The notes under the pieces are model-generated. The model worked only from the letters and a program-made list of their open reading frames with translations, ran no database searches and was not told where the DNA came from. A stretch of DNA of 64,000 nt from Bacteroidales bacterium (GTDB taxonomy: Bacteria; Bacteroidota; Bacteroidia; Bacteroidales; F082): assembly GCA_021647205.1 (NCBI GenBank), contig JAKIVD010000018.1:1-64000 (forward strand), given 5' to 3'. A program made the translations under genes and the position numbers. Each line of letters opens with the position of its first letter. The stretch's first letter is position 1. Below are positions 1 to 64,000 of this stretch, one piece after another.

Positions 1-551
1 ACTAGAAGGAATGAACAACAAAATAAAAGTACTCAAAAGAAAGGCTTACGGGTACAGGGACATGGAATATTTCAAACTTAAAATCTATAATTTGCACTAT
101 GCTAAGTATCCATTATTGTGATGAACCAAAATAAAAAGAAAGTACAGCCATGATATTCCACGTTTGCATCCGGATTGACATTTAAACCAGCACGCGAAAA
201 ATTCACGCGCCAGCATTATGGCAGAAACAACCAACATCAGCCCAATCATCGACAAGCTGAGTGGGACAAGGTGGCAGATGTTGTGATCGAAGGTGAAATG
301 CCCCAAAAACGACAAGGTAAAAGTACTGCTTTCGCAATGCATAGCAACAACTACAGTTGCCGGGACCGGCAATATCAGGAGGCTCCGGCACAGCGGTAAA
401 AACCGCAAAACCTGCTGTTGTGAAAAATCCGGTTGTGATAAGGATGGTTTAATGAAACAGATTATAATAAACAGTCAAAAGTTCAATTCCGCAATATCCC
501 ATTAATAAAGGACTAAGGCAATAAAATCATAACAAAACTTGTCGATTGAAA
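1..551. other. Left-edge region without a convincing gene
   Basis: I see no well-supported gene here. A minus-strand frame of about 100 codons (97-408) contains one or two hydrophobic stretches, but it opens on TTG, has no recognisable domain, and competes with other open frames on both strands of the same bases. The left edge may be the remnant of an older gene. No tRNA, strong hairpin or insertion-sequence end was recognised. Confidence 0.4.
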
Positions 552-1787
552 TTACTCCTGCTTAAGCTTTTTGTATATTTCCCACGGGAACATCTGCTCA
601 ACCAAAGATACCCTTTTTGGCAATTCCCCTTTAAGGCTTATGCAATATACATGCTTAGGGTTGTATTTTTGAGAAAAATATTTTAGGGCGGTATATTTTA
701 ATTGGCTTGCATTTAATTTTACTTCGATAGGAATAGCATCATCTGTCGTTGAAAGAATAAAGTCAATTTCTTTTTTGTCCATCGTCCGCCAGTGGTTAAT
801 GTTATTTTGCCCAAAATTTTTAATCAAATCTGAAAACACAGCGGTTTCAAATACATTGCCGTCAATACTTCCCGGGAGGTATTTTTGCGAGAGCATATTC
901 ATCAATCCGGTATCATAAAAAAAGATTTTCGGGGTTTTAAACAATTCAGATCTGATGTTCCCCGAAAAAGGATGGATGAGCTTAAGTACATAAGTCTGTT
1001 GAAGGATAAACAAATAGTCTTCAACTGTTTGTCGTGCAATCTTTGTGGTGTTGGCGAGTTCCAATACATTTAGCAATTGTCCTGTTTGATTTGCAAGAAC
1101 ATGGAGCAATTTATTAAACTTGTCGATGTGCCTGATATTGGCCAAATCTCTTATATCGCCTTTAACGTAGGTATCGATAATCTGTTGCAGATATTTTTCT
1201 TTAACTTTAATATTTTTTGTCAAAACAATTTTAGGATAGCCACCAAACAACACATATTCCCTGTATAAATTGTTTAATTCATCAATTAGGATATCATTAT
1301 CTATTCTCTTTTTCAGATTATATTTTTGTTGCTTAAACCAAAGAAACTCTTCAAAATCCAGCGGAAATAATTCAAAACTTACTGTTCTTCCTACCAGTGT
1401 ATCTTTAAACTTACTTTTAATCTCGAAACTGGAAGAACCGGATACTATTAATTTAATTTCCTGATGATGATCATGCGTAAGTTTCAAAAAAGACGAGGGA
1501 TTTGATAGGTATTGTATTTCATCGACAAACAGATACGTTTTTTGATCGTATTTAGCCAGTCCCTTTTGTTTCAAATAAGCTATTACAGTATCGATACCCT
1601 TTTCAAACAACGATTTAAACCTGCTGTCCTCAAGGTCAAAGTAATACCAGTTTTCTTTCGGAAGATCATTTTGCAGAATCTTCATCAAAGAAGTTTTGCC
1701 GGTTTGTCTGGCACCGTGTATTACAATAATATCAGTAGATTCAATAAAAGAACGAATACCTGATAATAATTTTCTGTTAAACAGCAT
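552..1787 (-). CDS. AAA ATPase with C-terminal DUF4143 domain
   Basis: This is a 411-residue protein of the ATP-binding/DUF4143 family. The N-terminal AAA module has Walker A GARQTGKTS at residues 25-33 and Walker B LFVDEIQ at about 86-92. The C-terminal DUF4143 region carries a PD-(D/E)xK-like pattern (EIDF ... IEVK). Cellular roles of the family are poorly known; it is abundant and variable in Bacteroidota and behaves like an accessory gene. I start at the ATG at 1787; two codons upstream there is only TTG. A TAACTTTG -7 box and a palindrome lie just upstream (1815-1841), suggesting autoregulation. A second family member sits at 61578-62705 in this window. The family call is sure; the function is unknown. 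Confidence 0.88.
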   Translation of the reverse strand: MLFNRKLLSGIRSFIESTDIIVIHGARQTGKTSLMKILQNDLPKENWYYFDLEDSRFKSLFEKGIDTVIAYLKQKGLAKYDQKTYLFVDEIQYLSNPSSFLKLTHDHHQEIKLIVSGSSSFEIKSKFKDTLVGRTVSFELFPLDFEEFLWFKQQKYNLKKRIDNDILIDELNNLYREYVLFGGYPKIVLTKNIKVKEKYLQQIIDTYVKGDIRDLANIRHIDKFNKLLHVLANQTGQLLNVLELANTTKIARQTVEDYLFILQQTYVLKLIHPFSGNIRSELFKTPKIFFYDTGLMNMLSQKYLPGSIDGNVFETAVFSDLIKNFGQNNINHWRTMDKKEIDFILSTTDDAIPIEVKLNASQLKYTALKYFSQKYNPKHVYCISLKGELPKRVSLVEQMFPWEIYKKLKQE

Positions 1788-1814
1788 ATTCAATGTTTTG
1801 CTATATGTACCTTA

Positions 1815-1841
1815 CATTATATTTAATATAATGCAAAGTTA
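1815..1841 (-). promoter_or_regulatory. Promoter with palindrome at the start site
   Basis: Reading on the minus strand, a TAACTTTG box (1834-1841, matching TAnnTTTG) is followed immediately by a palindrome with perfect 9-bp arms CATTATATT/AATATAATG around one central base (1815-1833). The palindrome covers the expected transcription start, so it looks like an operator for the DUF4143 ATPase. The operator role is inferred; the sequence symmetry is seen. Confidence 0.5.
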
Positions 1842-1950
1842 AAAAAGATTTCATGTTTTACAAATTCTATTTAACCTTGCTTTTATATTGACTTGAAAGC
1901 TCCCGGATAACAAAACGATAAATTCATCCCCGGACCGCAATCATCTGAAA

Positions 1951-2904
1951 TCATGCTTTTCCCCTCCACTCTTCGTCATATTTTCGGTCCCAAAAATCTT
2001 TGGAAAACTGTTCGGAATCTGACAGTCTGCGGCTTGGGCCGGAAGTATAGCTAAACCCGCCACCACCGCTACTGCCAAAGCCTTCCGATAAGGATAAAAA
2101 CAAATACACAATGCCAAATATTACACCGATAATTCCCCAAAAAATACCGGCGACAAAACCGACAATCGCTACGCAGGTGTAATAAATTACCCTGACAATT
2201 CCCCAGAAACCGTAGCTTGAAAAATACTGGAACCAGAAAAACAACAAACCGATTAATCCAACAACAGAAACAGACCATAAATACCAGGGTATCCATCCCC
2301 CGGCTTCCGGAAACCACCAGAGTTTTGTAACAAACAAAGCCTGCAGCACATCTTCGCGCGAATACAAATAAACCACCGAAAACAAGGCACCTACAAAAGC
2401 CATAAAATAAGGGAGTTTCCCGTATTCGTATTCTGCGCCATCCCAATAAACCAATCCGTCAATAAACCTTCCAATGGCCATTAAAATCCAAATGACAAAA
2501 ACAGCACCCAATGTGATTGCCCAAAAAATGCCTGTTCGCCAGTTGACATATTTATTCAGGAAATCGCGAATAATTGTTGCCGTATTGCCGAGCTGCATAT
2601 TCGAAACCCTTTCTAAATTCGGGATACGATGGCCGGTCAGATAATTTGCATTTACAAAAGCTGTTTTTCCGTTATATGTAAACGGAATCCATTCGATGAG
2701 TATATAATTGACAGGTTTAATGGTGTCCCCCTTCGTAACTTTACCCAGTATTTTTGAATAGGCATTTGGTGATTCCCTTACATTTAACGTATTGCTTTTA
2801 ACGGTGTAAATTAAAGTAGTGTCGCTGCTTCTTTTAAAAAAACTACAAGATGTACTGAACAATAACAGAATAATCACCGGAAATAGAAAATTAATTTTTA
2901 TCAT
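1951..2904 (-). CDS. SH3-domain lipoprotein with several membrane segments
   Basis: This 317-residue protein begins with a lipoprotein signal (lipobox FSTSC, Cys about residue 20), followed by a bacterial SH3 domain (about 30-90; the LNVRESP motif is typical of SH3b). It then has about five hydrophobic segments between residues 128 and 290, and a Gly/Ser-rich tail with charged residues. SH3b domains usually bind peptidoglycan or peptides, so the N terminus is expected in the periplasm. The combination of a lipid anchor and several membrane helices is unusual, and the first helix may instead be an uncleaved anchor. It stands alone between the two ATPase genes. I do not recognise a specific function. 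Confidence 0.7.
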   Translation of the reverse strand: MIKINFLFPVIILLLFSTSCSFFKRSSDTTLIYTVKSNTLNVRESPNAYSKILGKVTKGDTIKPVNYILIEWIPFTYNGKTAFVNANYLTGHRIPNLERVSNMQLGNTATIIRDFLNKYVNWRTGIFWAITLGAVFVIWILMAIGRFIDGLVYWDGAEYEYGKLPYFMAFVGALFSVVYLYSREDVLQALFVTKLWWFPEAGGWIPWYLWSVSVVGLIGLLFFWFQYFSSYGFWGIVRVIYYTCVAIVGFVAGIFWGIIGVIFGIVYLFLSLSEGFGSSGGGGFSYTSGPSRRLSDSEQFSKDFWDRKYDEEWRGKA

Positions 2905-3000
2905 ATTCTTTGTTTAAACAATATTTGAAAACCATAACCAATCAGCGTCAAAAAAAAGCTGACGCAGGTTTACGCTGAAAAGTTCAGATAATCTTGTTCT

Positions 3001-3032
3001 GACCCGCCGGGTTTTTCTCAACCCGGCGGGTC
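3001..3032 (-). terminator. GC-rich hairpin after the AAA gene
   Basis: Perfect 13-bp arms GACCCGCCGGGTT/AACCCGGCGGGTC with a 6-base loop lie 10 bases past the stop of the AAA gene. There is no U-run on the minus strand, so it may stabilise the 3' end or pause RNA polymerase rather than act as a standard intrinsic terminator. Confidence 0.5.
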
Positions 3033-3041
3033 GGAGAAAAA

Positions 3042-5774
3042 CTAATTCCCATACTTAAACCCCAAGCCGACATTACGGGCTTTTGTACCAAGCTGAAACT
3101 CCTGCACATCTTCCAAAATCAAAGTGGCCATGGCTTTTTTGGTTCTTTGTGCTTTGGCCAAAGATGCCATTCTCAGTTCCTGATTCCGGTAGGATTTTTC
3201 TACCATTTTACGCACCGAGCGGGCATTGCCAAAAAATTTATCGCGGCCGGCATACAAAGCTGCCAAATATGTTTGGATATGTTCGGAGGCCTCTTTATTA
3301 GGTTTTAAGCCTTTTTCGGAAAGCATCCGTTTGGCAATGATAAAAAGGTCCTTTTCAGAAAAATCTTCGAACTTAAAACTGCGGTCGAAACGCGACTGCA
3401 GGCCGGGATTGGATTCGAGAAAACGTTCCATATTATCGGGGTAGCCGGCAACGATTAAGCCAAACTCCTTGCGCTTGTCTTCCATTTGTTTGATGAGGGT
3501 GGCGATGGCTTTTTTTCCAAAACCATCGTTATGACCCTCTGTCAGCGAATAAGCTTCGTCAATAAACAAAATACCGCCCTGTGCTTTTTTGATTAAGTCC
3601 ATGGTTTTAATCGAGGTCTGCCCGACATATCCGGCCACCAAATCACTGCCATCTGCATCAATCAGATGTCCCCTTTCGAGCAAACCGAGGGCTTTGTAAA
3701 ACTTGCCCATAATTCGGGCGACCGTGGTTTTTCCCGTTCCGGGATTGCCGGTAAACACAGAGTGCATCGAAAAAACCTTCAGCAAATCGCGGCCCATTTC
3801 GTGGTAATATCTGGCCAGTTTAACCATATCGCTCACTTCCTGCTTGATGGCGTCCAGGCCGGTTAAAGCATCCAGTTCGGACTGTGCTTCTTTGAGCAGT
3901 TCGACGTCGATGGGCAGCTTGATGTTTTTTTTGTCTTTGGAAACCCCGATGTCCTCGATGTCCTCTTCCTGAATTTCCGACAATTGTTTTTTCGTCAGTG
4001 TTTCGGGAATATGTTCTTTCATCAGGCGAATGCCGAGGTTCATCTTGGCTTCATCAACCATGGCATGGGCAAAGCGGGCATTGCCAAAAGTTCGGTCACG
4101 TTTCCGGTAGGCAGCGGTAACGGCTTTTTGTATGCGTTTTCTGGCCGCAGACGAAAGTGTGACGTCCCGCTCACGGGTGGCAAATTCTGCAATTTGAAGC
4201 AATTCGTCCGGTGTGTAATCTTCAAAATGAAAATGATTGCGGAAACGGGATTTCAGGCCGGGATTTGAATTGATGAACGCCTCCATCTCTTTGGGATAAC
4301 CGGCCACCATGATGGCGATATCGCCTTCACCATCACTCATTTCGGTAATCAGGGCAGCAACAGATTCGGGACCAAAATCGTTGCCGCCATCGGCCTTAAA
4401 AAGCATGTAGGCTTCATCAATAAACAAAATTCCACCCCGCGCTTTCTTGATGGCTTTCTTGGTTTCGGTACCCGTTTGACGGACAAAACCGGAAATCAAA
4501 TCGCTGGCTTCAACGGTGTGCACATGTCCTTTGGAAAGCAAACCGATGGCATGGTAAATTTTACCCAAAAGTTTAACCACCGTTGTTTTTCCCGTTCCGG
4601 GATTTCCGGTAAAAACGGCATGCAGCGAGATTTCTTCGTCTTCCTCAAAACCCCTTTCCTCGCGTATTTGCAAAAAGCTGAGGTAATCCACATACTCCCT
4701 GATTTTGGTTTTGATATTTTCAAGGCCAATCAGTTTGTCCAGTTCACCCAGAATTTCTTCCAGCGGCCGGTCGTCAATGACAATTTCAGCGGCTTCGGTT
4801 TTTTCTTCTTTTTCTTTCGGCTCTTCTTTTTTATCGTTTTCAGTCGATTCTGTTTCACTGCTTTCTTCCGGTTTTTCTACCGTTGCCCCACGCAGGCTGG
4901 GTTGAAACTGCGACAGCACATCCTCGTTCAGCAAAGCTTCGTAATCGCTGATGCGCTCAACAAATTCCTGACCGATACTAAAAGGGATGATGCCGACCAC
5001 CGTATCCATAAAAACAACTTCCATGGTGTAATGGTCTTCCGACCACGAACCCGCATCTTTACCTCCCCAGCCGGCACTGATTGTAAAGGTCTCTCCCTCA
5101 TTTTCCTTTGGACTTATCCTTGTCATGCTATCGCTCGAACCGATTAATAGTCCGGTATCGTCGTAGATGTTGAAGAAAAGCTCGCACAGCCATTCGTCGG
5201 GCACTTGGTTTTTAAACCGCAACTCACCCATGATGTAGCGGCATTTGTTCACGTCAAACTTTTTGTAATAGGTGCGCTCATCCACATCAATATCGCCCTG
5301 TGGCGCTTCGTAAGTGCGCAGGCTTATGGCCGTAAAATACTTGTTTTCCTCTGCGCTCACCAGTCCCTGGTCTTCAATATAAAAATCGGCCCTCCCCACC
5401 ATCTCATCATCAATAAAAGCCTCCCAAACGTACCAGCCCTCTTCCCAGAATTTGCCAAATTCTTTATTTCCGTAACCATAATTATAGGTGATGATGTTTT
5501 CGTCTGCTAAAATATCAAGTGTCTTGGTTTCAGTACAATGCTCGGTGGTTTTAAGCCCGTCTTCAACAGAAAAAGCTTTTACAGTGACTTCCGCCTGCCA
5601 ATCTTTTTCATCAAATAATTTGTTGTAGAAGGCCAGTTCGACACTTAAGTAATTGATCTCCCAACGGTCGAAAACAGTTCTGTATTTTTTTACATCTCCC
5701 ACCACTTTGCTCCATGAGTAAGGACGCAGGCTTTTGAATTTGTAGTGCTTCGTTTTCTTGCTTTTACCAAACAT
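3042..5774 (-). CDS. Tandem CbxX/SpoVK-type AAA ATPase
   Basis: A 910-residue protein with two CbxX-family AAA modules. Walker A GNPGTGKT occurs at about residues 390-397 and again at about 673-680; each is followed by a GGILFIDEAY Walker B. Between them is the characteristic VAGY ... NPGL ... RF sequence. About 330 N-terminal residues form a separate, beta-rich region rich in acidic and aromatic residues with no domain I can name, then a Glu/Lys-rich linker (about 300-340). CbxX proteins are hexameric remodelling ATPases; the best known activates red-type RuBisCO, but there is no RuBisCO here, so the target is unknown and probably recognised by the N-terminal part. The longer frame opens on TTG, so I chose the ATG at 5774 (MFGKSKK). 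Confidence 0.85.
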   Translation of the reverse strand: MFGKSKKTKHYKFKSLRPYSWSKVVGDVKKYRTVFDRWEINYLSVELAFYNKLFDEKDWQAEVTVKAFSVEDGLKTTEHCTETKTLDILADENIITYNYGYGNKEFGKFWEEGWYVWEAFIDDEMVGRADFYIEDQGLVSAEENKYFTAISLRTYEAPQGDIDVDERTYYKKFDVNKCRYIMGELRFKNQVPDEWLCELFFNIYDDTGLLIGSSDSMTRISPKENEGETFTISAGWGGKDAGSWSEDHYTMEVVFMDTVVGIIPFSIGQEFVERISDYEALLNEDVLSQFQPSLRGATVEKPEESSETESTENDKKEEPKEKEEKTEAAEIVIDDRPLEEILGELDKLIGLENIKTKIREYVDYLSFLQIREERGFEEDEEISLHAVFTGNPGTGKTTVVKLLGKIYHAIGLLSKGHVHTVEASDLISGFVRQTGTETKKAIKKARGGILFIDEAYMLFKADGGNDFGPESVAALITEMSDGEGDIAIMVAGYPKEMEAFINSNPGLKSRFRNHFHFEDYTPDELLQIAEFATRERDVTLSSAARKRIQKAVTAAYRKRDRTFGNARFAHAMVDEAKMNLGIRLMKEHIPETLTKKQLSEIQEEDIEDIGVSKDKKNIKLPIDVELLKEAQSELDALTGLDAIKQEVSDMVKLARYYHEMGRDLLKVFSMHSVFTGNPGTGKTTVARIMGKFYKALGLLERGHLIDADGSDLVAGYVGQTSIKTMDLIKKAQGGILFIDEAYSLTEGHNDGFGKKAIATLIKQMEDKRKEFGLIVAGYPDNMERFLESNPGLQSRFDRSFKFEDFSEKDLFIIAKRMLSEKGLKPNKEASEHIQTYLAALYAGRDKFFGNARSVRKMVEKSYRNQELRMASLAKAQRTKKAMATLILEDVQEFQLGTKARNVGLGFKYGN

Positions 5775-5949
5775 TAATCCGGTCTTTGAAAAGATAAACC
5801 CCAAACAAATGTAAGGATTGCCGTCCAACAACGTGAAAACGAAAGCAATTTGTAGTCATTCTAAATGAGAGCAACACACAGTAATGTATTGATGAAGCAA
5901 ATGAAATTAAAAAGAAATGTAGCGCTATATTGCTGTTGCGAATTGCATA

Positions 5950-6288
5950 TCAGGCCAGTTTAACCCCGTTGGCCACTTTCCGCTCGGGAACGGCCAGTAC
6001 CACCGAATTGTCATCCTGCACAAAGCCGGTAATCAGGCATTCGGAAATAAAAGGTCCGATTTGTTTTTTGGGGAAATTCACTACCCCGATGATTTGCTTT
6101 CCCAATAATTGCTCTTTGGTGTACAAAGCGGTCAGTTGGGCGCTGGATTTTTTAAGACCTGTTTCAGGGCCAAAATCCACGGTAATTTTGTAGGCGGGTT
6201 TACGGGCTTCGGGGAAATCCTCAACAGCAACAATGGTCCCCGTTCGCAGTTCTACTTTTTGGAAGTCGTTCCAGGTGATTGGTGGCAT
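5950..6288 (-). CDS. csaA: CsaA-type tRNA-binding domain protein
   Basis: A 112-residue protein made entirely of one tRNA-binding (OB-fold) domain, as in CsaA. Recognisable stretches are [10 protein letters not shown] near the N terminus, the central [12 protein letters not shown] and the C-terminal [16 protein letters not shown]. CsaA is a small cytosolic dimer with tRNA-binding and chaperone-like activity described in Bacillus. Its length matches the family exactly and the ATG start needs no change. It is a single gene just downstream, on the same strand, of a tRNA gene. The family identification is firm; its physiological role is not. Confidence 0.93.
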
Positions 6289-6350
6289 TGGGTTTTCGGT
6301 TTGATCCCGATAATTATCGGGACCGGGCTAACTGATACAGCATTCTTTTG

Positions 6351-6423
6351 AGCCTTCCATGGGACTCGAACCCACGACCTGCTCATTACGAGTGAGCTGC
6401 TCTACCAACTGAGCTAAGAAGGC
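6351..6423 (-). tRNA. tRNA-Thr (anticodon CGT)
   Basis: Read on the minus strand, the bases fold into a full cloverleaf. The acceptor stem is GCCTTCT with GGAAGGC (one G-T pair), the D-arm contains AGCTCAGTTGGTAGAGC, the anticodon stem GCTCA/TGAGC holds the loop CTCGTAA, and the T-arm contains GTTCGAGTC. The anticodon is CGT, reading ACG (Thr). The discriminator base is T and no CCA is encoded. Spans 73 bases. Confidence 0.95.
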
Positions 6424-6508
6424 ATTGTGAGGCACTGCTGCCTGACGGGCGGCAAAGATAGGGGTTTTGGGTAAATTTGCAAGAAAAGAGTTGAAAGGGT
6501 TTTGTCTG

Positions 6509-6542
6509 AAAAAAAGCTGTCCGCATAAAGCGCACAGCTTTT
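6509..6542 (-). terminator. Intrinsic terminator
   Basis: On the minus strand the arms AAAAGCTGT and ACAGCTTTT, with inner CGC/GCG pairs, form a hairpin followed by a run of U. It lies 24 bases after the stop of the exported-protein gene starting at 7381. Confidence 0.75.
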
Positions 6543-6565
6543 CAATTTTCTTTTTAATACATGTA

Positions 6566-7381
6566 TTAAGCCAGCCGCCTCCTGTAACGGACAACAATGA
6601 AAGCCCCGATTAACAATACGCCAAGAATAATAGCCCAGTCGGAGACAGGAACCGGAGGGGGCAATGAGGTGATTGCCTGGCCTCCGAGAACAAAGGTCGA
6701 ACCGATGGAACCGTTAATATCGGAAACAGCCGTACTGTTTAATGTAACTTCAACAATTGTTGTTCCGGGAAGGGTTCTGTTTACACCTATGCTTCCATAG
6801 GGCGTTCCGCTCGCCAGGTCAGCATAAATGGCAATGCCCGTCGGAGAGCCTGCAGGGTAAGACTGGTTAATGGTGCCATAGGGCGTTTCTACCGCAAATA
6901 ACTCCCAGAGTTTAACATCTGTATTTGGGTTTGAAGTAAATTGTCTCACCTTCAGTACCGCAGAAGTTATGGGTGGTGTAATACCATAGCCGGACAGATT
7001 GCTCAGGTCGAACGCATGAAAATTCCGAAAAAACTGACCTTCAAAGATACTGTAACCGGCAATATAATTGTATACAGACGGGTTGTGGTGTCCGGCATCA
7101 TCAAACCAACCCTGGTTGAGGCTGGGTACTGCAATACCGTTTAAAACAAGTACATTGGAAGGATCATTGGTTGAAAACCCGAAAATATAATCATCTTCGG
7201 CCAAAATACCGACAGTAATAGTATTGCCCTCTTCCCCACTATTGTGTTTATTTGGATAGGGGAGACCGTTAGGCAATGTTGAACCCAACATGTTCTGGGC
7301 ATGTATAAATTGTAAGGTAAATAACCCCATGAGCAATAACATGCCAATTTTCCTTAGGGGAACCATAATGTTTCTTCTCAT
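6566..7381 (-). CDS. Exported protein with IPTL/PEP-CTERM-like tail (copy 1)
   Basis: A 271-residue protein with an N-terminal signal peptide (hydrophobic core about 12-27, AQN cleavage region). The beta-rich body has no domain I recognise. The C-terminal tail of about 28 residues has three parts: a PVSDWAI motif, a hydrophobic span, and a basic end RYRRRLA. This layout resembles IPTL-CTERM and PEP-CTERM sorting signals, which anchor proteins until a sortase-like membrane protease removes the tail. The next gene upstream (7575-8357) ends in an almost identical tail, also at DNA level. No sortase candidate lies in the window. Surface or membrane attachment is inferred; the function of the body is unknown. 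Confidence 0.75.
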   Translation of the reverse strand: MRRNIMVPLRKIGMLLLMGLFTLQFIHAQNMLGSTLPNGLPYPNKHNSGEEGNTITVGILAEDDYIFGFSTNDPSNVLVLNGIAVPSLNQGWFDDAGHHNPSVYNYIAGYSIFEGQFFRNFHAFDLSNLSGYGITPPITSAVLKVRQFTSNPNTDVKLWELFAVETPYGTINQSYPAGSPTGIAIYADLASGTPYGSIGVNRTLPGTTIVEVTLNSTAVSDINGSIGSTFVLGGQAITSLPPPVPVSDWAIILGVLLIGAFIVVRYRRRLA

Positions 7382-7522
7382 TGTTAAACTTTTAATTAAT
7401 GAAGTAATCTGTTAACTAATACCGAACAATAATACAACAACTTATTTAAATCAGCAAGAACTTATCGTATGGCTGCTGGCTCAGGTATGTATATGAGTTT
7501 GGCGGGATTATCAAAAATAAAA

Positions 7523-7551
7523 AAAGCCATCCGCTACGGGCGGATAGCTTT
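7523..7551 (-). terminator. Intrinsic terminator
   Basis: Minus-strand hairpin: arms AAAGCTATCCGC and GCGGATGGCTTT (one wobble) around a 5-base loop, followed by a U-run. It lies just after the stop of the 7575-8357 gene and separates the two tail-bearing genes. Confidence 0.7.
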
Positions 7552-7574
7552 TGCATACTCTTTTTAATGTGGGT

Positions 7575-8357
7575 TTACGCCAGCCTTCTCCTGTAACGGA
7601 CAACAATGAAAGCCCCGATTAACATGACGCCCAAAATAATGGCCCAGTTGGAAACAGGGATTTGGTTCTGTGTGGTACCTGTGACTACGAGGTTATCAAT
7701 AAAGGGGCCTTTAAAATTATTATATATTTCATCCCCGGTGTCAAAATAAAACTCAAGGTAAACTTTTTGGTGGTTGCCATAATTAGGTATGGAAAAAGAT
7801 TGTAAGTGCCAACTGTTTTGTGCTACCGGATTAACATAAAATACCTCCATCACATTGAAAGATTCATCATAAACAGTTAAATATGTAAGGTCCCAAAAAG
7901 GATAATTGTTTTCACCCTCGTAATAAAACATAAAAGACACATTAAAAGCTTGGCCGGATACATCAATTAACGGAGAAGTGGCCATGCCCCAGTTCCATCC
8001 ACAATCAAAGTCAACGCCATTGTTGTAATTAAGGCTGTAATCGGCTGAAAAGAATCCGGGGGGGGTGGGTGTGGCATCCACCGCCCACTCACAAGCCGTT
8101 CCGTTTCCACCACCAGACCAGCCCGGAGGGAAGATCGGCCCATAGCTATCAAAATTCTCTGAATAGATGAGCGTTCCGGTTCCGTTTACGCCTCTTTCAA
8201 TGTTGTCGGTCTGTCCTGCTGCAGGTTTGAAATTTTCAATGATTGCCCGGTACTTTTCCGAGCCAATTTGACTTGTTCGTTTTTGTTGTTGTGCAAACAG
8301 CAAGGAAGAGGAAGCAGCAAAAACCAAAACCAAAAAAACGTAAAATAATTTTCTCAT
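7575..8357 (-). CDS. Exported protein with IPTL/PEP-CTERM-like tail (copy 2)
   Basis: A 260-residue protein with a clear signal peptide (SSSLLFAQ at the cleavage region). The beta-rich body, about residues 60-225, has the look of a lectin-like or MAM/jelly-roll fold (aromatic-rich, GTLIYSENFDSYG start, FDTGDEIYNN), though I cannot name the family firmly. The tail has PVSNWAI, a hydrophobic span and RYRRRLA, nearly identical to copy 1. The bodies of the two proteins are not obviously similar, so the tail seems to be a shared sorting module. It probably has its own transcript: its own terminator lies downstream and a 300-bp region upstream. Confidence 0.75.
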   Translation of the reverse strand: MRKLFYVFLVLVFAASSSLLFAQQQKRTSQIGSEKYRAIIENFKPAAGQTDNIERGVNGTGTLIYSENFDSYGPIFPPGWSGGGNGTACEWAVDATPTPPGFFSADYSLNYNNGVDFDCGWNWGMATSPLIDVSGQAFNVSFMFYYEGENNYPFWDLTYLTVYDESFNVMEVFYVNPVAQNSWHLQSFSIPNYGNHQKVYLEFYFDTGDEIYNNFKGPFIDNLVVTGTTQNQIPVSNWAIILGVMLIGAFIVVRYRRRLA

Positions 8358-8655
8358 GATTATAATTTAATTTATACAAATTTTGTTTGAATCGAGTGCA
8401 AAGTAACAAAATATGAGGCCAAAAGTCAAGAACTTGTTGTACGCCTAAGTGTTAGGCGTACAAATTAATTTTTAACCCACGGGTTATCAGGTCGTTAAAA
8501 ATTTGTGGTTTTAAGCCGTAAAGGCTTAGAAATACAAAACCAGGGGTTTAGGCTGTTTTTCACCCGGGAGTTTTCACACCAACAGTTTAAAATAAAACCA
8601 TCTTTTCGACAACGAAATGAAAAAAATTACCAGCAAAATGCTCTTTTAAATTTAC
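8358..8655. other. Divergent intergenic region with palindromes
   Basis: No gene is seen. The region separates the tail-bearing protein gene (minus) from the HsmA-like gene (plus). It holds a perfect 12-bp inverted repeat TTGTACGCCTAA/TTAGGCGTACAA with a 3-base spacer at 8437-8463, and a smaller TAAGCC/GGCTTA hairpin near 8515-8530. Either could be an operator or a decayed repeat. Confidence 0.5.
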
Positions 8656-8663
8656 TATTTTTG
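8656..8663 (+). promoter_or_regulatory. -7 box for the HsmA-like gene
   Basis: TATTTTTG matches the Bacteroidota TAnnTTTG -7 element and lies 20 bases before the ATG at 8684. It overlaps the earlier GTG at 8663, which supports 8684 as the true start. Confidence 0.6.
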
Positions 8664-8683
8664 TGCTTGTAATTAACAACAGC

Positions 8684-9067
8684 ATGAATACATTTGTACT
8701 CACGGGCACCATCATTGTCTTTTTTGCTTTGACATTTTATACCCTTGGAATTGTGAAAGAGCAAAAGGGCAAAACAGTATCAAAATACGTTTTGCTTTTC
8801 CTGAGTCTGGGACTTGTGTTTGACATTTCAGCAACGGTGTTTATGATTGCCGGTTCTTCGGTCAGTGGCATCAGCCTGCACGGGGTGATTGGGTATTCCT
8901 CGCTGCTCGGGATGCTGATTGATAATTTTCTGCTTTGGCGCCTGCGTTTTCAGAAAGGCCTCAACACAGCCGTTCCAAATGGGGTTCACCTCTACTCGCG
9001 GTACGCCTATACCTGGTGGGTTATTGCTTTTGTTACCGGTGGTTTGCTGGTATACTTAAACAGATAA
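8684..9067 (+). CDS. HsmA-family small membrane protein
   Basis: A 127-residue integral membrane protein with four hydrophobic helices (about 5-22, 38-56, 66-84 and 108-125). The helix spacing, the FYTLG motif after helix one, FDISATVFM in helix two and the LHG in helix three fit the HsmA family of TIGR03987. No biochemical role is established for that family. I use the ATG at 8684 because a GTG seven codons upstream overlaps the -7 promoter box. It is a lone gene, convergent with the carbonic anhydrase gene only 6 bases away. Confidence 0.65.
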   Translation: MNTFVLTGTIIVFFALTFYTLGIVKEQKGKTVSKYVLLFLSLGLVFDISATVFMIAGSSVSGISLHGVIGYSSLLGMLIDNFLLWRLRFQKGLNTAVPNGVHLYSRYAYTWWVIAFVTGGLLVYLNR

Positions 9068-9073
9068 GCTTTT

Positions 9074-9892
9074 CTAAAAATTTTTGCAAATCACCCTGTT
9101 ATTCAACGCCTGCTCGTTCCGGTAATTGTTTACCGGCATATTGCCCCGCACTTTCAGCACCTGGTCCAGCGAAAGTACAATGGGCTGTTTATAGATAATC
9201 CAGTTGACATTTTCGGTACAGGGGGGGGTGGTTAAAGAACCGGTATATGAATAATAGTCAATTGCATTTTTCGGGAAGATGCTTTTCAGGTCAAATGCTT
9301 TGTTGATGTCTTTTGTTTCGCCTTCTTTCAGCGGCAGAAACTTGTCGAGAAACCTAAACTGATCATTGTCGTTTCCTTCTATGCCCAAAATACCGATAAC
9401 CGTGTACTGATTCTTGGCATTGGTGTGCACCAAATGAATCTCGATGGGAAAACGCATGCCGTTGATGGTGTGTTCAGAGGGTTCGTGAAAATGAACCTGC
9501 TTTAAATGATAAACCCCGCCTTTGTAAAAAATGGAATCTTTCTGTTCAAAATCAAACTGAATGGAATGGCCGTTGTTGTGAACATCAAAAATTTGGGTTT
9601 CCGGAAAATAATCCACTTTCAGCCGCGTACTGTCAGCGGTGGTAAAACAGGCCTTTACATCCACAATGTTGATGGGCGACTGGTATTTACCGCCGCAATC
9701 AGAATTCTTTTCAATTTCTGCCCAGTGCTCGGGCGATGTTTCCCCTTCGTAACTCCAATGCGAAAGTTGACCTGTTTTTTCATGAACGGATGCTTTTTCG
9801 TTGTTTTGTTTCGAAGCCGAACCGGGGTCCTCACACGAAACAAGGCCCAACATCATCAAAGAGCCAATGGCAATTAAGTAGCTTTTTTTCAT
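9074..9892 (-). CDS. Alpha-class carbonic anhydrase lipoprotein
   Basis: A 272-residue enzyme that hydrates CO2 to bicarbonate. It begins with a lipoprotein signal (lipobox LVSC, Cys at about 20), so it should be anchored in the periplasm or outer membrane. The alpha-class signature is clear: QSPINI near residue 75, zinc ligands in QVHFH and EIHLVH, the EPSEH stretch, and SLTTPPCTENVNW near residue 220. Length is typical for bacterial alpha enzymes. It stands alone, tail to tail with the HsmA-like gene. Confidence 0.95.
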   Translation of the reverse strand: MKKSYLIAIGSLMMLGLVSCEDPGSASKQNNEKASVHEKTGQLSHWSYEGETSPEHWAEIEKNSDCGGKYQSPINIVDVKACFTTADSTRLKVDYFPETQIFDVHNNGHSIQFDFEQKDSIFYKGGVYHLKQVHFHEPSEHTINGMRFPIEIHLVHTNAKNQYTVIGILGIEGNDNDQFRFLDKFLPLKEGETKDINKAFDLKSIFPKNAIDYYSYTGSLTTPPCTENVNWIIYKQPIVLSLDQVLKVRGNMPVNNYRNEQALNNRVICKNF

Positions 9893-9989
9893 CTTGATTT
9901 GGTTTATTGTTTATGAGTCCCTGTTTTTAAGGAACCTGACGAAAATAAAAAAAAATTCCATCTGCAAGCACACAAAACCAAATCTATAA

Positions 9990-10445
9990 TCACTCAAAAT
10001 AAGTTGCGTAATCATTTAAGTGATTCTCCAGTTTCATAAAACCATATTGACAGGTATCCAGGTCCGAAGACCCCACATCCTGCATCATTTCCAGCAAAGG
10101 TGCCAAATAGTTGTGCAACTGCTCATGCGATTCCCCCGTCATTGTACAATTTTCAACAATTGAACTGAAAGCGTTGTCAAGGTTTATCTTGAGTGTGGCA
10201 TAGGCCACTATATCGTCTTTTTCAGAAAATGATCCCATCAGTTCGCGCATATTGTTAATCCCGATGGTTGTCGCCATATTTGCCTTCCAGCGCTTCCCAT
10301 TGTTCAGGCTGACGGCATTTTCACTATTGATCAGGTGGGCCCCGGCATCTTCATTTCCGGATTGTGTGCCTGCTGATGGGTTTCCACAGGAAAAGGCAAA
10401 GCTGATAAAGGCAAGCATCAAAAATGTGTTGAGGATGGTTTTCAT
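9990..10445 (-). CDS. Small lipoprotein of unknown function
   Basis: This 151-residue protein starts MKTILNTFLML and has a lipobox (AFSC, Cys about 20), then a mostly helical, acidic body with paired cysteines (ENCTMTG and DTCQYG) that could form a disulfide. I do not recognise a domain. The longer open frame begins further upstream on a non-ATG codon without a signal peptide, so I start at the ATG at 10445. A TATTTTCG box about 55 bases upstream could be its -7 element. Confidence 0.6.
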   Translation of the reverse strand: MKTILNTFLMLAFISFAFSCGNPSAGTQSGNEDAGAHLINSENAVSLNNGKRWKANMATTIGINNMRELMGSFSEKDDIVAYATLKINLDNAFSSIVENCTMTGESHEQLHNYLAPLLEMMQDVGSSDLDTCQYGFMKLENHLNDYATYFE

Positions 10446-10610
10446 TTTTATGTTATGATTTGTTATAAAATTTCTGAATATTGAGCAGCTTTTCATCGTG
10501 GCGAAAATAAAAAAAATTAAGGCTCGTACACACTTACAAAGCATCCGGAATTAAAGGTTTCCTTCCGGTAGGGGTATCGTAAAACCCGTTATCGAAAAAT
10601 ACAAAGATGA

Positions 10611-11396
10611 CTATTCCGGGCGGCGGTTTTGCCTGAGCAATGTCTTTCTGTTTATAGCCAGCGGAACCTTTTGTTTCTTCTTGATAATAAGCGTTCCGAG
10701 GATGGCGAGCACAATTGTCAAACCCCTGATCAAATTGGCAGGCAAATCACCAAATGCATTGTCCGAAATAGAGAAACTGACCCACGAAAGATTCATAAAA
10801 AAGTGCATTGCAACAGCTACCCATAAATTGTAATTCCATTCCACAAACAACCAGGCAAAAAAACCGGCGCCCATAAAGGTGATGATAAAAACACCAAACA
10901 AAGTGGCCGGGTCGTTACTTTGGTATAAATGCAAAGAGGCAAACACCAAAGCACCCAAAAACAAAGCGGGTAAAAAGCCCAGTTTGGTGTTTCTGAACAG
11001 TTGGCCGAAGAAGAAGCCCCGGTAATAAAACTCTTCGAAAAACGCGGCAAAAACAACCCCAAACCAAAATGTCTGCCCGTCAAGCCTTATTGCGAAATCA
11101 CCCAATATTGCATAGCCGATAAACATGGGAAGGGTGCAAGCAAAAGCAAAGCCGGTTCCTCTTAAAAAGTTGCCATTCAATCCCAAAGGTTTCAAAACAC
11201 AGCGGCCATTGGTGAGGAAAACGAAAAGCAGTACCGGCAAGCCGACAACTAAATAAGCGATAAAATAGCTGATGGGGTAAACACCAATAATGTTTTCTAC
11301 AGCATGATATATTTTCGAAAACACGGTCTTGTCTGCAGCAAAATACAAGCTGAAACAAAGCAATAAAAGTAGGATGTATTTTATTTCATTTTTCAT
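10611..11396 (-). CDS. CPBP intramembrane glutamic protease
   Basis: A 261-residue membrane protein of the CPBP (CAAX protease and bacteriocin-processing) family. It has about seven hydrophobic helices. The active-site motifs are present: EEFYYR (EExxxR), FASLH (FxxxH), and HFFMN (HxxxN). These enzymes cleave within or near the membrane; bacterial substrates are mostly unknown, with bacteriocin self-immunity described for some. No bacteriocin gene is near. I chose the ATG at 11396 (MKNEIKYI) because the upstream extension opens on a non-ATG codon. It diverges from the TPR gene. Confidence 0.9.
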   Translation of the reverse strand: MKNEIKYILLLLLCFSLYFAADKTVFSKIYHAVENIIGVYPISYFIAYLVVGLPVLLFVFLTNGRCVLKPLGLNGNFLRGTGFAFACTLPMFIGYAILGDFAIRLDGQTFWFGVVFAAFFEEFYYRGFFFGQLFRNTKLGFLPALFLGALVFASLHLYQSNDPATLFGVFIITFMGAGFFAWLFVEWNYNLWVAVAMHFFMNLSWVSFSISDNAFGDLPANLIRGLTIVLAILGTLIIKKKQKVPLAINRKTLLRQNRRPE

Positions 11397-11533
11397 TTTT
11401 CCTGCCGGGAAAGGTTTTAATACAGGCAACGAATTTAGAAAATCTTCGTGGTTTTTGACGTATTAAAGAATGCAGCAGGTAGTTTGTGTGCCCGGTAGCA
11501 AATATATATTTTACCCCCCAAAACAATAATTTG

Positions 11534-11541
11534 TATTTTTG
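11534..11541 (+). promoter_or_regulatory. -7 box for the TPR gene
   Basis: TATTTTTG matches TAnnTTTG, 39 bases before the ATG at 11581. Confidence 0.6.
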
Positions 11542-11580
11542 CCGCCCAAAATCAATTTATAAATAAAAAATTTAGTAACG

Positions 11581-12540
11581 ATGTTAAAAAAATCACTGAT
11601 GTTGCTCACGGTTTTGTTTTTCTCTTCCGGCGCTTTTGCACAATCTGTTGAGGAAGCGGGTGCCAAATACAACGAAGGGAACCAGAAGTACAACGCCAAA
11701 GAATACGCACAAGCCATTGATGCCTACAAGGCCGCACTTGAAATGGCCAATCAGGCAGGGCCGGAAGCAGACGAGTTAAAAAACAGTATCGAAAAGCAAT
11801 TGGGGAATACCTATTATAAAAATGGTATTGCATTGTACAAAGCCAAAAACCTTGATGGTTCGTTACTTGCGCTTGACAAGGGTTATGCCTTTTCCAAAGA
11901 AATTGATGATGCGAAACTGAAAGCAAAATTTGTTTCTGTAATTTCGCAGATACGAAGTAAAAAAGGGGACGCGCTGCGGAAAGAAAATAAACTGGACGAA
12001 GCTTATGCCGAATATGAAATGGGGTTAAAAATCAAACCAACATGCGTAAAAGCATTTTACGGACAGGGACTGGTACACAAGGAAAAGGGGGAGATGGGGA
12101 AAATGATGGAGAAAATGGACAAGGTAATTGAAAATGGCAAAGGAGATTCCAAAGCAGCCAAAACGGTAGCTGCTGCCAAGTCGACGGCCGCAAAAACACT
12201 TTTCAATACTGCCTTGACAGCGCTTCAGGATAACAAAGCTGAAAAAGCCATCGAATACATCAACTATTCGTTTAAATATGCCGATGGCAATGCCGATACA
12301 TATTACTACCTTGCGGTGAGCTATAACAAAGCCAAAAAATGGCGCGACGCCCTTCAGGCGGCAGAAAAAGCGCTCACACTTAAAGAAGGCGACAAATCTG
12401 ACATTTACTTCGAACAAGGTCAGGCCTTTGAAGGCAGTGGCGACAACACAAATGCTTGTGGTGCTTACAAAAAGGTAACTGCCGGTGTCAATGTTGAGCC
12501 GGCAAAATATAAAGTTACACAAACTTTAAAGTGTGGGTAA
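11581..12540 (+). CDS. Exported tetratricopeptide-repeat protein
   Basis: A 319-residue protein with a signal peptide (hydrophobic core 5-20, GAFAQ cleavage), so periplasmic or outer-membrane associated. The body is Lys/Ala-rich and helical, with TPR-like units at about residues 25-60, 130-165 and 225-290 (for example YNEGNQKYNAKEYAQAIDAY and YYYLAVSYNKAKKWRDALQ). TPR proteins act as protein-protein scaffolds; the partner is unknown. It has its own -7 box and ends at a strong bidirectional terminator. Confidence 0.85.
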   Translation: MLKKSLMLLTVLFFSSGAFAQSVEEAGAKYNEGNQKYNAKEYAQAIDAYKAALEMANQAGPEADELKNSIEKQLGNTYYKNGIALYKAKNLDGSLLALDKGYAFSKEIDDAKLKAKFVSVISQIRSKKGDALRKENKLDEAYAEYEMGLKIKPTCVKAFYGQGLVHKEKGEMGKMMEKMDKVIENGKGDSKAAKTVAAAKSTAAKTLFNTALTALQDNKAEKAIEYINYSFKYADGNADTYYYLAVSYNKAKKWRDALQAAEKALTLKEGDKSDIYFEQGQAFEGSGDNTNACGAYKKVTAGVNVEPAKYKVTQTLKCG

Positions 12541-12556
12541 CCATCAAAAACTGATA

Positions 12557-12592
12557 AAAAAAAACAGGCGGGGTACCCCGCCTGTTTTTTTT
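12557..12592. terminator. Bidirectional intrinsic terminator
   Basis: The perfect stem CAGGCGGGG/CCCCGCCTG is flanked by an A-run on the left and a T-run on the right, so it works for both the TPR gene (plus) and the DUF4136 gene (minus), which converge here. Confidence 0.92.
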
Positions 12593-12605
12593 ATGGAAAT
12601 TCAAG

Positions 12606-13202
12606 CTACTTTTTGCCTTCTTCGATTGGCGGTACCGGATATTCCTTCATGATAGCTGCCACTGCTTTTGGCACACTGTCATCCCTGGTTTGGGGGTTTT
12701 CATCCACAGTTTTTGTTCCCACACTTTCCCAGATTAATTTTTCACCTGCCTTGTCAAATACATCAACAACCAGGGTGCCCACTGTATAATCGTAGGTGCT
12801 AAAAGTAGTGGTTGTATGGCCCATGCCACCATAACCGCCACCCCAGCCCCAACCGGGGCCGTAACCGTAATAACCGCCAAAGCCACCATAACCCATAGAT
12901 GTAGTATTTGCGGTTGTTTCGGTTTTCTTTTCGGTAACAATGTACAGGGCCACCACTAAGTCGCCACCTTCTTCAACGTAGGTCAACCCTCTTTTACTAA
13001 ATTCATCGGCAAAGGCTTTTTCGATACGCTCTTTGTCAAAAGGTGTTAAAATCTTGTCGCTATTTTCAGCCCAACCATAGTATTCGTAGGTTTTAAACTT
13101 TGTAAAGTCAACTGTTTTATCGTAATCGGAAGTAACCTGAATAGATGAACACGAACTCAGGAAAAAGATTCCTGCAAACAAAAATGAAAGATAGTTTTTC
13201 AT
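12606..13202 (-). CDS. DUF4136 lipoprotein
   Basis: A 198-residue lipoprotein (lipobox LSSC, Cys about 18) of the DUF4136 family. The family core runs over residues 22-75 and 130-190, with YDKTVDFTKFKTYEYYGW at the start and a conserved DVFD and LIWE near the end. A Gly/Tyr-rich loop (about 100-125) interrupts the middle. The family is common in outer-membrane lipoproteins of Bacteroidota and has no defined activity. Convergent with the TPR gene and sharing its terminator. Confidence 0.85.
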   Translation of the reverse strand: MKNYLSFLFAGIFFLSSCSSIQVTSDYDKTVDFTKFKTYEYYGWAENSDKILTPFDKERIEKAFADEFSKRGLTYVEEGGDLVVALYIVTEKKTETTANTTSMGYGGFGGYYGYGPGWGWGGGYGGMGHTTTTFSTYDYTVGTLVVDVFDKAGEKLIWESVGTKTVDENPQTRDDSVPKAVAAIMKEYPVPPIEEGKK

Positions 13203-13300
13203 GGTATTTTCTTTTTTAAATAATAATGTTTCGACTTAATGTTTTTTCAAACGTAAGCACGAAGATAAATACAAATTGCGTAAAGCATGAAAAATATCTA

Positions 13301-13308
13301 TATTTTTG
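13301..13308 (+). promoter_or_regulatory. -7 box for the acyloxyacyl hydrolase-like gene
   Basis: TATTTTTG matches TAnnTTTG, 29 bases before the ATG at 13338. Confidence 0.6.
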
Positions 13309-13337
13309 TTTTGGGTTAGAAATGTACTTATTTTATA

Positions 13338-14552
13338 ATGAGGAACCTTACTATCTTGTTCATCTTTTTCGGTTTGCTTAAAAGTGGTTTTGGCATTGAA
13401 GGCGAAAAGCATAAAAAAGCGATGGTTTTTATCCAACCCGGATTTATGATTGGCAAGGCACTTCCCGGCAACAGTAATTTTCCTGAAACAAGCCCCCAAA
13501 CCATTTATTCGCTCAGTATTGGAAAGTTTCACAATGACACGAAGAAATTGTGGGCGGTTTATTTAAACTACCCCTCAACAGGGCTTATGGTATCCTACTC
13601 CAATTATGGGAATAAGGAGGTTTTTGGACGTTCGATTACGGTTATGCCCTATTTTTCCCTGAATACTTCCCGCCGGCATTTCAATGCTTTTCATGTTAGA
13701 ATAGGGCTGGGGGCAACGTACTTTTCACGAAGTTACAATAAATACAGTAATCCCCGCAACCTTGCCATTGGTTCAAGGTTAAATTGGGTTTTTCAAACAA
13801 CAGCCTATTACAATTTACTGCTCAGTAAATACGCTGACCTCAATTTTGGATTGGGTTTCATCCATCATTCAAACGGACACACCAAAATGCCCAACCTGGG
13901 TTTGAACTCTGTCCTTTTTAGTATTTCTTCAAGGATTTACCTTGACCCCGTTCAGGCCAACAACAAAGAGGTATTCCGGAAACCCAAACACAAACAAACA
14001 AGGCAATACTTTTTAATGGCACGGGTGGGTATTGGCATACACGAATTTGGCGGCCCCAATTCGGAAACCGGTGGTGTAAAAAGAGCTGTGGACATCATTT
14101 CATTGGGAGCCGGAACCATTTTTAAGCAGGTTTTAAAATTAAGGGCTGGCTTTACTTATCGTTTTTATCAGCACTACTACAATTACATTATCCATTATCA
14201 ACCAGAAGAATACAAAGACAAACCCATTTACAGTGCATCCAATCTACAGGTTTTTTTCGGGGGCGAGTTGTTGCTTGGGCATATTGGGGTTGACGGTGAA
14301 ATTGGAATCAATGTTTTTAAACCGTTTTACAGCTACCATCAGGAACTTTATGGTTACGATGAAGGAATTAAAAAATGGCTTAAATCAGCCTTTTCTACCC
14401 GTTTGGGTTTAAAACTCTATCTGGTCAACACATCTGACAACCCCAAAGACAACCTCTTTATCGGTGCCTACATCAATGCCAATTTAAGCCAGGCCGATTT
14501 TTCTGAAATTAGTTTGGGGTATGTTCGCCGCTTTGGGATGCGTAACAATTAA
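13338..14552 (+). CDS. Acyloxyacyl hydrolase (PagL-like) outer-membrane protein
   Basis: A 404-residue exported protein with an N-terminal hydrophobic signal and a beta-barrel-like body of alternating aromatic strands. The IHHSNGH motif near residue 180 matches the His-Ser catalytic region of the PagL/acyloxyacyl hydrolase family, which removes acyl chains from lipid A. Bacteroidota members are about this long, longer than PagL itself. I infer outer-membrane lipid A modification; substrate is not shown by sequence. The gene ends 10 bases from the convergent PepSY gene. Confidence 0.75.
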   Translation: MRNLTILFIFFGLLKSGFGIEGEKHKKAMVFIQPGFMIGKALPGNSNFPETSPQTIYSLSIGKFHNDTKKLWAVYLNYPSTGLMVSYSNYGNKEVFGRSITVMPYFSLNTSRRHFNAFHVRIGLGATYFSRSYNKYSNPRNLAIGSRLNWVFQTTAYYNLLLSKYADLNFGLGFIHHSNGHTKMPNLGLNSVLFSISSRIYLDPVQANNKEVFRKPKHKQTRQYFLMARVGIGIHEFGGPNSETGGVKRAVDIISLGAGTIFKQVLKLRAGFTYRFYQHYYNYIIHYQPEEYKDKPIYSASNLQVFFGGELLLGHIGVDGEIGINVFKPFYSYHQELYGYDEGIKKWLKSAFSTRLGLKLYLVNTSDNPKDNLFIGAYINANLSQADFSEISLGYVRRFGMRNN

Positions 14553-14562
14553 TGGGCGGTTC

Positions 14563-16068
14563 TTAGCGATACCGCTTATACCAAACCACAAATCCCGAAA
14601 CCTGGATAAATAAGATGATAAAACCGGCCAGCGGGATGAACAAAATATAATAGTTGCCAAATATGATTTTGTATAAACGGGCCGTGTGAATTTCGAGTGC
14701 CAGGTTCCACAGCGACAGGGGTGAATGTTCAAGTACTGATGCGGGCATTGGGGGAAAGGATTGCCCCCTGTATATTGTCCGGGCACCTTTGTCAAAACCA
14801 AAATAAACTTCCTGATTATTGAAATCTGTTGACATGCCGGTAATTAAAAACTCACCAATGGGCGGTCCGGCCACTTCGGGCGTATGGTATGGCACTTTTT
14901 TGATGTAATCGATGATGATGCCTTTTTCTGGATGCCATTCAAACAAGCCCTCGAAAGAACCAACAAGGTAAGTGCCCCTTACTGTTTTTTTGAAAACATT
15001 TACCCCCATCACACTCGCCGGTGGCTGGATGCGGTATTTTTTCAGCTTCGATGTAAAATTGTCATCCGAATAAAAAACACCATCCAATGTCGCCAGCATA
15101 ATACGTTGTTTTTCTTCATCAAAACGGATGCGCCGCAGCTTGTCGAACCAGGGATTGGGACTGTCCAATTCGGTAAAAGGGATTTTGCTGACTTGTGTCG
15201 AGGCAATGGCAACAAGTAGCGGCGGCCGCAAAAACATGCCGGTACCCGTGGTAATAATCAGCAACAACACGGTAGTCCACCCGATTTTGTTGTGCCACCT
15301 TAAATTCCAACTGTTGATCCGTTGGAGCCAATGGGTTCTTCTTCCTTTTCTGCGGAAGGATTTCATCCTTAAACGGTTGATGAAAAAGACCAACCCCGTG
15401 ATACTTAAAAAAATGAATACCAGGCCGATGGTATCTACCAGTAATATCCCGGCAAGCCCATATATTTCGCCACTGTGGATTACCCACAAGGTTTTGAACA
15501 GCCCGATTTTATTGTCGTAATTTTCGGGTTGTGGCAGGGTTTTGACGGTAAAGTTTTCCCCGTCAACAGTTTTCAGTAAAAAAGAACGGCTCAGTACGAA
15601 AAGGGTATCTTGTTTTTCAACCAGGTCAACCATGCGCTTTTCGTGGGTGGGCAATTGAATGTATTGCCACAACTTCTCCTTAAAATTATATCGGTACAGC
15701 CCGAATAATGTGGCTGCAAACAGTGAATTATTTTCCGTGAAAAGCAGCCGTTCTATTTTCCGGTTGTCGATACCTTTTGGAAAACCTTTGTTGAAGTCAG
15801 TGAAAGTTCTAAAACGACTGTCGGTCAGCCACACCCCGATATTTCCGTAAATCAAAATACTGTCGTTGCTGATTTTTTCGGTAGACTTGACGGCTGCGTT
15901 GTTCCAGTTTTTGTAGCTGTATTCGCGGGGAAGTATATTTCTGCTGACATCAAAAGGTGAAAACAGACCACGGTGGTTGAGCACAATTCCGGAAAGTGCA
16001 AAGAGCAGGATGAAGAGTGTTAGTACAATCCCCAGCCATTTATGGTATTTTTTGAAAAATTTAATCAT
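14563..16068 (-). CDS. PepSY-domain membrane protein
   Basis: A 501-residue protein with a first membrane helix at about 12-32 (KYHKWLGIVLTLF, the typical PepSY-associated helix), a second region at about 195-235, a third near 260-285 (HNKIGWTTVLLL), and a last helix at 470-495. Large periplasmic loops lie between. Such proteins often occur beside siderophore receptors and several act as membrane-bound ferric-siderophore reductases. A TonB-dependent receptor lies 750 bases upstream, which would fit, but no haem-ligand pattern can be proved here. The beta-propeller-like loop (residues 310-430) is larger than in the shortest relatives. Confidence 0.78.
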   Translation of the reverse strand: MIKFFKKYHKWLGIVLTLFILLFALSGIVLNHRGLFSPFDVSRNILPREYSYKNWNNAAVKSTEKISNDSILIYGNIGVWLTDSRFRTFTDFNKGFPKGIDNRKIERLLFTENNSLFAATLFGLYRYNFKEKLWQYIQLPTHEKRMVDLVEKQDTLFVLSRSFLLKTVDGENFTVKTLPQPENYDNKIGLFKTLWVIHSGEIYGLAGILLVDTIGLVFIFLSITGLVFFINRLRMKSFRRKGRRTHWLQRINSWNLRWHNKIGWTTVLLLIITTGTGMFLRPPLLVAIASTQVSKIPFTELDSPNPWFDKLRRIRFDEEKQRIMLATLDGVFYSDDNFTSKLKKYRIQPPASVMGVNVFKKTVRGTYLVGSFEGLFEWHPEKGIIIDYIKKVPYHTPEVAGPPIGEFLITGMSTDFNNQEVYFGFDKGARTIYRGQSFPPMPASVLEHSPLSLWNLALEIHTARLYKIIFGNYYILFIPLAGFIILFIQVSGFVVWYKRYR

Positions 16069-16085
16069 TTTTTAAATGCCTAAAG

Positions 16086-16148
16086 TTAAGAGTACTTAGA
16101 GTGACTTGAGTGCTTAGAGTGACTTGGATTTAGAGTACCTGGAGTGTT
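16086..16148. repeat. Degenerate short tandem repeat
   Basis: Overlapping copies of about CTTAGAGTGACTTGAGT occur between the PepSY and methyltransferase genes. Read on the other strand the unit is close to AAGTACTC/AAGCACTC, which also appears at 59780-59830. Confidence 0.6.
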
Positions 16149-16773
16149 ATTCATTTTGGGTTGTTGCAAAGTACAGGCCGCTGCCATTGCCGGTTTCTGT
16201 TTTTTCGACTTCAAAGAAAAGGCTTTTTAACTCTTCACAAAAATTGATTTTAAAATTTTTGTAATCGCTTTTTTCCATGAATTCAAGGAAGCGAAGGAAC
16301 AGCGGCGTTTTTCCGGAAAAATCATGGATGACCACATGTTTTTTGGAAATCCTTTGCATTTCCAGCAGCATTTTTTTCCTGCTGTCTTTTTTGACCCCGT
16401 GCAAAACGAAGGAAGCCGTGACAATATCAAACGAGTTGTCGTCAAAATCCGGCAGGTTTTCGGCAATGCCGTTTGAGAAGCTCACTTCCGGATGCTTCTT
16501 TCGGCTCCGTACCAGCATTTTTTCCGAGAAATCGATGCCGTGCACCCGGCCAGCTCCCTTGCGTTTAAAGACCGCAGCCCAGGCTCCCGTCCCCGTCCCA
16601 ATGTCGAGGACACTTTTTCCCCTGATGCCGATTTCCGCATCCACAATTTTCGCAGCGCGTGAAAAATGCTTCATCAAAGCCGTATCCACACCGGCATAAA
16701 CAGGGGCAATGAGGTTGAAAATAAACTTTGCCCGCCTGTTGGCATCTTTTGAAAAATAATCGCTTAGCGGCAT
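16147..16773 (-). CDS. Class I SAM-dependent methyltransferase
   Basis: A 208-residue soluble methyltransferase. Motif I VLDIGTGTGAWA (about residues 55-66) binds S-adenosylmethionine; VHGIDFSEKML is motif II, and NSFDIVTASFVLHG is motif IV/V of the Methyltransf_11 fold. Substrate cannot be told. It lies between the TonB receptor and PepSY genes on the same strand, so the three could form one transcript. Members of this layout include quinone and small-molecule methylases. Confidence 0.88.
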   Translation of the reverse strand: MPLSDYFSKDANRRAKFIFNLIAPVYAGVDTALMKHFSRAAKIVDAEIGIRGKSVLDIGTGTGAWAAVFKRKGAGRVHGIDFSEKMLVRSRKKHPEVSFSNGIAENLPDFDDNSFDIVTASFVLHGVKKDSRKKMLLEMQRISKKHVVIHDFSGKTPLFLRFLEFMEKSDYKNFKINFCEELKSLFFEVEKTETGNGSGLYFATTQNE

Positions 16774-16811
16774 GCAGCAAAAATAAACGATTGTTGATTT
16801 GGTTTACACCT

Positions 16812-19145
16812 TTAAAACTCGAGCCTGTAATTGAAAATGGGCACAATGCCCAATTGGGTAATTGTCCTGAGCTGACCGCTATCGGCATCGTAATAATCGC
16901 CGATAACGTTCAACTGGTTGGTAACATTCTGTATGTCCAGTTCAAAGGTGTGCGTTGTTTTTTTCCTGTCTCGTGAAAGATAAACTTTGAAGTCGAAGCG
17001 GAAAAAATCGGGCCATCGTTTGGTAAAGGCATTTTTTTCATCCCGGACAGTGAAACCCAACTCCTTCGAACGTTCAATATCAATGGGGGTTGACCATTGT
17101 CCGCCGGCCCAGGTGCCTTTCAGGTTAATTCCAAGGATTCGTTTTTTTCGTCCCTTGCCAATATGAAAGTCTTTGCCACCCATCAGGTTCAGGATGTGAT
17201 TGCTGTTGTAGCGGGTATTGCGCAGCAGCCCGTCCCCGGCTTTGTATTTTGACTCGAACAGCGAAAGGGTAAGCAGGTAGTAGTAGTTGCGCGAAAAGTA
17301 CTTTTCCAGTGTAACTTCCAGCCCGAAATTCCTGCCTGTTCCGGTGTTCACAAGGCTCCGGTTGGTGTAGCCGAAATTGTAATTCAATACCGAAAAGCTG
17401 CTGGTGTCGCTGTTTTCCACGGGTACGTTGAAAAGCTGCTGGTAATACAGTTCCACTTTCAGCAGCAGGTTTTCGTTCAGCATATTTTCATAACCGATGA
17501 CAAAGTGTCCGGCCTTAATGAAACCCAGGTTTTGATTGGGTAAAAAAACCGTGCTGTCGGGCATTACCTGCTGCGCATAATAGGTTGAAAGCGACTCCAT
17601 TTTGCTGTGCAGGCCGATTCCCAGACTGAAAGTCTGAGCAGGCGCAAACTTCCATTTAAGCCCCAGGCGCGGTTCGATGGAATAATTTCCGGTCAGGAAA
17701 AGGTACATGCTGTGCATGCCTGCTATCAGGCTTACATCTTTGTTAAAGCGGTGTTTCCAGTCCGCAAATGTTTCCAAAAGCGTAGTAAATCCCGAGTGGT
17801 CAAGCTCAGTGAACAGTTGGTCCTTTTCGTAATTGAAGCGTTCCGACAAAAGCCTGTAACTGATAAAACTGCTGACCGCCCCCACCCTGAGCACGTTTTT
17901 TGCGTTAAATTTCTGATTAAAAATTACCGACACCTTGGGCGTTTGATAAACAAGGTTGTCAGAAGCCTTTGTCGTGAAATTATTGTTTTGATCCGGTTTT
18001 TTGAAGTCCCAGAGGTTTCGGGTTCCGGTGTAGGCAATAATACTCGTGAGGTAGGCCGATTTGTTAAAGAAAAAAATATGCTTCAACCCCACCACCCCCA
18101 TATCGGTACGGTAATCGTTGGTGAAAGTATTTTCCTCTTCGTGCACTTTACTGGTGCCGCCAATTCCGAAAAGGGTAAAAGTGCCCAGTTTTTTTGTCGG
18201 GGCGATGAATTTGAAAGTCATGTCCTGAAATTCCGGAACGGCATCACCCCTGATTTCTATCCCGATCGCTTTAAAAACCATCAGTGACGAAAAGCGGTAA
18301 TTGAAAAGATAAGAAGCCGTGTGCTTTTTACTGAAAGGGCCTTCGAGCGTGGCATCCACACCCAGGAACCCTGCCTGGAGGGTGTATTCTCGTTTTTGAT
18401 TGTTCCCGTTACGAAGCCTCATGTCGAAAATTCCCGAATAGGCATTGCCATACTGAGCAGGAAATGCGCCGGTAAAAAAATCGGAATTGGCCAGTACGGC
18501 AGCATTCAGTATGCTCAGTCCCCCTCCCGACGATCCTTCTTCGGCATAGTGATTGGGGTTGGGGATGTCCAGCCCTTCGAGCCGCCAGCTCATGCCCCTG
18601 GGCGAATTGCCACGGATAATGATATCGTTGGCGCCGGAAGGATTCACAGCCACCCCGGCAAAGGAAGAAACGACCCGCGCTGCATCGTTGATGGTTCCGG
18701 CATAGTTTTGCATCGCTTCCACATTGAATTTCATCACACTCACCGCAGCCATCTTGTCGATGGCTTCGGCTTTGTTCCGGTTTGCCAAAATGACAACCTC
18801 ATCCAGCTTTTGAACGGATTCGGTAAGCTGAATGGTCAGCACCGTTTCTTTGCCCGAGATGAGTACTACATTGCGAACGGTAGCCATCTCGTAACCCACA
18901 TAAAAAACAATAATGTCGTATTTGCCGACAGCTAGTTTTCCGAAATTAAATTCACCGTTTTCGCCGCTTGTTGTACCGATTTGCGGCTCAGAACCGGCAA
19001 TTACCAGGCTGGCCCCCGGTAGCGGCATCTGCGAATCTTTGTCCACCACCCGGCCCCTGATGCTTTGGGTAATTTCCTGGGGGAAACTTTTACCGGTCAG
19101 TGCGAATGTCAACAGGAAACAGATGATAATTCCGGCGATTTTCAT
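16812..19145 (-). CDS. TonB-dependent outer-membrane receptor
   Basis: A 777-residue receptor. After the signal peptide comes a carboxypeptidase-regulatory-like domain (about 30-110, IRGRVVDKDSQMPLPGASL), a plug domain (about 120-230, SSFAGVAVNPSGANDIIIRG), and a beta-barrel to the C terminus, which ends in the aromatic FNYRLEF. It imports a ligand driven by TonB; there is no SusD partner, so a metal complex or cofactor is more likely than a glycan. The open frame extends to 19268, but a signal peptide is reached only from the ATG at 19145 (or 19163). Same strand as the PepSY protein and methyltransferase. Confidence 0.9.
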   Translation of the reverse strand: MKIAGIIICFLLTFALTGKSFPQEITQSIRGRVVDKDSQMPLPGASLVIAGSEPQIGTTSGENGEFNFGKLAVGKYDIIVFYVGYEMATVRNVVLISGKETVLTIQLTESVQKLDEVVILANRNKAEAIDKMAAVSVMKFNVEAMQNYAGTINDAARVVSSFAGVAVNPSGANDIIIRGNSPRGMSWRLEGLDIPNPNHYAEEGSSGGGLSILNAAVLANSDFFTGAFPAQYGNAYSGIFDMRLRNGNNQKREYTLQAGFLGVDATLEGPFSKKHTASYLFNYRFSSLMVFKAIGIEIRGDAVPEFQDMTFKFIAPTKKLGTFTLFGIGGTSKVHEEENTFTNDYRTDMGVVGLKHIFFFNKSAYLTSIIAYTGTRNLWDFKKPDQNNNFTTKASDNLVYQTPKVSVIFNQKFNAKNVLRVGAVSSFISYRLLSERFNYEKDQLFTELDHSGFTTLLETFADWKHRFNKDVSLIAGMHSMYLFLTGNYSIEPRLGLKWKFAPAQTFSLGIGLHSKMESLSTYYAQQVMPDSTVFLPNQNLGFIKAGHFVIGYENMLNENLLLKVELYYQQLFNVPVENSDTSSFSVLNYNFGYTNRSLVNTGTGRNFGLEVTLEKYFSRNYYYLLTLSLFESKYKAGDGLLRNTRYNSNHILNLMGGKDFHIGKGRKKRILGINLKGTWAGGQWSTPIDIERSKELGFTVRDEKNAFTKRWPDFFRFDFKVYLSRDRKKTTHTFELDIQNVTNQLNVIGDYYDADSGQLRTITQLGIVPIFNYRLEF

Positions 19146-19475
19146 CACATTTGGTTTACACATCGTAATAAACGACAAAACAAAATATTTCAAAAAAGCA
19201 TGATGAAACCGTTGATTGAACAGCTTGAACACAGCCCCTAAATTACCAAAAAAAACAGGGCCTTGCAAGTAACTCTTACGAAATTATTTTTTCCCTTTGG
19301 CTTAATGGGGAAAGCATTACCCGGATTTTGTTAAGCGGGAAAAAAGAGATTGAAAAAATTAAATTAGGGAACTTAACCTGCCTAATTAAGCTAATTTTTT
19401 GCTTGATTGCAGGTTGGAACCGGGGCTGATTTCTAAAACAAGTAAACTTTTCCAAAGTTTGGCACTTTGGAAAAG
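19146..19475. other. Intergenic region upstream of the TonB receptor
   Basis: No gene is seen. An inverted repeat AATTAGG/CCTAATT with 12-bp spacing at 19362-19387 lies about 220 bases upstream of the receptor start and could be an operator. The dispersed palindrome at 19445-19477 is listed separately. Confidence 0.45.
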
Positions 19476-19477
19476 TT
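19445..19477 (-). repeat. Dispersed palindrome, copy 1
   Basis: Arms AACTTTTCCAAAGT and ACTTTGGAAAAGTT around a 5-base loop directly abut the stop codon of the M1-M28 peptidase gene. It belongs to the same family as 35534-35568 and 45371-45401, all just past minus-strand genes, so it may serve as a 3' end structure. Confidence 0.7.
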
Positions 19478-22400
19478 ACCGCTCACCCAGGGTCAGCGAA
19501 ACCGTTTTCTCCCGTCCGTCCCGCAGGATGCCCAGCTTGACCACATCGCCCGGCCGGTATTTTTTCAGCACCTCCGAATATTCCCTTAAATTGGCAACCT
19601 GCGTACCATCGAAAGCGGTGATGATGTCGCCTTTTTGCAGTCCGGCGAGTTCGGCGGGCGAGCCGCTCTTCACCGAGCCGATCCTGATGCCGGCTCCCTG
19701 GTAGGCAAAGTCGGGGATGGTGCCCGTGGAGGCCCTTCTTGCGGTTTTCGGCCGGGTGGTTGTAAGGGGGGGCGTACTGCCATCCGCAGCTTTTCCGGTG
19801 AAAGCAAAAGCTTCTTCCCTGTCGGCCAGGTAAACCATCACCTCTTTGGCCACCGTGGCCACTTTGACCAGGCCCTGGTCGTCGATTTTGTCGTAGGTGT
19901 CCGCCGGGCTGTGGTAGTTTTCCGTCGGACCGGTGAACAACTGCACGGCAGGGATGCCTTTTTCGATGAAAGCCACCTGGTCGCTGGCATCCAGGTCCTG
20001 GGTCAGCAGGTCGGTTTTGACACCGGTGGTGTAATCGGTTCCCATAAAAACGAACTTCCATTCCTTTGCCGTATTGGTGTTGATGACCATCAGGTTTTTG
20101 TCGAAGAGCGAGCCGTCGGTATCGAGGTTGACGTTGGCGACAACCCCGCCGGGATAGTATTTTTTGATTTCCTCCACAAAGTAACGCGAGCCCAGCAGAC
20201 CGGCTTCCTCGCCCGTGAAAGCCACGAAAATAACAGTGCGTTTTGGCTTGACCGTACCCGACATGGATTTGGCCACCTCCAGCAAAATGGCCACCCCGCT
20301 GGCATTGTCGTCGGCGCCGTTGTGGATTTTCCCTTCGTTGCCCTTGCGCACATCGGGCCATCCCAGACCCAGGTGGTCGTAATGTGCCGAAAGCACGACG
20401 GGCCGGTCTTTGAGCTTTTCGTCAGTCCCGGGAATGACACCCACCACATTTTTCATTTTCATCTCGCCTTTGTCGGCGAAAGTATGGTTAAACTCCTGAA
20501 AGTAGTAATGCCCCATGGTTTGCAGTCCGTATTCCTTGAATTTTCCGGCGATGTAAGCGGCGGCTTCGTCCAGTTCTGGGGTTCCCAATCCGCGGCCTTT
20601 CAGCTCGTCGGATGCGAGGTATTCGATGTGCGCCATCATTCTTTTCTCTGAAAATACGGGGGCAAGTGTTGCCAGTGGTTCCCGTTTTTCTGTCATTACC
20701 GCGTTGACGGCACTGTTTTCAAATACTTTTACCAGCGGGGATTGCAATACCGGCCACTGTCCTTTGACCACATTTACCGGCTCGTCGCCTTCAAAAGCAA
20801 GGTAGCTGTATTTTCCGTAGTGGGGCAGTTTGCGGATGAGACCGGGAATGGCTGCCTTGTTGTCGAGGGCAATGAAAGCCATATTGTTGTTGACGTTCTG
20901 TTTGTCGATGATGGTGCAAATAAAACTGTGCTTGGCCATGGCGGTACTGTTATTTTCAAAAACAACCGAATCGCCCTCGAAGGAGGAGGCATAATATTTC
21001 AAAGATGCTTTCACCGTATTTGCATATTTGTTTTCAAAACCAAGTACCCAGTTCGTTTTGTCTGTGGGCAGGCTGTTGATTTCATTATCAAAAGCCACTT
21101 CAAAATTATCGTTGTCGGCGGCCTGCCATTGTTGCACAAACTCCATGTACAATTGTTTCTTTTCTTCATCTGCTTTGGCCGGTAGTACAATCAGGTTTTC
21201 TTTGCTTGCAAGTATTTTCGACCAGGTGGGCGGAACTTCCATCGGGTCCAGCGTCCTGAAAACATCATATTGCGGGTCAACAACCAGTTTCAGCGGTTTG
21301 CCTTTGAGGCCGAGCTGGAACTCCTGTGCATTTTTATTCATATTGACCACAAAAACTTCGAGGCCGTTTTCGGTAGCTATCGCGATGGGTACATCAACGG
21401 TATAAACCTCCTGTTTTTGTTTTTGCTCAAGTGTGAGCACAATGCCCGGTTGTCCGTTGACGCTGTTTACATTTACTTCCCTGATGGCCAGTTCAGGCGC
21501 TCCGGTTCGTGTTGTCCACTGTGTGAAAAAAGGTTTTAAATCTGTGTTTGAAGCCTCTTCGAACGATTGTCTCATGTCGTCAAAAGAAGCCATTTTGAAC
21601 TTGAAGTTTTTATAGAAAAGCGACAGCCCTTTTTTAAAATCCCGGTCACCCAGTTTTCGCCTGAGCATGTGCCACATCATGGATGATTTTCCGTAGCCCA
21701 CGGCTTCGCTGGCAGCATCGTGCCTTGAAATAAATTTGTCCAGTGGGAAATCGTTGGTTTCATTCACCACATTGGTGAACTTTTGCAGGATGGAACGGCG
21801 GTAGTTTTCGGCCTGCCCCCTTTGCTCTTTAATCAGTTCGTCAGCCATGTAAGCCGTTAAACCCTCGCACCAGTTTCCTGTTTTAAAATCAATATAGACA
21901 CTGTTCCCCCACCAGTTGTGCAACAGTTCGTGTGGGTACGAAGAATGCAGGATAAAGGGAAACCGGATAATTTTTTCCCCGAGCAAAGTAAAAGACGGCA
22001 TGCCGTATCCGGTTTCCCAAAAATTCTCGACCAGGGCAAATTTACTGTACGGATAAGGGCCAACCAGTTTCTGGTACATGTCCATGTACTGCTCGGTAAC
22101 TTCGAGGTATTTGTTGGCAAGGCTTTCATCGGGGGTGCGCAAAAATGCCATGGCCCTGATGCCACTGTTCATGTTGTGGGCATATTCAGTGAACCGGGCA
22201 GCAATCAGGAATACTTCCTCCTGTGGTGTGTCACAAACCCAGGTGTCGTGGTGTTGGCCACTGCCGATACTTTCGGCAATACGTTCTCCCTGTGTAACCA
22301 CTTTCCAGCCGGAGGGCAAAGAAGTACTCAGGCGAAAAGTGGCCGTTTTGTTGTCAAAGGTCGGGACCCAAAATGTAGAGCCCGCGAGGTAAACCCCTTT

Positions 22401-22841
22401 GTCGCTGATAATTCCCGGCGACTCGCTGAAGCCCCGCTGGTAGTTTTCTTCGCTTTGCGAAAGTGGTGATTGGATGTTCCCTTCGTAATGGACAACAAAG
22501 CTGTTCGTTCCTTTCTTTAGTTTCAGTTTCCATTTGTCGAGTTTAAGACCGCTGCTGTTTCCACCGCTGTCGTCCCGGTCCATGCCCACATCCTGCGCAC
22601 CCACACCGGCAGCCAGTTTTTCGGCCTTTACATTTTTAGAAAATGATGTCGGTGTCAGCGAAGCATTCAGGCTGAACACTATCTCACGGCTCCCCACATT
22701 AAAGATGGAATCGCTTACGGTAAGGTGCGCAATCGCAGGGATGATTTGCACTTTTAAAACATGATGAACTGCCTGTTCGCTTTGCGAGAAACCAAAAATT
22801 GCAATCCATAAAAACAAGCTTGTTGCCAGGTATTTTTTCAT
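19476..22841 (-). CDS. M1 metallopeptidase - M28 peptidase - PDZ fusion
   Basis: A 1121-residue exported protein (signal peptide 1-19) with three enzymatic or binding parts. Residues about 20-470 are an M1 (gluzincin) unit with zinc site HELLHNWW and the third ligand in GNWCEGLT, spaced 17 rather than 18 residues. The GxMEN exopeptidase motif is replaced by GYGMPSF, so classic aminopeptidase activity is doubtful. About 700-990 is an M28 unit: metal ligands in AHYDHLG, GADDNASG, FTGEEAG and LDTDG are present. The last 100 residues (IRIGSVKSGSPAELAGLQKG) are a PDZ domain. A role in periplasmic peptide breakdown is inferred. Confidence 0.88.
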   Translation of the reverse strand: MKKYLATSLFLWIAIFGFSQSEQAVHHVLKVQIIPAIAHLTVSDSIFNVGSREIVFSLNASLTPTSFSKNVKAEKLAAGVGAQDVGMDRDDSGGNSSGLKLDKWKLKLKKGTNSFVVHYEGNIQSPLSQSEENYQRGFSESPGIISDKGVYLAGSTFWVPTFDNKTATFRLSTSLPSGWKVVTQGERIAESIGSGQHHDTWVCDTPQEEVFLIAARFTEYAHNMNSGIRAMAFLRTPDESLANKYLEVTEQYMDMYQKLVGPYPYSKFALVENFWETGYGMPSFTLLGEKIIRFPFILHSSYPHELLHNWWGNSVYIDFKTGNWCEGLTAYMADELIKEQRGQAENYRRSILQKFTNVVNETNDFPLDKFISRHDAASEAVGYGKSSMMWHMLRRKLGDRDFKKGLSLFYKNFKFKMASFDDMRQSFEEASNTDLKPFFTQWTTRTGAPELAIREVNVNSVNGQPGIVLTLEQKQKQEVYTVDVPIAIATENGLEVFVVNMNKNAQEFQLGLKGKPLKLVVDPQYDVFRTLDPMEVPPTWSKILASKENLIVLPAKADEEKKQLYMEFVQQWQAADNDNFEVAFDNEINSLPTDKTNWVLGFENKYANTVKASLKYYASSFEGDSVVFENNSTAMAKHSFICTIIDKQNVNNNMAFIALDNKAAIPGLIRKLPHYGKYSYLAFEGDEPVNVVKGQWPVLQSPLVKVFENSAVNAVMTEKREPLATLAPVFSEKRMMAHIEYLASDELKGRGLGTPELDEAAAYIAGKFKEYGLQTMGHYYFQEFNHTFADKGEMKMKNVVGVIPGTDEKLKDRPVVLSAHYDHLGLGWPDVRKGNEGKIHNGADDNASGVAILLEVAKSMSGTVKPKRTVIFVAFTGEEAGLLGSRYFVEEIKKYYPGGVVANVNLDTDGSLFDKNLMVINTNTAKEWKFVFMGTDYTTGVKTDLLTQDLDASDQVAFIEKGIPAVQLFTGPTENYHSPADTYDKIDDQGLVKVATVAKEVMVYLADREEAFAFTGKAADGSTPPLTTTRPKTARRASTGTIPDFAYQGAGIRIGSVKSGSPAELAGLQKGDIITAFDGTQVANLREYSEVLKKYRPGDVVKLGILRDGREKTVSLTLGER

Positions 22842-22988
22842 TGGAATACTCCTTAATTAACATCAGAAATAAGTTGCAAAAATAGGATATACTTTCTTGC
22901 CGGCAAGATCTGAATACGCAGAAGATGGTGATGGGCTGTTTTGGCTGGTAAACAGCGTTCGGAATGGCCGGCAGTTTTCGTACAGCAC

Positions 22989-23018
22989 CAAAAAAAGCCT
23001 GTCCCCTGGGACAGGCTT
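22989..23018 (-). terminator. Intrinsic terminator
   Basis: On the minus strand the perfect stem AAGCCTGTCCC/GGGACAGGCTT with a 2-base loop is followed by a U-run. It lies 28 bases after the stop of the HMA-protein gene (23046) and closes the copper block. Confidence 0.88.
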
Positions 23019-23045
23019 AATAAAAAGGGCGGGCTTTTTACTCAT

Positions 23046-23417
23046 TTAGTGCTTATGGCCCTGATGTTGTGTCTCACCTTCTTTTGAACGGCTATATTGG
23101 CAGCAACCGGGAAGATTATAGTAAGCTTCATCTTTTGCTTTGTACGATTCTGTATCGTGACCAACACTGGTTATTGCCGATTGAACTTTTTTGAGGTCTG
23201 TTTTCGACTCATCAAAAGACACTTCAATCATTTTGGTTTCTTTGTCCCAGTCGGCAGCGCTCACCCCTTCAACTGATTTTACCGCTTTTTCAATACGGTT
23301 TTCACACGAGCCACATTCACCGTAAACTTTAAACTTTTCTGTTTTTGATACCTGGGCAGACAGTGAAAAGAAGCCCAGGAACATCATTGCTAAAACTAAA
23401 CTCACGTTTTTTTTCAT
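23046..23417 (-). CDS. Exported HMA-domain metal-binding protein
   Basis: A 123-residue protein with a signal peptide (core 7-21, SAQ cleavage) and one heavy-metal-associated domain, about residues 26-95. The metal motif is CGSCENR rather than GMTCxxC. The tail has PGCC and a His-rich end (HQGHKH), giving extra possible ligands. It probably carries copper in the periplasm. It is the last gene of the run CopA - haem-binding protein - this gene, just before a terminator. Confidence 0.85.
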   Translation of the reverse strand: MKKNVSLVLAMMFLGFFSLSAQVSKTEKFKVYGECGSCENRIEKAVKSVEGVSAADWDKETKMIEVSFDESKTDLKKVQSAITSVGHDTESYKAKDEAYYNLPGCCQYSRSKEGETQHQGHKH

Positions 23418-23486
23418 GGCACTAAATTTTAATTTAAATGATCCTATTTATAATTGACTTTTGTCTTTCTTTTAAAAACAAATAAA

Positions 23487-23894
23487 TTATTTGGCAAGGC
23501 TTTCGGCAAGGCTGTTTGCCCATTCTGTCAGAACCTTTTCGTCAGCAACAGACAGTTTGCGGTCAGGGTATTTGGACTCAAATTTAGAAGGGGGCATTTT
23601 CCCTTTTTCCACTTTGGTAACAATCTTTGCCAGCTTGCTTACCATTTTGTGGGTTTTCATCCCGGCTGTTTTATCGTAGTTCCATTTTATTTTGGCTTTT
23701 GCATTCCCCTCTGTACCATGACAAGGAAGACATGAATTATCAAGGATGGCTTTCACCTTATCGGGTACAACAAACTTTGGGGCATCCTGTGGAGTTGTAA
23801 CTTTCGGGAAAGATGTTTCGCTCAAGTTAGTTGTAAAACTCAGCAGCCCGGTTACAAACAGGGTCAGTACTGCAATAGTCATTAAATTTTTCAT
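23487..23894 (-). CDS. Haem-binding domain (cytochrome-like) protein
   Basis: A 135-residue exported protein (signal peptide about 1-22). The single haem-attachment motif CLPCH at about residue 56 and the following long Lys-rich helical part with KGKMPPSKF match the haem-binding domain family often fused to or found with c-type cytochromes. The methionine of MPPS is a likely axial ligand. It sits between the copper ATPase and the HMA protein on the same strand, so a redox role tied to copper handling is inferred. Confidence 0.82.
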   Translation of the reverse strand: MKNLMTIAVLTLFVTGLLSFTTNLSETSFPKVTTPQDAPKFVVPDKVKAILDNSCLPCHGTEGNAKAKIKWNYDKTAGMKTHKMVSKLAKIVTKVEKGKMPPSKFESKYPDRKLSVADEKVLTEWANSLAESLAK

Positions 23895-23957
23895 TTTTAT
23901 TGAATTTTAGTTAGAAATTATTTTCCGGTAAAACGTTATTCTCTTTTTCCTATTGTC

Positions 23958-26459
23958 CTATTGTTTTCTAAGTCTCAACGCATTGGAAATGACTGAAACC
24001 GAGCTGAAGCTCATGGCTGCGGCAGCGATTATCGGGCTTAACAATATTCCGAAGAAGGGGAAAAGAATACCTGCTGCCACCGGGACACCCAGTGCATTGT
24101 AGACAAATGCGAAAAACAGGTTTTGTTTAATGTTCCGCATGACTTTGATACTCAAATCCCGTGCACGGACGATGCCGGTAAGGTCGCCTTTTACAAGTGT
24201 TATTTCGGCGCTTTGCATGGCGATGTCTGTTCCGGTTCCCATGGCAATGCCCACATTGGCCTGTTCCAGCGCCGGGGCATCGTTAATACCATCGCCGGCC
24301 ATGGCAACAATGTGGCCCTGCTCCTGCAATTCTTTTACTTTATTGTATTTGTCTTCGGGGAGACAGTCTGCAAGGTACCCATCCAAACCGAGCTCGTCGG
24401 CAACAGCTTTGGCGGTAAATTGGTTATCGCCGGTAAGCATGTGGACTTTGATGCCCGTTTTTTGTAGTTCCTTAATGGCCCTGGCCGACGATTCTTTTAT
24501 TTTATCCGACACACTTACGACACCTTCCACTTTGGCATCCAAAATCAGGTACATGACCGTTTGGCCGGTAAGCTGCCATTCTTCTACCAGCTTTTTGTTG
24601 TCGCCGGCCATATCGGCTTCGAAATCCGCCACCAACTTTTGGTTTCCAAGACCTATCTTTTTTCCGTCAAACAGGGCCTGCACACCTTTGCCTGTAACCG
24701 ATTCAAAATTGTTCAGTTTCAACAATTCAATATTTTTTTCTTTCGCACCTTTAACGATCGCATCAGCAAGGGGGTGTTCGCTGTTGGCATCGATGGATGC
24801 CGCCAGTCTCAGTATCTCTTCGTCTGGTAAAGCCCCACACGATTTGACATTTTTAAGGCTGGGTTTACCTTCGGTGATGGTTCCGGTTTTGTCAATAATG
24901 AGTGTGTTTACCTTGTTCATTTCCTCAATTGCACGCGCATCTTTTACCAATACACCCGACTGGGCACCTCGTCCTGTCCCCACCATAATCGACATGGGTG
25001 TTGCCAGACCCAGGGCACAGGGACAGGCGATAATTAAAACGGCTACCGCGTTGACAAAAGCATAGACATAAGCCGGTTCGGGCCCCCAGATGGCCCAGAC
25101 GGAAAAAGTGATGATTGCAATTGAAATGACAATCTGTACAAAATATTTAGCCACGGTATCGGCCAGTTTCTGAATGGGGGCACGCGAACGGCTGGCCTGG
25201 TTCACCATTTCGATAATCTGGGCCAGCAATGTGTCGCTTCCGACTTTAACCGCTTTCATTTCAAAAACGGTTTTGCCATTGATGGTGCCGCCGGTTACTT
25301 TGTCGCCGGTCATTTTTTCTGCAGGAATGGGTTCACCTGTAATCATGCTTTCATCAACTACAGCGGTACCCTCGGTAATTACCCCGTCAACAGGAATTTT
25401 TTCGCCTGGTTTCACTTTTAAAATATCACCGGCTTTTACATTTTCCAGGGGGATTTCTTCTTCCGTTCCATTTCGTACAATCCGTGCGATGGGGGGCACC
25501 AGCCCCAGCAAGGCTTTAATGGCCGAGTTGGTTTTGCTGTGCGCCCTGAGCTCAAGCACCTGGCCCAAAATCACAAGTGTTAAAATTACCGCTACCGCTT
25601 CAAAATAAATATGGACATTCCCCTGTGCATCCTTAAACTGTGGGGGGAATATTTCGGGCAATAAAAGGGCAAAAACACTAAATATGTAAGCTGCCCCGAC
25701 ACCGATGGAAATCAATGTCCACATATTGGGTGTCCACCTGACAATGGAGCTCCAGCCCCTTTTAAAGAAAACCCAGCTCGAATAAAAAAGAACCGGTGTG
25801 GCCAATAGAAACTCAATCCAGTTCCATATTTTTTTGGGGACCAGTTCGTCGAGCTTGATAAAAGGTACATATTCCGACATGGCAATAAACAGGACAGGAA
25901 CAGATAAAAAGAGTGCAATGCGGAACTTTTTCGCCATTTTTTTATACGCTTTCTCTTCTTCACTTTCCACGTCGCCCGCTTCGGGAATCAGGTCCATGCC
26001 GCAAATCGGACAGCTTCCCGGCTTGTCGCGCTTTATCTCGGGGTGCATTGCACAGGTGTAGGTTGTCCCCGAAGGGGCTGCGCTGATTTCTTTTACGAGG
26101 TGCATGCCGCATTCGGGGCAGTCACCAGCTTTATCATAGGTTTTGTCGCCTTCGCAACGCATGGGGCAATAATAGGTGCCGGTTGATGCAGGTGATTCAG
26201 TTTTATCGTGTTGGTGATTCGTGTGGTGGTGGTGATGCTCATTGGCGGCGTTTTCCGCAGGAACCAGCTTCATGTTACATTCGGGGCAATTCCCGGCTTT
26301 GTCGTAGGTTTTATCACCTTCGCAGTGCATGGGGCAAATCCAGGTATTCGCTTGGTCAGCACTTGTTTCCCCTTTGCCACAGCAGCAGTTACCTTCAGTC
26401 GTTTTCCGTGCATTATCACTAACATGATGGTGTAGGTGTTTGTTATCGTTATGTTCCAT
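23958..26459 (-). CDS. copA: Copper-type P1B ATPase with three HMBD domains
   Basis: An 833-residue copper-exporting P-type ATPase. Instead of HMA domains the N terminus has three short heavy-metal-binding domains (YHS-like, CPMHxx ... CPxCxM) at about residues 39-67, 96-124 and 136-163, with a run of five histidines (75-79) between the first two and a CCC at 25-27. The core has the transport motif [10 protein letters not shown], the phosphorylation site DKTGT, and GDGINDAP. The ALGLATP form of the motif points to Cu+/Ag+. The open frame reaches 26507, but that overlaps the promoter, so the ATG at 26459 is used. It has a direct-repeat regulatory site upstream (26505-26565). Confidence 0.93.
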
Positions 26460-26504
26460 GGTTTTAAATTTTGGCCAAATATTTATTGGCTGTTTTTTGT
26501 TTTG

Positions 26505-26565
26505 CAATATTAGTCTGCGCCAGGTTACTGGCTGTTACACAATTACGGAAATGATTTACATATTT
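26505..26565 (-). promoter_or_regulatory. Copper-regulon promoter, site C (copA)
   Basis: Plus-strand half-sites TTACACAATT (26535-26544) and TTACATATTT (26556-26565) are 21 bp apart. A TAATATTG box (26505-26512, minus strand, one mismatch to TAnnTTTG) lies exactly 22 bp from the nearer half-site. The same geometry occurs at 33247, 43101 and 45130. The weak -7 suits an activator. Binding by the HMA-AraC protein is inferred. Confidence 0.65.
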
Positions 26566-26590
26566 TCGGGGAAGCCCATTTTGTTTGCCG

Positions 26591-26866
26591 TTAAACGTTC
26601 TGTACACTTTTGTTGTAGAAAAAGGCAACAGACGCACCGGTGAGCCAGCCCAGGCCAAATGTTGCCGACAGACCGGTCAATGTTTCCCACCAGGGAATGT
26701 CCATTCTGATAATGGCTTCGGTATTAAGTCCGTGAAAAAAGCTGTTAAAAATAAATATTGTTCCTTCGCGCCCCGCTATCAGCATAAGTAAAATACAGCC
26801 GATGTACAGTAGTGCACAGGTAATCCCAAAGGCGAGCCCGAATTTTTTTATGTTTAAGGTTTGCAT
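26591..26866 (-). CDS. DUF5676 small membrane protein
   Basis: A 91-residue membrane protein with two hydrophobic helices (about 8-30 and 60-82) joined by a loop. It matches DUF5676 in length and in the LNIKKFGLAFGI start and the WETLTGLSATFGLGWLTG second helix. The family has no known function but often sits beside copper ATPases and related genes. Here it follows the NADH dehydrogenase by 43 bases and should share its transcript. Confidence 0.8.
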   Translation of the reverse strand: MQTLNIKKFGLAFGITCALLYIGCILLMLIAGREGTIFIFNSFFHGLNTEAIIRMDIPWWETLTGLSATFGLGWLTGASVAFFYNKSVQNV

Positions 26867-26909
26867 GATTTTTTTTTTAGTTTAACAATTCCGTTGCTTT
26901 TTCACTTTT

Positions 26910-28235
26910 TCAATGGGAGTTTTGCTCAGGTTCAAACTTCCTGATAATTACCCTGTCGCCTTTATCATAAGAGAAATAGCTCCACATCCAGTTTAGGCCG
27001 ATAAGAAACTTGTTCCGTGCCCCGACCAGGCTCATCAGGTGGACAAAAGACCAGATTATCCAGGCTGCAAACCCCACAATATTCAGTTTATTAATATTGG
27101 CAACCGCTTTTTTCTTTCCAATGGTCGCCATCGAACCTTTGTCTTTGTATTCAAAATTTCTGACCGGTTTTTCTTTGATTGTTGCCAACAGGTTTTTGGC
27201 CAGCTGGCGACCTTGCTGAATGGCTACCTGGGCCACCATGGGATGGCCCTTTGGGTATTTCTTTGTTTGCATCAACCCGACATCGCCAATGGCAAAAACA
27301 TTATCAAATCCGATAAGACGGTTCGTCGGGTCAACCCGAACCCTGTTTTGACGGTTCAGTATTTCGCCGGTTAACCCGCCTGGCACCTTTCCTTTTATCC
27401 CGGCGGTCCATATTAAAGCCGAAGCATTGATGGCGTTGCCCTCATGCAGTTTAACGATTTCCCCGTCATACTCTTCCACCCTGGTTTTCAAAAGAACATC
27501 AACATCCATATCCCTGAGGTAAGTCAGGGTTTTAGCGGAAAGTTTCACGGGCATATCCTGCAATAATTTTGCGGCAGCCTCAATCAGGTAAATATTCATG
27601 TTTGAACTTCGGAGTTCTGGGTAATCTTTCGGCAGGACATACTTTTTAAATTCGGCCAGCGCACCAGCCATCTCCACTCCCGCAGGCCCTCCACCAACGA
27701 TGACCACACTGCTCAGGGATTCTTTTTCAGCATGATTACAACTGATTGCCGCCTTTTCGAGGTTTTGAAGCAGGTGGCTGCGAATATCCAGGGCATCCGG
27801 TACAGACTTCAGCCCCAATCCGTATTTTGCAATATTTTCATTTCCAAAAAAGTTTGTCGTACTTCCCGTGGCAAGTACAAGAAAATCATAACCTACCCTG
27901 CCGATATTTGTTTCGACCTGTTTTTCCCCGGAATTTATCCGGGTAACTTCTGCCATCCGGTACAAGAGGTTGTCATAATTCCGCAGCAGTTTCCGAAAAG
28001 GGAAAACGATGCTGTCCGGTTCGATGCCGCTGGTGGCTACCTGGTAGAGCAGGGGTAAAAACTGGTGGTGGTTTCCTTTATCAATCAACAGCAGTTGCAC
28101 GGGCATGTTTTTCAATTGTTTCACGAAAGACAAACCGGCAAATCCGCCCCCCACGACAACTATCCTTGGCAGGGTTGTGTCGGGAACACAAATGCGGTCG
28201 TGTTCGCAGCAATTGTCATGGTTGCATTTTTTCAT
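26910..28235 (-). CDS. Type II NADH dehydrogenase-like flavoprotein
   Basis: A 441-residue NAD(P)H/FAD oxidoreductase of the NDH-2 type. The FAD-binding GGGFAGL is at about residues 28-34, the NAD-binding VVIVGGGPAGVEMAG at about 176-190, and the FAD-proximal FAIGDVG near 315. The C terminus has the amphipathic/hydrophobic segments (AAWIIWSFVHLMSL) that attach NDH-2 to the membrane to reduce quinone. Unusual is the N-terminal tail before the first strand: Cys4, His6, Cys9, Cys10, His12 and Cys16, a likely metal-binding patch. It lies within the copper island between a PII-like gene and DUF5676, so a redox role under copper stress is plausible. Confidence 0.88.
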   Translation of the reverse strand: MKKCNHDNCCEHDRICVPDTTLPRIVVVGGGFAGLSFVKQLKNMPVQLLLIDKGNHHQFLPLLYQVATSGIEPDSIVFPFRKLLRNYDNLLYRMAEVTRINSGEKQVETNIGRVGYDFLVLATGSTTNFFGNENIAKYGLGLKSVPDALDIRSHLLQNLEKAAISCNHAEKESLSSVVIVGGGPAGVEMAGALAEFKKYVLPKDYPELRSSNMNIYLIEAAAKLLQDMPVKLSAKTLTYLRDMDVDVLLKTRVEEYDGEIVKLHEGNAINASALIWTAGIKGKVPGGLTGEILNRQNRVRVDPTNRLIGFDNVFAIGDVGLMQTKKYPKGHPMVAQVAIQQGRQLAKNLLATIKEKPVRNFEYKDKGSMATIGKKKAVANINKLNIVGFAAWIIWSFVHLMSLVGARNKFLIGLNWMWSYFSYDKGDRVIIRKFEPEQNSH

Positions 28236-28297
28236 TTCGGCAGCGTTGTTGATGTCATGTATTCCGGGTTTTTGGTTTCCGGGGGGTTTGTTCTTTT

Positions 28298-28639
28298 TTA
28301 AATGGAATGCAGCCCCTCTTCGTCAGTCCTGATTTTAAACACATTATCTACCGGTGAGATGATAATCATCCCGTCGCCCCGGTAGCCTGTCCTTCCTGAT
28401 TCACGGATAAGTCCGACGACTTTTCTGACGGAAGAAGCGGCAACAAGAATTTCAAGTTTGACAACACGGTAAGCTTCAGCAAAAGGGTATTTATCGCTGA
28501 TGTGTTTTTTTTCATGGTCGCAATACTGGCCGGTACCTTCGCACCCCACCATTGTCATACAGCAAAAACCATTTTCGTTTAAGGCTTTGTAAACCTCATC
28601 AAATTTTCTGTGTCTGATGTAAGCTTTTATCAGTTTCAT
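28298..28639 (-). CDS. PII-like signalling protein with extra cysteines
   Basis: A 113-residue GlnB/PII-fold protein. The C-terminal signature GDGMIIISPVDNVFKIRT and the length fit PII, but the T-loop lacks the uridylylated Tyr context and instead has Cys26, Cys27, Cys33, Cys40, His42 and His46. It fits the PII-NG group, known for genes next to cation efflux systems and not to glutamine metabolism. It may bind a metal or a nucleotide and control a neighbour. It is 62 bases before the NADH dehydrogenase and 26 bases after a small cytochrome. Confidence 0.82.
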   Translation of the reverse strand: MKLIKAYIRHRKFDEVYKALNENGFCCMTMVGCEGTGQYCDHEKKHISDKYPFAEAYRVVKLEILVAASSVRKVVGLIRESGRTGYRGDGMIIISPVDNVFKIRTDEEGLHSI

Positions 28640-28665
28640 GATATTCTGTTTTTAGGTATTTAACA

Positions 28666-28935
28666 TTAGTTTGCAGCTTGTAGAAACTCCACAATCTTGC
28701 CGATTTGTTCGTTTGTCATGTTCGCCCTTTCCCGCATGTGCAGGCCGATGGTTTCCCACTCGTCATTGTTGTAAGCGGTGGGTGATGGAATATTGTGGCA
28801 CCTGATGCAGTTTTGTGCCCACAGTTCGGCGCCTGATTTTTGCGCGGCGACTTCGCGCTGTGCGGTACAACCACTAAGAATGGCGATAGCTGTAATTGAA
28901 AGCGACAATGTACTTATTATTACTAATTTTTTCAT
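28666..28935 (-). CDS. Small c-type cytochrome lipoprotein
   Basis: An 89-residue lipoprotein (lipobox LSGC, Cys at about 22) with one haem c motif CIRCH near residue 45. A later Met (HMRERANM) could be the axial ligand. At under 70 residues after processing it is about the smallest size for a monohaem cytochrome. Its place between an outer-membrane porin and a PII-like gene suggests an electron shuttle in the periplasm. Confidence 0.82.
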   Translation of the reverse strand: MKKLVIISTLSLSITAIAILSGCTAQREVAAQKSGAELWAQNCIRCHNIPSPTAYNNDEWETIGLHMRERANMTNEQIGKIVEFLQAAN

Positions 28936-28990
28936 TTGATTAGGTTTTTATATTCGGTTCAGTTAAAAAATAAAACCAGTGGAAGGCTCT

Positions 28991-30154
28991 TTAGAACCCG
29001 ATGGCCCACTGTACAAAAAGTGTATTCGACTGTTGTTTTCCGGCACCCTCTGTGGCATCGTGTCCGCCTTCGCTGTTGATAAAACTATAATTAAGCTTTA
29101 ACACCTGCCTCCAGCTAATCCAATAATTCAAACCAAACGACAGTTCGTCGGCATTTGATTCCCATTCGGAACCTTCGGGTGTATTCAGTTTAGAATACCT
29201 GCTAACAAATTCGATGTTCTTTAAAAAATTATTGCCCGACATGGAAGGCCTGTAACTGAGTTGAGCATAGTAAGCCCGACTAAAATTATCGAAGGTATAC
29301 GAGGCAATGGTGTCGCGGTCTTCTTCAAGTTCAAGGTAGTAGGCATCAGAAACCTGTGTTTGGTTGTACTGTGCCTTGAGGTCAAGTACACCTTTTATAG
29401 GGCTTATTTGTTTGACGTAAGAAAAATCAAAAGCCCATAGTGTTGACCTTACATTTTCATAAACAGATCCTTTATCACCAACTTTAGCGGTATAAAATGA
29501 CACACCGAGTTCCATAGACGAATTGTAAAGGGGGAGGTACCCGATTCTGCCGCCGATGGCTTTGTTAATATTATTGTCGATGTAATTTTCAAAATTGAGC
29601 ATCCCGGCTTCGTCCGGTTCTTCGCTGCCATCTTTGAGCCTTGGTCCGTTGGTTGAGTAGACGGAATAATTGATGGTTGTTCCACCGATGGGTGCCGAGC
29701 CCCTCAGTTCAATCCCGATTCCTGAAGAAGGGGCTATTCCGTCGTGTCCGAACCCCAGGGGTTTCGAGGAAAGCCTGTTCACCCAGGCAGGGTGAAGACG
29801 TTCCATGAATGTGCCGAAGGGTAACAGGAATTTCCCTCCCCTGACCATTAAGTACTTGTTAATTACAAACATCAGGTTGGCGTACTCCAGGCCGATGTCC
29901 AACTGATTTTGGTCCAGTTGAAACTCCAACTCCGCTTCAAATAAAAAGCGGCTGCCCTGCTTAAAAATAAAAATGGGGGAAAAAGCTGCGCCCACATAGC
30001 TCAGGCTGGTCCCGTCAGGCGTTTTCAGGTAGTCTAATCCTGCATGACCATATCCCCTTACCATAAATTGTGTTCTGCCGGGTTTTGAGTCTTGAGCAAA
30101 ACTATTTCCACCCAGCAATAAAATTCCAATACTTATGATTAAAAACCTTTTCAT
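28991..30154 (-). CDS. Porin-like outer-membrane protein
   Basis: A 387-residue protein with a signal peptide (LLLGGNSFAQ) followed by alternating polar/aromatic strands throughout and a C-terminal aromatic FVQWAIGF, typical of a beta-barrel porin. Segments such as RGGKFLLPFGTFMERLHP and GIGIELRGSAPIGG match the porin O/P-like group of Bacteroidota. The substrate cannot be told. It lies between two c-type cytochrome genes, spaced 21 and 55 bases, so it is probably co-transcribed with them. Confidence 0.75.
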   Translation of the reverse strand: MKRFLIISIGILLLGGNSFAQDSKPGRTQFMVRGYGHAGLDYLKTPDGTSLSYVGAAFSPIFIFKQGSRFLFEAELEFQLDQNQLDIGLEYANLMFVINKYLMVRGGKFLLPFGTFMERLHPAWVNRLSSKPLGFGHDGIAPSSGIGIELRGSAPIGGTTINYSVYSTNGPRLKDGSEEPDEAGMLNFENYIDNNINKAIGGRIGYLPLYNSSMELGVSFYTAKVGDKGSVYENVRSTLWAFDFSYVKQISPIKGVLDLKAQYNQTQVSDAYYLELEEDRDTIASYTFDNFSRAYYAQLSYRPSMSGNNFLKNIEFVSRYSKLNTPEGSEWESNADELSFGLNYWISWRQVLKLNYSFINSEGGHDATEGAGKQQSNTLFVQWAIGF

Positions 30155-30175
30155 TATTCCTGACTTTAAGTGTTT

Positions 30176-30592
30176 TTATTTTGAAAACGTACGAATGTAA
30201 TTGACTAATTGCCAGCGTTGTTCTTCGGTAAGCAAATCCTTATAGGAGGCCATGGGCGTCCGCCCGTTAGTTATTTTCCAGTAGAGCGCACCGTCGCTTT
30301 CATTTTGAACCCTTTCTGATTTAAAACTGGCCGGCTTGGGTGTGAGTGCTAAACCTGCAACGCCATCGCCTTTTCCTGTGTCACCGTGACAAACGGCACA
30401 TTGCTGTTTATAAAGCTTCTTCCCTGCTTTGACTGCGGCATCGTCGCCTTGAAACGGATTGCTAATCTGGTCGGCCTCAAGGGGAGCTTTCCATTCACTG
30501 TTCTTCTTTTCCTGGGACATGGCCTGGAATGAAATTGCTGATAACGTTATTACAGCAGCTATCAGCTTGATTAATCTTGTTTTTTTAATCAT
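30176..30592 (-). CDS. c-type cytochrome
   Basis: A 138-residue exported monohaem cytochrome (signal peptide about 1-27). The haem motif CAVCH is at about residue 62, followed by GDTGKGDGVAG and a later PMASYKDLLTEEQRWQLVNYIRTF, a standard cytochrome c domain with a Met ligand in the PMA stretch. It starts a run of redox genes leading to the NADH dehydrogenase, with no oxidase gene beside them. Confidence 0.88.
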   Translation of the reverse strand: MIKKTRLIKLIAAVITLSAISFQAMSQEKKNSEWKAPLEADQISNPFQGDDAAVKAGKKLYKQQCAVCHGDTGKGDGVAGLALTPKPASFKSERVQNESDGALYWKITNGRTPMASYKDLLTEEQRWQLVNYIRTFSK

Positions 30593-30635
30593 GACTTTTA
30601 ATTTGAGTTCTTATTGGTTTTAATTGTTCATTTAT

Positions 30636-31211
30636 TTATTCATTTTCCCTGGCCAAAAGCGATTGTATCACCTGGACATGTATTTCGTCATTTTTATCCG
30701 TTTGCCGGTAATCAGGAAAAATATCCCCCGGTTGAAGTGTAAATGACAGGCTTAACAGGCAGGCGTTTGCCGTTCCCTGCACAAGGTGTACAAGATGCCC
30801 TTTGCCGATTACATATTTGTTGCCCGGATAAATGGTGCCTTCAACAGCAAAATCAAGTGGTGGATGGCCGGAAGTGTTGATATAATCAAGCCCAAGCTTG
30901 CCTTCAAAACGGATGTAGTCATCCTGCATATTCTGAAATTTGGACTGAATGGAATCGTTGTTGATAATTAGAGCTGATATTTTCTGCTTCATCACCACTT
31001 TTCCCGTTTCGTAGTCGAGCATGATGATCAGGTCTTTCGACACTATGTCCACCGCCTTGTCATTCAGGTGTGCTTTGATGATGAGCTGGCCTGTTGTAGT
31101 CAGGTACATATCCTGCTGAGCGAACACGGTGGTTACATTCATCACTGCAATGAGCAAGAGGACAATGGCAGTCTTTGGTTTCCGGTAGAGGTATTCTGTG
31201 GTATTTTTCAT
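30636..31211 (-). CDS. Exported beta-rich protein, weakly YceI-like
   Basis: A 191-residue protein with a signal peptide (about 12-32, TTVFAQ). The body is beta-rich, with repeated hydrophobic/polar strands (GQLIIKAHLN, YIRFEGKLGLDYIN, HPPLDFAVEG), somewhat like the YceI lipocalin-type fold, but no defining motif is visible. I do not recognise it with certainty. It is the first gene of the cytochrome/porin cluster on this strand. Confidence 0.6.
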   Translation of the reverse strand: MKNTTEYLYRKPKTAIVLLLIAVMNVTTVFAQQDMYLTTTGQLIIKAHLNDKAVDIVSKDLIIMLDYETGKVVMKQKISALIINNDSIQSKFQNMQDDYIRFEGKLGLDYINTSGHPPLDFAVEGTIYPGNKYVIGKGHLVHLVQGTANACLLSLSFTLQPGDIFPDYRQTDKNDEIHVQVIQSLLARENE

Positions 31212-31221
31212 CTGTTAATAA

Positions 31222-31436
31222 TTTTCTCGCAAAGGCGCAAAGACGCAGGGAAAAGATTAATCATTTCCCTGCCTGACGGCCCGCCTGCCAGAGTATAGCG
31301 GCGGACAGGCAGGTGTGTCGGTATTCTTTGTCGTGCCGGGTTCATCTTTTTATATTTTTGAAATAATTATTCTCGTGTGTGAACCGGCGGTTTAAGCCGT
31401 CAGTTCATAGCAGTTTCATCATTCGTTGTTCGGATT
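31222..31436. repeat. Intergenic repeats and hairpins
   Basis: No gene is seen. The segment begins with the GCAAAGGCGCAAAGACGCAG sequence that I have seen between genes in many bacteria. An interrupted inverted repeat CCTGCCTG ... CAGGCAGG with inner GGCCCGCC/GGCGG lies at 31267-31311, and a hairpin TGAAC ... GTTCA with paired GGCGG/CCGTC lies at 31380-31407, 30 bases past the 31437 gene. They separate two transcripts. Confidence 0.6.
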
Positions 31437-31694
31437 TTATACAGCAAAGTGAAACGATACCGGAACAATATGCCGTTCCAGTGGAAAGCCAATATCTGTC
31501 AGGATTTGTTTAAAAAGTTCAGGTTTAAAGATACCGGGATTAAATTCCACATAGAGGTTCCCGGCTTCGAGGCACATGCTGACGATACCGTTTGGTTCCA
31601 TATAATGCTGGAGTTTTGCCCTGAAGTCGTTTTGTTCTTTTACGGTCAGTGGCCTATTTGCTCCCAGCACTTCAATTCGCAATGTATTTTTCAT
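31437..31694 (-). CDS. Small HMA-like fold protein without the CxxC motif
   Basis: An 85-residue protein with no signal peptide. The strand-helix-strand-strand-helix-strand order and the stretch NGIVSMCLEAGNLYVEFNPGI, then a helix and GFPLERHI, look like a heavy-metal-associated fold lacking its metal-binding CxxC. The protein at 32405-32716 has the same pattern, including GFPFEHDV, suggesting related proteins. Function unknown; the copper-island setting is the only hint. Fold assignment is my reading of the pattern. Confidence 0.55.
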   Translation of the reverse strand: MKNTLRIEVLGANRPLTVKEQNDFRAKLQHYMEPNGIVSMCLEAGNLYVEFNPGIFKPELFKQILTDIGFPLERHIVPVSFHFAV

Positions 31695-31731
31695 GTTTTT
31701 AGGGTGTTTGGTGATTCTACTATTTTTCGTT

Positions 31732-31968
31732 TTACGTACCTGTCATGTTCCCGTCGAGGTCTTTTGACATTTCCTCAAATTCTTTTTTTGACAGTTCGCT
31801 TTCGGCAAATCTTTTTCTGAGGATTTCTTTGGCAGCATCCGTTTTGTTGCTGCCGTTGTTTTTACTTTGGATGGTATTTAGGACAAGCCAGAAAAACAGG
31901 CCGAGTAAGAACAGGCCCAACAGCCAGCCGAATCCCATCCCCCATCCCATATTTCCAAAGTTCATCAT
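31732..31968 (-). CDS. SHOCT-domain small membrane protein
   Basis: A 78-residue protein. One hydrophobic helix (about 13-31) follows a Met/Gly/Trp-rich start. The C-terminal part, EILRKRFAESELSKKEFEEM, is a SHOCT domain, a short helical oligomerisation or membrane-linked domain. Such proteins are common in copper and silver resistance islands without known activity. It ends 37 bases before the 31437 gene's start and begins 12 bases after the 71-residue protein. Confidence 0.85.
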   Translation of the reverse strand: MMNFGNMGWGMGFGWLLGLFLLGLFFWLVLNTIQSKNNGSNKTDAAKEILRKRFAESELSKKEFEEMSKDLDGNMTGT

Positions 31969-31980
31969 GATTTTATCTTT

Positions 31981-32196
31981 TTAATGATTAAGTATTGGTT
32001 TTTCATCGCAGTTCACAATTTCTTTAACCTGGCAATGCGAACATGCCTGGTTTTCATCAGCAGCATTGGTTTCATCAAGATGGCAGGAACTTCCCGGAAC
32101 TCCGCCGTCTTTACTGAACACAAGTTTCAAACCCATTGCCACTACCAAAAAGGCAGTAACAATCATTGCCAGAGCTAAAAGTTTTAACCACATCAT
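31981..32196 (-). CDS. Small membrane protein with Cys-rich tail
   Basis: A 71-residue protein: MMWLKLL, one membrane helix (about 4-26), then a tail of 45 residues with CSHCQ and two further cysteines and an acidic stretch. The start and helix match the 52-residue protein encoded next door at 32215-32373, so they are paralogues. The cysteine pairs suggest metal or thiol binding outside the helix. I know of no function; similar short 'membrane or secreted' proteins are frequent in Bacteroidota. Confidence 0.65.
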   Translation of the reverse strand: MMWLKLLALAMIVTAFLVVAMGLKLVFSKDGGVPGSSCHLDETNAADENQACSHCQVKEIVNCDEKPILNH

Positions 32197-32214
32197 GACT
32201 TTTTGTTTTACAGG

Positions 32215-32373
32215 TTATTGATTCTTCTTTTCCGCAGCATTTCTGCGGTTTCCACCAAAATATTTTGGTGTTGCTTTTACAACTTTCACCTCTTTGATGA
32301 GTTGCAGGCCCATGGCAGCAACCAACAGAGTAGCCACCCAAACCGTAATTATCAAAAGTTTTAACCACATCAT
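32215..32373 (-). CDS. 52-residue membrane protein, paralogue of the 71-residue one
   Basis: This gene is short and easily missed. It encodes MMWLKLLIITVWVATLL, then VAAMGLQLI, and a basic tail (KATPKYFGG, RRNAAEKKNQ). The first 26 residues align with the 71-residue neighbour (MMWLKLLALAM ... VAMGL), and the gene spacing (18 bases) fits an operon. It has no cysteine. Open reading, conserved start and paralogy support it as real; the tail replaces the Cys-rich tail of its relative. Confidence 0.62.
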   Translation of the reverse strand: MMWLKLLIITVWVATLLVAAMGLQLIKEVKVVKATPKYFGGNRRNAAEKKNQ

Positions 32374-32404
32374 GGTTTCTTGTTTTTAAGGTTTATAATT
32401 TTTG

Positions 32405-32716
32405 CTATCCGCAGCATTTGGGTGCTTTCCCCCCAAATTCTTTGTTGTTTTCTTCCCCCAGTTTCAGGATGAGCTTTTTCAGCAGCCCGTGTACTTTCAC
32501 ATCATGCTCAAAAGGAAACCCGGCCCTCACCAGGGCATCTTTGACAATATCAGGGGAAAGCAGTTGCTGGTAATATTCAATTTTAACCGAATTTTCTTCA
32601 ACATTCAGTGAAGCAATCCCGTTCAGGCTGGTCAGTTCAAAAAGAATATTTTTGATTTCGCTAAGGCTGAGGGAATGCCCAGGATAGAATTTGTTTATTG
32701 AAGTTATCTCATTCAT
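32405..32716 (-). CDS. HMA-like fold protein with CC tail
   Basis: A 103-residue protein (ATG at 32716; the open frame extends 17 codons further without a likely start). Residues about 15-75 follow the HMA-like pattern (LNGIASLNVEENSVKIEYYQ then a helix and AGFPFEHDV) without CxxC, as in the 31437 gene. The C terminus, KAPKCCG, could bind metal. It lies between the HYC_CC_PP protein and the small membrane proteins. Confidence 0.58.
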   Translation of the reverse strand: MNEITSINKFYPGHSLSLSEIKNILFELTSLNGIASLNVEENSVKIEYYQQLLSPDIVKDALVRAGFPFEHDVKVHGLLKKLILKLGEENNKEFGGKAPKCCG

Positions 32717-32848
32717 TTTATTGGTATTTAAAGGGTTATTGGAATGATTCGTTAGATTCGTGCGCACGCAAAAGTTTCACTTGCGCGGTGTACAATGATC
32801 AAATCAAACAAGGGAACAGGGGATGAACCCCTGAAAATGAAGAGTCAG

Positions 32849-33223
32849 CTACAAGAGGTAGGACTGGATAATAGAAAGGAATTTGTTTGTTCCCGGTTTG
32901 GGAATAAACGGGGTGAAGCAGCTGCTGTTTGAAGTGGAAGAAAGTGCTTCGTCCAAAAGGGAATTGAATTCAACATTCCGGATATTGATGACAGCAATGC
33001 TCAATTGTTCAGCAGCCGATTGCGTGAAATCAACTTTAAGTACAACATACTCATTTTCATCGTGGCAGCAATTGCCGTCCATATCGCTACAGCACCTGTC
33101 TGCCTGCGAAACAAGCGATACAGAAACAAGTAGTTGGCCGCAATAATGCCTGGATATATCAAAGCCCACTGTCGAGAAGACCAACAAGGAGGCAAGGGTG
33201 ATATAGCTGATTTTTTTAAGCAT
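32849..33223 (-). CDS. HYC_CC_PP family protein 1
   Basis: A 124-residue exported protein (signal helix about 5-22) with the family marks SRHYCG near residue 27, RCCSD and NCCHDE in the middle, and a Pro-containing end. The HYC_CC_PP family is named for these conserved residues and is seen mainly in metal-resistance regions of Bacteroidota; its function is unknown. It is the first gene after the direct-repeat promoter at 33247-33307. The second copy, 42701-43075, also follows such a promoter. Confidence 0.85.
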   Translation of the reverse strand: MLKKISYITLASLLVFSTVGFDISRHYCGQLLVSVSLVSQADRCCSDMDGNCCHDENEYVVLKVDFTQSAAEQLSIAVINIRNVEFNSLLDEALSSTSNSSCFTPFIPKPGTNKFLSIIQSYLL

Positions 33224-33246
33224 TTTTTGCGTTGTTTTAACTGTTA

Positions 33247-33307
33247 CAAAAGTAAACTCAGACCATTTAATTACTGTTACAAAATCACTGAAAAGAGTTA
33301 TAAAGTT
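33247..33307 (-). promoter_or_regulatory. Copper-regulon promoter, site D
   Basis: Plus-strand half-sites TTACAAAATC (33277-33286) and TTATAAAGTT (33298-33307) are 21 bp apart. A perfect -7 box TACTTTTG (33247-33254, minus strand) lies exactly 22 bp away and 23 bases from the ATG of HYC_CC_PP protein 1. Confidence 0.68.
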
Positions 33308-33326
33308 TTTGGTTTTGGTTTAATTT

Positions 33327-33361
33327 AAGTTAATCCCGGCCGGTTTTACCGGGATTAACTT
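33327..33361 (-). terminator. Hairpin at transcript boundary
   Basis: Perfect 13-bp arms AAGTTAATCCCGG/CCGGGATTAACTT around a 9-base loop. It lies 29 bases past the HMBD lipoprotein and just before the site D promoter, so it marks an operon end. There is no long U-run. Confidence 0.6.
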
Positions 33362-33390
33362 CAGGGGTTTCTGACAAATGCCCGTTTAAT

Positions 33391-33660
33391 TTAGTCGTGG
33401 CCGTGTCCGGCATGTTCACCTTCAGCCATGGCTGTGAGGTTCATCCCGCACTTTGAACATTTGTCCCCTTTTTTTCCTGTAATTTCAGGGTGCATGGGAC
33501 AGGCGTATGCGTCCTGCTTCTTTTCGTGCATATCCCCGTCAGCATGTTCGTGTTGTTCCGCTTGCTTATTGTTCGGACTGTTGTTGTCGCAACTTGCAAG
33601 AAACAAACTGCCAGCACCTATAAACAGTACGGCAACGGTACTTAAAATCAGTTTTCTCAT
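33391..33660 (-). CDS. His-rich lipoprotein with heavy-metal-binding domain
   Basis: An 89-residue lipoprotein (lipobox LASC, Cys about 24) with His-rich stretches (HEHADGDMHEK and a final HAGHGHD) around one heavy-metal-binding domain: CPMHPE ... CSKCGMNL. The same domain appears in CopA and CusB of this island. It probably holds copper in the periplasm. It follows the multicopper oxidase gene by 117 bases. Confidence 0.88.
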   Translation of the reverse strand: MRKLILSTVAVLFIGAGSLFLASCDNNSPNNKQAEQHEHADGDMHEKKQDAYACPMHPEITGKKGDKCSKCGMNLTAMAEGEHAGHGHD

Positions 33661-33777
33661 TTTTTAATGTTTTAAATTAATGATTGTGTGAATGATTATC
33701 TTCGTTATTGTTTTGTTCAATAAAATCTCTTTTGGTGCAATCAGGCAAGGCAAGTCCAAAACTTTGTTATCAGCAAA

Positions 33778-35499
33778 TTACTGTATCACAATTTTTTGGG
33801 TAAATGCCGTTTGACCGGAAAATGCTTTAAGGAAATAGAGCCCTTCTGAAATTCCCGAAACATTTATTTTTATCTCAGCAGTCTTGTCAGCTACTGTTCC
33901 CTGCATCATCATCTTTCCTGTTAAACTGTACAATTCATAAGAGGTGAGGCTTGCCTCTTCGCTCCCGGATTTCAGTGTCAGGTAATCATCGGTTACGGGG
34001 TTTGGAAACAAAACAAATCCATCAGCACCAGGCTCATTGTCTTCAATACCGATGGTCAGGTCCACCACTTCAAACTGCAACATCATGCCACCGTCTTCAT
34101 GTATCAACATGTGGCAATGGAACATGTAGGGGACAGGGTCGTTGGCAAAGTCTTCAAATTTTGTGATGAAGCGGACGGTTTCCTGGGGTTTGATCAGGAC
34201 GACATCTTTTCTGCCCTGCTCGCTGGCCGGTGGCGGGTTGCCGTTTCTGTCCAACACATAAAACTGCACATCGTGAATATGAAAAGGATGGGCAATTCCC
34301 GACTGGTTGGTGATACTCCAGATTTCGGTATTGTTCAAAGGGATGGAATAATTAATCACATCCATATCGAAAGTGGTACCATTGATGAAAAAATTGCCAT
34401 TTAACTGATCGGGGCCGGAAACCTCGGGTGTAAAATTGAGGTTGCGTGTGATATCCGATTCGGATTCAGGAATAGGGGTTACATCTACCAAAGCTGTCGG
34501 GATTGTTGTTACCGGGTCGCTGTTGGGTGCAACAATATTAAAAGTAATGACCTCAAAATTAGTACCGTTCATGGCATTGGGATTGTAACCGTCGAGTGTC
34601 ATCATTTGTCCCATTCCGGGATAAGTAGCTCCGTAAATACCATTGTTAAACTCGGCGGCATAACTCATCATCTTCAATTGCTGTCCTTCTTTTCCGCCAA
34701 AATCAATGAGGATTTCAGCCCGTTCGCCGGGGCTCATTTGAAGTCTTGTTAAAGAAAGGGGCTCACTGAGCAGGCCACCGTCGGAACCAATCATGTAAAA
34801 GGCTGAGTTGTCTGACAATCCGAAATTGAATACCCGCATGGACGAACCATTGAGCAAACGGAAACGGATGACCTGGGCGGGAACAGCCAAATAAGGGTCG
34901 ATGGTAGCGTTCACCAACAATACATCATCCGAATTGGAAGGGACGATAATTTCTTTTTGCGCGTCAAAATCTTTGGTTTGGATAACCAGCGGGAAATCAT
35001 CGACACCATAAGTGCGGGGCAAATCCAGTGCTGCTGCTTCTTCATCCTGTACAATAATAAAACCGGCGATGCCTTTGGAAACATGCTCGTTGGTTTTTTC
35101 GTGCAGGTGCGGGTGGTACCAATAGGTTCCGGCTTTGTCGAGTACGGTAAACTGGGGATTCCAACTGGCGCCAGGCGCAATGGTGGTGTGCGGGCCGCCA
35201 TCGTTTTCGGCAGAAACATGCATGCCGTGCCAGTGGATTGTAGTGGTTTCGTCCAGGTTGTTGTTGACCGTAATATCCACATCATCGCCTTTTTGCATGA
35301 TGAGGGTGGGGCCGAGCATATCGCCATTTACACCCATTGTGGTCGTGTTTATTCCGTCGTAAAACTGGAAGGTGCCGTTTTGAAGATTGAGTTCAAATGC
35401 TGTACCCGATAGTGTTCCGGGAATAATAATCGGGTTTTGGGCCGACAGCAAAACGGCAGTGGTAAAGATTGTGATGGTTAAGAATAGTTTTGTTTTCAT
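33778..35499 (-). CDS. Multicopper oxidase with type IX secretion tail
   Basis: A 573-residue multicopper oxidase with a signal peptide. Copper ligands are in HWHGMH (about 93-98), HPHLH (about 134-138), HPFHIH (about 403-408) and HCHMLIHEDGGMM (about 460-472; type 1 Cys, His and axial Met). It resembles the CueO/CotA/bilirubin oxidase group and may oxidise Cu(I) or phenols. The last 75 residues are a type IX secretion sorting domain (VLFPNPVTDDYLTL start, GISEGLYFLK end), so the enzyme should be exported across the outer membrane and attached or released. It follows CusB by 120 bases with a palindrome between them. Confidence 0.92.
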   Translation of the reverse strand: MKTKLFLTITIFTTAVLLSAQNPIIIPGTLSGTAFELNLQNGTFQFYDGINTTTMGVNGDMLGPTLIMQKGDDVDITVNNNLDETTTIHWHGMHVSAENDGGPHTTIAPGASWNPQFTVLDKAGTYWYHPHLHEKTNEHVSKGIAGFIIVQDEEAAALDLPRTYGVDDFPLVIQTKDFDAQKEIIVPSNSDDVLLVNATIDPYLAVPAQVIRFRLLNGSSMRVFNFGLSDNSAFYMIGSDGGLLSEPLSLTRLQMSPGERAEILIDFGGKEGQQLKMMSYAAEFNNGIYGATYPGMGQMMTLDGYNPNAMNGTNFEVITFNIVAPNSDPVTTIPTALVDVTPIPESESDITRNLNFTPEVSGPDQLNGNFFINGTTFDMDVINYSIPLNNTEIWSITNQSGIAHPFHIHDVQFYVLDRNGNPPPASEQGRKDVVLIKPQETVRFITKFEDFANDPVPYMFHCHMLIHEDGGMMLQFEVVDLTIGIEDNEPGADGFVLFPNPVTDDYLTLKSGSEEASLTSYELYSLTGKMMMQGTVADKTAEIKINVSGISEGLYFLKAFSGQTAFTQKIVIQ

Positions 35500-35533
35500 T
35501 TTTAAAAGATTTAGTTATTGATTTCGTTTAAAT

Positions 35534-35568
35534 CAACTTTCCCAAAGTTTAGAACTTTGGGAAAGTTG
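35534..35568 (-). repeat. Dispersed palindrome, copy 2
   Basis: Perfect 16-bp arms (CAACTTTCCCAAAGTT/AACTTTGGGAAAGTTG) with a 3-base loop lie 52 bases past the CusB stop. Same family as 19445-19477 and 45371-45401. Confidence 0.75.
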
Positions 35569-35619
35569 TGTTACTATTTATGTTGATGGACAGGATTTGT
35601 TCTCCTGCCCGAATAATTT

Positions 35620-37440
35620 TTAATATGTTGCTTTTACTTCCCCGCAAGTCATCATGGCCTCACCGAAGTAAGGATTTCTGATTTTTTTCGTTTCGCTAAT
35701 CCAGTAGGCACCTTTGTTGCCCAGGGCCATGGGGCAGAACTCAAGGTACAAATCGGTTATTCCGTCGCTTTTATAACCAAAGGCTTTGATGGCTTCCGAA
35801 AGATTATCGGAAACAATACTGAAGTGCGAGCGTTTCATTTCAATTCCTTTCATTTGGATGATGCCGCTCAGGTTGTTTTTGATGGGTTTTTGCAGTTTCA
35901 TCCAGTGGTTGTGGGCATCACCTTTCAGCAGTCCCATATCAACTTTAGCGAGGGCATCCAGTGCTTTTTGGGCAGCAGCTTCCGTGGCCTGTTCATCAGA
36001 ATCCACAAAAGCATCCTTCATGGCCAGGTATTGCAAAATCAGGTTACCGAGTTGCTTTTTAAATTCGGGGTTTGTGGCTCCCGCTTTCATTTCTTCGGCA
36101 GGCATGTCCATTTCCGTTGTGGCTTTCTTGTCGCCTCCGCCCATGTCCATTCCGGCATGTCCGCCAAGCGAAGATTTTCCACCGGCAGGTGTCATCATGC
36201 TTTGCTTGCTTAGCAGTTGCGATGCTGCATCAATTTTAAACACACCGTTTGTGGCTACCTCTTCACCTTCTTCAAGACCGCCGGCCACTACGTAATAGGA
36301 GCCTGCATCTTCGCCCAGTTCAATTTCACGGTGCTCGAAGACCATTTCTTTATCCGGTACTTTTACGTAAACGATGGCCCGTTTACCTGTCCATAAAATT
36401 GCCGTTTTAGGAATGACGATGGCATCCTCTGAATTGGGGAGCATGGTTTTTAATATGCCGCTGGCGAACATTCCCGGTTTAAGTAAATCGCCTTTGTTGT
36501 TCAGTTCGGTCCTTACATAAGCCACCCTTTTCCGCTGGTCAACAACCGGGTCGATAAAAGTTACCGTGCTGGTGAACGTTTTTCCCGGGATGGATTTGAT
36601 GGTGAAATCAATTTTATCACCCATTTTTACCCAGGGGATATCGCTTTCGTAGGCTTCAAACATCACCCAAAGGTGGTTCAGGTTGATGACTTCAAACAAG
36701 GGTGTGCCTTCTTTTACATAGTCGCCAATGGCAATGTGGCGCATCATCACCGTGCCGGTGATGGGTGAAAGCACATCAAAATAAAAGAGGGGCTCGCCAC
36801 TGGTTTCGATGTCGTCGATTTGCTTGTCGGTCAGGTCCCAAAGTTTCAGTTTGTTCCTGGCTGCACGATAGAATGCAGGGTTATTTTTCTTGAATTTCGT
36901 GGCCTCGAACAACTCTTTTTGGGCTGTTACCAGGTCGGGTGAATAAATGGATGTCAGTTTTTCGCCTTTGCGTACTTTCTGTCCGGTGAAATTTACATAC
37001 AGCTTTTCAATCCTTCCCCCAAAACGGGCGGTCAATTCTGAGATATTTCTCTCATCGGGTTTTACTTTACCGGGAAAATACACTTCTTTGTAAGGTACTT
37101 TCTTCTCGATAAATACAGTCTGCACTTCAGCGATTTTCATGGCAGCTTTCGACATTTTTATTTCTGACAGCGACAATTCTTCATCATCGTCACCACCGTC
37201 ATCCAATGGAATTAATTCCATCCCGCAGATGGGGCAGTTTCCGGGTTTATCCTGTTTAATTTGCGGGTGCATGCTGCATGTCCAGGTTGTGGACGATTCA
37301 TCAGCGTGGTCGTGTTGTTCAATGGTTTCGGTATTTGTATTTTTTTCGTTTCCACCAAAAAAGACCCAACCGATGAACATGCCGATAATTAAGATTCCGG
37401 CAGCTTTTCCCATATCTTTTTTTGAAATTTTTATTTTCAT
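35620..37440 (-). CDS. cusB: CusB-type RND adaptor with HMBD and DUF3347
   Basis: A 606-residue membrane-fusion protein. The N-terminal helix (about 12-29) anchors it; a heavy-metal-binding domain follows (about 54-82, CSMHPQI ... CPICGMEL), then the adaptor core with beta-barrel, lipoyl and hairpin parts (about 110-420, PYKEVYFPGKV to VATNGVFKIDA). A Met/Gly-rich linker leads to a C-terminal DUF3347 domain (about 460-606) ending CPMALGNKGAYW ... MTCGEV, with likely metal ligands. The two extra domains point to Cu/Ag delivery into the pump. It is the third gene of the CusA-TolC-CusB set. Confidence 0.92.
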   Translation of the reverse strand: MKIKISKKDMGKAAGILIIGMFIGWVFFGGNEKNTNTETIEQHDHADESSTTWTCSMHPQIKQDKPGNCPICGMELIPLDDGGDDDEELSLSEIKMSKAAMKIAEVQTVFIEKKVPYKEVYFPGKVKPDERNISELTARFGGRIEKLYVNFTGQKVRKGEKLTSIYSPDLVTAQKELFEATKFKKNNPAFYRAARNKLKLWDLTDKQIDDIETSGEPLFYFDVLSPITGTVMMRHIAIGDYVKEGTPLFEVINLNHLWVMFEAYESDIPWVKMGDKIDFTIKSIPGKTFTSTVTFIDPVVDQRKRVAYVRTELNNKGDLLKPGMFASGILKTMLPNSEDAIVIPKTAILWTGKRAIVYVKVPDKEMVFEHREIELGEDAGSYYVVAGGLEEGEEVATNGVFKIDAASQLLSKQSMMTPAGGKSSLGGHAGMDMGGGDKKATTEMDMPAEEMKAGATNPEFKKQLGNLILQYLAMKDAFVDSDEQATEAAAQKALDALAKVDMGLLKGDAHNHWMKLQKPIKNNLSGIIQMKGIEMKRSHFSIVSDNLSEAIKAFGYKSDGITDLYLEFCPMALGNKGAYWISETKKIRNPYFGEAMMTCGEVKATY

Positions 37441-37486
37441 GTCTTTATATTTTTGTTCAAAGCAATCGCCTTGATAAGTTTAAATT

Positions 37487-38734
37487 TTAGTTACCTAATA
37501 AATAATCGATAAATGCGACTGCGGCATTGTTATCGGCTCTTGCCTTGTCAAGCTCCAGCTGGTATTTCAGCACTTTTCTTTCCATACGAAGCACTTCTTC
37601 AAAGTTTTGCCCGTCGGTTGAATACTCGGCCAGCAAAATATCAAGCGCCCTGGCGGCAAGGTCGAGCTGTTTAAAGTACAGCGCAACGCGTCTTTCGCCA
37701 TCCTTGAAGTCTCTGTAACCCAGCTCAAACAATGTGTTGAGTTGGTTTACACGGTCTGTTCTTTCAAAACTGGCCGCCTCAATCTGGTAGGTTGCTTCCT
37801 GTATCATCCCGTCATATTTTCTTCTGTACAGCGGAATGCTGATGCCCACTTTGGCCAGGAAAGCATCTTTTCCGTTTTCGCCCGGGTCGAGTGAAGGGTT
37901 ACTGCTTTTTTTAACATTGATGTAATCAAGTCCTATCGAAAAACTGGGGCCGGTCGTTTTTCTGGCAGAAGACTGCTGGCTTTCCCAGGAAAGAATACGG
38001 TGTTCAATTTGCTTGATACTGTGGTTGTTTGCAGCGATGCTGTCCATGAGTTGTGCATGGCTGTATGCCAGGTCAGCATCCCATAAAATAGTGGGAATCA
38101 CAATTTCACTTTGGCTGTCCACATTCAGCAAATTGTTGAACTGAACCTGCAACTGGTACTGGCTGTCGAGCAGATAGGCCAGCTGGTCTTCCAGGTCTGC
38201 AATTTCCATTTCTACCCTCAACTCGTCAACTGCCGATGCTTTTCCGGCTTCGAGTTTAATCAGCGCAAGTTGCTTAAAAGCAAAGAGAATTTTGATGTTT
38301 TCCCTTGTAATATCAATACCTTTCTGGACAAAGTACAAATTGAAGTAGGCCGATTTTACATCGTAAAACAATTTTGAACGGCTGTCTTCGAACACTTCGA
38401 GTTTTGAGTTGGCCAGTTCAATAACGGCATCTTCGGCAGTGCTTAATTTTCCAAACCATGGAAACGTCTGTGCTGCCGAGATGACAAATTGTTGGGGGCC
38501 AACCCTTGTTTCGACCGGTGAAATAAAATAGCCAAAGGCAATTACCGGGTCAGGAATTGTTCCGATTTGCGGGGCTTTTTCCACGACTGACAAATAATCG
38601 CTGAATTTGGCTTTTAGTCCCGGGTTGTTTTCTGCCGCTGTTTTCAGGTACACATCCAGGTTGCCCTGTGCGTAAACGCTTCCACTTACCAGCAGACCGA
38701 AAACAAAACTTATAATTAGTGTTTTTGCTTTCAT
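37487..38734 (-). CDS. TolC-family outer-membrane channel
   Basis: A 415-residue outer-membrane efflux protein (signal peptide about 1-22). It has the long Ala/Leu/Gln-rich helices of two OEP repeats (about 25-210 and 215-410). It forms the exit channel for the CusA/CusB pump. Its start lies 2 bases past the stop of CusA, so translation is probably coupled; CusB follows 46 bases downstream. Confidence 0.9.
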   Translation of the reverse strand: MKAKTLIISFVFGLLVSGSVYAQGNLDVYLKTAAENNPGLKAKFSDYLSVVEKAPQIGTIPDPVIAFGYFISPVETRVGPQQFVISAAQTFPWFGKLSTAEDAVIELANSKLEVFEDSRSKLFYDVKSAYFNLYFVQKGIDITRENIKILFAFKQLALIKLEAGKASAVDELRVEMEIADLEDQLAYLLDSQYQLQVQFNNLLNVDSQSEIVIPTILWDADLAYSHAQLMDSIAANNHSIKQIEHRILSWESQQSSARKTTGPSFSIGLDYINVKKSSNPSLDPGENGKDAFLAKVGISIPLYRRKYDGMIQEATYQIEAASFERTDRVNQLNTLFELGYRDFKDGERRVALYFKQLDLAARALDILLAEYSTDGQNFEEVLRMERKVLKYQLELDKARADNNAAVAFIDYLLGN

Positions 38735-38735
38735 T

Positions 38736-41700
38736 TTAATTTCTTTTTAGTTGACTTTTTAATCTGCCTTCCTGCCACATGCTGTACAAAACAGGTACGA
38801 TAAACATGGTCATTACCTGGATAATCATCCCGCCAAAAGTTGGAATGGCCATTGGCACCATAATATCAGAACCTTTTCCGGTTGATGTCAGGATGGGCAC
38901 CAATGCAATAATGGTGGTTGCTGCCGTCATCATGGCAGGCCTTACCCTTTTGTTTCCGGCGTGCAAAACAGCTTCGCGGATGGCAGTGCGGGTATTTGGT
39001 TTCTCTTTGTCGAAGGTTTGCATGATGTAAGTTCCCATGATAACGCCATCGTCGGTAGCCACGCCAAACAGGGCGATAAAGCCCACCCAGACCGCCACAC
39101 TCAGGTTAATGGTGTGCATCTGGAAAAGTGCGTGGATGTTCATACCGGCCACATCGAAATTCAGGAACCAGTCCTGGCCATAAAGCCAAATCATAATAAA
39201 TCCGCCTGAAAAAGCCACAAATATTCCTGAAAAAACCATAAAGGTTGTGGGCACATTTCCAAACTGAAAAAACAGAATCAGAAAAATAAGCAGGAGGGAT
39301 AGCGGTACAACAATGGCCAAACGTTTGGTGGCCCTGATCTGGTTTTCGTAGTTCCCGGTAAATTTATAATTTACGCCGGGGGGTAGCACAAACTCGCCGG
39401 AGGCAATTTTGGATTCGATAACGCGCTGTGCATCTTCCACCACATCAACCTCGGCAAAGCCCGGTTTTTTATCAAAAATAACGTAACCGTTCAGGAAAGT
39501 GTCTTCACTTTTAATAACTTGGGGTCCCCTTCGGTAGGTAATTTCGGCCAGTTCGATCAGCGGCACCTGTTCTCCGGATGGGGTTGGGATAAGAATGTTA
39601 CCAACTTCCGAGGGGGAGTCCCTGAATTCGCGGGCGTAACGCACCCTGATGGGGAAGCGCTCGCGCCCTTCGACGGTAGTCGAAAGTTTAATTCCGCCAA
39701 TGGCCACCTCAATGGTGTTTTGGATATCCTGCATGGTGAGGCCGTAGCGTGCAATGGCTTTGCGGTCCACATCGAATTCGAGGTAGGGCTTGCCCACTAT
39801 CCGGTCGGCAAAAACCGATGAACGTTCGATACTGGGTACCTGTTGCAGGATTTTTTCCAAATCGAGCCCTACTTTTTCGATGGTTTCCAGGTCGGGGCCA
39901 AATACCTTAATCCCGATGGGGGCACGCATGCCTGTCGAAAGCATAATCAGCCGTGTTTGAATGGGCTGCAGCTTGGGCGCTGAAGTCATTCCGGGTACTT
40001 TGGCCGCTTTCACAATTTCCCGCCAAATGTCGTCGGGCGATTTTATTTCTTCGCGCCACTGGCGGAAATAATTCCCGTTCTTCTTGTCTTCAATCAGGTC
40101 TTCCCTGGCTATCTGTCTGAATTCGTCTTCCCCGAATTTATAGGTACTGCCGTCTTTTAAAACAAAGGCACCATCATCGTCAACCTTGAAACGGGTGCGG
40201 TAACCGGCTTCGTTGACCATAAACTCCGATTTGTAGTTGATGGTGTTTTCAAACATCGAAATGGGTGCAGGGTCGAGTGCCGATTTAACACGGCCCCATT
40301 TTCCAACAACTGATTCAACTTCGGGGATGGCCCCCACTCTCTGGTCAACAATGCGAATAACCTCCATATTTTCTTCAACACCGGAGTGCGACATGGTCGT
40401 AGGCATCAGCAGGTAAGAACCTTCGTCGAGTGCCGGCATAAATTCTTTTCCGGCTCCCGGTAGTTTTTTGTTCATCGTTTGCCATCCACTTGTTTGCCGA
40501 AGATCAACCCCAACAACATTGAAGCCGTCTGCCACAAAACCAAAAATAGTATTGAAACCCAGCCAGGTTGTTATCCCAAAAACAATGATGGTTATGGGGA
40601 TAAACAGGAAGGTCCATTTGTTGTCGAGGCACCATCTTAAAATAGTTGAGTAAAAGTGGACAACGGTCATTAATGCACCAAGCACAATGGCAATGAGCAC
40701 CGAAACAAAAAGGAAGTTGACCAGCATGCTGTTTTGCGCGCCCATTGGCATCCAAACATGGGTAAGGAAATAAACCACCACCAGCAAAGCAACAACAATG
40801 TTGATGATGTTTACATATTTTCTTTTGTTCTCGGGCCAGCGGTTTTCGAGCAGGTTGTTGATTCCGAAAATAACGAGCACCAGCGCAAGCCATATTCCCG
40901 AATAAACTGCAAGCCCGATTCCCAGTGCAATGAGTGAGCCGTTCCAGATACGTTTGATACGCTTTTTCTCGAAATTGATATTGAACAACACGTGTGCCAT
41001 GGCCGGGATAACAACCAATGCAATCACCAAGGCTGATAAAAGGGCAAATGTTTTGGTAAAAGCCAGTGGCCTGAACAGTTTTCCTTCGGCAGCCTGCATG
41101 GCGAATACCGGTAAAAAGCTAACAACGGTTGTGGCCAGGGCAGTAATTACAGCCGATGCCACTTCGATGGTTGCTTCATAAATTACGATGAGCAGCTTTT
41201 TGCCCCTGATGCCCTTGTTTTCGGGAAATTCAAGGTGCCGGACAATATTTTCTGTAAAAACAATCCCGACATCCACCATCACACCGATGGCAATAGCAAT
41301 ACCTGACAAGGCCACAATATTGGCATCCACACCAAAATTACGCATGGTAATAAAAGTCATCAGCACCCCAATGGGCAGCAAACTGGAGATGAGAATGGAT
41401 GCACGGAGATTGAGCACCAAAATCATCACCACGATAATACTAATTAGAATTTCAAGCCCCAGACCTTCTTCGAGTGTGCCGATGGTTTCTTTGATTAAAC
41501 CCGAACGGTCGTAAAACGGCACGATGGTAACTTTGGAAATGGTTCCGTCAGGCAGCGTTTTGCTGGGCAGGCCGGGTGAAATGTCTTTGATTACCTTTTT
41601 TACATTGTTGATTACTTCGAGCGGATTGTCGCCATAGCGCGAAACCACCACGGCCCCGGTGGCATCGGCGCCACCTTTGTCCAGGCCACCCCTGCGGGTT

Positions 41701-42563
41701 TCCGGTCCGAAATTTACAACGGCAACATCTTTTATCCGTATGGGAGTATTGTCATTAACCGCTACTACTGCTTCGCGCAGGTCGTCCAGGTTTTGAACGT
41801 AACCAAGCCCCCTTACAATGTATTCGGCCCTGTTGAATTCCATGGTCCGGGCACCCACATCAAGGTTGCTTTTTTTAACGGCCTGCATTATCTGGGCAAC
41901 GGTTACATTGGCCGATTTCATGGCATCCGGGTCGATGTCGACCTGGTATTCTTTCACATAACCGCCAATGGCAGCCACTTCCGAAACACCGCCGGCCGAA
42001 GTCAGCGCATATCCCACATAAAAATCCTGGATGGTCCGTAACTCTTGCGGGTCCCAGCCCCCGGTAGGTTCACCGGTTTCGGGATTACGGCCTTCGAGGG
42101 TGTACCAAAACACCTGGCCCAGTGCTGTGGCATCGGGTCCGAGTGCCGGTTGTACCCCACCGGGCAAAGTGCCCGAAGGCAGGGAGCTCAATTTCTCAAG
42201 TATCCGTGTGCGGCTCCAGTAAAACTCGATGTTATCTTCAAAAATAATATAGATGGTTGACAATCCGAAAATAGAACTGCTTCGGATGGTTTTAACCCCC
42301 GGCACGCCAAGCATGGACACCGTTAAGGGGTAAGTTATCTGGTCTTCGATGTCCTGGGGTGAACGTCCCATCCATTCGGTGAAAACGATTTGCTGGTTTT
42401 CGCCGATGTCGGGAATGGCATCAACCGGTACAGGGTCTCTGGGTATCCACCCTTCGCCCCAGTCAAAAGGCGCAGTGGAAATACCCCAGACAATTAAGGC
42501 CAACACTAAAAGCGTGGTAACCAGTTTATTCTCCAGAAAGTATTTTATAATCTTGTTTAACAT
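38736..42563 (-). CDS. cusA: CusA/CzcA-type heavy-metal RND pump
   Basis: A 1275-residue inner-membrane RND transporter with 12 expected helices and two large periplasmic loops. It carries family landmarks such as DAIPDIGENQQIV near residue 50, GVMVDVGIVFTENI near 430 and a second helix set near 1110-1260. It pumps metal ions out of the periplasm using the proton gradient. At 1275 residues it is about 230 longer than E. coli CusA; inserted loops include an extra hydrophobic block (about 545-680) and a charged segment near 795-840. Cu/Ag specificity is inferred from the CusB partner. Confidence 0.93.
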   Translation of the reverse strand: MLNKIIKYFLENKLVTTLLVLALIVWGISTAPFDWGEGWIPRDPVPVDAIPDIGENQQIVFTEWMGRSPQDIEDQITYPLTVSMLGVPGVKTIRSSSIFGLSTIYIIFEDNIEFYWSRTRILEKLSSLPSGTLPGGVQPALGPDATALGQVFWYTLEGRNPETGEPTGGWDPQELRTIQDFYVGYALTSAGGVSEVAAIGGYVKEYQVDIDPDAMKSANVTVAQIMQAVKKSNLDVGARTMEFNRAEYIVRGLGYVQNLDDLREAVVAVNDNTPIRIKDVAVVNFGPETRRGGLDKGGADATGAVVVSRYGDNPLEVINNVKKVIKDISPGLPSKTLPDGTISKVTIVPFYDRSGLIKETIGTLEEGLGLEILISIIVVMILVLNLRASILISSLLPIGVLMTFITMRNFGVDANIVALSGIAIAIGVMVDVGIVFTENIVRHLEFPENKGIRGKKLLIVIYEATIEVASAVITALATTVVSFLPVFAMQAAEGKLFRPLAFTKTFALLSALVIALVVIPAMAHVLFNINFEKKRIKRIWNGSLIALGIGLAVYSGIWLALVLVIFGINNLLENRWPENKRKYVNIINIVVALLVVVYFLTHVWMPMGAQNSMLVNFLFVSVLIAIVLGALMTVVHFYSTILRWCLDNKWTFLFIPITIIVFGITTWLGFNTIFGFVADGFNVVGVDLRQTSGWQTMNKKLPGAGKEFMPALDEGSYLLMPTTMSHSGVEENMEVIRIVDQRVGAIPEVESVVGKWGRVKSALDPAPISMFENTINYKSEFMVNEAGYRTRFKVDDDGAFVLKDGSTYKFGEDEFRQIAREDLIEDKKNGNYFRQWREEIKSPDDIWREIVKAAKVPGMTSAPKLQPIQTRLIMLSTGMRAPIGIKVFGPDLETIEKVGLDLEKILQQVPSIERSSVFADRIVGKPYLEFDVDRKAIARYGLTMQDIQNTIEVAIGGIKLSTTVEGRERFPIRVRYAREFRDSPSEVGNILIPTPSGEQVPLIELAEITYRRGPQVIKSEDTFLNGYVIFDKKPGFAEVDVVEDAQRVIESKIASGEFVLPPGVNYKFTGNYENQIRATKRLAIVVPLSLLLIFLILFFQFGNVPTTFMVFSGIFVAFSGGFIMIWLYGQDWFLNFDVAGMNIHALFQMHTINLSVAVWVGFIALFGVATDDGVIMGTYIMQTFDKEKPNTRTAIREAVLHAGNKRVRPAMMTAATTIIALVPILTSTGKGSDIMVPMAIPTFGGMIIQVMTMFIVPVLYSMWQEGRLKSQLKRN

Positions 42564-42700
42564 GATGCAATGGTTTCAATTGATGAAATGAAAATGATGG
42601 TTATTAAGAGCAACCGAAAGTAAACTTTATTAGGAAGAGTTAAAAAAGCCGAATACAAATATATTCAGAGATTTAACCTACTCAAAATAGTTAAGAAATA

Positions 42701-43075
42701 CTAACAAAGGAAAGACTGGAGCATAGGCATCCCATGCAAGGCAGAAAGGTCGGGTTGCTTATTGGTAAGCATCACCTTATTTTCTTCCCGGAAAATGGTG
42801 AGCAGGCTATTGGCAAATAGCTCAATACTGCTTATTTCCAGTTGGATGTTTTCAGGGATGTTTTGTGCGTCAGCAGACAGGATGTCCACATCAATTTTGC
42901 AACTTACCGAAACATCTTCGCAATGGGCACAGGAACTTTCCTGGCAATCGGAAGCATCTTCAAAAAGGGAAACGCTTGTGAGTTCATCACCACAATAATG
43001 CTTGTGAATGGTAAGTCCTGTGATGGAAACCATCAGCAGCAGCGCCATTGCAATATGTAGTGATTTTTTAAGCAT
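42701..43075 (-). CDS. HYC_CC_PP family protein 2
   Basis: A 124-residue exported protein (signal helix about 6-23) with HKHYCGDEL at about 24-32 and a Cys-rich loop SSCAHCED near 50. The exact CC of the family name is here CxxC. It is a paralogue of 32849-33223 and of the same length. It lies 138 bases before cusA and directly after the strongest direct-repeat site (43130-43161), so it probably opens the pump operon. The family's function is not known. Confidence 0.82.
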   Translation of the reverse strand: MLKKSLHIAMALLLMVSITGLTIHKHYCGDELTSVSLFEDASDCQESSCAHCEDVSVSCKIDVDILSADAQNIPENIQLEISSIELFANSLLTIFREENKVMLTNKQPDLSALHGMPMLQSFLC

Positions 43076-43100
43076 CCAAAACGGATTTTTTTTTACGCTA

Positions 43101-43161
43101 CAAAGAAACGTCAGGAAGATTGAAGGCTTGTTATATGATTCTTGAGAAGTGTTATATGATT
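43101..43161 (-). promoter_or_regulatory. Copper-regulon promoter, site A (pump operon)
   Basis: Two identical half-sites TTATATGATT (43131-43140 and 43152-43161) are 21 bp apart. A TTTCTTTG box (43101-43108, minus strand, one mismatch to TAnnTTTG) lies 22 bp away and 25 bases before the HYC_CC_PP 2 start. This is the best copy of the motif and lies just after the AraC gene. Confidence 0.72.
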
Positions 43162-43194
43162 TTTGGTTTAGTGCCGGGTTTTTTTGAAAGGGCC

Positions 43195-43767
43195 TCAGAC
43201 CTTATCAAGAGGTTTACGGTTGTTTTCTTGTAATCTTTTAAACATAGAAGGGCTCATCCCGATGGTTTTTTTAAACTGGTTTGACAAATGCTGTACACTA
43301 CTGTAGCCCGTTCGGTATGAAATCTCGCTTAAAGTCAGTTCGTCATAAACCAGCAGTTCTTTTACTTTTTCGATGCGCTGCAGGATGATATATTTCTCAA
43401 TGGTTATCCCTTCTACCGAGGAGAACAGACTGCTCAGGTAGGAATAGTCGTAACCAAGTTTTTTGGAAAGGTAGTCTGAAAAATTACGTTTCCCCAACAA
43501 TTCGGGATCGTAATGAATATAGTTGATGACCTCGGTCCGGATATTTTCAATCAGGCGGCTTTTCTTATCGTCTATCAGTTCAAAGCCAATATGGTGCAGC
43601 GACAGGTCTATTTTCCGGACCGTTTCGTCATCAACCTGGCCTTCAACAATTGCCGTACCCAGTATGACCTTCAGTGGTTTTAACCCTTGTTTTTTTAACT
43701 CGCGCTGTACTGCCCAGATGCAACGGTTACAGACCATGTTTTTGATACTCAAAGTCGTTTTTTCCAT
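43195..43767 (-). CDS. AraC-type regulator with N-terminal HMA-like domain
   Basis: A 190-residue regulator. Residues 1-70 have an HMA-like fold with KNMVCNRCIW, where the CxxC would hold Cu(I) or a similar ion. Residues about 80-185 are an AraC DNA-binding domain with two helix-turn-helix units; LTLSEISYRTGYSSVQHLSNQ is the second, with the usual family pattern. A metal-binding domain fused to AraC would give a one-component metal sensor. The direct repeats with 21-bp period near promoters at 26505, 33247, 43101 and 45130 fit how AraC proteins bind. Its ATG lies 4 bases from a TAACTTTG box, so its message may be leaderless. Confidence 0.88.
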   Translation of the reverse strand: MEKTTLSIKNMVCNRCIWAVQRELKKQGLKPLKVILGTAIVEGQVDDETVRKIDLSLHHIGFELIDDKKSRLIENIRTEVINYIHYDPELLGKRNFSDYLSKKLGYDYSYLSSLFSSVEGITIEKYIILQRIEKVKELLVYDELTLSEISYRTGYSSVQHLSNQFKKTIGMSPSMFKRLQENNRKPLDKV

Positions 43768-43768
43768 T

Positions 43769-43779
43769 TTACAAAGTTA
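43769..43779 (-). promoter_or_regulatory. AraC gene -7 box overlapping a half-site
   Basis: TAACTTTG (43772-43779, minus) matches TAnnTTTG only 4 bases from the ATG at 43767. The overlapping plus-strand TTACAAAGTT (43769-43778) resembles a copper half-site, which might give autorepression, though part of the likeness comes from the -7 box itself. Confidence 0.4.
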
Positions 43780-43826
43780 ATGAATGTTTTCGTAAAAGGC
43801 CGGTTAATGGAAAGCTCCTTAAGCAA

Positions 43827-44039
43827 TCAGCAACAACTACTTGACTGTTGAATCGAAGGACAGGGTACACTGCCAAAGGAGCAGTAAACACAACAATCGC
43901 CCGGATTTGGCTTCAGGACAGTCTGACATTTTTCGCATTCGTAAAAAAATTGACATGAGTCTGTCGGCATGGTTTCTTCTTTTTGATGACCGCAGTTTGG
44001 ACAGGTGATGACTGATTGGAGAATGATTGAGTCTTTCAT
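43827..44039 (-). CDS. GDCCxC-domain protein
   Basis: A 70-residue Cys-rich protein: CPNCG near residue 14, a second YECEKC near 35-42, then PGDCCVYCSFGSVPCP and a final CC. The GDCCVxC motif names a family often beside mercury or arsenic resistance genes and ArsR-type regulators in Bacteroidota. I start at the ATG at 44039; the open frame runs on to 44120 with no good signal. A broken ArsR-like gene lies just upstream (44260-44415). No mercury transporter is present, so its partner genes may have been lost. Confidence 0.85.
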   Translation of the reverse strand: MKDSIILQSVITCPNCGHQKEETMPTDSCQFFYECEKCQTVLKPNPGDCCVYCSFGSVPCPSIQQSSSCC

Positions 44040-44206
44040 TTTTACATATTTATTGGTGAAGGTTTGTTGTGATTCGTTGCTTTTCAACTTTGTAACTCGT
44101 TGCATCAATAGCTTTAACAATGATATCCACCGATGTTTTCATGGCTCTAATTGTTAAGTTTCCCCAACCTTCCAGTTTCCACGAGACCAGCGTTGTTTTG
44201 AAAGTA

Positions 44207-44243
44207 AAGACTCTTCCTGGTCTTTCAGACGCAGGAAGGTCTT
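44207..44243. repeat. Nested palindrome
   Basis: AAGACTCTTCCTG and CAGGAAGGTCTT flank an inner GTCT/AGAC hairpin, giving one long imperfect stem. It lies between the GDCCxC gene and the ArsR remnant and looks like a dispersed palindromic repeat. Confidence 0.55.
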
Positions 44244-44259
44244 AATTCAGTTACTAAAA

Positions 44260-44415
44260 TCAAGTTAAGATGGGTTGAAGCAAACTCATCGTTTCGGGTT
44301 TGTCCAAATAATAAATAGTCTGGGCTTCTTTTCTGTTTTTGATAATTCCGGTATCTTTCAATTTGCGCAAATGCTAAAATACATGATTTGTTGTATAGTC
44401 GTTAAAGGAATGGAA
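44260..44415 (-). pseudogene. Remnant of an ArsR-type winged-helix regulator
   Basis: One minus-strand frame reads FNDYTTNHVF, then an in-frame TAG (44374-44376), then HLRKLKDTGIIKNRKEAQT and IYYLDKPETMSL before a stop. HLRKLKDTGII followed by a basic stretch and IYY is the recognition helix plus wing of ArsR-family repressors. The stop probably replaced Gln (CAG to TAG). A TAA lies seven codons further upstream and nothing N-terminal is left, so it is a decayed fragment. ArsR regulators often sit upstream of GDCCxC genes, which fits its place. Confidence 0.55.
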
Positions 44416-44465
44416 AACTTACAGAAACAATAAATTTAAGAATCTTTATTGGTAGCAGGATAAAA

Positions 44466-44501
44466 AAAAGGTGCCTCAATACGATTATTGAGACACCTTT
44501 T
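44466..44501 (-). terminator. Intrinsic terminator
   Basis: On the minus strand arms AAAAGGTGTCTCAATA and TATTGAGGCACCTTTT (one wobble) with a 4-base loop are followed by a U-run. It lies 18 bases past the 44520-45038 gene. Confidence 0.9.
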
Positions 44502-44519
44502 CACAAAAGCAAATCTTAA

Positions 44520-45038
44520 TTACTGCTTTGTACCGGAGAACTCCTGTGTATAGGTGTTTCCTCCGCTTACTTCGATATTGAAGGTGTAATTGAACTGGCC
44601 ATTGGCCATATTGAAATAACCATAATGTTCGTCACCTTCGCCATGGTCCTGGCTCATGTGCTGGCCCCAGTTTGTCCAGTTGCCGTTGTCACCCATCATG
44701 TGGTGGTCGTTGGATTTGTTATGGCCGTATTCACCATAAAAATCTTCATCGGTAAAGCAAACCCGCATCATGTCGCCGTCTTCGTACAATTCGAGCATGA
44801 TGGTGGTGTCGATGTCTTCTCCATAACAATGAATCTCTACGGTGTAATCGTTTACGGCCGTAATGTCGGCTTTAGCCGGACTGGTACCTTTTAAATTATT
44901 GGTTATCAGGGTGCCGTCATAAGTACCCGTAAGCCCTGTTGTGAGGTTGGGGTTGGTGTCGTCGGCTTTGTTGCAGGAGGCCAGGGTAACTACCACTGCA
45001 ATCACTGCAATCATTGAAATTTTTATTACATTTTTCAT
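44520..45038 (-). CDS. Exported lipoprotein with His/Met-rich loop
   Basis: A 172-residue lipoprotein (lipobox LASC, Cys at about 22). The beta-rich body (TYDGTLITNN, YTVEIHCYGE) has a lipocalin-like feel, but I recognise no family. A loop at about 108-140 is rich in His, Met and acidic residues (HHMMGD, HMSQDHGEGDEH), a likely copper or zinc site. It forms a single-gene transcript: a direct-repeat copper-type promoter lies upstream (45130-45190) and a strong terminator downstream. Confidence 0.68.
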   Translation of the reverse strand: MKNVIKISMIAVIAVVVTLASCNKADDTNPNLTTGLTGTYDGTLITNNLKGTSPAKADITAVNDYTVEIHCYGEDIDTTIMLELYEDGDMMRVCFTDEDFYGEYGHNKSNDHHMMGDNGNWTNWGQHMSQDHGEGDEHYGYFNMANGQFNYTFNIEVSGGNTYTQEFSGTKQ

Positions 45039-45129
45039 TTTACTATTGTTTTTGTTACTATTTAAAATATAAATTGATATTTATTTTGATTCGGTTTTTT
45101 CTGTTTCTCCTTCTCTTATTTTCGGGCTG

Positions 45130-45190
45130 CAAAACAACAACTTATTCCAAAAACAGGATTTACATTATTCTACAAAAATCTTATATGATT
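45130..45190 (-). promoter_or_regulatory. Copper-regulon promoter, site B
   Basis: Plus-strand half-sites TTACATTATT (45160-45169) and TTATATGATT (45181-45190) are 21 bp apart; the second is identical to those of site A. A TTGTTTTG box (45130-45137, minus) lies 22 bp away. About 90 bases of untranslated leader would precede the lipoprotein gene. Confidence 0.66.
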
Positions 45191-45370
45191 TTATTGTTCT
45201 GCACAGGCATCCTGTTTGTTTAAAAACAAGACCAGTGTTCGCTTTGAAGGTTGCCTGAATATTTTATTTATTTCAGAAAATCGCATCCTTATTTTTCAGG
45301 ACCTTTCATAACTATCCCGGGCTGCGATATAAGCTGAAAACAGGGGTGGGGAATTTCAAGAAAATTACAA
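45191..45370. other. Intergenic region between the two metal blocks
   Basis: No gene is seen. The 376-bp gap from 45039 to 45414 holds, from left to right, the leader and promoter of the lipoprotein gene, this AT-rich stretch, and a dispersed palindrome. Confidence 0.5.
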
Positions 45371-45401
45371 GCTTTCCCAAAGTTTCGCACTTTGGAAAAG
45401 C
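45371..45401 (-). repeat. Dispersed palindrome, copy 3
   Basis: Arms GCTTTCCCAAAGT and ACTTTGGAAAAGC with a 5-base loop, 13 bases past the DUF302 gene. The single mismatch becomes a U-G pair only in minus-strand RNA, which supports a role in that transcript. Confidence 0.7.
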
Positions 45402-45414
45402 CTGATAAAACCAA

Positions 45415-45804
45415 TTAAAGGTTGTTCATTACCTTTTGCAGTTTTGCCCTGATCTCGGTGGCGACACTGCCCAGGCCGCTGTTCTCAACAGCCATCATGG
45501 AGGCCACGGGATCAACGGCAGCAATGGCTACCTCGTCTTCCGAGCGCTGCTGCACAATAACGTTACAGGGGAGCATGGTACCGATATTTTCTTCCTCCAT
45601 CAATGCCTTGTGGGCAAAAGGCGGGTTGCAGGCACCCAGTATCCTGTAATTCCTGAAATCAACATCCAGCTTCTTTTTTAAAGTGGCCTTTACATCAATT
45701 TCTGTCAAAATGCCGAAACCTTCTTTTTGAAGTTCTTCGGTTACTTTTTCGATGGCTTCATCAAAGCTGACTCCGGTCATCGTTTTTTGAAAATAATATT
45801 TCAT
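45415..45804 (-). CDS. DUF302 protein, cytosolic form
   Basis: A 129-residue protein made of one DUF302 domain with no signal peptide. Family marks include FGILTEIDVKATLKKKLD, YRILGACNPPFAHKAL and MLPCNVIVQQ. DUF302 has no established activity; it is frequent near sulfur and metal genes, and the Cys in GACNP and LPCNV are conserved in both copies here. It lies 32 bases after its exported paralogue and shares its promoter. Confidence 0.87.
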   Translation of the reverse strand: MKYYFQKTMTGVSFDEAIEKVTEELQKEGFGILTEIDVKATLKKKLDVDFRNYRILGACNPPFAHKALMEEENIGTMLPCNVIVQQRSEDEVAIAAVDPVASMMAVENSGLGSVATEIRAKLQKVMNNL

Positions 45805-45836
45805 GGTTATTTATTTAAATTGTCAAAGTTAAGGCT

Positions 45837-46301
45837 TTAAAGCTTTTCGAGCGCAAGCCTGAATTTTTCAGTGACTTTCGCTGCGACTTCATTCAACTCC
45901 TCGTTTCCAAGTGTACTCATTAAAGCGGAAGGGTTGACCATCACGACTTCCACCTGGCCCTTGCCCTGGTCTTTTACAAGCACCTTGCAAGGCAGGAACA
46001 AACCGATGTTTTCTTCAAGTTGTATGGTCTGGTAGGCATAGCCCGGATTACAAACCCCAAGAATTTTGTAGGGCCGTAAATCCACATCCGTCAGTTTTTC
46101 TTTCAGTTTGGCATCCATGTCAATTTCTGTGATGACACCAAAACCTACTTCCTTAAGTACCGATTTGGTTCTTGCAGTAACTTCTTCAAAGGTTCCGTTC
46201 AGGGTTTTGCTGAAATAATACTTTTGTTGCTCTTGCTGCGCTGTAATTGATTGTACTGCAAACATTACAGCCAGGAATAAAACGATTTTTATTTTCATCA
46301 T
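45837..46301 (-). CDS. DUF302 protein, exported form
   Basis: A 154-residue protein: signal peptide (MMKIKIVLFLAV to SITAQ) and a DUF302 domain (about 30-154) that aligns with the gene just downstream (FGVITEIDMDAKLKEKL, YKILGVCNPGYAYQTI, LPCKVLV). The frame extends to 46367 but that would overlap the promoter, so I use the ATG at 46301 (the next, 46298, is equally possible). The pair gives the same domain in the cytosol and in the periplasm. A Fur-type palindrome lies upstream at 46352-46366. Confidence 0.86.
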   Translation of the reverse strand: MMKIKIVLFLAVMFAVQSITAQQEQQKYYFSKTLNGTFEEVTARTKSVLKEVGFGVITEIDMDAKLKEKLTDVDLRPYKILGVCNPGYAYQTIQLEENIGLFLPCKVLVKDQGKGQVEVVMVNPSALMSTLGNEELNEVAAKVTEKFRLALEKL

Positions 46302-46330
46302 GATTAATTTTTCGTGAATAAATGATTTTG

Positions 46331-46366
46331 CAAAAGTAAAGCAGAATAGTATGCAACCCGGTTGCA
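46331..46366 (-). promoter_or_regulatory. Zinc-type promoter with 15-bp palindrome (DUF302 pair)
   Basis: A perfect -7 box TACTTTTG (46331-46338, minus) lies 13 bp from the palindrome TGCAACCCGGTTGCA (46352-46366), which therefore covers the -33 region. Matching sites lie at 48498-48532 and 55271-55305. Binding by the Fur-family protein is inferred. Confidence 0.72.
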
Positions 46367-46393
46367 ATCATACTGTGCTGACTGTTTTTAACA

Positions 46394-48478
46394 CTATTTA
46401 GCATTTAGCACCCGTGTGGCATTCAGGATGGCGATCAATGCCACGCCCATGTCGCCAAACACGGCTTCCCACATGGTGGCAATACCAAAAATGCCAAGGA
46501 TGATAAACAGGGCTTTCACCACCAGGGCAAAAATAATGTTCTGCCACACAATTTTCCGGGTCCATTTCGACACGTCGATGGCTTCGACAACCTTGGAAGG
46601 GGAGTCGGTCATCAGCACCACATCGGCGGTTTCGATGGCTGCATCGGAGCCGAGGGCGCCCATGGCAATGCCCACATCGGCACGGGCCAAAACGGGCGCA
46701 TCGTTGATGCCGTCGCCTACAAAAGCTACTTTCCCGTTTTTGTTCAAAAGGCGTTCAATGTGCTCCACTTTGTTTTCGGGGAGGAGGCCGGCATAAAAGG
46801 ATTCAATCTCCAGTTTTTTGGCGATGGCAGCCGCCGCAAATTCGTTGTCGCCGGTGAGCATTACAGTATGGATGCCCTTTTTGTGCAATTGGTCAACCGC
46901 ATCAATGGCATCAATTTTTAAGCTGTCGGCAATAACCACGTAACCCGCATATTTCCTGTCGACAACCAGGTGAACCACCGTGCCATCCACATCACATTTT
47001 TCGTGGGCAATGTTTTCTTTGTGAAGCAGTTTGTCGTTGCCGGCAAATATTTCTTTTCCATCAACAATGGCCCTGACACCGTGTCCTGAAATTTCCCCCA
47101 CTTCCCCAATCCGTTCCGGGTCAATTTCCGGCTGATGGCTTTCTAAGATTGACTTGGCAATGGGATGGTTCGAATTGTATTCGGCATACGCCGCATATTC
47201 AAGAATTGTTTTCTCCCCAAAACCATTGACCGTAACAATTTCTGTAACCTTGAATTCACCTTTGGTCAGGGTGCCGGTTTTGTCAAAGACCACAGTTTTT
47301 ACCTGTGTAAGTGCATCCAGAAAGTTGGAACCTTTTACCAGAATTCCCTTACGGGAAGCCCCGCCAATGCCACCGAAATAGCCAAGCGGGATGCTGATGA
47401 CCAGCGCACAGGGACAGGAAATGACCAGTACAACGAGCGCCCGGTAAATCCAGTCGCTGAAGGTTGCGCCTTCGATAAAAAGAGGTGGCAGCACTGCAAT
47501 CAACAGCGAGCCGAAAACCACAAAGGGGGTGTAATATTTGGCGAAGGTAGTGATGAACTTTTCGGTTTCGGCTTTTTTGGCCGTTGCATTCTCCACCATT
47601 TCAAGAATTTTTGAGATGGAAGATTCACCGAAAGGTTTGCTAACCCGCAAGGTGATCAATCCCGATTGGTTGATCATCCCTGCCAGCACCTCATCATCTG
47701 CCCCTACTTTACGCGGCACACTTTCACCTGTCAGGGCCGATGTATCAACAAAGGAGCTGCCTTCGGTAAGGATGCCGTCCAACGGAATTTTTTCACCGGC
47801 TTTTACAACGATGATATCGCCAATTTTCACCTCTTCCGGGGAAACTTTTTTCAAAGCGCCACCAACTTTCAGGTTGGCATAATCGGGTTTGATTTCGAGC
47901 AGCGATTTAATGGACCTGCGCGAACGGTTGACGGCAACATCCTGGAACAGTTCGCCCACAATATAAAACAACATCACCGCAACCGCTTCGGGCATTTGAT
48001 GAATGGCAAAAGCACCCAGGGTGGCGATGGTCATTAAAAAATGTTCGTTGAAAACCTGCCCCCTGATGATGTTTTTTATCGCCATCCTGATTACGCCCCA
48101 ACCCGAAACCAGGTAAGCGGTTACGAAAACCAGGTATTCGGCAATGTGGTTGGTGGTGTTGTGCAGTTCGTCTTCAAAAATAATTCCGGCAAGCAGCAAA
48201 ACAAGCCCTGTCAACACTTTAATGATGGTCCATTTGTTTTCGGCAAAAATGCTTAACGGCGCTTCCGTTGTTTCTTTGCCGGCCATTTCCACTTCCACCC
48301 CGGGTTCCACTTCCCGGATTTTCTGTTTCACCTTTTCGAAGTCGTCCGCCTCGATGCTCATGGAAGCCGTCGCAAAATTGACGCTAACAAATTTGACCCC
48401 CTCCAGTTTCGACAGGCCGTCTTCAACTTTGGCGGCACACGTGGCGCAACTCAGGTTTTTTAGTTTGTATTTTTCCAT
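46394..48478 (-). CDS. Zn/Cd-type P1B ATPase
   Basis: A 694-residue metal-exporting ATPase with one N-terminal HMA domain (about 1-70, LSCATCAAKVEDGL). Core motifs are CPCALVISIPLGYFGG, DKTGTLTKG, HPIAKS and [16 protein letters not shown]. The CPCALVISIP form and following SRKGILVKG match the Zn/Cd/Pb group (ZntA/CadA), not copper. It pumps ions from cytosol to periplasm, where the RND pump of 48959-54717 could take over. It has its own promoter with the 15-bp palindrome. Confidence 0.93.
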   Translation of the reverse strand: MEKYKLKNLSCATCAAKVEDGLSKLEGVKFVSVNFATASMSIEADDFEKVKQKIREVEPGVEVEMAGKETTEAPLSIFAENKWTIIKVLTGLVLLLAGIIFEDELHNTTNHIAEYLVFVTAYLVSGWGVIRMAIKNIIRGQVFNEHFLMTIATLGAFAIHQMPEAVAVMLFYIVGELFQDVAVNRSRRSIKSLLEIKPDYANLKVGGALKKVSPEEVKIGDIIVVKAGEKIPLDGILTEGSSFVDTSALTGESVPRKVGADDEVLAGMINQSGLITLRVSKPFGESSISKILEMVENATAKKAETEKFITTFAKYYTPFVVFGSLLIAVLPPLFIEGATFSDWIYRALVVLVISCPCALVISIPLGYFGGIGGASRKGILVKGSNFLDALTQVKTVVFDKTGTLTKGEFKVTEIVTVNGFGEKTILEYAAYAEYNSNHPIAKSILESHQPEIDPERIGEVGEISGHGVRAIVDGKEIFAGNDKLLHKENIAHEKCDVDGTVVHLVVDRKYAGYVVIADSLKIDAIDAVDQLHKKGIHTVMLTGDNEFAAAAIAKKLEIESFYAGLLPENKVEHIERLLNKNGKVAFVGDGINDAPVLARADVGIAMGALGSDAAIETADVVLMTDSPSKVVEAIDVSKWTRKIVWQNIIFALVVKALFIILGIFGIATMWEAVFGDMGVALIAILNATRVLNAK

Positions 48479-48497
48479 GGTTAATGTGCATTTATTA

Positions 48498-48532
48498 CAA
48501 AAGTAGTTGATAAGCAGTGCAACCGGGTTGCA
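48498..48532 (-). promoter_or_regulatory. Zinc-type promoter with 15-bp palindrome (P-type ATPase)
   Basis: The -7 box TACTTTTG (48498-48505, minus) lies 12 bp from the palindrome TGCAACCGGGTTGCA (48518-48532). The ATG of the ATPase follows the -7 box by 19 bases. Confidence 0.72.
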
Positions 48533-48614
48533 AAGTTGAGCAGGATGAACACATCATTCAAAATTTGGTGGCGCGGTATTGGGATTTAAAATCCCGACCT
48601 TTCAGGCAATGGAT

Positions 48615-48947
48615 TTAAAACCCGTTTTTCAGCCCGGTTTTTACACGAAACGCTTTTTCAACATCGGAAACATAAATAATACCGTCACCGGGATGGTCGG
48701 TTTTTCCGTATTCGGAGATGATGCCAACGATGGTGTCCACTTCCTTTTTTCTGACTACCATTTCGAGTTTGCTAATCTCGCTGTCGGTGATGGAAAACTT
48801 GCGTGAAACAAAGGCTTTGCTTTCATCCTCATATTTTCCGGTTCCTTCTGCATCAGAAATAGTGATGTGTTCGAACCCTGCATCCTTCAGGTGGTGAATA
48901 ATTTCGTTTACTTTATTGGGCCGCACAAAGGCTTTTATTTCTTTCAT
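48615..48947 (-). CDS. PII-like protein of the zinc pump operon
   Basis: A 110-residue PII-fold protein: EIKAFVRPNKVNEII at the start and GDGIIYVSDVEKAFRVKTG at the C-terminal signature. The T-loop differs from GlnB and has no Tyr uridylylation site; it carries no Cys. It fits PII-NG proteins that sit beside cation efflux systems. It lies 11 bases after czcB, the last gene of the CzcA-CzcB operon, so it may tune the pump. Confidence 0.85.
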   Translation of the reverse strand: MKEIKAFVRPNKVNEIIHHLKDAGFEHITISDAEGTGKYEDESKAFVSRKFSITDSEISKLEMVVRKKEVDTIVGIISEYGKTDHPGDGIIYVSDVEKAFRVKTGLKNGF

Positions 48948-48958
48948 AATGCTTTCCT

Positions 48959-50278
48959 TTAATGTTTGTGTTCGGTTTCTTCCTTATTCATATCGGCCAG
49001 CAGGTAGTAGGCTGCATTTAGCACAACCAGCGTATTTTTGGGCAAGGGGTTAATCAGTTTGACTTCTGTATAACCACCGTCCTTTCTTCCGGTCATGATT
49101 TCCACCATCCGGAAAGCCATTAATTCACTGCTTTCTGTTTCGTGTTCGTCATGTTTTTCAACAGCATCGTGCCCGTGACCGTCGTGCTCTTCTGCAGTAG
49201 CCTCATGGCCGTGCTCCTCATGGCTTTCCGCTGCCTCATGGTTGTGCTCCCCATGGCCATCATCAGCTTCATGATTATCCAGCGCAGTCTCATCCACTAT
49301 AAAAATGAACGACTTCGTCCCTTCATTTACAATGGCATCGTTGGGCAGGGTGCGGGTGTATGTTTCGTCGGTATGCAAATGGCCGGTGATGTACATGCCG
49401 GGGATGAGGCCGGGGGCCTTGCTGTCGATATTTGCGTGAATGTGCACCGCACGTGTATTGGGCTCAAACTCTTTGCCAATGGCAAAAATAGTGGCGGTCA
49501 ATTCAAGGCCGGGTAGGCTGGAAACCGTAAAATGGATTCGCTGTCCATCTTTCAGCAGGTAAACGTCTTTTTCGTAAACCATAAAATCGGCATGGATGGC
49601 GCTGTTGTCGGTAATTTCAAACAGCTTGTTTTTGGCATCAGCAAAACTGCCAATTTTTACATTGATTTTATTTACAAATCCACTGATGGGAGCGTAAATA
49701 CTGACGGTATTCGAAATGCTTCCTTTCTTCACTTTTTCCGGGGAAAGATCGAGCAACAACAAGCGCGATTTCAAGCCTTCGTACCTTGCCATTGATGTAT
49801 TGTATTCGGCTTTGGCCTGCTGGTAATCTCTTCCCGAACCGACGTTGTTCTCAAACAACTCCTTTTGTCGTTCGTAGTTTTTTTCTAAATACTCCAATTG
49901 GCTGGCCACCACGGCGAAGTCTTCCTGCAGGGCAATATAATCAGGGTGTTCAAGCACAGCCAGCAATTGTCCCTTTTTGACTTTGTCGCCCAAAAACACC
50001 TTGATGCTTTTCACATTTCCGCCAATGGCTACCGTAACATCGGCACGACCGGTGGGCGGTACTTCCAATTGGCCGTTGGTTTTTACAACGGTGGTGAGGT
50101 TGCGCATTTGAAACGGGCCCGTTTTCAGGTTCAGCGACTGGCGCTGGGGTTCATTTAAAACGACCACACCCTCCGGGCCATGTTCCTCGTGCGCTTCTTC
50201 TTTTTGACTGTTGTTTTCAGTGTTGCACGATATCAGCGATACCAGTACAAATATTGATAAGATAATTTTTGTTTTCAT
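48959..50278 (-). CDS. czcB: CzcB-type RND adaptor, His-rich
   Basis: A 439-residue lipoprotein adaptor (lipobox LISC, Cys about 19). The core (about 55-340) has the paired lipoyl halves (VKSIKVFLGDKVKKGQLLAV and YAPISGFVNKINVKIGS), a coiled-coil hairpin between them, and a beta-barrel. A long His/Glu-rich segment at about 345-400 (DGHGEHNHEAAES, EEHDGHGHDAVEKHDEHE) would collect zinc-like ions. It links the CzcA half of the fusion pump to its channel half. Confidence 0.92.
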   Translation of the reverse strand: MKTKIILSIFVLVSLISCNTENNSQKEEAHEEHGPEGVVVLNEPQRQSLNLKTGPFQMRNLTTVVKTNGQLEVPPTGRADVTVAIGGNVKSIKVFLGDKVKKGQLLAVLEHPDYIALQEDFAVVASQLEYLEKNYERQKELFENNVGSGRDYQQAKAEYNTSMARYEGLKSRLLLLDLSPEKVKKGSISNTVSIYAPISGFVNKINVKIGSFADAKNKLFEITDNSAIHADFMVYEKDVYLLKDGQRIHFTVSSLPGLELTATIFAIGKEFEPNTRAVHIHANIDSKAPGLIPGMYITGHLHTDETYTRTLPNDAIVNEGTKSFIFIVDETALDNHEADDGHGEHNHEAAESHEEHGHEATAEEHDGHGHDAVEKHDEHETESSELMAFRMVEIMTGRKDGGYTEVKLINPLPKNTLVVLNAAYYLLADMNKEETEHKH

Positions 50279-50376
50279 TATTATTTTTTTTTTTGACTCT
50301 ATTGGAATAAAACAAATCCTTTTAATCTCGACTCTTCCGGGTCCACCCGACGCGGACTTTGGGAGGTCTCGATTCG

Positions 50377-53300
50377 TTATTGACCACTTAAATATTTCAA
50401 TTGTGCCGACAGTTCAAAATAATCTGCCTGCTGTATTAAATATTCCTGTATGGTAGCGATGGCGGCTTCCATGTTTTGAATAAATTGTATATAGTCGATG
50501 CTGCCGAGGCGATAGGCCAGATTGGCGGCATCCATTTGTTCCTTTGCCAGTGGCAAAGCCTCTTCATTGTAATAATCAAGCACCTCCTGCAGGGCGATGT
50601 AACGGCTCAGGCGTTCGTTGTAGGCGGCATTGAGTTCCAATTGCTTTTGCAAATAGGTTTGCCCGGCAATTTCATAATTAAGCCGGGCTGCTTTGGCGTT
50701 TCCTGATTGTTTGTTGAATATCAGCGGAAGTGAAATTCCGGCCTGCCAACTGTGAAATCCCGACTGCCCGTCGACCGATTGCAAAGCATACGACAAATCG
50801 ACTTTGGGCAGGAATTTTGCTTTCTGGTTTTTCCATCGCGATTCGGCAATCAACGACTGCGTGGCATAAAAATTCATTAGTGGACTTGTTGAAAGAGAAT
50901 CGTCAGGCACAGCGATTTGATAGGTCATCGGCCCGAATTCTTCATCAGCAATATCAAAATCCGACGGAAACAGCAGGTACTGATTCAATAGCTGCAAGGA
51001 TGCCTGGTAATTGCTTTCGGCAGTCCGCTTGTTGACCAGTAACTGTTTGTACTTTGCTGTGGCCGATAAATACTCGATTTTAGAAGTTTGCTGGGTTTGG
51101 TAACGTAGCTCAGCGGCATGTTGAAAATCGGCGTACAGACTGTCGAGTTGTTGGTACAGCACCCATTGGTTTTTGGCATAAAGCGCCCGTGTCCAGGCGA
51201 TACTGACATCACGAATTAACGCATTCAGTGTGAGTTCCTGTTTGACCATGGCCAGGTCTTTTCGCCTTTCGGCCAGCTTATTTTTTGCCGGAACGGCGAA
51301 AATATCAATGTTATTTTGGGAAAAACCGATTTTATTCTGAATACCGGGCAAGCCATTTCCCACCTCCTCTTTTCCTGTAAAAACTGATGTTCTGCCAAAA
51401 TCCCAGGCTGTTGTCTTCAGGGCATGTTGCCGGTCGTATTCCAGTTGTGCGGCTTTCAAAGAAGGATAGTTTTCTTTGGCCCTTTCGATAGCCAATGGCA
51501 GGGTGAAGGTGGTATCTTGTGCCTGCATGTTTCCGGAAAAACCCAGCCCTGCAAAAATCAACACCACGCTAACAACCACCGGGTTCAGGATGCGTTTTCG
51601 GGGCAGGCGTTTTGCTGTTTCAACCCATTTGTATAAAATCGGCAATACAATCAGGGTGAGCAGGGTGGAAGTGAGCATTCCACCGATAACCACTGTTGCC
51701 AGGGGTTGTTGCACTTCGGCACCTGCCGAAGTGGATACGGCCATGGGTAAAAACCCGAGGATATCGGTAGAAGCCGTTAACAATATCGGGCGGATACGCC
51801 GGATGGATGCTTTTCTGATGATTTCATCAATCTGGTATTTGCCCTCGGCTTTTAGTTCGTTGAAGCCGCTGACAAGGACCAGACCATTCAAAACGGCCAC
51901 ACCAAACAGCACGATAAAGCCCACCCCTGCCGAGATGCTAAAGGGCATATCGCGCAGGTAGAGCGAGAATATCCCGCCAACGGCGGCAAAGGGGATGGCA
52001 ATATAAATCATCAAGGTTTGCTTGAAGGATTTGACGGCGAAAAATACCAGCATAAAAATCAGGGCCAGTGCCAGGGGAACTACCAGGCTCAATCGTTTGG
52101 TAGCCCTTTCAAGGTTTTCGAAAGCCCCGCCGTAGCGAATGTAATATCCCGGTGGCAATTCCAGTTTTTTATCCAGTATTTTCTGGATGTCGTGCACCAG
52201 CGATTTGATGTCGCGGTCTTCTACATTAATGCCAACATAAGTCCGCCGGTTGGTATTGTCGCGGCTGATTTGCATGGGGCCGGGCTGGTAACTGATGTCG
52301 GCCACTTCTTTCAGTGGTACCTGGTTGCCATCCGGCAGATCAACATACAAATTCCGAATGTCGTCAATACTTGTGCGGTGTTTTTCATCCAGGCGTACCA
52401 CCAGGTCGAACATCCGCTCACCTTCATAAATACTACCAGCCACACCCCCGCTAAAAGCAGTTTCGACAAGGGTGTTGAGTTCAGTAATATTCAGGCCATA
52501 GCGGCCGAGTTTGTTGCGGTCGTAATGCACAGTAATTTGTGGCAGACCCCGTGTGGCCTCTGCTTTTACCCCGGCCACCCCTTCAACACCGGCCACCAGT
52601 TTGGCAATTTCGGCAGCTTTGTCGGCCAACACATCCAGGTCGTCGCCGTACAATTTGATGGCCACATCTTCACGGATACCGGTCAGCAACTCATTAAAAC
52701 GCATTTCGATGGGCTGGGTAAATTCAAAATTGATGCCCGGCAAAACAGTAACCATTTCCTTCACCTTCTCCACCAATTCGGCTTTGGAGGAAACTTTTGT
52801 CCACTGTTCCTGTGGTTTCAAAATAACAAAAATATCAGCAATATCAAGGGGCATGGGGTCGGTGGGTAAATCGGCCACGCCAATCCGGCTTTGAATGGAT
52901 TCAATTTCATCGGGAAAGTTCCCGATGATAATTTGTTCCAGGCGGGTAGACGCTTTTTTCACTTCGCTGAGCGAGGTACCCGGTTTCAGAAAGGCCTGGA
53001 AAGCAAAATCCCCTTCATCGAGTTGTGGCATAAATTCGGCGCCCATGCGCGAGAATAAAAATCCACCGGCAAGTAATAAAATCAAGGCAATGCCCACAAT
53101 CAGGCGGCCTTTGTGAAGGGCCCAGTCAATAACAGGGGAATAAATATTCTCAAGTTTCCGGATAATTTTATCGCCCCACGACATTTTATCGTTTTTGGGC
53201 GGTTGAAGAAAAGTAGCGGCCATCATGGGAATGTAGGTCAAACAAAGAACTACTACCCCCAAAACAGCAAAACCAAAGGTCATGGCCATGGGCTTAAACA

Positions 53301-54717
53301 TCTTGCCTTCGACACCCTGCAAAGCCATCACCGGAATGAAAACAATAAGAATGATGAGTTGTCCGAAGAAGGCCGCATTCATCATCTTGCTGGCTGATTT
53401 ATAAGCCAGTTCATTTCTTTTGCTGGCCGGGAGCTTGGTGCCGAGCAGTTTTTTCCGGTGCAGGTAAAAAATCATGCTTTCCACAATAATGACTGCCCCG
53501 TCAACGAGTATCCCGAAATCGAGTGCCCCCAAACTCATCAGGTTGGCCCACACGCCGAAAATATGCATCATGATAAAAGCAAACAACAGTGCAAGCGGGA
53601 TGGTTGAAGCTACTATCAGTCCCCCGCGCAGGTTACCGAGGAAAAACACCAATACAAAAATAACGATCAGCGCCCCGATACCGAGGTTTTCGGCAACGGT
53701 TGAAGTGGTACTTCTGATAAGTTTACTGCGGTCGAGAAAGGGCTTGATTTGTACACCCTCAGGTAAAGATTTCTGAATCAAAGCGACCCTTTCTTTCACC
53801 GCTTTGATGACATCATTTGAATTTTCTCCCTTCAGCATCATCACAATACCACCGACGGCTTCACCCTTTCCGTTTTTAGTAAAAGCGCCGTAACGCACAA
53901 AACTGCCAAACTTCACCTCTGCCACATCCCTGATAAAAACCGGCTGCCCGTCGATATTGGCAACCAGTGTGTTATTGATGTCATCCGTTGAACGCATCAA
54001 ACCTTCGCCCCGGATAAAATTGGCCTGGAAGTTTTTTTCGATATAAGCGCCTCCGGTGTTTTGGTTGTTCGATTCGAGGGCATCAAAAATATCAGAGATG
54101 GTCAGCCCCATGCTTCTTAGTTTATCCGGGTTTACTGCCACTTCGTATTGCTTGCCCCTGCCACCAAAGGAGTTTACCTCCACCACACCCGGCAGCATGG
54201 CCATTTGCCGCTTGACAATCCATTCCTGCATGGTACGCAGTTCCATGTCGTCGTAAATGCTGTCGTAACCGGGCTGAACTTCGAGGGTGTACTGGTAAAT
54301 CTCACCCAGACCGGTACTGATGGGGGCCATAAATGGTTCGCCAAAACCTTCCGGTATTTTGTCTTTTACTTCGGCCAGGGCCTCGCTCACCAGTTGCCGC
54401 GGAAGGTAAGTACCCGCATCATCTTTAAAAACGATGGTAACCACAGAAAGGCCAAAACGCGAAACGCTCCGTATTTCCGTCACATCGGGCAGGTTGGCAA
54501 CGGCCAGTTCCACCTGGTAGGTAACAAATTGCTCGATGTCTTCCGTTCCCAGGTTGGGCGCCGTGGTAATCACCAAAACCTGGTTGTTGGTGATGTCGGG
54601 GACAGCATCGAGCGGTACTTTGGTCATGGAATAAAACCCGCCGATAATCAGGCCGATGGTTAGCAGCCAGATGAGGGCCTTATTTTTTATTGAGAAGGAT
54701 ATAATACTGTTAATCAT
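50377..54717 (-). CDS. czcA: CzcA RND pump fused to a TolC-like channel
   Basis: A 1446-residue fusion. Residues 1 to about 1035 are a heavy-metal RND transporter (DAVPDITNNQVLV near 40, GILVDGAVIIVES near 405, a second helix set near 880-1030). Residues about 1055-1446 are a TolC-type outer-membrane channel domain, beginning with a signal-like stretch (VVVSVVLIFAGLGFSGNMQAQ) then LPLAIERAKENYPSLKAAQLE. That inner stretch suggests either a processed junction or translocation of a joined protein. Such fusions are known in Bacteroidota. With czcB it forms a complete Zn/Cd/Co-type pump. Confidence 0.92.
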   Translation of the reverse strand: MINSIISFSIKNKALIWLLTIGLIIGGFYSMTKVPLDAVPDITNNQVLVITTAPNLGTEDIEQFVTYQVELAVANLPDVTEIRSVSRFGLSVVTIVFKDDAGTYLPRQLVSEALAEVKDKIPEGFGEPFMAPISTGLGEIYQYTLEVQPGYDSIYDDMELRTMQEWIVKRQMAMLPGVVEVNSFGGRGKQYEVAVNPDKLRSMGLTISDIFDALESNNQNTGGAYIEKNFQANFIRGEGLMRSTDDINNTLVANIDGQPVFIRDVAEVKFGSFVRYGAFTKNGKGEAVGGIVMMLKGENSNDVIKAVKERVALIQKSLPEGVQIKPFLDRSKLIRSTTSTVAENLGIGALIVIFVLVFFLGNLRGGLIVASTIPLALLFAFIMMHIFGVWANLMSLGALDFGILVDGAVIIVESMIFYLHRKKLLGTKLPASKRNELAYKSASKMMNAAFFGQLIILIVFIPVMALQGVEGKMFKPMAMTFGFAVLGVVVLCLTYIPMMAATFLQPPKNDKMSWGDKIIRKLENIYSPVIDWALHKGRLIVGIALILLLAGGFLFSRMGAEFMPQLDEGDFAFQAFLKPGTSLSEVKKASTRLEQIIIGNFPDEIESIQSRIGVADLPTDPMPLDIADIFVILKPQEQWTKVSSKAELVEKVKEMVTVLPGINFEFTQPIEMRFNELLTGIREDVAIKLYGDDLDVLADKAAEIAKLVAGVEGVAGVKAEATRGLPQITVHYDRNKLGRYGLNITELNTLVETAFSGGVAGSIYEGERMFDLVVRLDEKHRTSIDDIRNLYVDLPDGNQVPLKEVADISYQPGPMQISRDNTNRRTYVGINVEDRDIKSLVHDIQKILDKKLELPPGYYIRYGGAFENLERATKRLSLVVPLALALIFMLVFFAVKSFKQTLMIYIAIPFAAVGGIFSLYLRDMPFSISAGVGFIVLFGVAVLNGLVLVSGFNELKAEGKYQIDEIIRKASIRRIRPILLTASTDILGFLPMAVSTSAGAEVQQPLATVVIGGMLTSTLLTLIVLPILYKWVETAKRLPRKRILNPVVVSVVLIFAGLGFSGNMQAQDTTFTLPLAIERAKENYPSLKAAQLEYDRQHALKTTAWDFGRTSVFTGKEEVGNGLPGIQNKIGFSQNNIDIFAVPAKNKLAERRKDLAMVKQELTLNALIRDVSIAWTRALYAKNQWVLYQQLDSLYADFQHAAELRYQTQQTSKIEYLSATAKYKQLLVNKRTAESNYQASLQLLNQYLLFPSDFDIADEEFGPMTYQIAVPDDSLSTSPLMNFYATQSLIAESRWKNQKAKFLPKVDLSYALQSVDGQSGFHSWQAGISLPLIFNKQSGNAKAARLNYEIAGQTYLQKQLELNAAYNERLSRYIALQEVLDYYNEEALPLAKEQMDAANLAYRLGSIDYIQFIQNMEAAIATIQEYLIQQADYFELSAQLKYLSGQ

Positions 54718-54849
54718 ATCTTTGATTTAATTGCAAATAACTTTGTTGAATTGTCATGTCGACGGGAAGGGTTTCCCTAAAAAATATACTTGTACACCAT
54801 CTCCGGCAGCCAAAAACTGCAGCAGAAAAAGAAATGTAAACAAGTTAAG

Positions 54850-55251
54850 TTAGGCCTGAAACGGTGAGCCGCGGGTGGGGGAATTTTTCAGAAAAACCTT
54901 TTCAGGAGGATGTTGTTCTCTATGGGAAATAGGTATTCCTGAAAAAGAATTTTCAGCCAGCGAAAGTTGCAAATCACTTTCAAGAATAAAGGCCGAAAAA
55001 TTATACGAAATAGAAATATTGCTAATCGAAACTCCTGTAGTAACAATTACCAAATCGTTAAAAGCATGACAATGGGCAGGTATGTTTTCCGGTGGTTCAT
55101 CAGTATGGTTTTCCTGTTGATGGTGCCCGAAAACAGAATCAAAATGATGGTGGTGCGGGGTTATCCCATGCGCAAAAAACATCAGGCCAGTGAGCCAGAT
55201 AAAAAGCAATTGGATCTTATTTGTTCTTTTTTGCATTGCGAATGATTCCAT
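54850..55251 (-). CDS. Small His-rich exported protein
   Basis: A 133-residue protein with an N-terminal hydrophobic helix (about 13-30) followed by TPHHHHFDSVFGHHQQENH, likely metal ligands, then a beta-rich part and a Pro-rich end. No family is sure; short proteins of this kind often start RND metal-pump operons in Bacteroidota. It lies 132 bases before the CzcA fusion and directly after the zinc-type promoter. Either ATG 55251 or 55236 may be the start. Confidence 0.65.
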   Translation of the reverse strand: MESFAMQKRTNKIQLLFIWLTGLMFFAHGITPHHHHFDSVFGHHQQENHTDEPPENIPAHCHAFNDLVIVTTGVSISNISISYNFSAFILESDLQLSLAENSFSGIPISHREQHPPEKVFLKNSPTRGSPFQA

Positions 55252-55270
55252 CAATTTTGAAACTCAGTGG

Positions 55271-55305
55271 CAAAAATAAACATTAAGTAATGCAACCGGG
55301 TTGCA
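55271..55305 (-). promoter_or_regulatory. Zinc-type promoter with 15-bp palindrome (RND operon)
   Basis: The -7 box TATTTTTG (55271-55278, minus) lies 12 bp from the palindrome TGCAACCGGGTTGCA (55291-55305). It stands between the Fur-family gene and the pump operon. Confidence 0.74.
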
Positions 55306-55349
55306 AAGATTGGTTGGCTGCGGGCCGGGTGATGGGGCGAGGATGTTGT

Positions 55350-55760
55350 TTATTCGCAATTCGCACAAATCCCCTGCACTACCATGTTCACACTTTCCAG
55401 CGAAAAATCTTTGGGCAGGCTGATGGATGGCACGGGAATTTCGTGCAGGCAGTAGGTCTTGTTGCATTTTGTGCAATGAAAATGTACATGAAGGTCTTCG
55501 ACTTCGCAGGAACATTTTTCGAGGCACAGCGCATATTTTACGGGGCCGGAACCGTCATCAATGCTGTGGATGAGTTTTCGTTCCTCAAAAGTTTTTAATG
55601 TACGGTACAGCGTTGCTTTGTCGGCTTTCTCAAACCTCTTTTCGAGTTCCGGCAAACTGATGGCAGTTTCTTCTTCGGTAAGTACCTCCAACACCAGCTC
55701 GCGCATGGCGGTGGGTTTGATGTTTCTTTTAATAAGTTGCCGGTCGTTGCTCTTTTTCAT
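55350..55760 (-). CDS. Fur-family metal regulator
   Basis: A 136-residue Fur-superfamily repressor. Residues about 10-85 are the winged-helix DNA-binding part (ISLPELEKRFEKADKATLYRTL). The C-terminal half has HVHFHCTKCNKTYCL and GICANCE, giving the two CxxC pairs of the structural zinc site, and His-rich regulatory ligands. Its place beside a zinc-type efflux operon suggests a Zur-like sensor that acts on the three palindromes at 46352, 48518 and 55291. Zur acting on efflux genes is known in Xanthomonas and Streptomyces. Metal and direction of control are inferred. Confidence 0.9.
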   Translation of the reverse strand: MKKSNDRQLIKRNIKPTAMRELVLEVLTEEETAISLPELEKRFEKADKATLYRTLKTFEERKLIHSIDDGSGPVKYALCLEKCSCEVEDLHVHFHCTKCNKTYCLHEIPVPSISLPKDFSLESVNMVVQGICANCE

Positions 55761-56189
55761 ACGAAAAACCCTAAGTTGAAAAATCTCTCAAAATTACTCA
55801 ATATCTTTGCTGTTTTACACCCCCTGAATTACACGGGTCATCCAAATTGTATAGTTATTTTTCAATATGTTAGGTGGTTTTTTCAGGGGCGAATATGTAT
55901 ATTTACAACTGATTGCGGCAGGCGGGGTTAAGTATTGTTGAAGCCTATTATTATAATTTCAATTTACTTTTCCTTTCCTTAAACTTACCGCAACAAACCA
56001 ACCTTCATAACAATTTTTTATTCGCGCATTAGCGGTCATTAAACGCCATCAGTATTTCTGTTTTCCAAAAAACTCAAAAACGCTTCAAATAAGTATGTAA
56101 AAGTAGAATAAGTTTTAATTAAAACCTGTTATTTTGCAAAACCAAAATGCAATTCATCAATTTCGTTAAACCCTTAAACTGTTTCGCCC
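55761..56189. other. Intergenic region with purH leader
   Basis: No gene larger than a short leader is seen. A TTATTTTG box at 56129-56136 is a likely -7 element for purH. An ATG at 56147 opens an 18-codon frame (MQFINFVKPLNCFALEKN) whose stop (56201-56203) overlaps the purH start. Confidence 0.5.
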
Positions 56190-57704
56190 TTGAAAAAAAT
56201 TGAAAACGCATTAATCTCGGTTTATAACAAAGACGGCCTGGTGCCTGTTTTAAAGAAACTGAACAGGCTCGGAATCAAAATATACTCGACCGGTGGAACA
56301 CACCGTTTTATTGAAGAACAGGGTTTTGAAGCCCAAACGGTCGAGTCGCTGACTTCCTATCCATCCATCCTTGGTGGCCGGGTAAAGACCCTGCACCCCA
56401 AGGTATTTGGTGGTATTTTGGCCCGCAGGGAAAATACTGATGACTGCAGACAACTGGAAGAATACGGTATTCCTTCTTTCGACCTGATAATTGTCGATCT
56501 GTACCCTTTTGAAGAAACACTTTCCGCGGGAAATTCCACTGAAGAAATAATTGAGAAAATTGATATCGGTGGCATTTCTTTGATTCGTGCAGCAGCAAAA
56601 AATTACAGCGATGTGCTGGTGGTGCCGTCTTCGGACTTGTATGGTAGGTTACTGGAAATACTCGGGAACAATAATGGTTCGTCTGCTTTGGAAGAGCGAA
56701 AATATTTTGCAGCACAGGCTTTCAACATCAGCTCGCATTACGACACCGCTATTTTTAACTGGATGAACCCCGGTAACATAAAAGTTTTTAAACAAAGTAA
56801 AGGTGATGAAAATGTATTGAGGTACGGGGAAAACCCTCACCAGCAGGGACTGTTTTACGGCCGGTTGGACGAGGTGTTTACGCAACTTCACGGCAAAGCC
56901 ATTTCTTACAACAACCTGCTGGACCTCGATGCGGCCATCAACCTGATCGGAGATTTTGATGAAACCACTTTTGCCGTCATCAAACACAACAATGCCTGCG
57001 GACTGGCGTCGCGTGAAAGCTTGTTGCATGCCTGGAAAGACGCGTTGGCCGGAGATCCAATTTCTGCTTTTGGCGGGGTTTTGGTGACCAACCGTGTGGT
57101 GGACAAAGCAACAGCAGACGAAATCAATAAAATCTTTTTCGAAATTATTCTTGCCCCTGGCTACAAAGAGGATGCCCTGGAAGTGCTCCGAAAAAAAAAG
57201 AACCGTATTATCCTGAAAAAGAAAGGCTATGATTTTCCCGGAAAACAATTCCGTTCGCTTTTGAACGGCATACTTGTTCAGGAAAAAGACAGGGCCACCG
57301 AAACAGCGGGGCAACTCAATTGTGTAACAACAGCAACACCTTCGGCCCGACAAACCGAAGACCTGCTTTTTGCCAACAAACTTGTCAAACACACCAAGTC
57401 GAACACCATCGTTTTGGCAAAGAACAAACAGCTTGTCGGATCGGGGACCGGACAAACATCGCGTGTTGATGCCCTGAAACAAGCCATCGAAAAAGCCCGG
57501 CATTTTAAACTGGAACTTGCGGGGGCCGTGATGGCTTCCGATGCGTTTTTCCCCTTTGCCGATTCGGTTGAAATTGCCGGTAATGCCGGTATTAAGGCTG
57601 TGATTCAACCCGGCGGCTCCATCCGTGACAAAGACTCGATCAGCTATTGCGATGCCCACGGCCTGGCCATGGTCTTTACCGGAATCAGACATTTTAAACA
57701 TTAA
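56190..57704 (+). CDS. purH: PurH: AICAR formyltransferase/IMP cyclohydrolase
   Basis: A 504-residue bifunctional enzyme for the last two steps of IMP synthesis. The N-terminal MGS-like IMP cyclohydrolase part (about 1-150) has ALISVYNKDGL, KIYSTGGTHRFI and GGRVKTLHPKVFGG. The AICAR transformylase part has RYGENPHQQG, AVIKHNNACGLAS and ASDAFFPFADSVE. The start is TTG: it is the only start codon that gives the conserved N terminus. A short leader frame overlaps it in another frame. Confidence 0.96.
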   Translation: MKKIENALISVYNKDGLVPVLKKLNRLGIKIYSTGGTHRFIEEQGFEAQTVESLTSYPSILGGRVKTLHPKVFGGILARRENTDDCRQLEEYGIPSFDLIIVDLYPFEETLSAGNSTEEIIEKIDIGGISLIRAAAKNYSDVLVVPSSDLYGRLLEILGNNNGSSALEERKYFAAQAFNISSHYDTAIFNWMNPGNIKVFKQSKGDENVLRYGENPHQQGLFYGRLDEVFTQLHGKAISYNNLLDLDAAINLIGDFDETTFAVIKHNNACGLASRESLLHAWKDALAGDPISAFGGVLVTNRVVDKATADEINKIFFEIILAPGYKEDALEVLRKKKNRIILKKKGYDFPGKQFRSLLNGILVQEKDRATETAGQLNCVTTATPSARQTEDLLFANKLVKHTKSNTIVLAKNKQLVGSGTGQTSRVDALKQAIEKARHFKLELAGAVMASDAFFPFADSVEIAGNAGIKAVIQPGGSIRDKDSISYCDAHGLAMVFTGIRHFKH

Positions 57705-57763
57705 TTAATACGTTACAAGGGCCTAAACGCCGGAATCTGAAACACCCGTTTTCTTCTGTTGCA

Positions 57764-57811
57764 AAGTGGAAAAACCGAAGATTTCCACTTCAAAGATTTT
57801 TCGTATTTTCG
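57764..57811 (+). promoter_or_regulatory. purH 3' hairpin and mreB promoter
   Basis: Arms AAGTGGAAA/TTTCCACTT (57764-57790) form a hairpin 60 bases past purH. Just after it, TATTTTCG (57804-57811) is a -7-like box 27 bases before the mreB ATG. Confidence 0.5.
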
Positions 57812-57838
57812 TCCGTTAAGAAATGAGGTAAGATAAAT

Positions 57839-58861
57839 ATGGGACTGTTTTCATTTTTAACCAAGGAAATTGCCATCGACCTGGGCACGGCCAACACCAT
57901 TATTATTTTCAATGACAAGGTAGTGGTTGACGAGCCGTCGATTGTGGCCATTGAAAGAAATACGGGACGCATTATTGCTGTGGGAAAAAGGGCACAAATG
58001 ATGCACGGCAAAACGCATGAAAACATCAAAACCATTCGCCCCTTGCGCGACGGTGTCATAGCTGATTTTGAATCTGCGGAGTTTATGATCCGCGAAATGA
58101 TTAAAATGATCGGTATCAAATCGGCCTTGTTTACCCCTTCTTTACGGATGGTTATTTGTATCCCTTCGGGTATAACGGGCGTTGAAGAACGGGCTGTTAA
58201 AGATTCGGCCATGCAGGCCGGGGCAAAGGATATCCGGCTGATTCACGAGCCCATGGCTGCTGCTATCGGGATTGGTATCGACGTGCTGGAACCCACCGGG
58301 AACATGATCATTGATATCGGGGGCGGTACCTGCGAAATTGCCGTGATTGCCCTGGGTGGCATTGTCAACAATACATCCATCCGCATTGCCGGGGATGATT
58401 TCAATGCCGACATTGAAGAATACATGCGCAAGGAACACAATATTACCATCGGTGAACGCACTTCAGAACGGATTAAAATTGAAGTGGGGGCAGCCATTAC
58501 CGAGCTTGACAACCCGCCCGACGATTATGAGGTGCTGGGCAGGGACATGCTCACGGGTATCCCCAAGGGCATTTTGGTGAACTACAAAGAAATTGCCAAT
58601 TGCCTCGATAAATCTATTTCGAAAATTGAAACCGCAGTAATGAACGCCCTGGAGAACACACCCCCGGAACTGTCAGCCGATATTTACCGTACAGGCATCT
58701 ACCTTGCCGGAGGGGGTTCCATGCTCAGGGGGCTCGACAAAAGGATTAACCAAAAAACAAAACTGGCCGTCCATGTGGCCGAAGACCCGCTTAGGGCCGT
58801 TGCCAGGGGAACCGGCATTGCACTTAAGAATTTTGAGAAGTTTCCTTTCCTTATCAAATAA
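57839..58861 (+). CDS. mreB: MreB, rod-shape actin homologue
   Basis: A 340-residue bacterial actin that organises side-wall peptidoglycan synthesis under the inner membrane. The phosphate-1 motif IAIDLGTANTIIIF is near the start, HEPMAAAIGIG near 135-145, IDIGGGTCEIAVIA near 155-170, and the adenosine motif LAGGGSMLRG near 285-294. Length is normal. It heads the set mreB-mreC-mreD on the plus strand. Confidence 0.97.
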   Translation: MGLFSFLTKEIAIDLGTANTIIIFNDKVVVDEPSIVAIERNTGRIIAVGKRAQMMHGKTHENIKTIRPLRDGVIADFESAEFMIREMIKMIGIKSALFTPSLRMVICIPSGITGVEERAVKDSAMQAGAKDIRLIHEPMAAAIGIGIDVLEPTGNMIIDIGGGTCEIAVIALGGIVNNTSIRIAGDDFNADIEEYMRKEHNITIGERTSERIKIEVGAAITELDNPPDDYEVLGRDMLTGIPKGILVNYKEIANCLDKSISKIETAVMNALENTPPELSADIYRTGIYLAGGGSMLRGLDKRINQKTKLAVHVAEDPLRAVARGTGIALKNFEKFPFLIK

Positions 58862-58902
58862 AGGAAACCGTCAGTACCCGTTAAAATGTAATTTTTCTCC
58901 GC

Positions 58903-59715
58903 ATGTACAACCTCTTGGCCTTTTTTTGGAAGTACCGGTTCTTTGCGTTTTTTGTACTGCTTGAAGTTGTTTCGTTATGGTTGCTGTCCAACAGCTATTC
59001 CTACCATAAATCCCTCCGTTTTAATGCGGTAAACGATGCCACCGGAAACCTTTTCAGCAGTTACAATAATGTGGCCTCTTATTTTTCGCTGAGAAAAGAA
59101 AATGAAAAACTACTGGCTGAAAATGCTTTGCTGAGAAACAGCCTCCCTTCTTCATTTTTAATAACCGACACTGCCTTCACATTTACCGACAGCCTGTACC
59201 ACTACCTGCCGGCCCGGGTGCTAAGCAACAGCGTAAATAAACGAAACAATTTTATACTCGTCAACAAAGGTTGGGTGCATGGCGTTGAAAAAGAAATGGG
59301 GGTTATTTCGGGACAGGGCATCGCAGGGATTGTGATTGGGACTTCGAAACATTACTCCAGTATCATGTCTGTTTTGCACCAAAACTCAAGAATCAGCGGA
59401 CGGATTAAAAAAAACAAGCAATTGGTGACCGTTGTCTGGAATGGGCAGAATTATTCTGAAGGCCTGGTCAGTGATATCCCGTCGCATATTCGTTTACAGC
59501 GCGGTGACACTATTGTTACCAGCGGAAATTCTTTGATTTTTCCGGAAGGCATTGTTATCGGTACGGTAACAGAACAAAGAATTCCTGAAAACAAAAGCCT
59601 TGGGGAAGCGACGCTTGTGTTTGGTACTGATTTTAATGGCCTGCAGCATGTGTACCTGATTAAAAACAAAATGAAACCCGAACAGGATTCGTTGGTAAAT
59701 GGGTATTTAAATTAA
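58903..59715 (+). CDS. mreC: MreC, rod-shape protein
   Basis: A 270-residue periplasmic partner of MreB: one N-terminal helix (about 10-30), a coiled coil (about 60-85), then two beta-barrel-like halves (GWVHGVEKEMGVIS, SDIPSHIRLQRGDTIVTSG). It follows mreB by 41 bases and should be co-transcribed. Confidence 0.94.
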   Translation: MYNLLAFFWKYRFFAFFVLLEVVSLWLLSNSYSYHKSLRFNAVNDATGNLFSSYNNVASYFSLRKENEKLLAENALLRNSLPSSFLITDTAFTFTDSLYHYLPARVLSNSVNKRNNFILVNKGWVHGVEKEMGVISGQGIAGIVIGTSKHYSSIMSVLHQNSRISGRIKKNKQLVTVVWNGQNYSEGLVSDIPSHIRLQRGDTIVTSGNSLIFPEGIVIGTVTEQRIPENKSLGEATLVFGTDFNGLQHVYLIKNKMKPEQDSLVNGYLN

Positions 59716-59744
59716 TTTGAAAATGTGGAAATTTGAAAATGTGG
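59714..59744. repeat. Tandem 16-bp repeat
   Basis: AATTTGAAAATGTGG occurs twice (59714-59728, 59730-59744) between mreC and mreD. Similar simple repeats are common in Bacteroidota intergenic DNA. Confidence 0.65.
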
Positions 59745-59779
59745 TAAATAGCGTTCGGTCAGGGAAAGATGCTGCCTGC

Positions 59780-59830
59780 ATTTTAAGTACCCCGAACACA
59801 CCAAGTACTCAAGCCATTTTAAGTACTCAA
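59780..59830. repeat. AAGTACTC-type short repeats
   Basis: ATTTTAAGTAC, CCAAGTACTCAAG and CATTTTAAGTACTCAA follow one another upstream of mreD. The unit resembles that at 16086-16148. Confidence 0.55.
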
Positions 59831-59838
59831 TTTATACC

Positions 59839-60348
59839 ATGAAAAACCCCTGGTTCAAATATCCTTTTCGTTTTTTGGCCCTGGTGCTGGCACAAGGGTT
59901 GGTGCTCAACAACATGAATTTGGGGGGCTACATTCATCCCGCTGTTTATATTTTGTTCATTTTGCTGCTACCGGTCCGCATGAACAAAAACCTTGTTATG
60001 TTACTGGCCTTTCTTACCGGGCTTACCATCGACTTTTTTGGGAACACCCCGGGACTGCACGCAGGCGCTTCTGTCCTGCTTGCTTTTGTCAGGCCGGTTG
60101 TGCTCAGTTTGTTTTTTAAACCCATTGATTTTGGCAAAAATGAGGAGGCAAATTTGAAAAAAACCGGTGTCGGTGGGTTTGTCCGTTACACATTTGTCCT
60201 GGTACTTATCCATCATTCCGCTTTGTTCTTTTTTGAGACCCTCGATTTTTCGAATTTCTACTTTACACTCATTCAAATTCTACTGAGTTCCCTGGTTACT
60301 ACCCTCGGTATTTTGGTAGTGGTGATGGTTTTTAGCACAAAAAAATAA
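59839..60348 (+). CDS. mreD: MreD, rod-shape membrane protein
   Basis: A 169-residue integral membrane protein with about five helices (for example LALVLAQGLVLNNM, AVYILFILLLP, LLAFLTGLTIDFFG). Length, helix order and its place after mreC identify it. It is 123 bases from mreC, with repeats in the gap. The usual next genes, for PBP2 and RodA, do not follow. Confidence 0.88.
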   Translation: MKNPWFKYPFRFLALVLAQGLVLNNMNLGGYIHPAVYILFILLLPVRMNKNLVMLLAFLTGLTIDFFGNTPGLHAGASVLLAFVRPVVLSLFFKPIDFGKNEEANLKKTGVGGFVRYTFVLVLIHHSALFFFETLDFSNFYFTLIQILLSSLVTTLGILVVVMVFSTKK

Positions 60349-60390
60349 TTATCCGAATGTTATACCGGTTGAAGCATTCTGTAAATTGTT

Positions 60391-60443
60391 TGCTGTTTTT
60401 TTAAAAAAAAAACAGCATTAACCCGCTTCTATTCTTAGTTTTG
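60391..60443 (+). promoter_or_regulatory. mreD terminator-like palindrome and TlpA promoter
   Basis: TGCTGTTTTTTT runs straight into a run of ten A and CAGCA (60391-60417), a loop-less inverted repeat that could end the mre transcript. TAGTTTTG (60436-60443) matches TAnnTTTG and lies 26 bases before the ATG of the thioredoxin gene. Confidence 0.6.
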
Positions 60444-60469
60444 CAGTTCATCAATTAAAACCATTTCTA

Positions 60470-61591
60470 ATGCGTACATTATCTTATTCATTATTAATCC
60501 TTGTTTTTTCAACTTTGGTTTTTTCCTGTCAGACTGAGAAAACGACAAAGGACAATTACACCATTCAACTGAATGTTTCCAATTCAGGTGATGTTACAGC
60601 CTATCTTAATCAGCGCCGCAATGGTGAAATGATAAAGATTGATTCGACCCAAATAAAAAACGGGGAAGGAAGTTATAGCGGGCATATTGGTCTCCCTGAA
60701 ATTTACTACCTCTCTTTTGAGGGCAACAACGGATATGCCGCTGTTTTTGTAGAAGCAGGGGATTTAGCTGTTGATGTTGATTTAAACAACATGAATAAGC
60801 CCAAAGTCAGTGGTTCGGTAAGCCATCAGCTTTTTGACGATTTCAATAAATCAATGGACGGGTTTAATACCAAAGCACAGGGAATCATCAAGTCGTACAA
60901 CGAAGCCCGTGAAGCCAATGATGAAGAAAAAATGCAACAGGCCGAAACCGATTACGATGCTTTGGACGGTGAGCAGGCTGATTTTATCACTTCATTTGTA
61001 AAAGAAAACAGTGCCTCCGTAGTTTCGGCTTACATCGTTACGCGCAATACTTACCGCTACGAACTTGACGAACTTGATGCCATGGTGAACGGTTTCGACC
61101 CGTCCATTTCATCCTCCAATTATGTAAAGTTTATTACCGACCGTGTAAATACACTCAAGCGTGTGGCCATCGGACAGCCTTTTGTCGATTTTGAAATGAA
61201 CGATACCACAGGAAACCCTGTCGCCCTTTCTTCTGTCGCCGGCGGAAAGTATTTACTGGTCGATTTTTGGGCAGCCTGGTGCAGGCCCTGCCGTGCCGAA
61301 AACCCCAATGTAGTGCTTGCGTATAATAAATATCACGACAAGGGTTTCGATGTTTTTGGCGTATCTTTTGACAAAGAACATGATAAATGGATTGAGGCCA
61401 TTGCACAGGATAAGCTGGTTTGGGGACAGGTTTCCGATCTTCAGGGATGGGACAACGCTGCCGGAAAACTGTATGGAATCCAGTCCATCCCGCAAAATAT
61501 CCTTATCAGCCCCGAAGGCATCATTATTGAAAGAAACCTCAGGGGCGAGGATTTGCAGAAAAAACTGGCGGAGATTTTTACAGGTTCATGA
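60470..61591 (+). CDS. TlpA-type thiol reductase lipoprotein with DUF4369
   Basis: A 373-residue lipoprotein (lipobox VFSC, Cys at about 20). The N-terminal half has a DUF4369-like beta region (about 30-125), then a helical linker, and a C-terminal thioredoxin-fold domain (about 230-373) with the active site WAAWCRPC. This is the standard layout of periplasmic thiol-disulfide reductases in Bacteroidota. It acts in disulfide exchange or cytochrome c maturation; the target is unknown. The last 14 bases overlap the convergent ATPase gene. Confidence 0.92.
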   Translation: MRTLSYSLLILVFSTLVFSCQTEKTTKDNYTIQLNVSNSGDVTAYLNQRRNGEMIKIDSTQIKNGEGSYSGHIGLPEIYYLSFEGNNGYAAVFVEAGDLAVDVDLNNMNKPKVSGSVSHQLFDDFNKSMDGFNTKAQGIIKSYNEAREANDEEKMQQAETDYDALDGEQADFITSFVKENSASVVSAYIVTRNTYRYELDELDAMVNGFDPSISSSNYVKFITDRVNTLKRVAIGQPFVDFEMNDTTGNPVALSSVAGGKYLLVDFWAAWCRPCRAENPNVVLAYNKYHDKGFDVFGVSFDKEHDKWIEAIAQDKLVWGQVSDLQGWDNAAGKLYGIQSIPQNILISPEGIIIERNLRGEDLQKKLAEIFTGS

Positions 61592-62705
61592 GCTCGTAAA
61601 AATTTTCTGAACTGATTATTTTAAACCCTTTGGGTTGATACTTTTTTGCGAAACTTTCTGGAATTTTTAGTTTTCTTTTACTTTTCCATTTAAACTCAAA
61701 GGCGGTTATTTTCGCATCTTTTAATTCCAAAAGGTCTATTTCTGCCCCATCATAAGTACGCCAAAAATAAAATTCCTGGTTCAAGTGAAGGGAAAGGCTT
61801 TGTTTCACCCTTTCGGAAATACAAAAGTTTTCCCATAAAATTCCAATATCTGTCCTGTTTTGAACAGGATTAAGGTTATTCAGTATGGCATTTCTGATAC
61901 CATTATCATAGAAATAAATCTTTATGCTTTTTTTTATTTCGTTTCTTAAATTTGAAGAGAACGAACCCAGCCTGAATATAATAAAACTCTTCTCAAGCAG
62001 CTCAATATAATTTGCAACAGTTTGCCTTGAAACACCCAGTAAATTTGATAGTTCATGTATTGAAACCTGGGAACCTGTTTGAAAAGCCAGTGCTTTTAAA
62101 AGCCTGCGTAGAACGGCAGGGTTTTTAATGCGTTCATGAATAAGCACATCTTTAAAAAGATAATCAGAGGTCAGCTCATAGAGCTTTCTGATTTTTAAAT
62201 CAACCGGCAAATCAATTAAGCCAGGATACGTGCCAAAAATCAATAACTCATTCAATATTTGAGTCATTTGCAGGCTGCTCCTTTTTTGAGATATTTCGCT
62301 TAATACCAAAGAAAAAACCATAAACTTGATGTTCCTGCCGGTTAAAGCTTCGGCTACATGGGACGAAAGTTCAAAGCTTGATGACCCCGTTACAATCATT
62401 TTATATTCTGGCAGTTCATCATAAATTAGTTTTAGGGTTTTCCCAATCAAAGGTATATTTTGTGCCTCATCAAGAGCAATAATTTTATTTTGTCCGAAAA
62501 GAAATTTTATTCTTCCCAAGTCCTGATTTTGAAGTATATCAAATATATCCGGTAATTCGCAGTTGAATATGACAGTATTTTCGAATCCATCCAGAAACTG
62601 ATGTAGAAATGTAGTTTTTCCTACTTGCCGTGCTCCATAAATAATAAGTATTTCCCTGGAGTCTATCCATTTATCAATGGTTTTTTTGAAAATCCGTTTA
62701 TACAT
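61578..62705 (-). CDS. AAA ATPase with DUF4143, second copy
   Basis: A 375-residue protein of the same family as 552-1787. Walker A GARQVGKTT is at residues 24-32, Walker B IIALDEAQN near 70-80, and the DUF4143 part ends with EIDLLELKDAKITAFEFKW. A helix-turn-helix-like stretch (VSIHELSNLLGVSRQTVANYIELL) lies near 210-235, as in the other copy. The two proteins are only distantly alike. It overlaps the convergent thioredoxin gene by 14 bases and has its own promoter with a long palindrome (62763-62786). Confidence 0.87.
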   Translation of the reverse strand: MYKRIFKKTIDKWIDSREILIIYGARQVGKTTFLHQFLDGFENTVIFNCELPDIFDILQNQDLGRIKFLFGQNKIIALDEAQNIPLIGKTLKLIYDELPEYKMIVTGSSSFELSSHVAEALTGRNIKFMVFSLVLSEISQKRSSLQMTQILNELLIFGTYPGLIDLPVDLKIRKLYELTSDYLFKDVLIHERIKNPAVLRRLLKALAFQTGSQVSIHELSNLLGVSRQTVANYIELLEKSFIIFRLGSFSSNLRNEIKKSIKIYFYDNGIRNAILNNLNPVQNRTDIGILWENFCISERVKQSLSLHLNQEFYFWRTYDGAEIDLLELKDAKITAFEFKWKSKRKLKIPESFAKKYQPKGFKIISSENFYELMNL

Positions 62706-62724
62706 ATTACCCTCGTTTGAACAA

Positions 62725-62786
62725 CAAAAATAAACAAACAGGCTTAATTTTGCAAATAAAATAGCAAATTTAGGCCTAAATTTGCT
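62725..62786 (-). promoter_or_regulatory. Promoter with 24-bp perfect palindrome
   Basis: The -7 box TATTTTTG (62725-62732, minus) lies 19 bases from the ATG. Upstream, AGCAAATTTAGG directly joined to CCTAAATTTGCT (62763-62786) is a perfect 24-bp palindrome centred about 46 bp from the -7 box. An operator role is inferred. Confidence 0.55.
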
Positions 62787-62844
62787 GTAAATATGTCAAA
62801 TTCTGGCCTATTATTCCTTGGGAAATATTAATGTCGGGGGGATA

Positions 62845-64000
62845 TTACTCCTTTTCCTCCGGCAAAACCAACACTTTCCGGTTGTCGCAAATATTGACTT
62901 TCTTTAGATAAGCTCGAAAATCGTTGTATTGATTTGCCGGGAAAGTACCGTTGAAAATGAGCTGTTTCCGGGTGTAATACAATTTGTTCCCATCCCGTGT
63001 AAAATGGGTGTAAAAGTACCCATATATCCTACAGGGGTGCGCTGGCTGGTACACTCAAGCCAAATGGTATCGTTGCCATCGGGTACGCAAAGAATGGCGT
63101 GGTTAAACTGGTTTGACGGCAAATTGGTTTTGATGTCGCTGGCTTCGCTGCCTGCCCTGATAATGGTATAATACGATGGGATACCAACAGCATTTAGCAA
63201 CGAACAGGTGTAATTTGTAAGCGCTTTGCAATCGCCATAACCATCTTCGTCAACATCCGAGGCATGAAAAGGTTGCCACCCGCCAATACCAATTACTACG
63301 TTTACATACCTGGTTTTAGTTTGCATATAATTGTAAATCAACTCTATCTTTTCACGTGTATCCTGACTATCTTTTGTTAAAGCCATCAGTTCATTTTTTG
63401 TTTCCGGTGGTATTTCGTTACGGCCTTGGTTTAACGAATAAATCCACAAACCAAAATTTTCCCAGCTATCGGAATTACCCAAATAGCCATCCATTTCAAA
63501 ATTGGAAGGGGCGGTCATTACTTTCGTAACCAAATCATCAAACTTTAAATCGTATTTTTCGTGTTTGATCGGTTTTATGTTATTAAAAGTCCAGCGATAA
63601 TGGACTTGCTTTCTTACCGTATATACATCTGGTTCTTTATCCGTATTTTGAGCCAAATACCTGAGTTTATGATTCAATGGTAAACTTACAATAAACACTC
63701 CTTCCTGCAATGCCATATCGTAATCGTCGAAAACGGGTTTTCGTTAATTTGCTCGTACAAAAACATATTGATGTAGGCCTGGTTGTCAATCAGTAAAATA
63801 ACATCTTCAATTTCTCCGTCATATTTTTCAGCAATCGGTTTGTCCAGTTCTTTGATGTTTTCGATACGGTAATCGGTAACGGTTAGACCGTTATATTTAT
63901 GCATCAAATTTTCAACATAATCCTGTTCGCTCAGATAATCCTGATAGCCCAGTCGAAAATTGTAGGCCGCATAATCAATATCCTTATAATTTATTTTCCC
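62845..64000 (-). pseudogene. Broken DUF3857-type transglutaminase gene, cut by window edge
   Basis: Three frames together encode a transglutaminase-like exported protein of the DUF3857/DUF3858 type. From the right edge to about 63730 the reading is KYDGEIEDVILL ... YEQINENPFS; then one base is missing and the frame changes to DMALQEGVFIVSLPLNHKLR, the transglutaminase core with GYGDCKALTNY and FNHAILCV (active Cys and His). After GYMGTFT near 63015 the frame changes again into GNKLYYTRKQ and the C terminus NICDNRKVLVLP. At the second point about 150 residues usual in this family are absent, so it is an internal deletion. The gene is inactive unless the window has sequence errors. Confidence 0.7.

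Follow-up and report, generated by a model that had tools for sequence, protein, structure and literature searches.

In Caulobacter crescentus, site mutagenesis has shown that Zur activates the czrCBA-zntA operon in a zinc-dependent manner (PMC4176598). The activation exerted by SynZur of Synechococcus is, according to its authors, mechanistically unexplained and without precedent (PMC9337993). An activator site that compensates for a missing -35 element has been described for PhoB at the pho promoters (PMC4496699). As to the promoters of Bacteroidota themselves, the TAnnTTTG box spans -12 to -5 in a flavobacterium (PMC9723704), and Bacteroides fragilis promoters are described, in work cited by PMC7366714, as carrying TTTG near -33.

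We analysed a window of 64,000 nucleotides (contig JAKIVD010000018.1, positions 1 to 64,000) from a Bacteroidales bacterium whose assembly of 3.53 Mb is 98.5% complete. An earlier note on this window had proposed that a single palindrome serves as the common operator of three metal-efflux promoters, that a neighbouring Fur-family protein binds it and that the bound protein blocks the -33 element. Overall, our results support the operator and its ligand and favour the opposite sign of regulation: the operator, at a fixed distance of 12-13 bp from the -7 box, replaces the -33 element, and a metal-loaded Fur protein of what we call the efflux clade probably recruits RNA polymerase there. The features of the cluster are as follows, the -7 boxes being pattern matches rather than mapped start sites.

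45415..45804, minus strand: DUF302 protein b (PF03625)
45837..46301, minus strand: DUF302 protein a, first gene behind operator 1 (PF03625)
46331..46338, minus strand: TACTTTTG, putative -7 box for the DUF302 genes, separated from operator 1 by 13 bp (match to TAnnTTTG)
46352..46366, minus strand: operator 1, TGCAACCGGGTTGCA in the reading direction of the DUF302 genes (exact palindrome)
46394..48478, minus strand: cadmium/zinc-type P1B ATPase, ZntA-type (TIGR01512 and TIGR01525 above cut-off)
48498..48505, minus strand: TACTTTTG, putative -7 box for the P-type ATPase gene, separated from operator 2 by 12 bp (match to TAnnTTTG)
48518..48532, minus strand: operator 2, TGCAACCCGGTTGCA (exact palindrome)
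48615..48947, minus strand: P-II-like protein of the RND operon (PF00543)
48959..50278, minus strand: RND periplasmic adaptor (TIGR01730 above cut-off)
50377..54717, minus strand: RND permease of the CusA/CzcA family with an outer-membrane efflux (OEP) domain at its C-terminus (TIGR00914, PF02321)
54850..55251, minus strand: small His-rich protein, first gene of the RND operon (weakly DUF6769-like, below the Pfam cut-off)
55271..55278, minus strand: TATTTTTG, putative -7 box for the RND operon, separated from operator 3 by 12 bp (match to TAnnTTTG)
55291..55305, minus strand: operator 3, TGCAACCCGGTTGCA (exact palindrome)
55350..55760, minus strand: 136-aa Fur-family regulator, member of the efflux clade and likely operator ligand (PF01475, clade membership, AF2 model)

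The three palindromes are exact and lie where the note had placed them, all facing minus-strand genes, and the spacing of 12-13 bp it had given to TAnnTTTG was measured as 13, 12 and 12 bp. Its gene calls (the DUF302 pair, the P-type ATPase, the RND operon and the Fur-family gene) were upheld by Pfam/TIGRFAM-type profiles. The statement that the window has no fourth perfect copy holds, and it extends to the rest of the 3.53-Mb assembly: the genome total for TGCAAC-NNN-GTTGCA is exactly three, all within one 9-kb efflux cluster, and this genome-wide scan returned no copy unrelated to metal genes. Under a third-order Markov model the expected number of copies is 0.005 for the window and 0.27 for the genome, and the probability of finding a TAnnTTTG box at the observed distance at all three sites by chance is about 1e-9. 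Genome-wide uniqueness, the Markov expectation and the box-distance statistics together rule out a chance origin of the three operators. Palindromes with two mismatches number 27 in the whole genome; since their count in the window equals the chance expectation, the weight rests on the perfect copies only. One such relative, TTGAAACTCAGTGGCAA (55257-55273), lies 33 bp from site 3, where it overlaps the -7 box of the RND promoter, and is possibly a weak second site.

The Fur-family gene precedes the RND operon in the same orientation, and its 3' end is about 45 bp from site 3. Several features of the cluster recur elsewhere. The CzcA-type permease is fused to the OEP/TolC-like domain in one frame of 1446 aa, and similar long frames are found in related loci; the P-II-like gene that closes the RND operon here is likewise present in many related efflux loci; and a member of the GDCCVxC-domain (seleno)protein family lies near the cluster (43827-44120), with relatives in several related efflux loci (e.g. 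L111, L114 and L124).

The assignment of the regulator to the Fur family is supported by its PF01475 score (44.6 bits against a cut-off of 23.1) and by an AF2 model (pLDDT 87.9) with a winged-helix plus dimerisation-domain fold, whose top Foldseek matches are Fur, PerR and Zur structures. The NCBIfam Zur equivalog NF008646, a model of enterobacterial type, gave 21.5 bits against a cut-off of 167. Among 59 members of the efflux clade, the structural CxxC...CxxC site (C96, C99, C132 and C135) is kept in 98-100%. H65, C79, H91, H93 and C104 are invariant in this clade; from what is known of the family, this set presumably includes the inter-domain Zur ligands, with Cys replacing Glu at one position. 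The Cys4 structural site and H65, H91, H93 and C104 are retained in the uptake-associated Zur clade of Bacteroidota as well, where C79 is found in 73%, and the efflux clade carries extra cysteines at C83 (79%) and C85 (86%). The Zur-type metal ligands thus seem to be retained in the efflux clade.

We then asked how often operator and protein occur together, using a survey set of 295 genomes of the same order. A Fur homolog at E<=1e-5 was found in 112 of these and at least one palindrome in 100. The palindromes totalled 168 versus 12 for the reversed pattern, an imperfect control that contains CpG-bearing words and is thereby an unfair null, to which Markov and shuffled models and a shifted-spacing pattern were added. 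With homologs defined at E<=1e-12, the palindrome was present in 65 of the 90 bearing genomes versus 35 of the 205 others (odds ratio 12.6, p=9e-20). In the homolog-less genomes that were read, nearly all palindromes lay within coding sequence and had no box, and they are best regarded as background. Many efflux sites had been gathered by their proximity to a fur gene; a fur-independent scan of the 295 genomes for the palindrome, 12-13 bp and TAnnTTTG, which is free of that bias, gave 62 matches in 43 genomes, with a homolog in 42 (p=2e-19) and none detected in one (G230). When the box was moved by 3 bp, 5 matches were left, and at least some of these were the upstream copy of a Zur-type tandem. 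Several matches remote from a fur gene precede CDF exporters, P-ATPases, an RND/adaptor operon and SO_0444-like permeases (named by reading their sequences), together with a few non-exporter genes, among them methyltransferases, a ZIP protein and a TonB receptor. At two loci (L335 and L336), a methyltransferase gene of about 200 aa stands directly behind an efflux-type site, away from known metal genes. Co-occurrence, adjacency and the trans sites in relatives support both proposals of the note, that three metal-efflux promoters share one operator and that the Fur-family protein encoded beside it is the likely ligand; we consider it very probable that the palindrome is the operator of this protein.

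The positions of TAnnTTTG relative to the palindrome start were then compared for 171 distinct palindromes. Three classes stood out: -6, where box and palindrome overlap; +27/+28; and +30 to +34, the last being the upstream member of tandem sites. All other positions were near background. The two kinds of geometry go with different genes. Among 54 proteins downstream of the +27/28 class, Pfam identified P-ATPase (10), RND (8), OEP (3), CDF (2), DUF302 (2) and Metal_resist (2), whereas 43 proteins downstream of the overlap/tandem class gave MerC (7), FUR (7), TonB plug (6), CobW (2), ZIP (1) and PTPS (1). Palindromes at uptake genes (zur, TonB receptors, CobW, ZIP and MerC) often overlap the -7 box. 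By its gene content, the overlap/tandem class looks like a zinc-starvation (Zur) regulon, and the palindrome apparently also serves as the Zur box of Bacteroidota. The note had likened the palindrome to the operator of Nur, whose half-site is TTGCAA; this likeness is loose, the closest operator use that we found being the Zur-type regulon just described, and no nickel-specific genes were recognised at the operator sites.

The proteins divide in a corresponding manner. In a tree of 83 Fur-family rows, which has few columns and moderate deep support, the uptake-associated proteins cluster together, apart from an efflux-associated remainder to which the window protein belongs; two rows that the box rule had labelled as uptake are placed with the efflux proteins, and their box at +27 has one mismatch. 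The window protein therefore stands outside the uptake-associated Zur group, and its targets are the P-ATPase, the RND operon and the DUF302 genes rather than the uptake genes by which a Zur would be recognised; across the relatives, the targets of the efflux clade are mostly exporters. The box is found at +27/28 for 86 of the 96 palindromes beside efflux-clade genes versus 0 of the 26 beside Zur-clade genes (p=1e-18, with sites and promoters of related operons being non-independent samples). The efflux geometry is repeated in Bacteroides salyersiae, B. cutis, Prolixibacter, Robiginitalea, Polaribacter and Carboxylicivirga, among others, and on a plasmid of Bacteroides finegoldii, where an efflux-type site lies upstream of an annotated heavy-metal P-type ATPase. 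Of three further plasmids that were read, two had no efflux-type site and one had a two-mismatch site. The efflux clade, a little-studied Fur/Zur branch, appears on this evidence to be distinct from the uptake-associated Zur clade of Bacteroidota.

Some individual loci deserve mention. Zur-type promoters often have two palindromes whose starts are 37-38 bp apart (L026, L102, L108 and L205). TonB-dependent receptors with the efflux-type geometry were seen at L258, L261, L265, L267 and L338, some of them in operons with HMA/CDF-like proteins. One genome, G565, has 13 palindromes, many with a TTT/AAA centre and spread over many small contigs, which may reflect a repeated element or an expanded Zur regulon. 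In one family of loci (L008-L012), a single palindrome is common to a Zur-like gene, an SCO-like gene and a divergent MerC-domain gene; this sharing suggests that MerC-domain proteins may be zinc importers.

A spacing of 12-13 bp puts the palindrome between about -39 and -25, and its dyad at -32/-33. In a comparison set of 92 further promoters from these loci, TTG has a clear maximum at N19-20 ahead of the box; in the efflux promoters, TTG occurs at N18-21 in only 2 of 44, and the TTGs of the palindrome half-sites fall at N14/15 and N25/26. Because the efflux promoters almost never have a -33 TTG and the dyad sits at -32/-33, the operator stands in place of the -33 element rather than overlapping one. 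The site is also directional: the upstream TT is about 90% conserved, and the mirror-image downstream A is avoided (2 of 44). A direct repeat of AACTTT, 22 bp apart, is confined to part of the efflux set. A MerR-like spacer mechanism was judged unlikely, the upstream TTTG being 6 bp too far. As regards the note, the palindrome does lie over the -33 position, but a TTG at canonical spacing for it to cover is found in those 2 of 44 promoters only. Blocking is the less well supported model, as the register of the efflux sites is fixed, while Zur-type sites occur at several positions, mostly over the -7 box.

Who binds the palindrome, and to what effect, can be weighed from these results. It is very improbable that an unrelated regulator binds it and that the Fur-family gene is merely a neighbour. 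Co-occurrence differs from binding, and G230 has the promoter pattern with no homolog detected, yet a homolog accompanies the pattern in the remaining 42 of 43 genomes, the same half-sites precede zur genes themselves, and the operator and regulator also occur as a pair on a plasmid. Apart from the efflux-clade protein, this genome encodes a single Fur-family protein, which is disfavoured as the ligand since its gene is flanked by rel/spoT-like and purA genes and has no link to metal genes. For the efflux-clade protein as the ligand, we infer a course of events in which excess metal of the Zn/Cd type would load the protein at its Zur-like site, the loaded protein would bind the palindrome as a dimer, and the bound dimer would recruit RNA polymerase, in a PhoB-like manner, to a promoter that has no -33 signal of its own. 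Metal usually raises DNA affinity in the Fur family, so activation is what would be expected of a protein that serves efflux. A fixed register would be needed by an activator that grips RNA polymerase through a fixed contact; this register, the missing -33 element, the directional flank and the retained Zur-like ligands lead us to favour activation of the efflux promoters by the metal-loaded protein as the likelier sign. Precedents are Zn-loaded Zur switching on genes for efflux or storage in Caulobacter, Streptomyces and Synechococcus, and the PhoB site that stands in for a -35 element. Speaking against it, the targets include a few non-exporters, namely TonB receptors, a ZIP protein and methyltransferases, and the known activator sites of Zur in Caulobacter and Streptomyces are upstream of -35, not on it.

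Repression, the blocking model of the note, is possible but distinctly less probable; here the efflux-clade protein would keep RNA polymerase off by occupying the -33 region until excess metal or another signal releases it, much as with ArsR. A dimer bound with its dyad at about -32/-33 would cover the region contacted by sigma-4, and the related Zur clade is repressor-like by the position of its sites. Furthermore, BT2511-12 of B. thetaiotaomicron, a pair of regulator and cadmium ATPase, rises 2.2-9.6-fold with the chelator dipyridyl (PMC10434189). If this pair is orthologous to the efflux-clade pair, as it may be, the rise would fit derepression; it is ambiguous, as dipyridyl disturbs several metals. 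On the other hand, a repressor needs neither a fixed register, nor the loss of the -33 TTG, nor a directional flank, and all three are seen; the Zur-type sites of Bacteroidota do vary in position. Metal would also have to weaken DNA binding, the reverse of usual Zur behaviour, despite the kept ligand residues. Still more doubtful, and to our mind quite unlikely, is a promoter switch, in which the protein would repress a promoter with its box at -6 while activating or leaving open the one at +27/28. A -6 TAnnTTTG box overlaps the palindrome in 33 of 96 efflux-clade palindromes, but this frequency is about what the conserved AACTT flank alone would give by base frequencies, and none of the three window sites has such a box. 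Returning to activation, the chances seem evenly balanced that a Zur-related clade, using the Zur operator, became the efflux regulator of Bacteroidota when that operator moved off the -7 box onto the -33 position; the move would have changed a repressor site into an obligatory activator site in lieu of the -33 element, and the clade would also spread on plasmids along with efflux genes.

In the open-licence literature searched, we found no description of the efflux clade, of its motif or of a Bacteroidota Zur box. In the present set, dozens of promoters share a single, unvarying geometry, and repressor-type promoters use the same half-sites in a different one; these paired geometries make the idea that position decides sign directly testable. 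They bear on the mechanism of Zur-type activation, for which SynZur, according to its authors, has no precedent to follow (PMC9337993). If the activator model is true, it predicts a zinc/cadmium-type efflux regulon for Bacteroidota, including gut Bacteroides, and the operator would be usable for metal-inducible tools.

Compared with the known systems, the Bacteroidota efflux promoters differ in several respects. Caulobacter uses one Zur for both uptake and efflux, whereas Bacteroidota have a separate clade for efflux; its activating site lies upstream of -35, whereas the Bacteroidota site lies on the -33 position and has different half-sites. The zitB gene of Streptomyces coelicolor is similar in that a Zn-loaded Fur-family protein, Zur, activates an exporter gene (PMC5472717), but its Zur box is 8 nt upstream of -35 and an oligomer spreads upstream, while here a single palindrome stands in place of the -33 element. 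The placement of the operator upstream of -35 that marks both of these systems is therefore absent, the dyad being on the -33 position. SynZur of Synechococcus WH8102 at bmtA resembles the proposed mechanism in activating from a box that overlaps core elements (-10/-35) (PMC9337993); its target is a metallothionein, whereas the targets of the efflux clade are mostly exporters, and it has no canonical inter-domain sensory site, the likely residues of which are retained in the efflux clade. PhoB is alike in geometry, though not by that token in activation, with a site in place of the missing -35/-33 element at one register; it belongs to an unrelated protein family, and for the Bacteroidota efflux promoters any contact with sigma domain 4 is a proposal. 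The closest relative is the Zur-type regulon of Bacteroidota itself, which has the same TGCAAC-N3-GTTGCA half-sites and related Fur-family proteins. It differs in serving uptake genes from overlapping boxes or tandem sites through a separate clade, whereas the efflux promoters have their box at +27/28.
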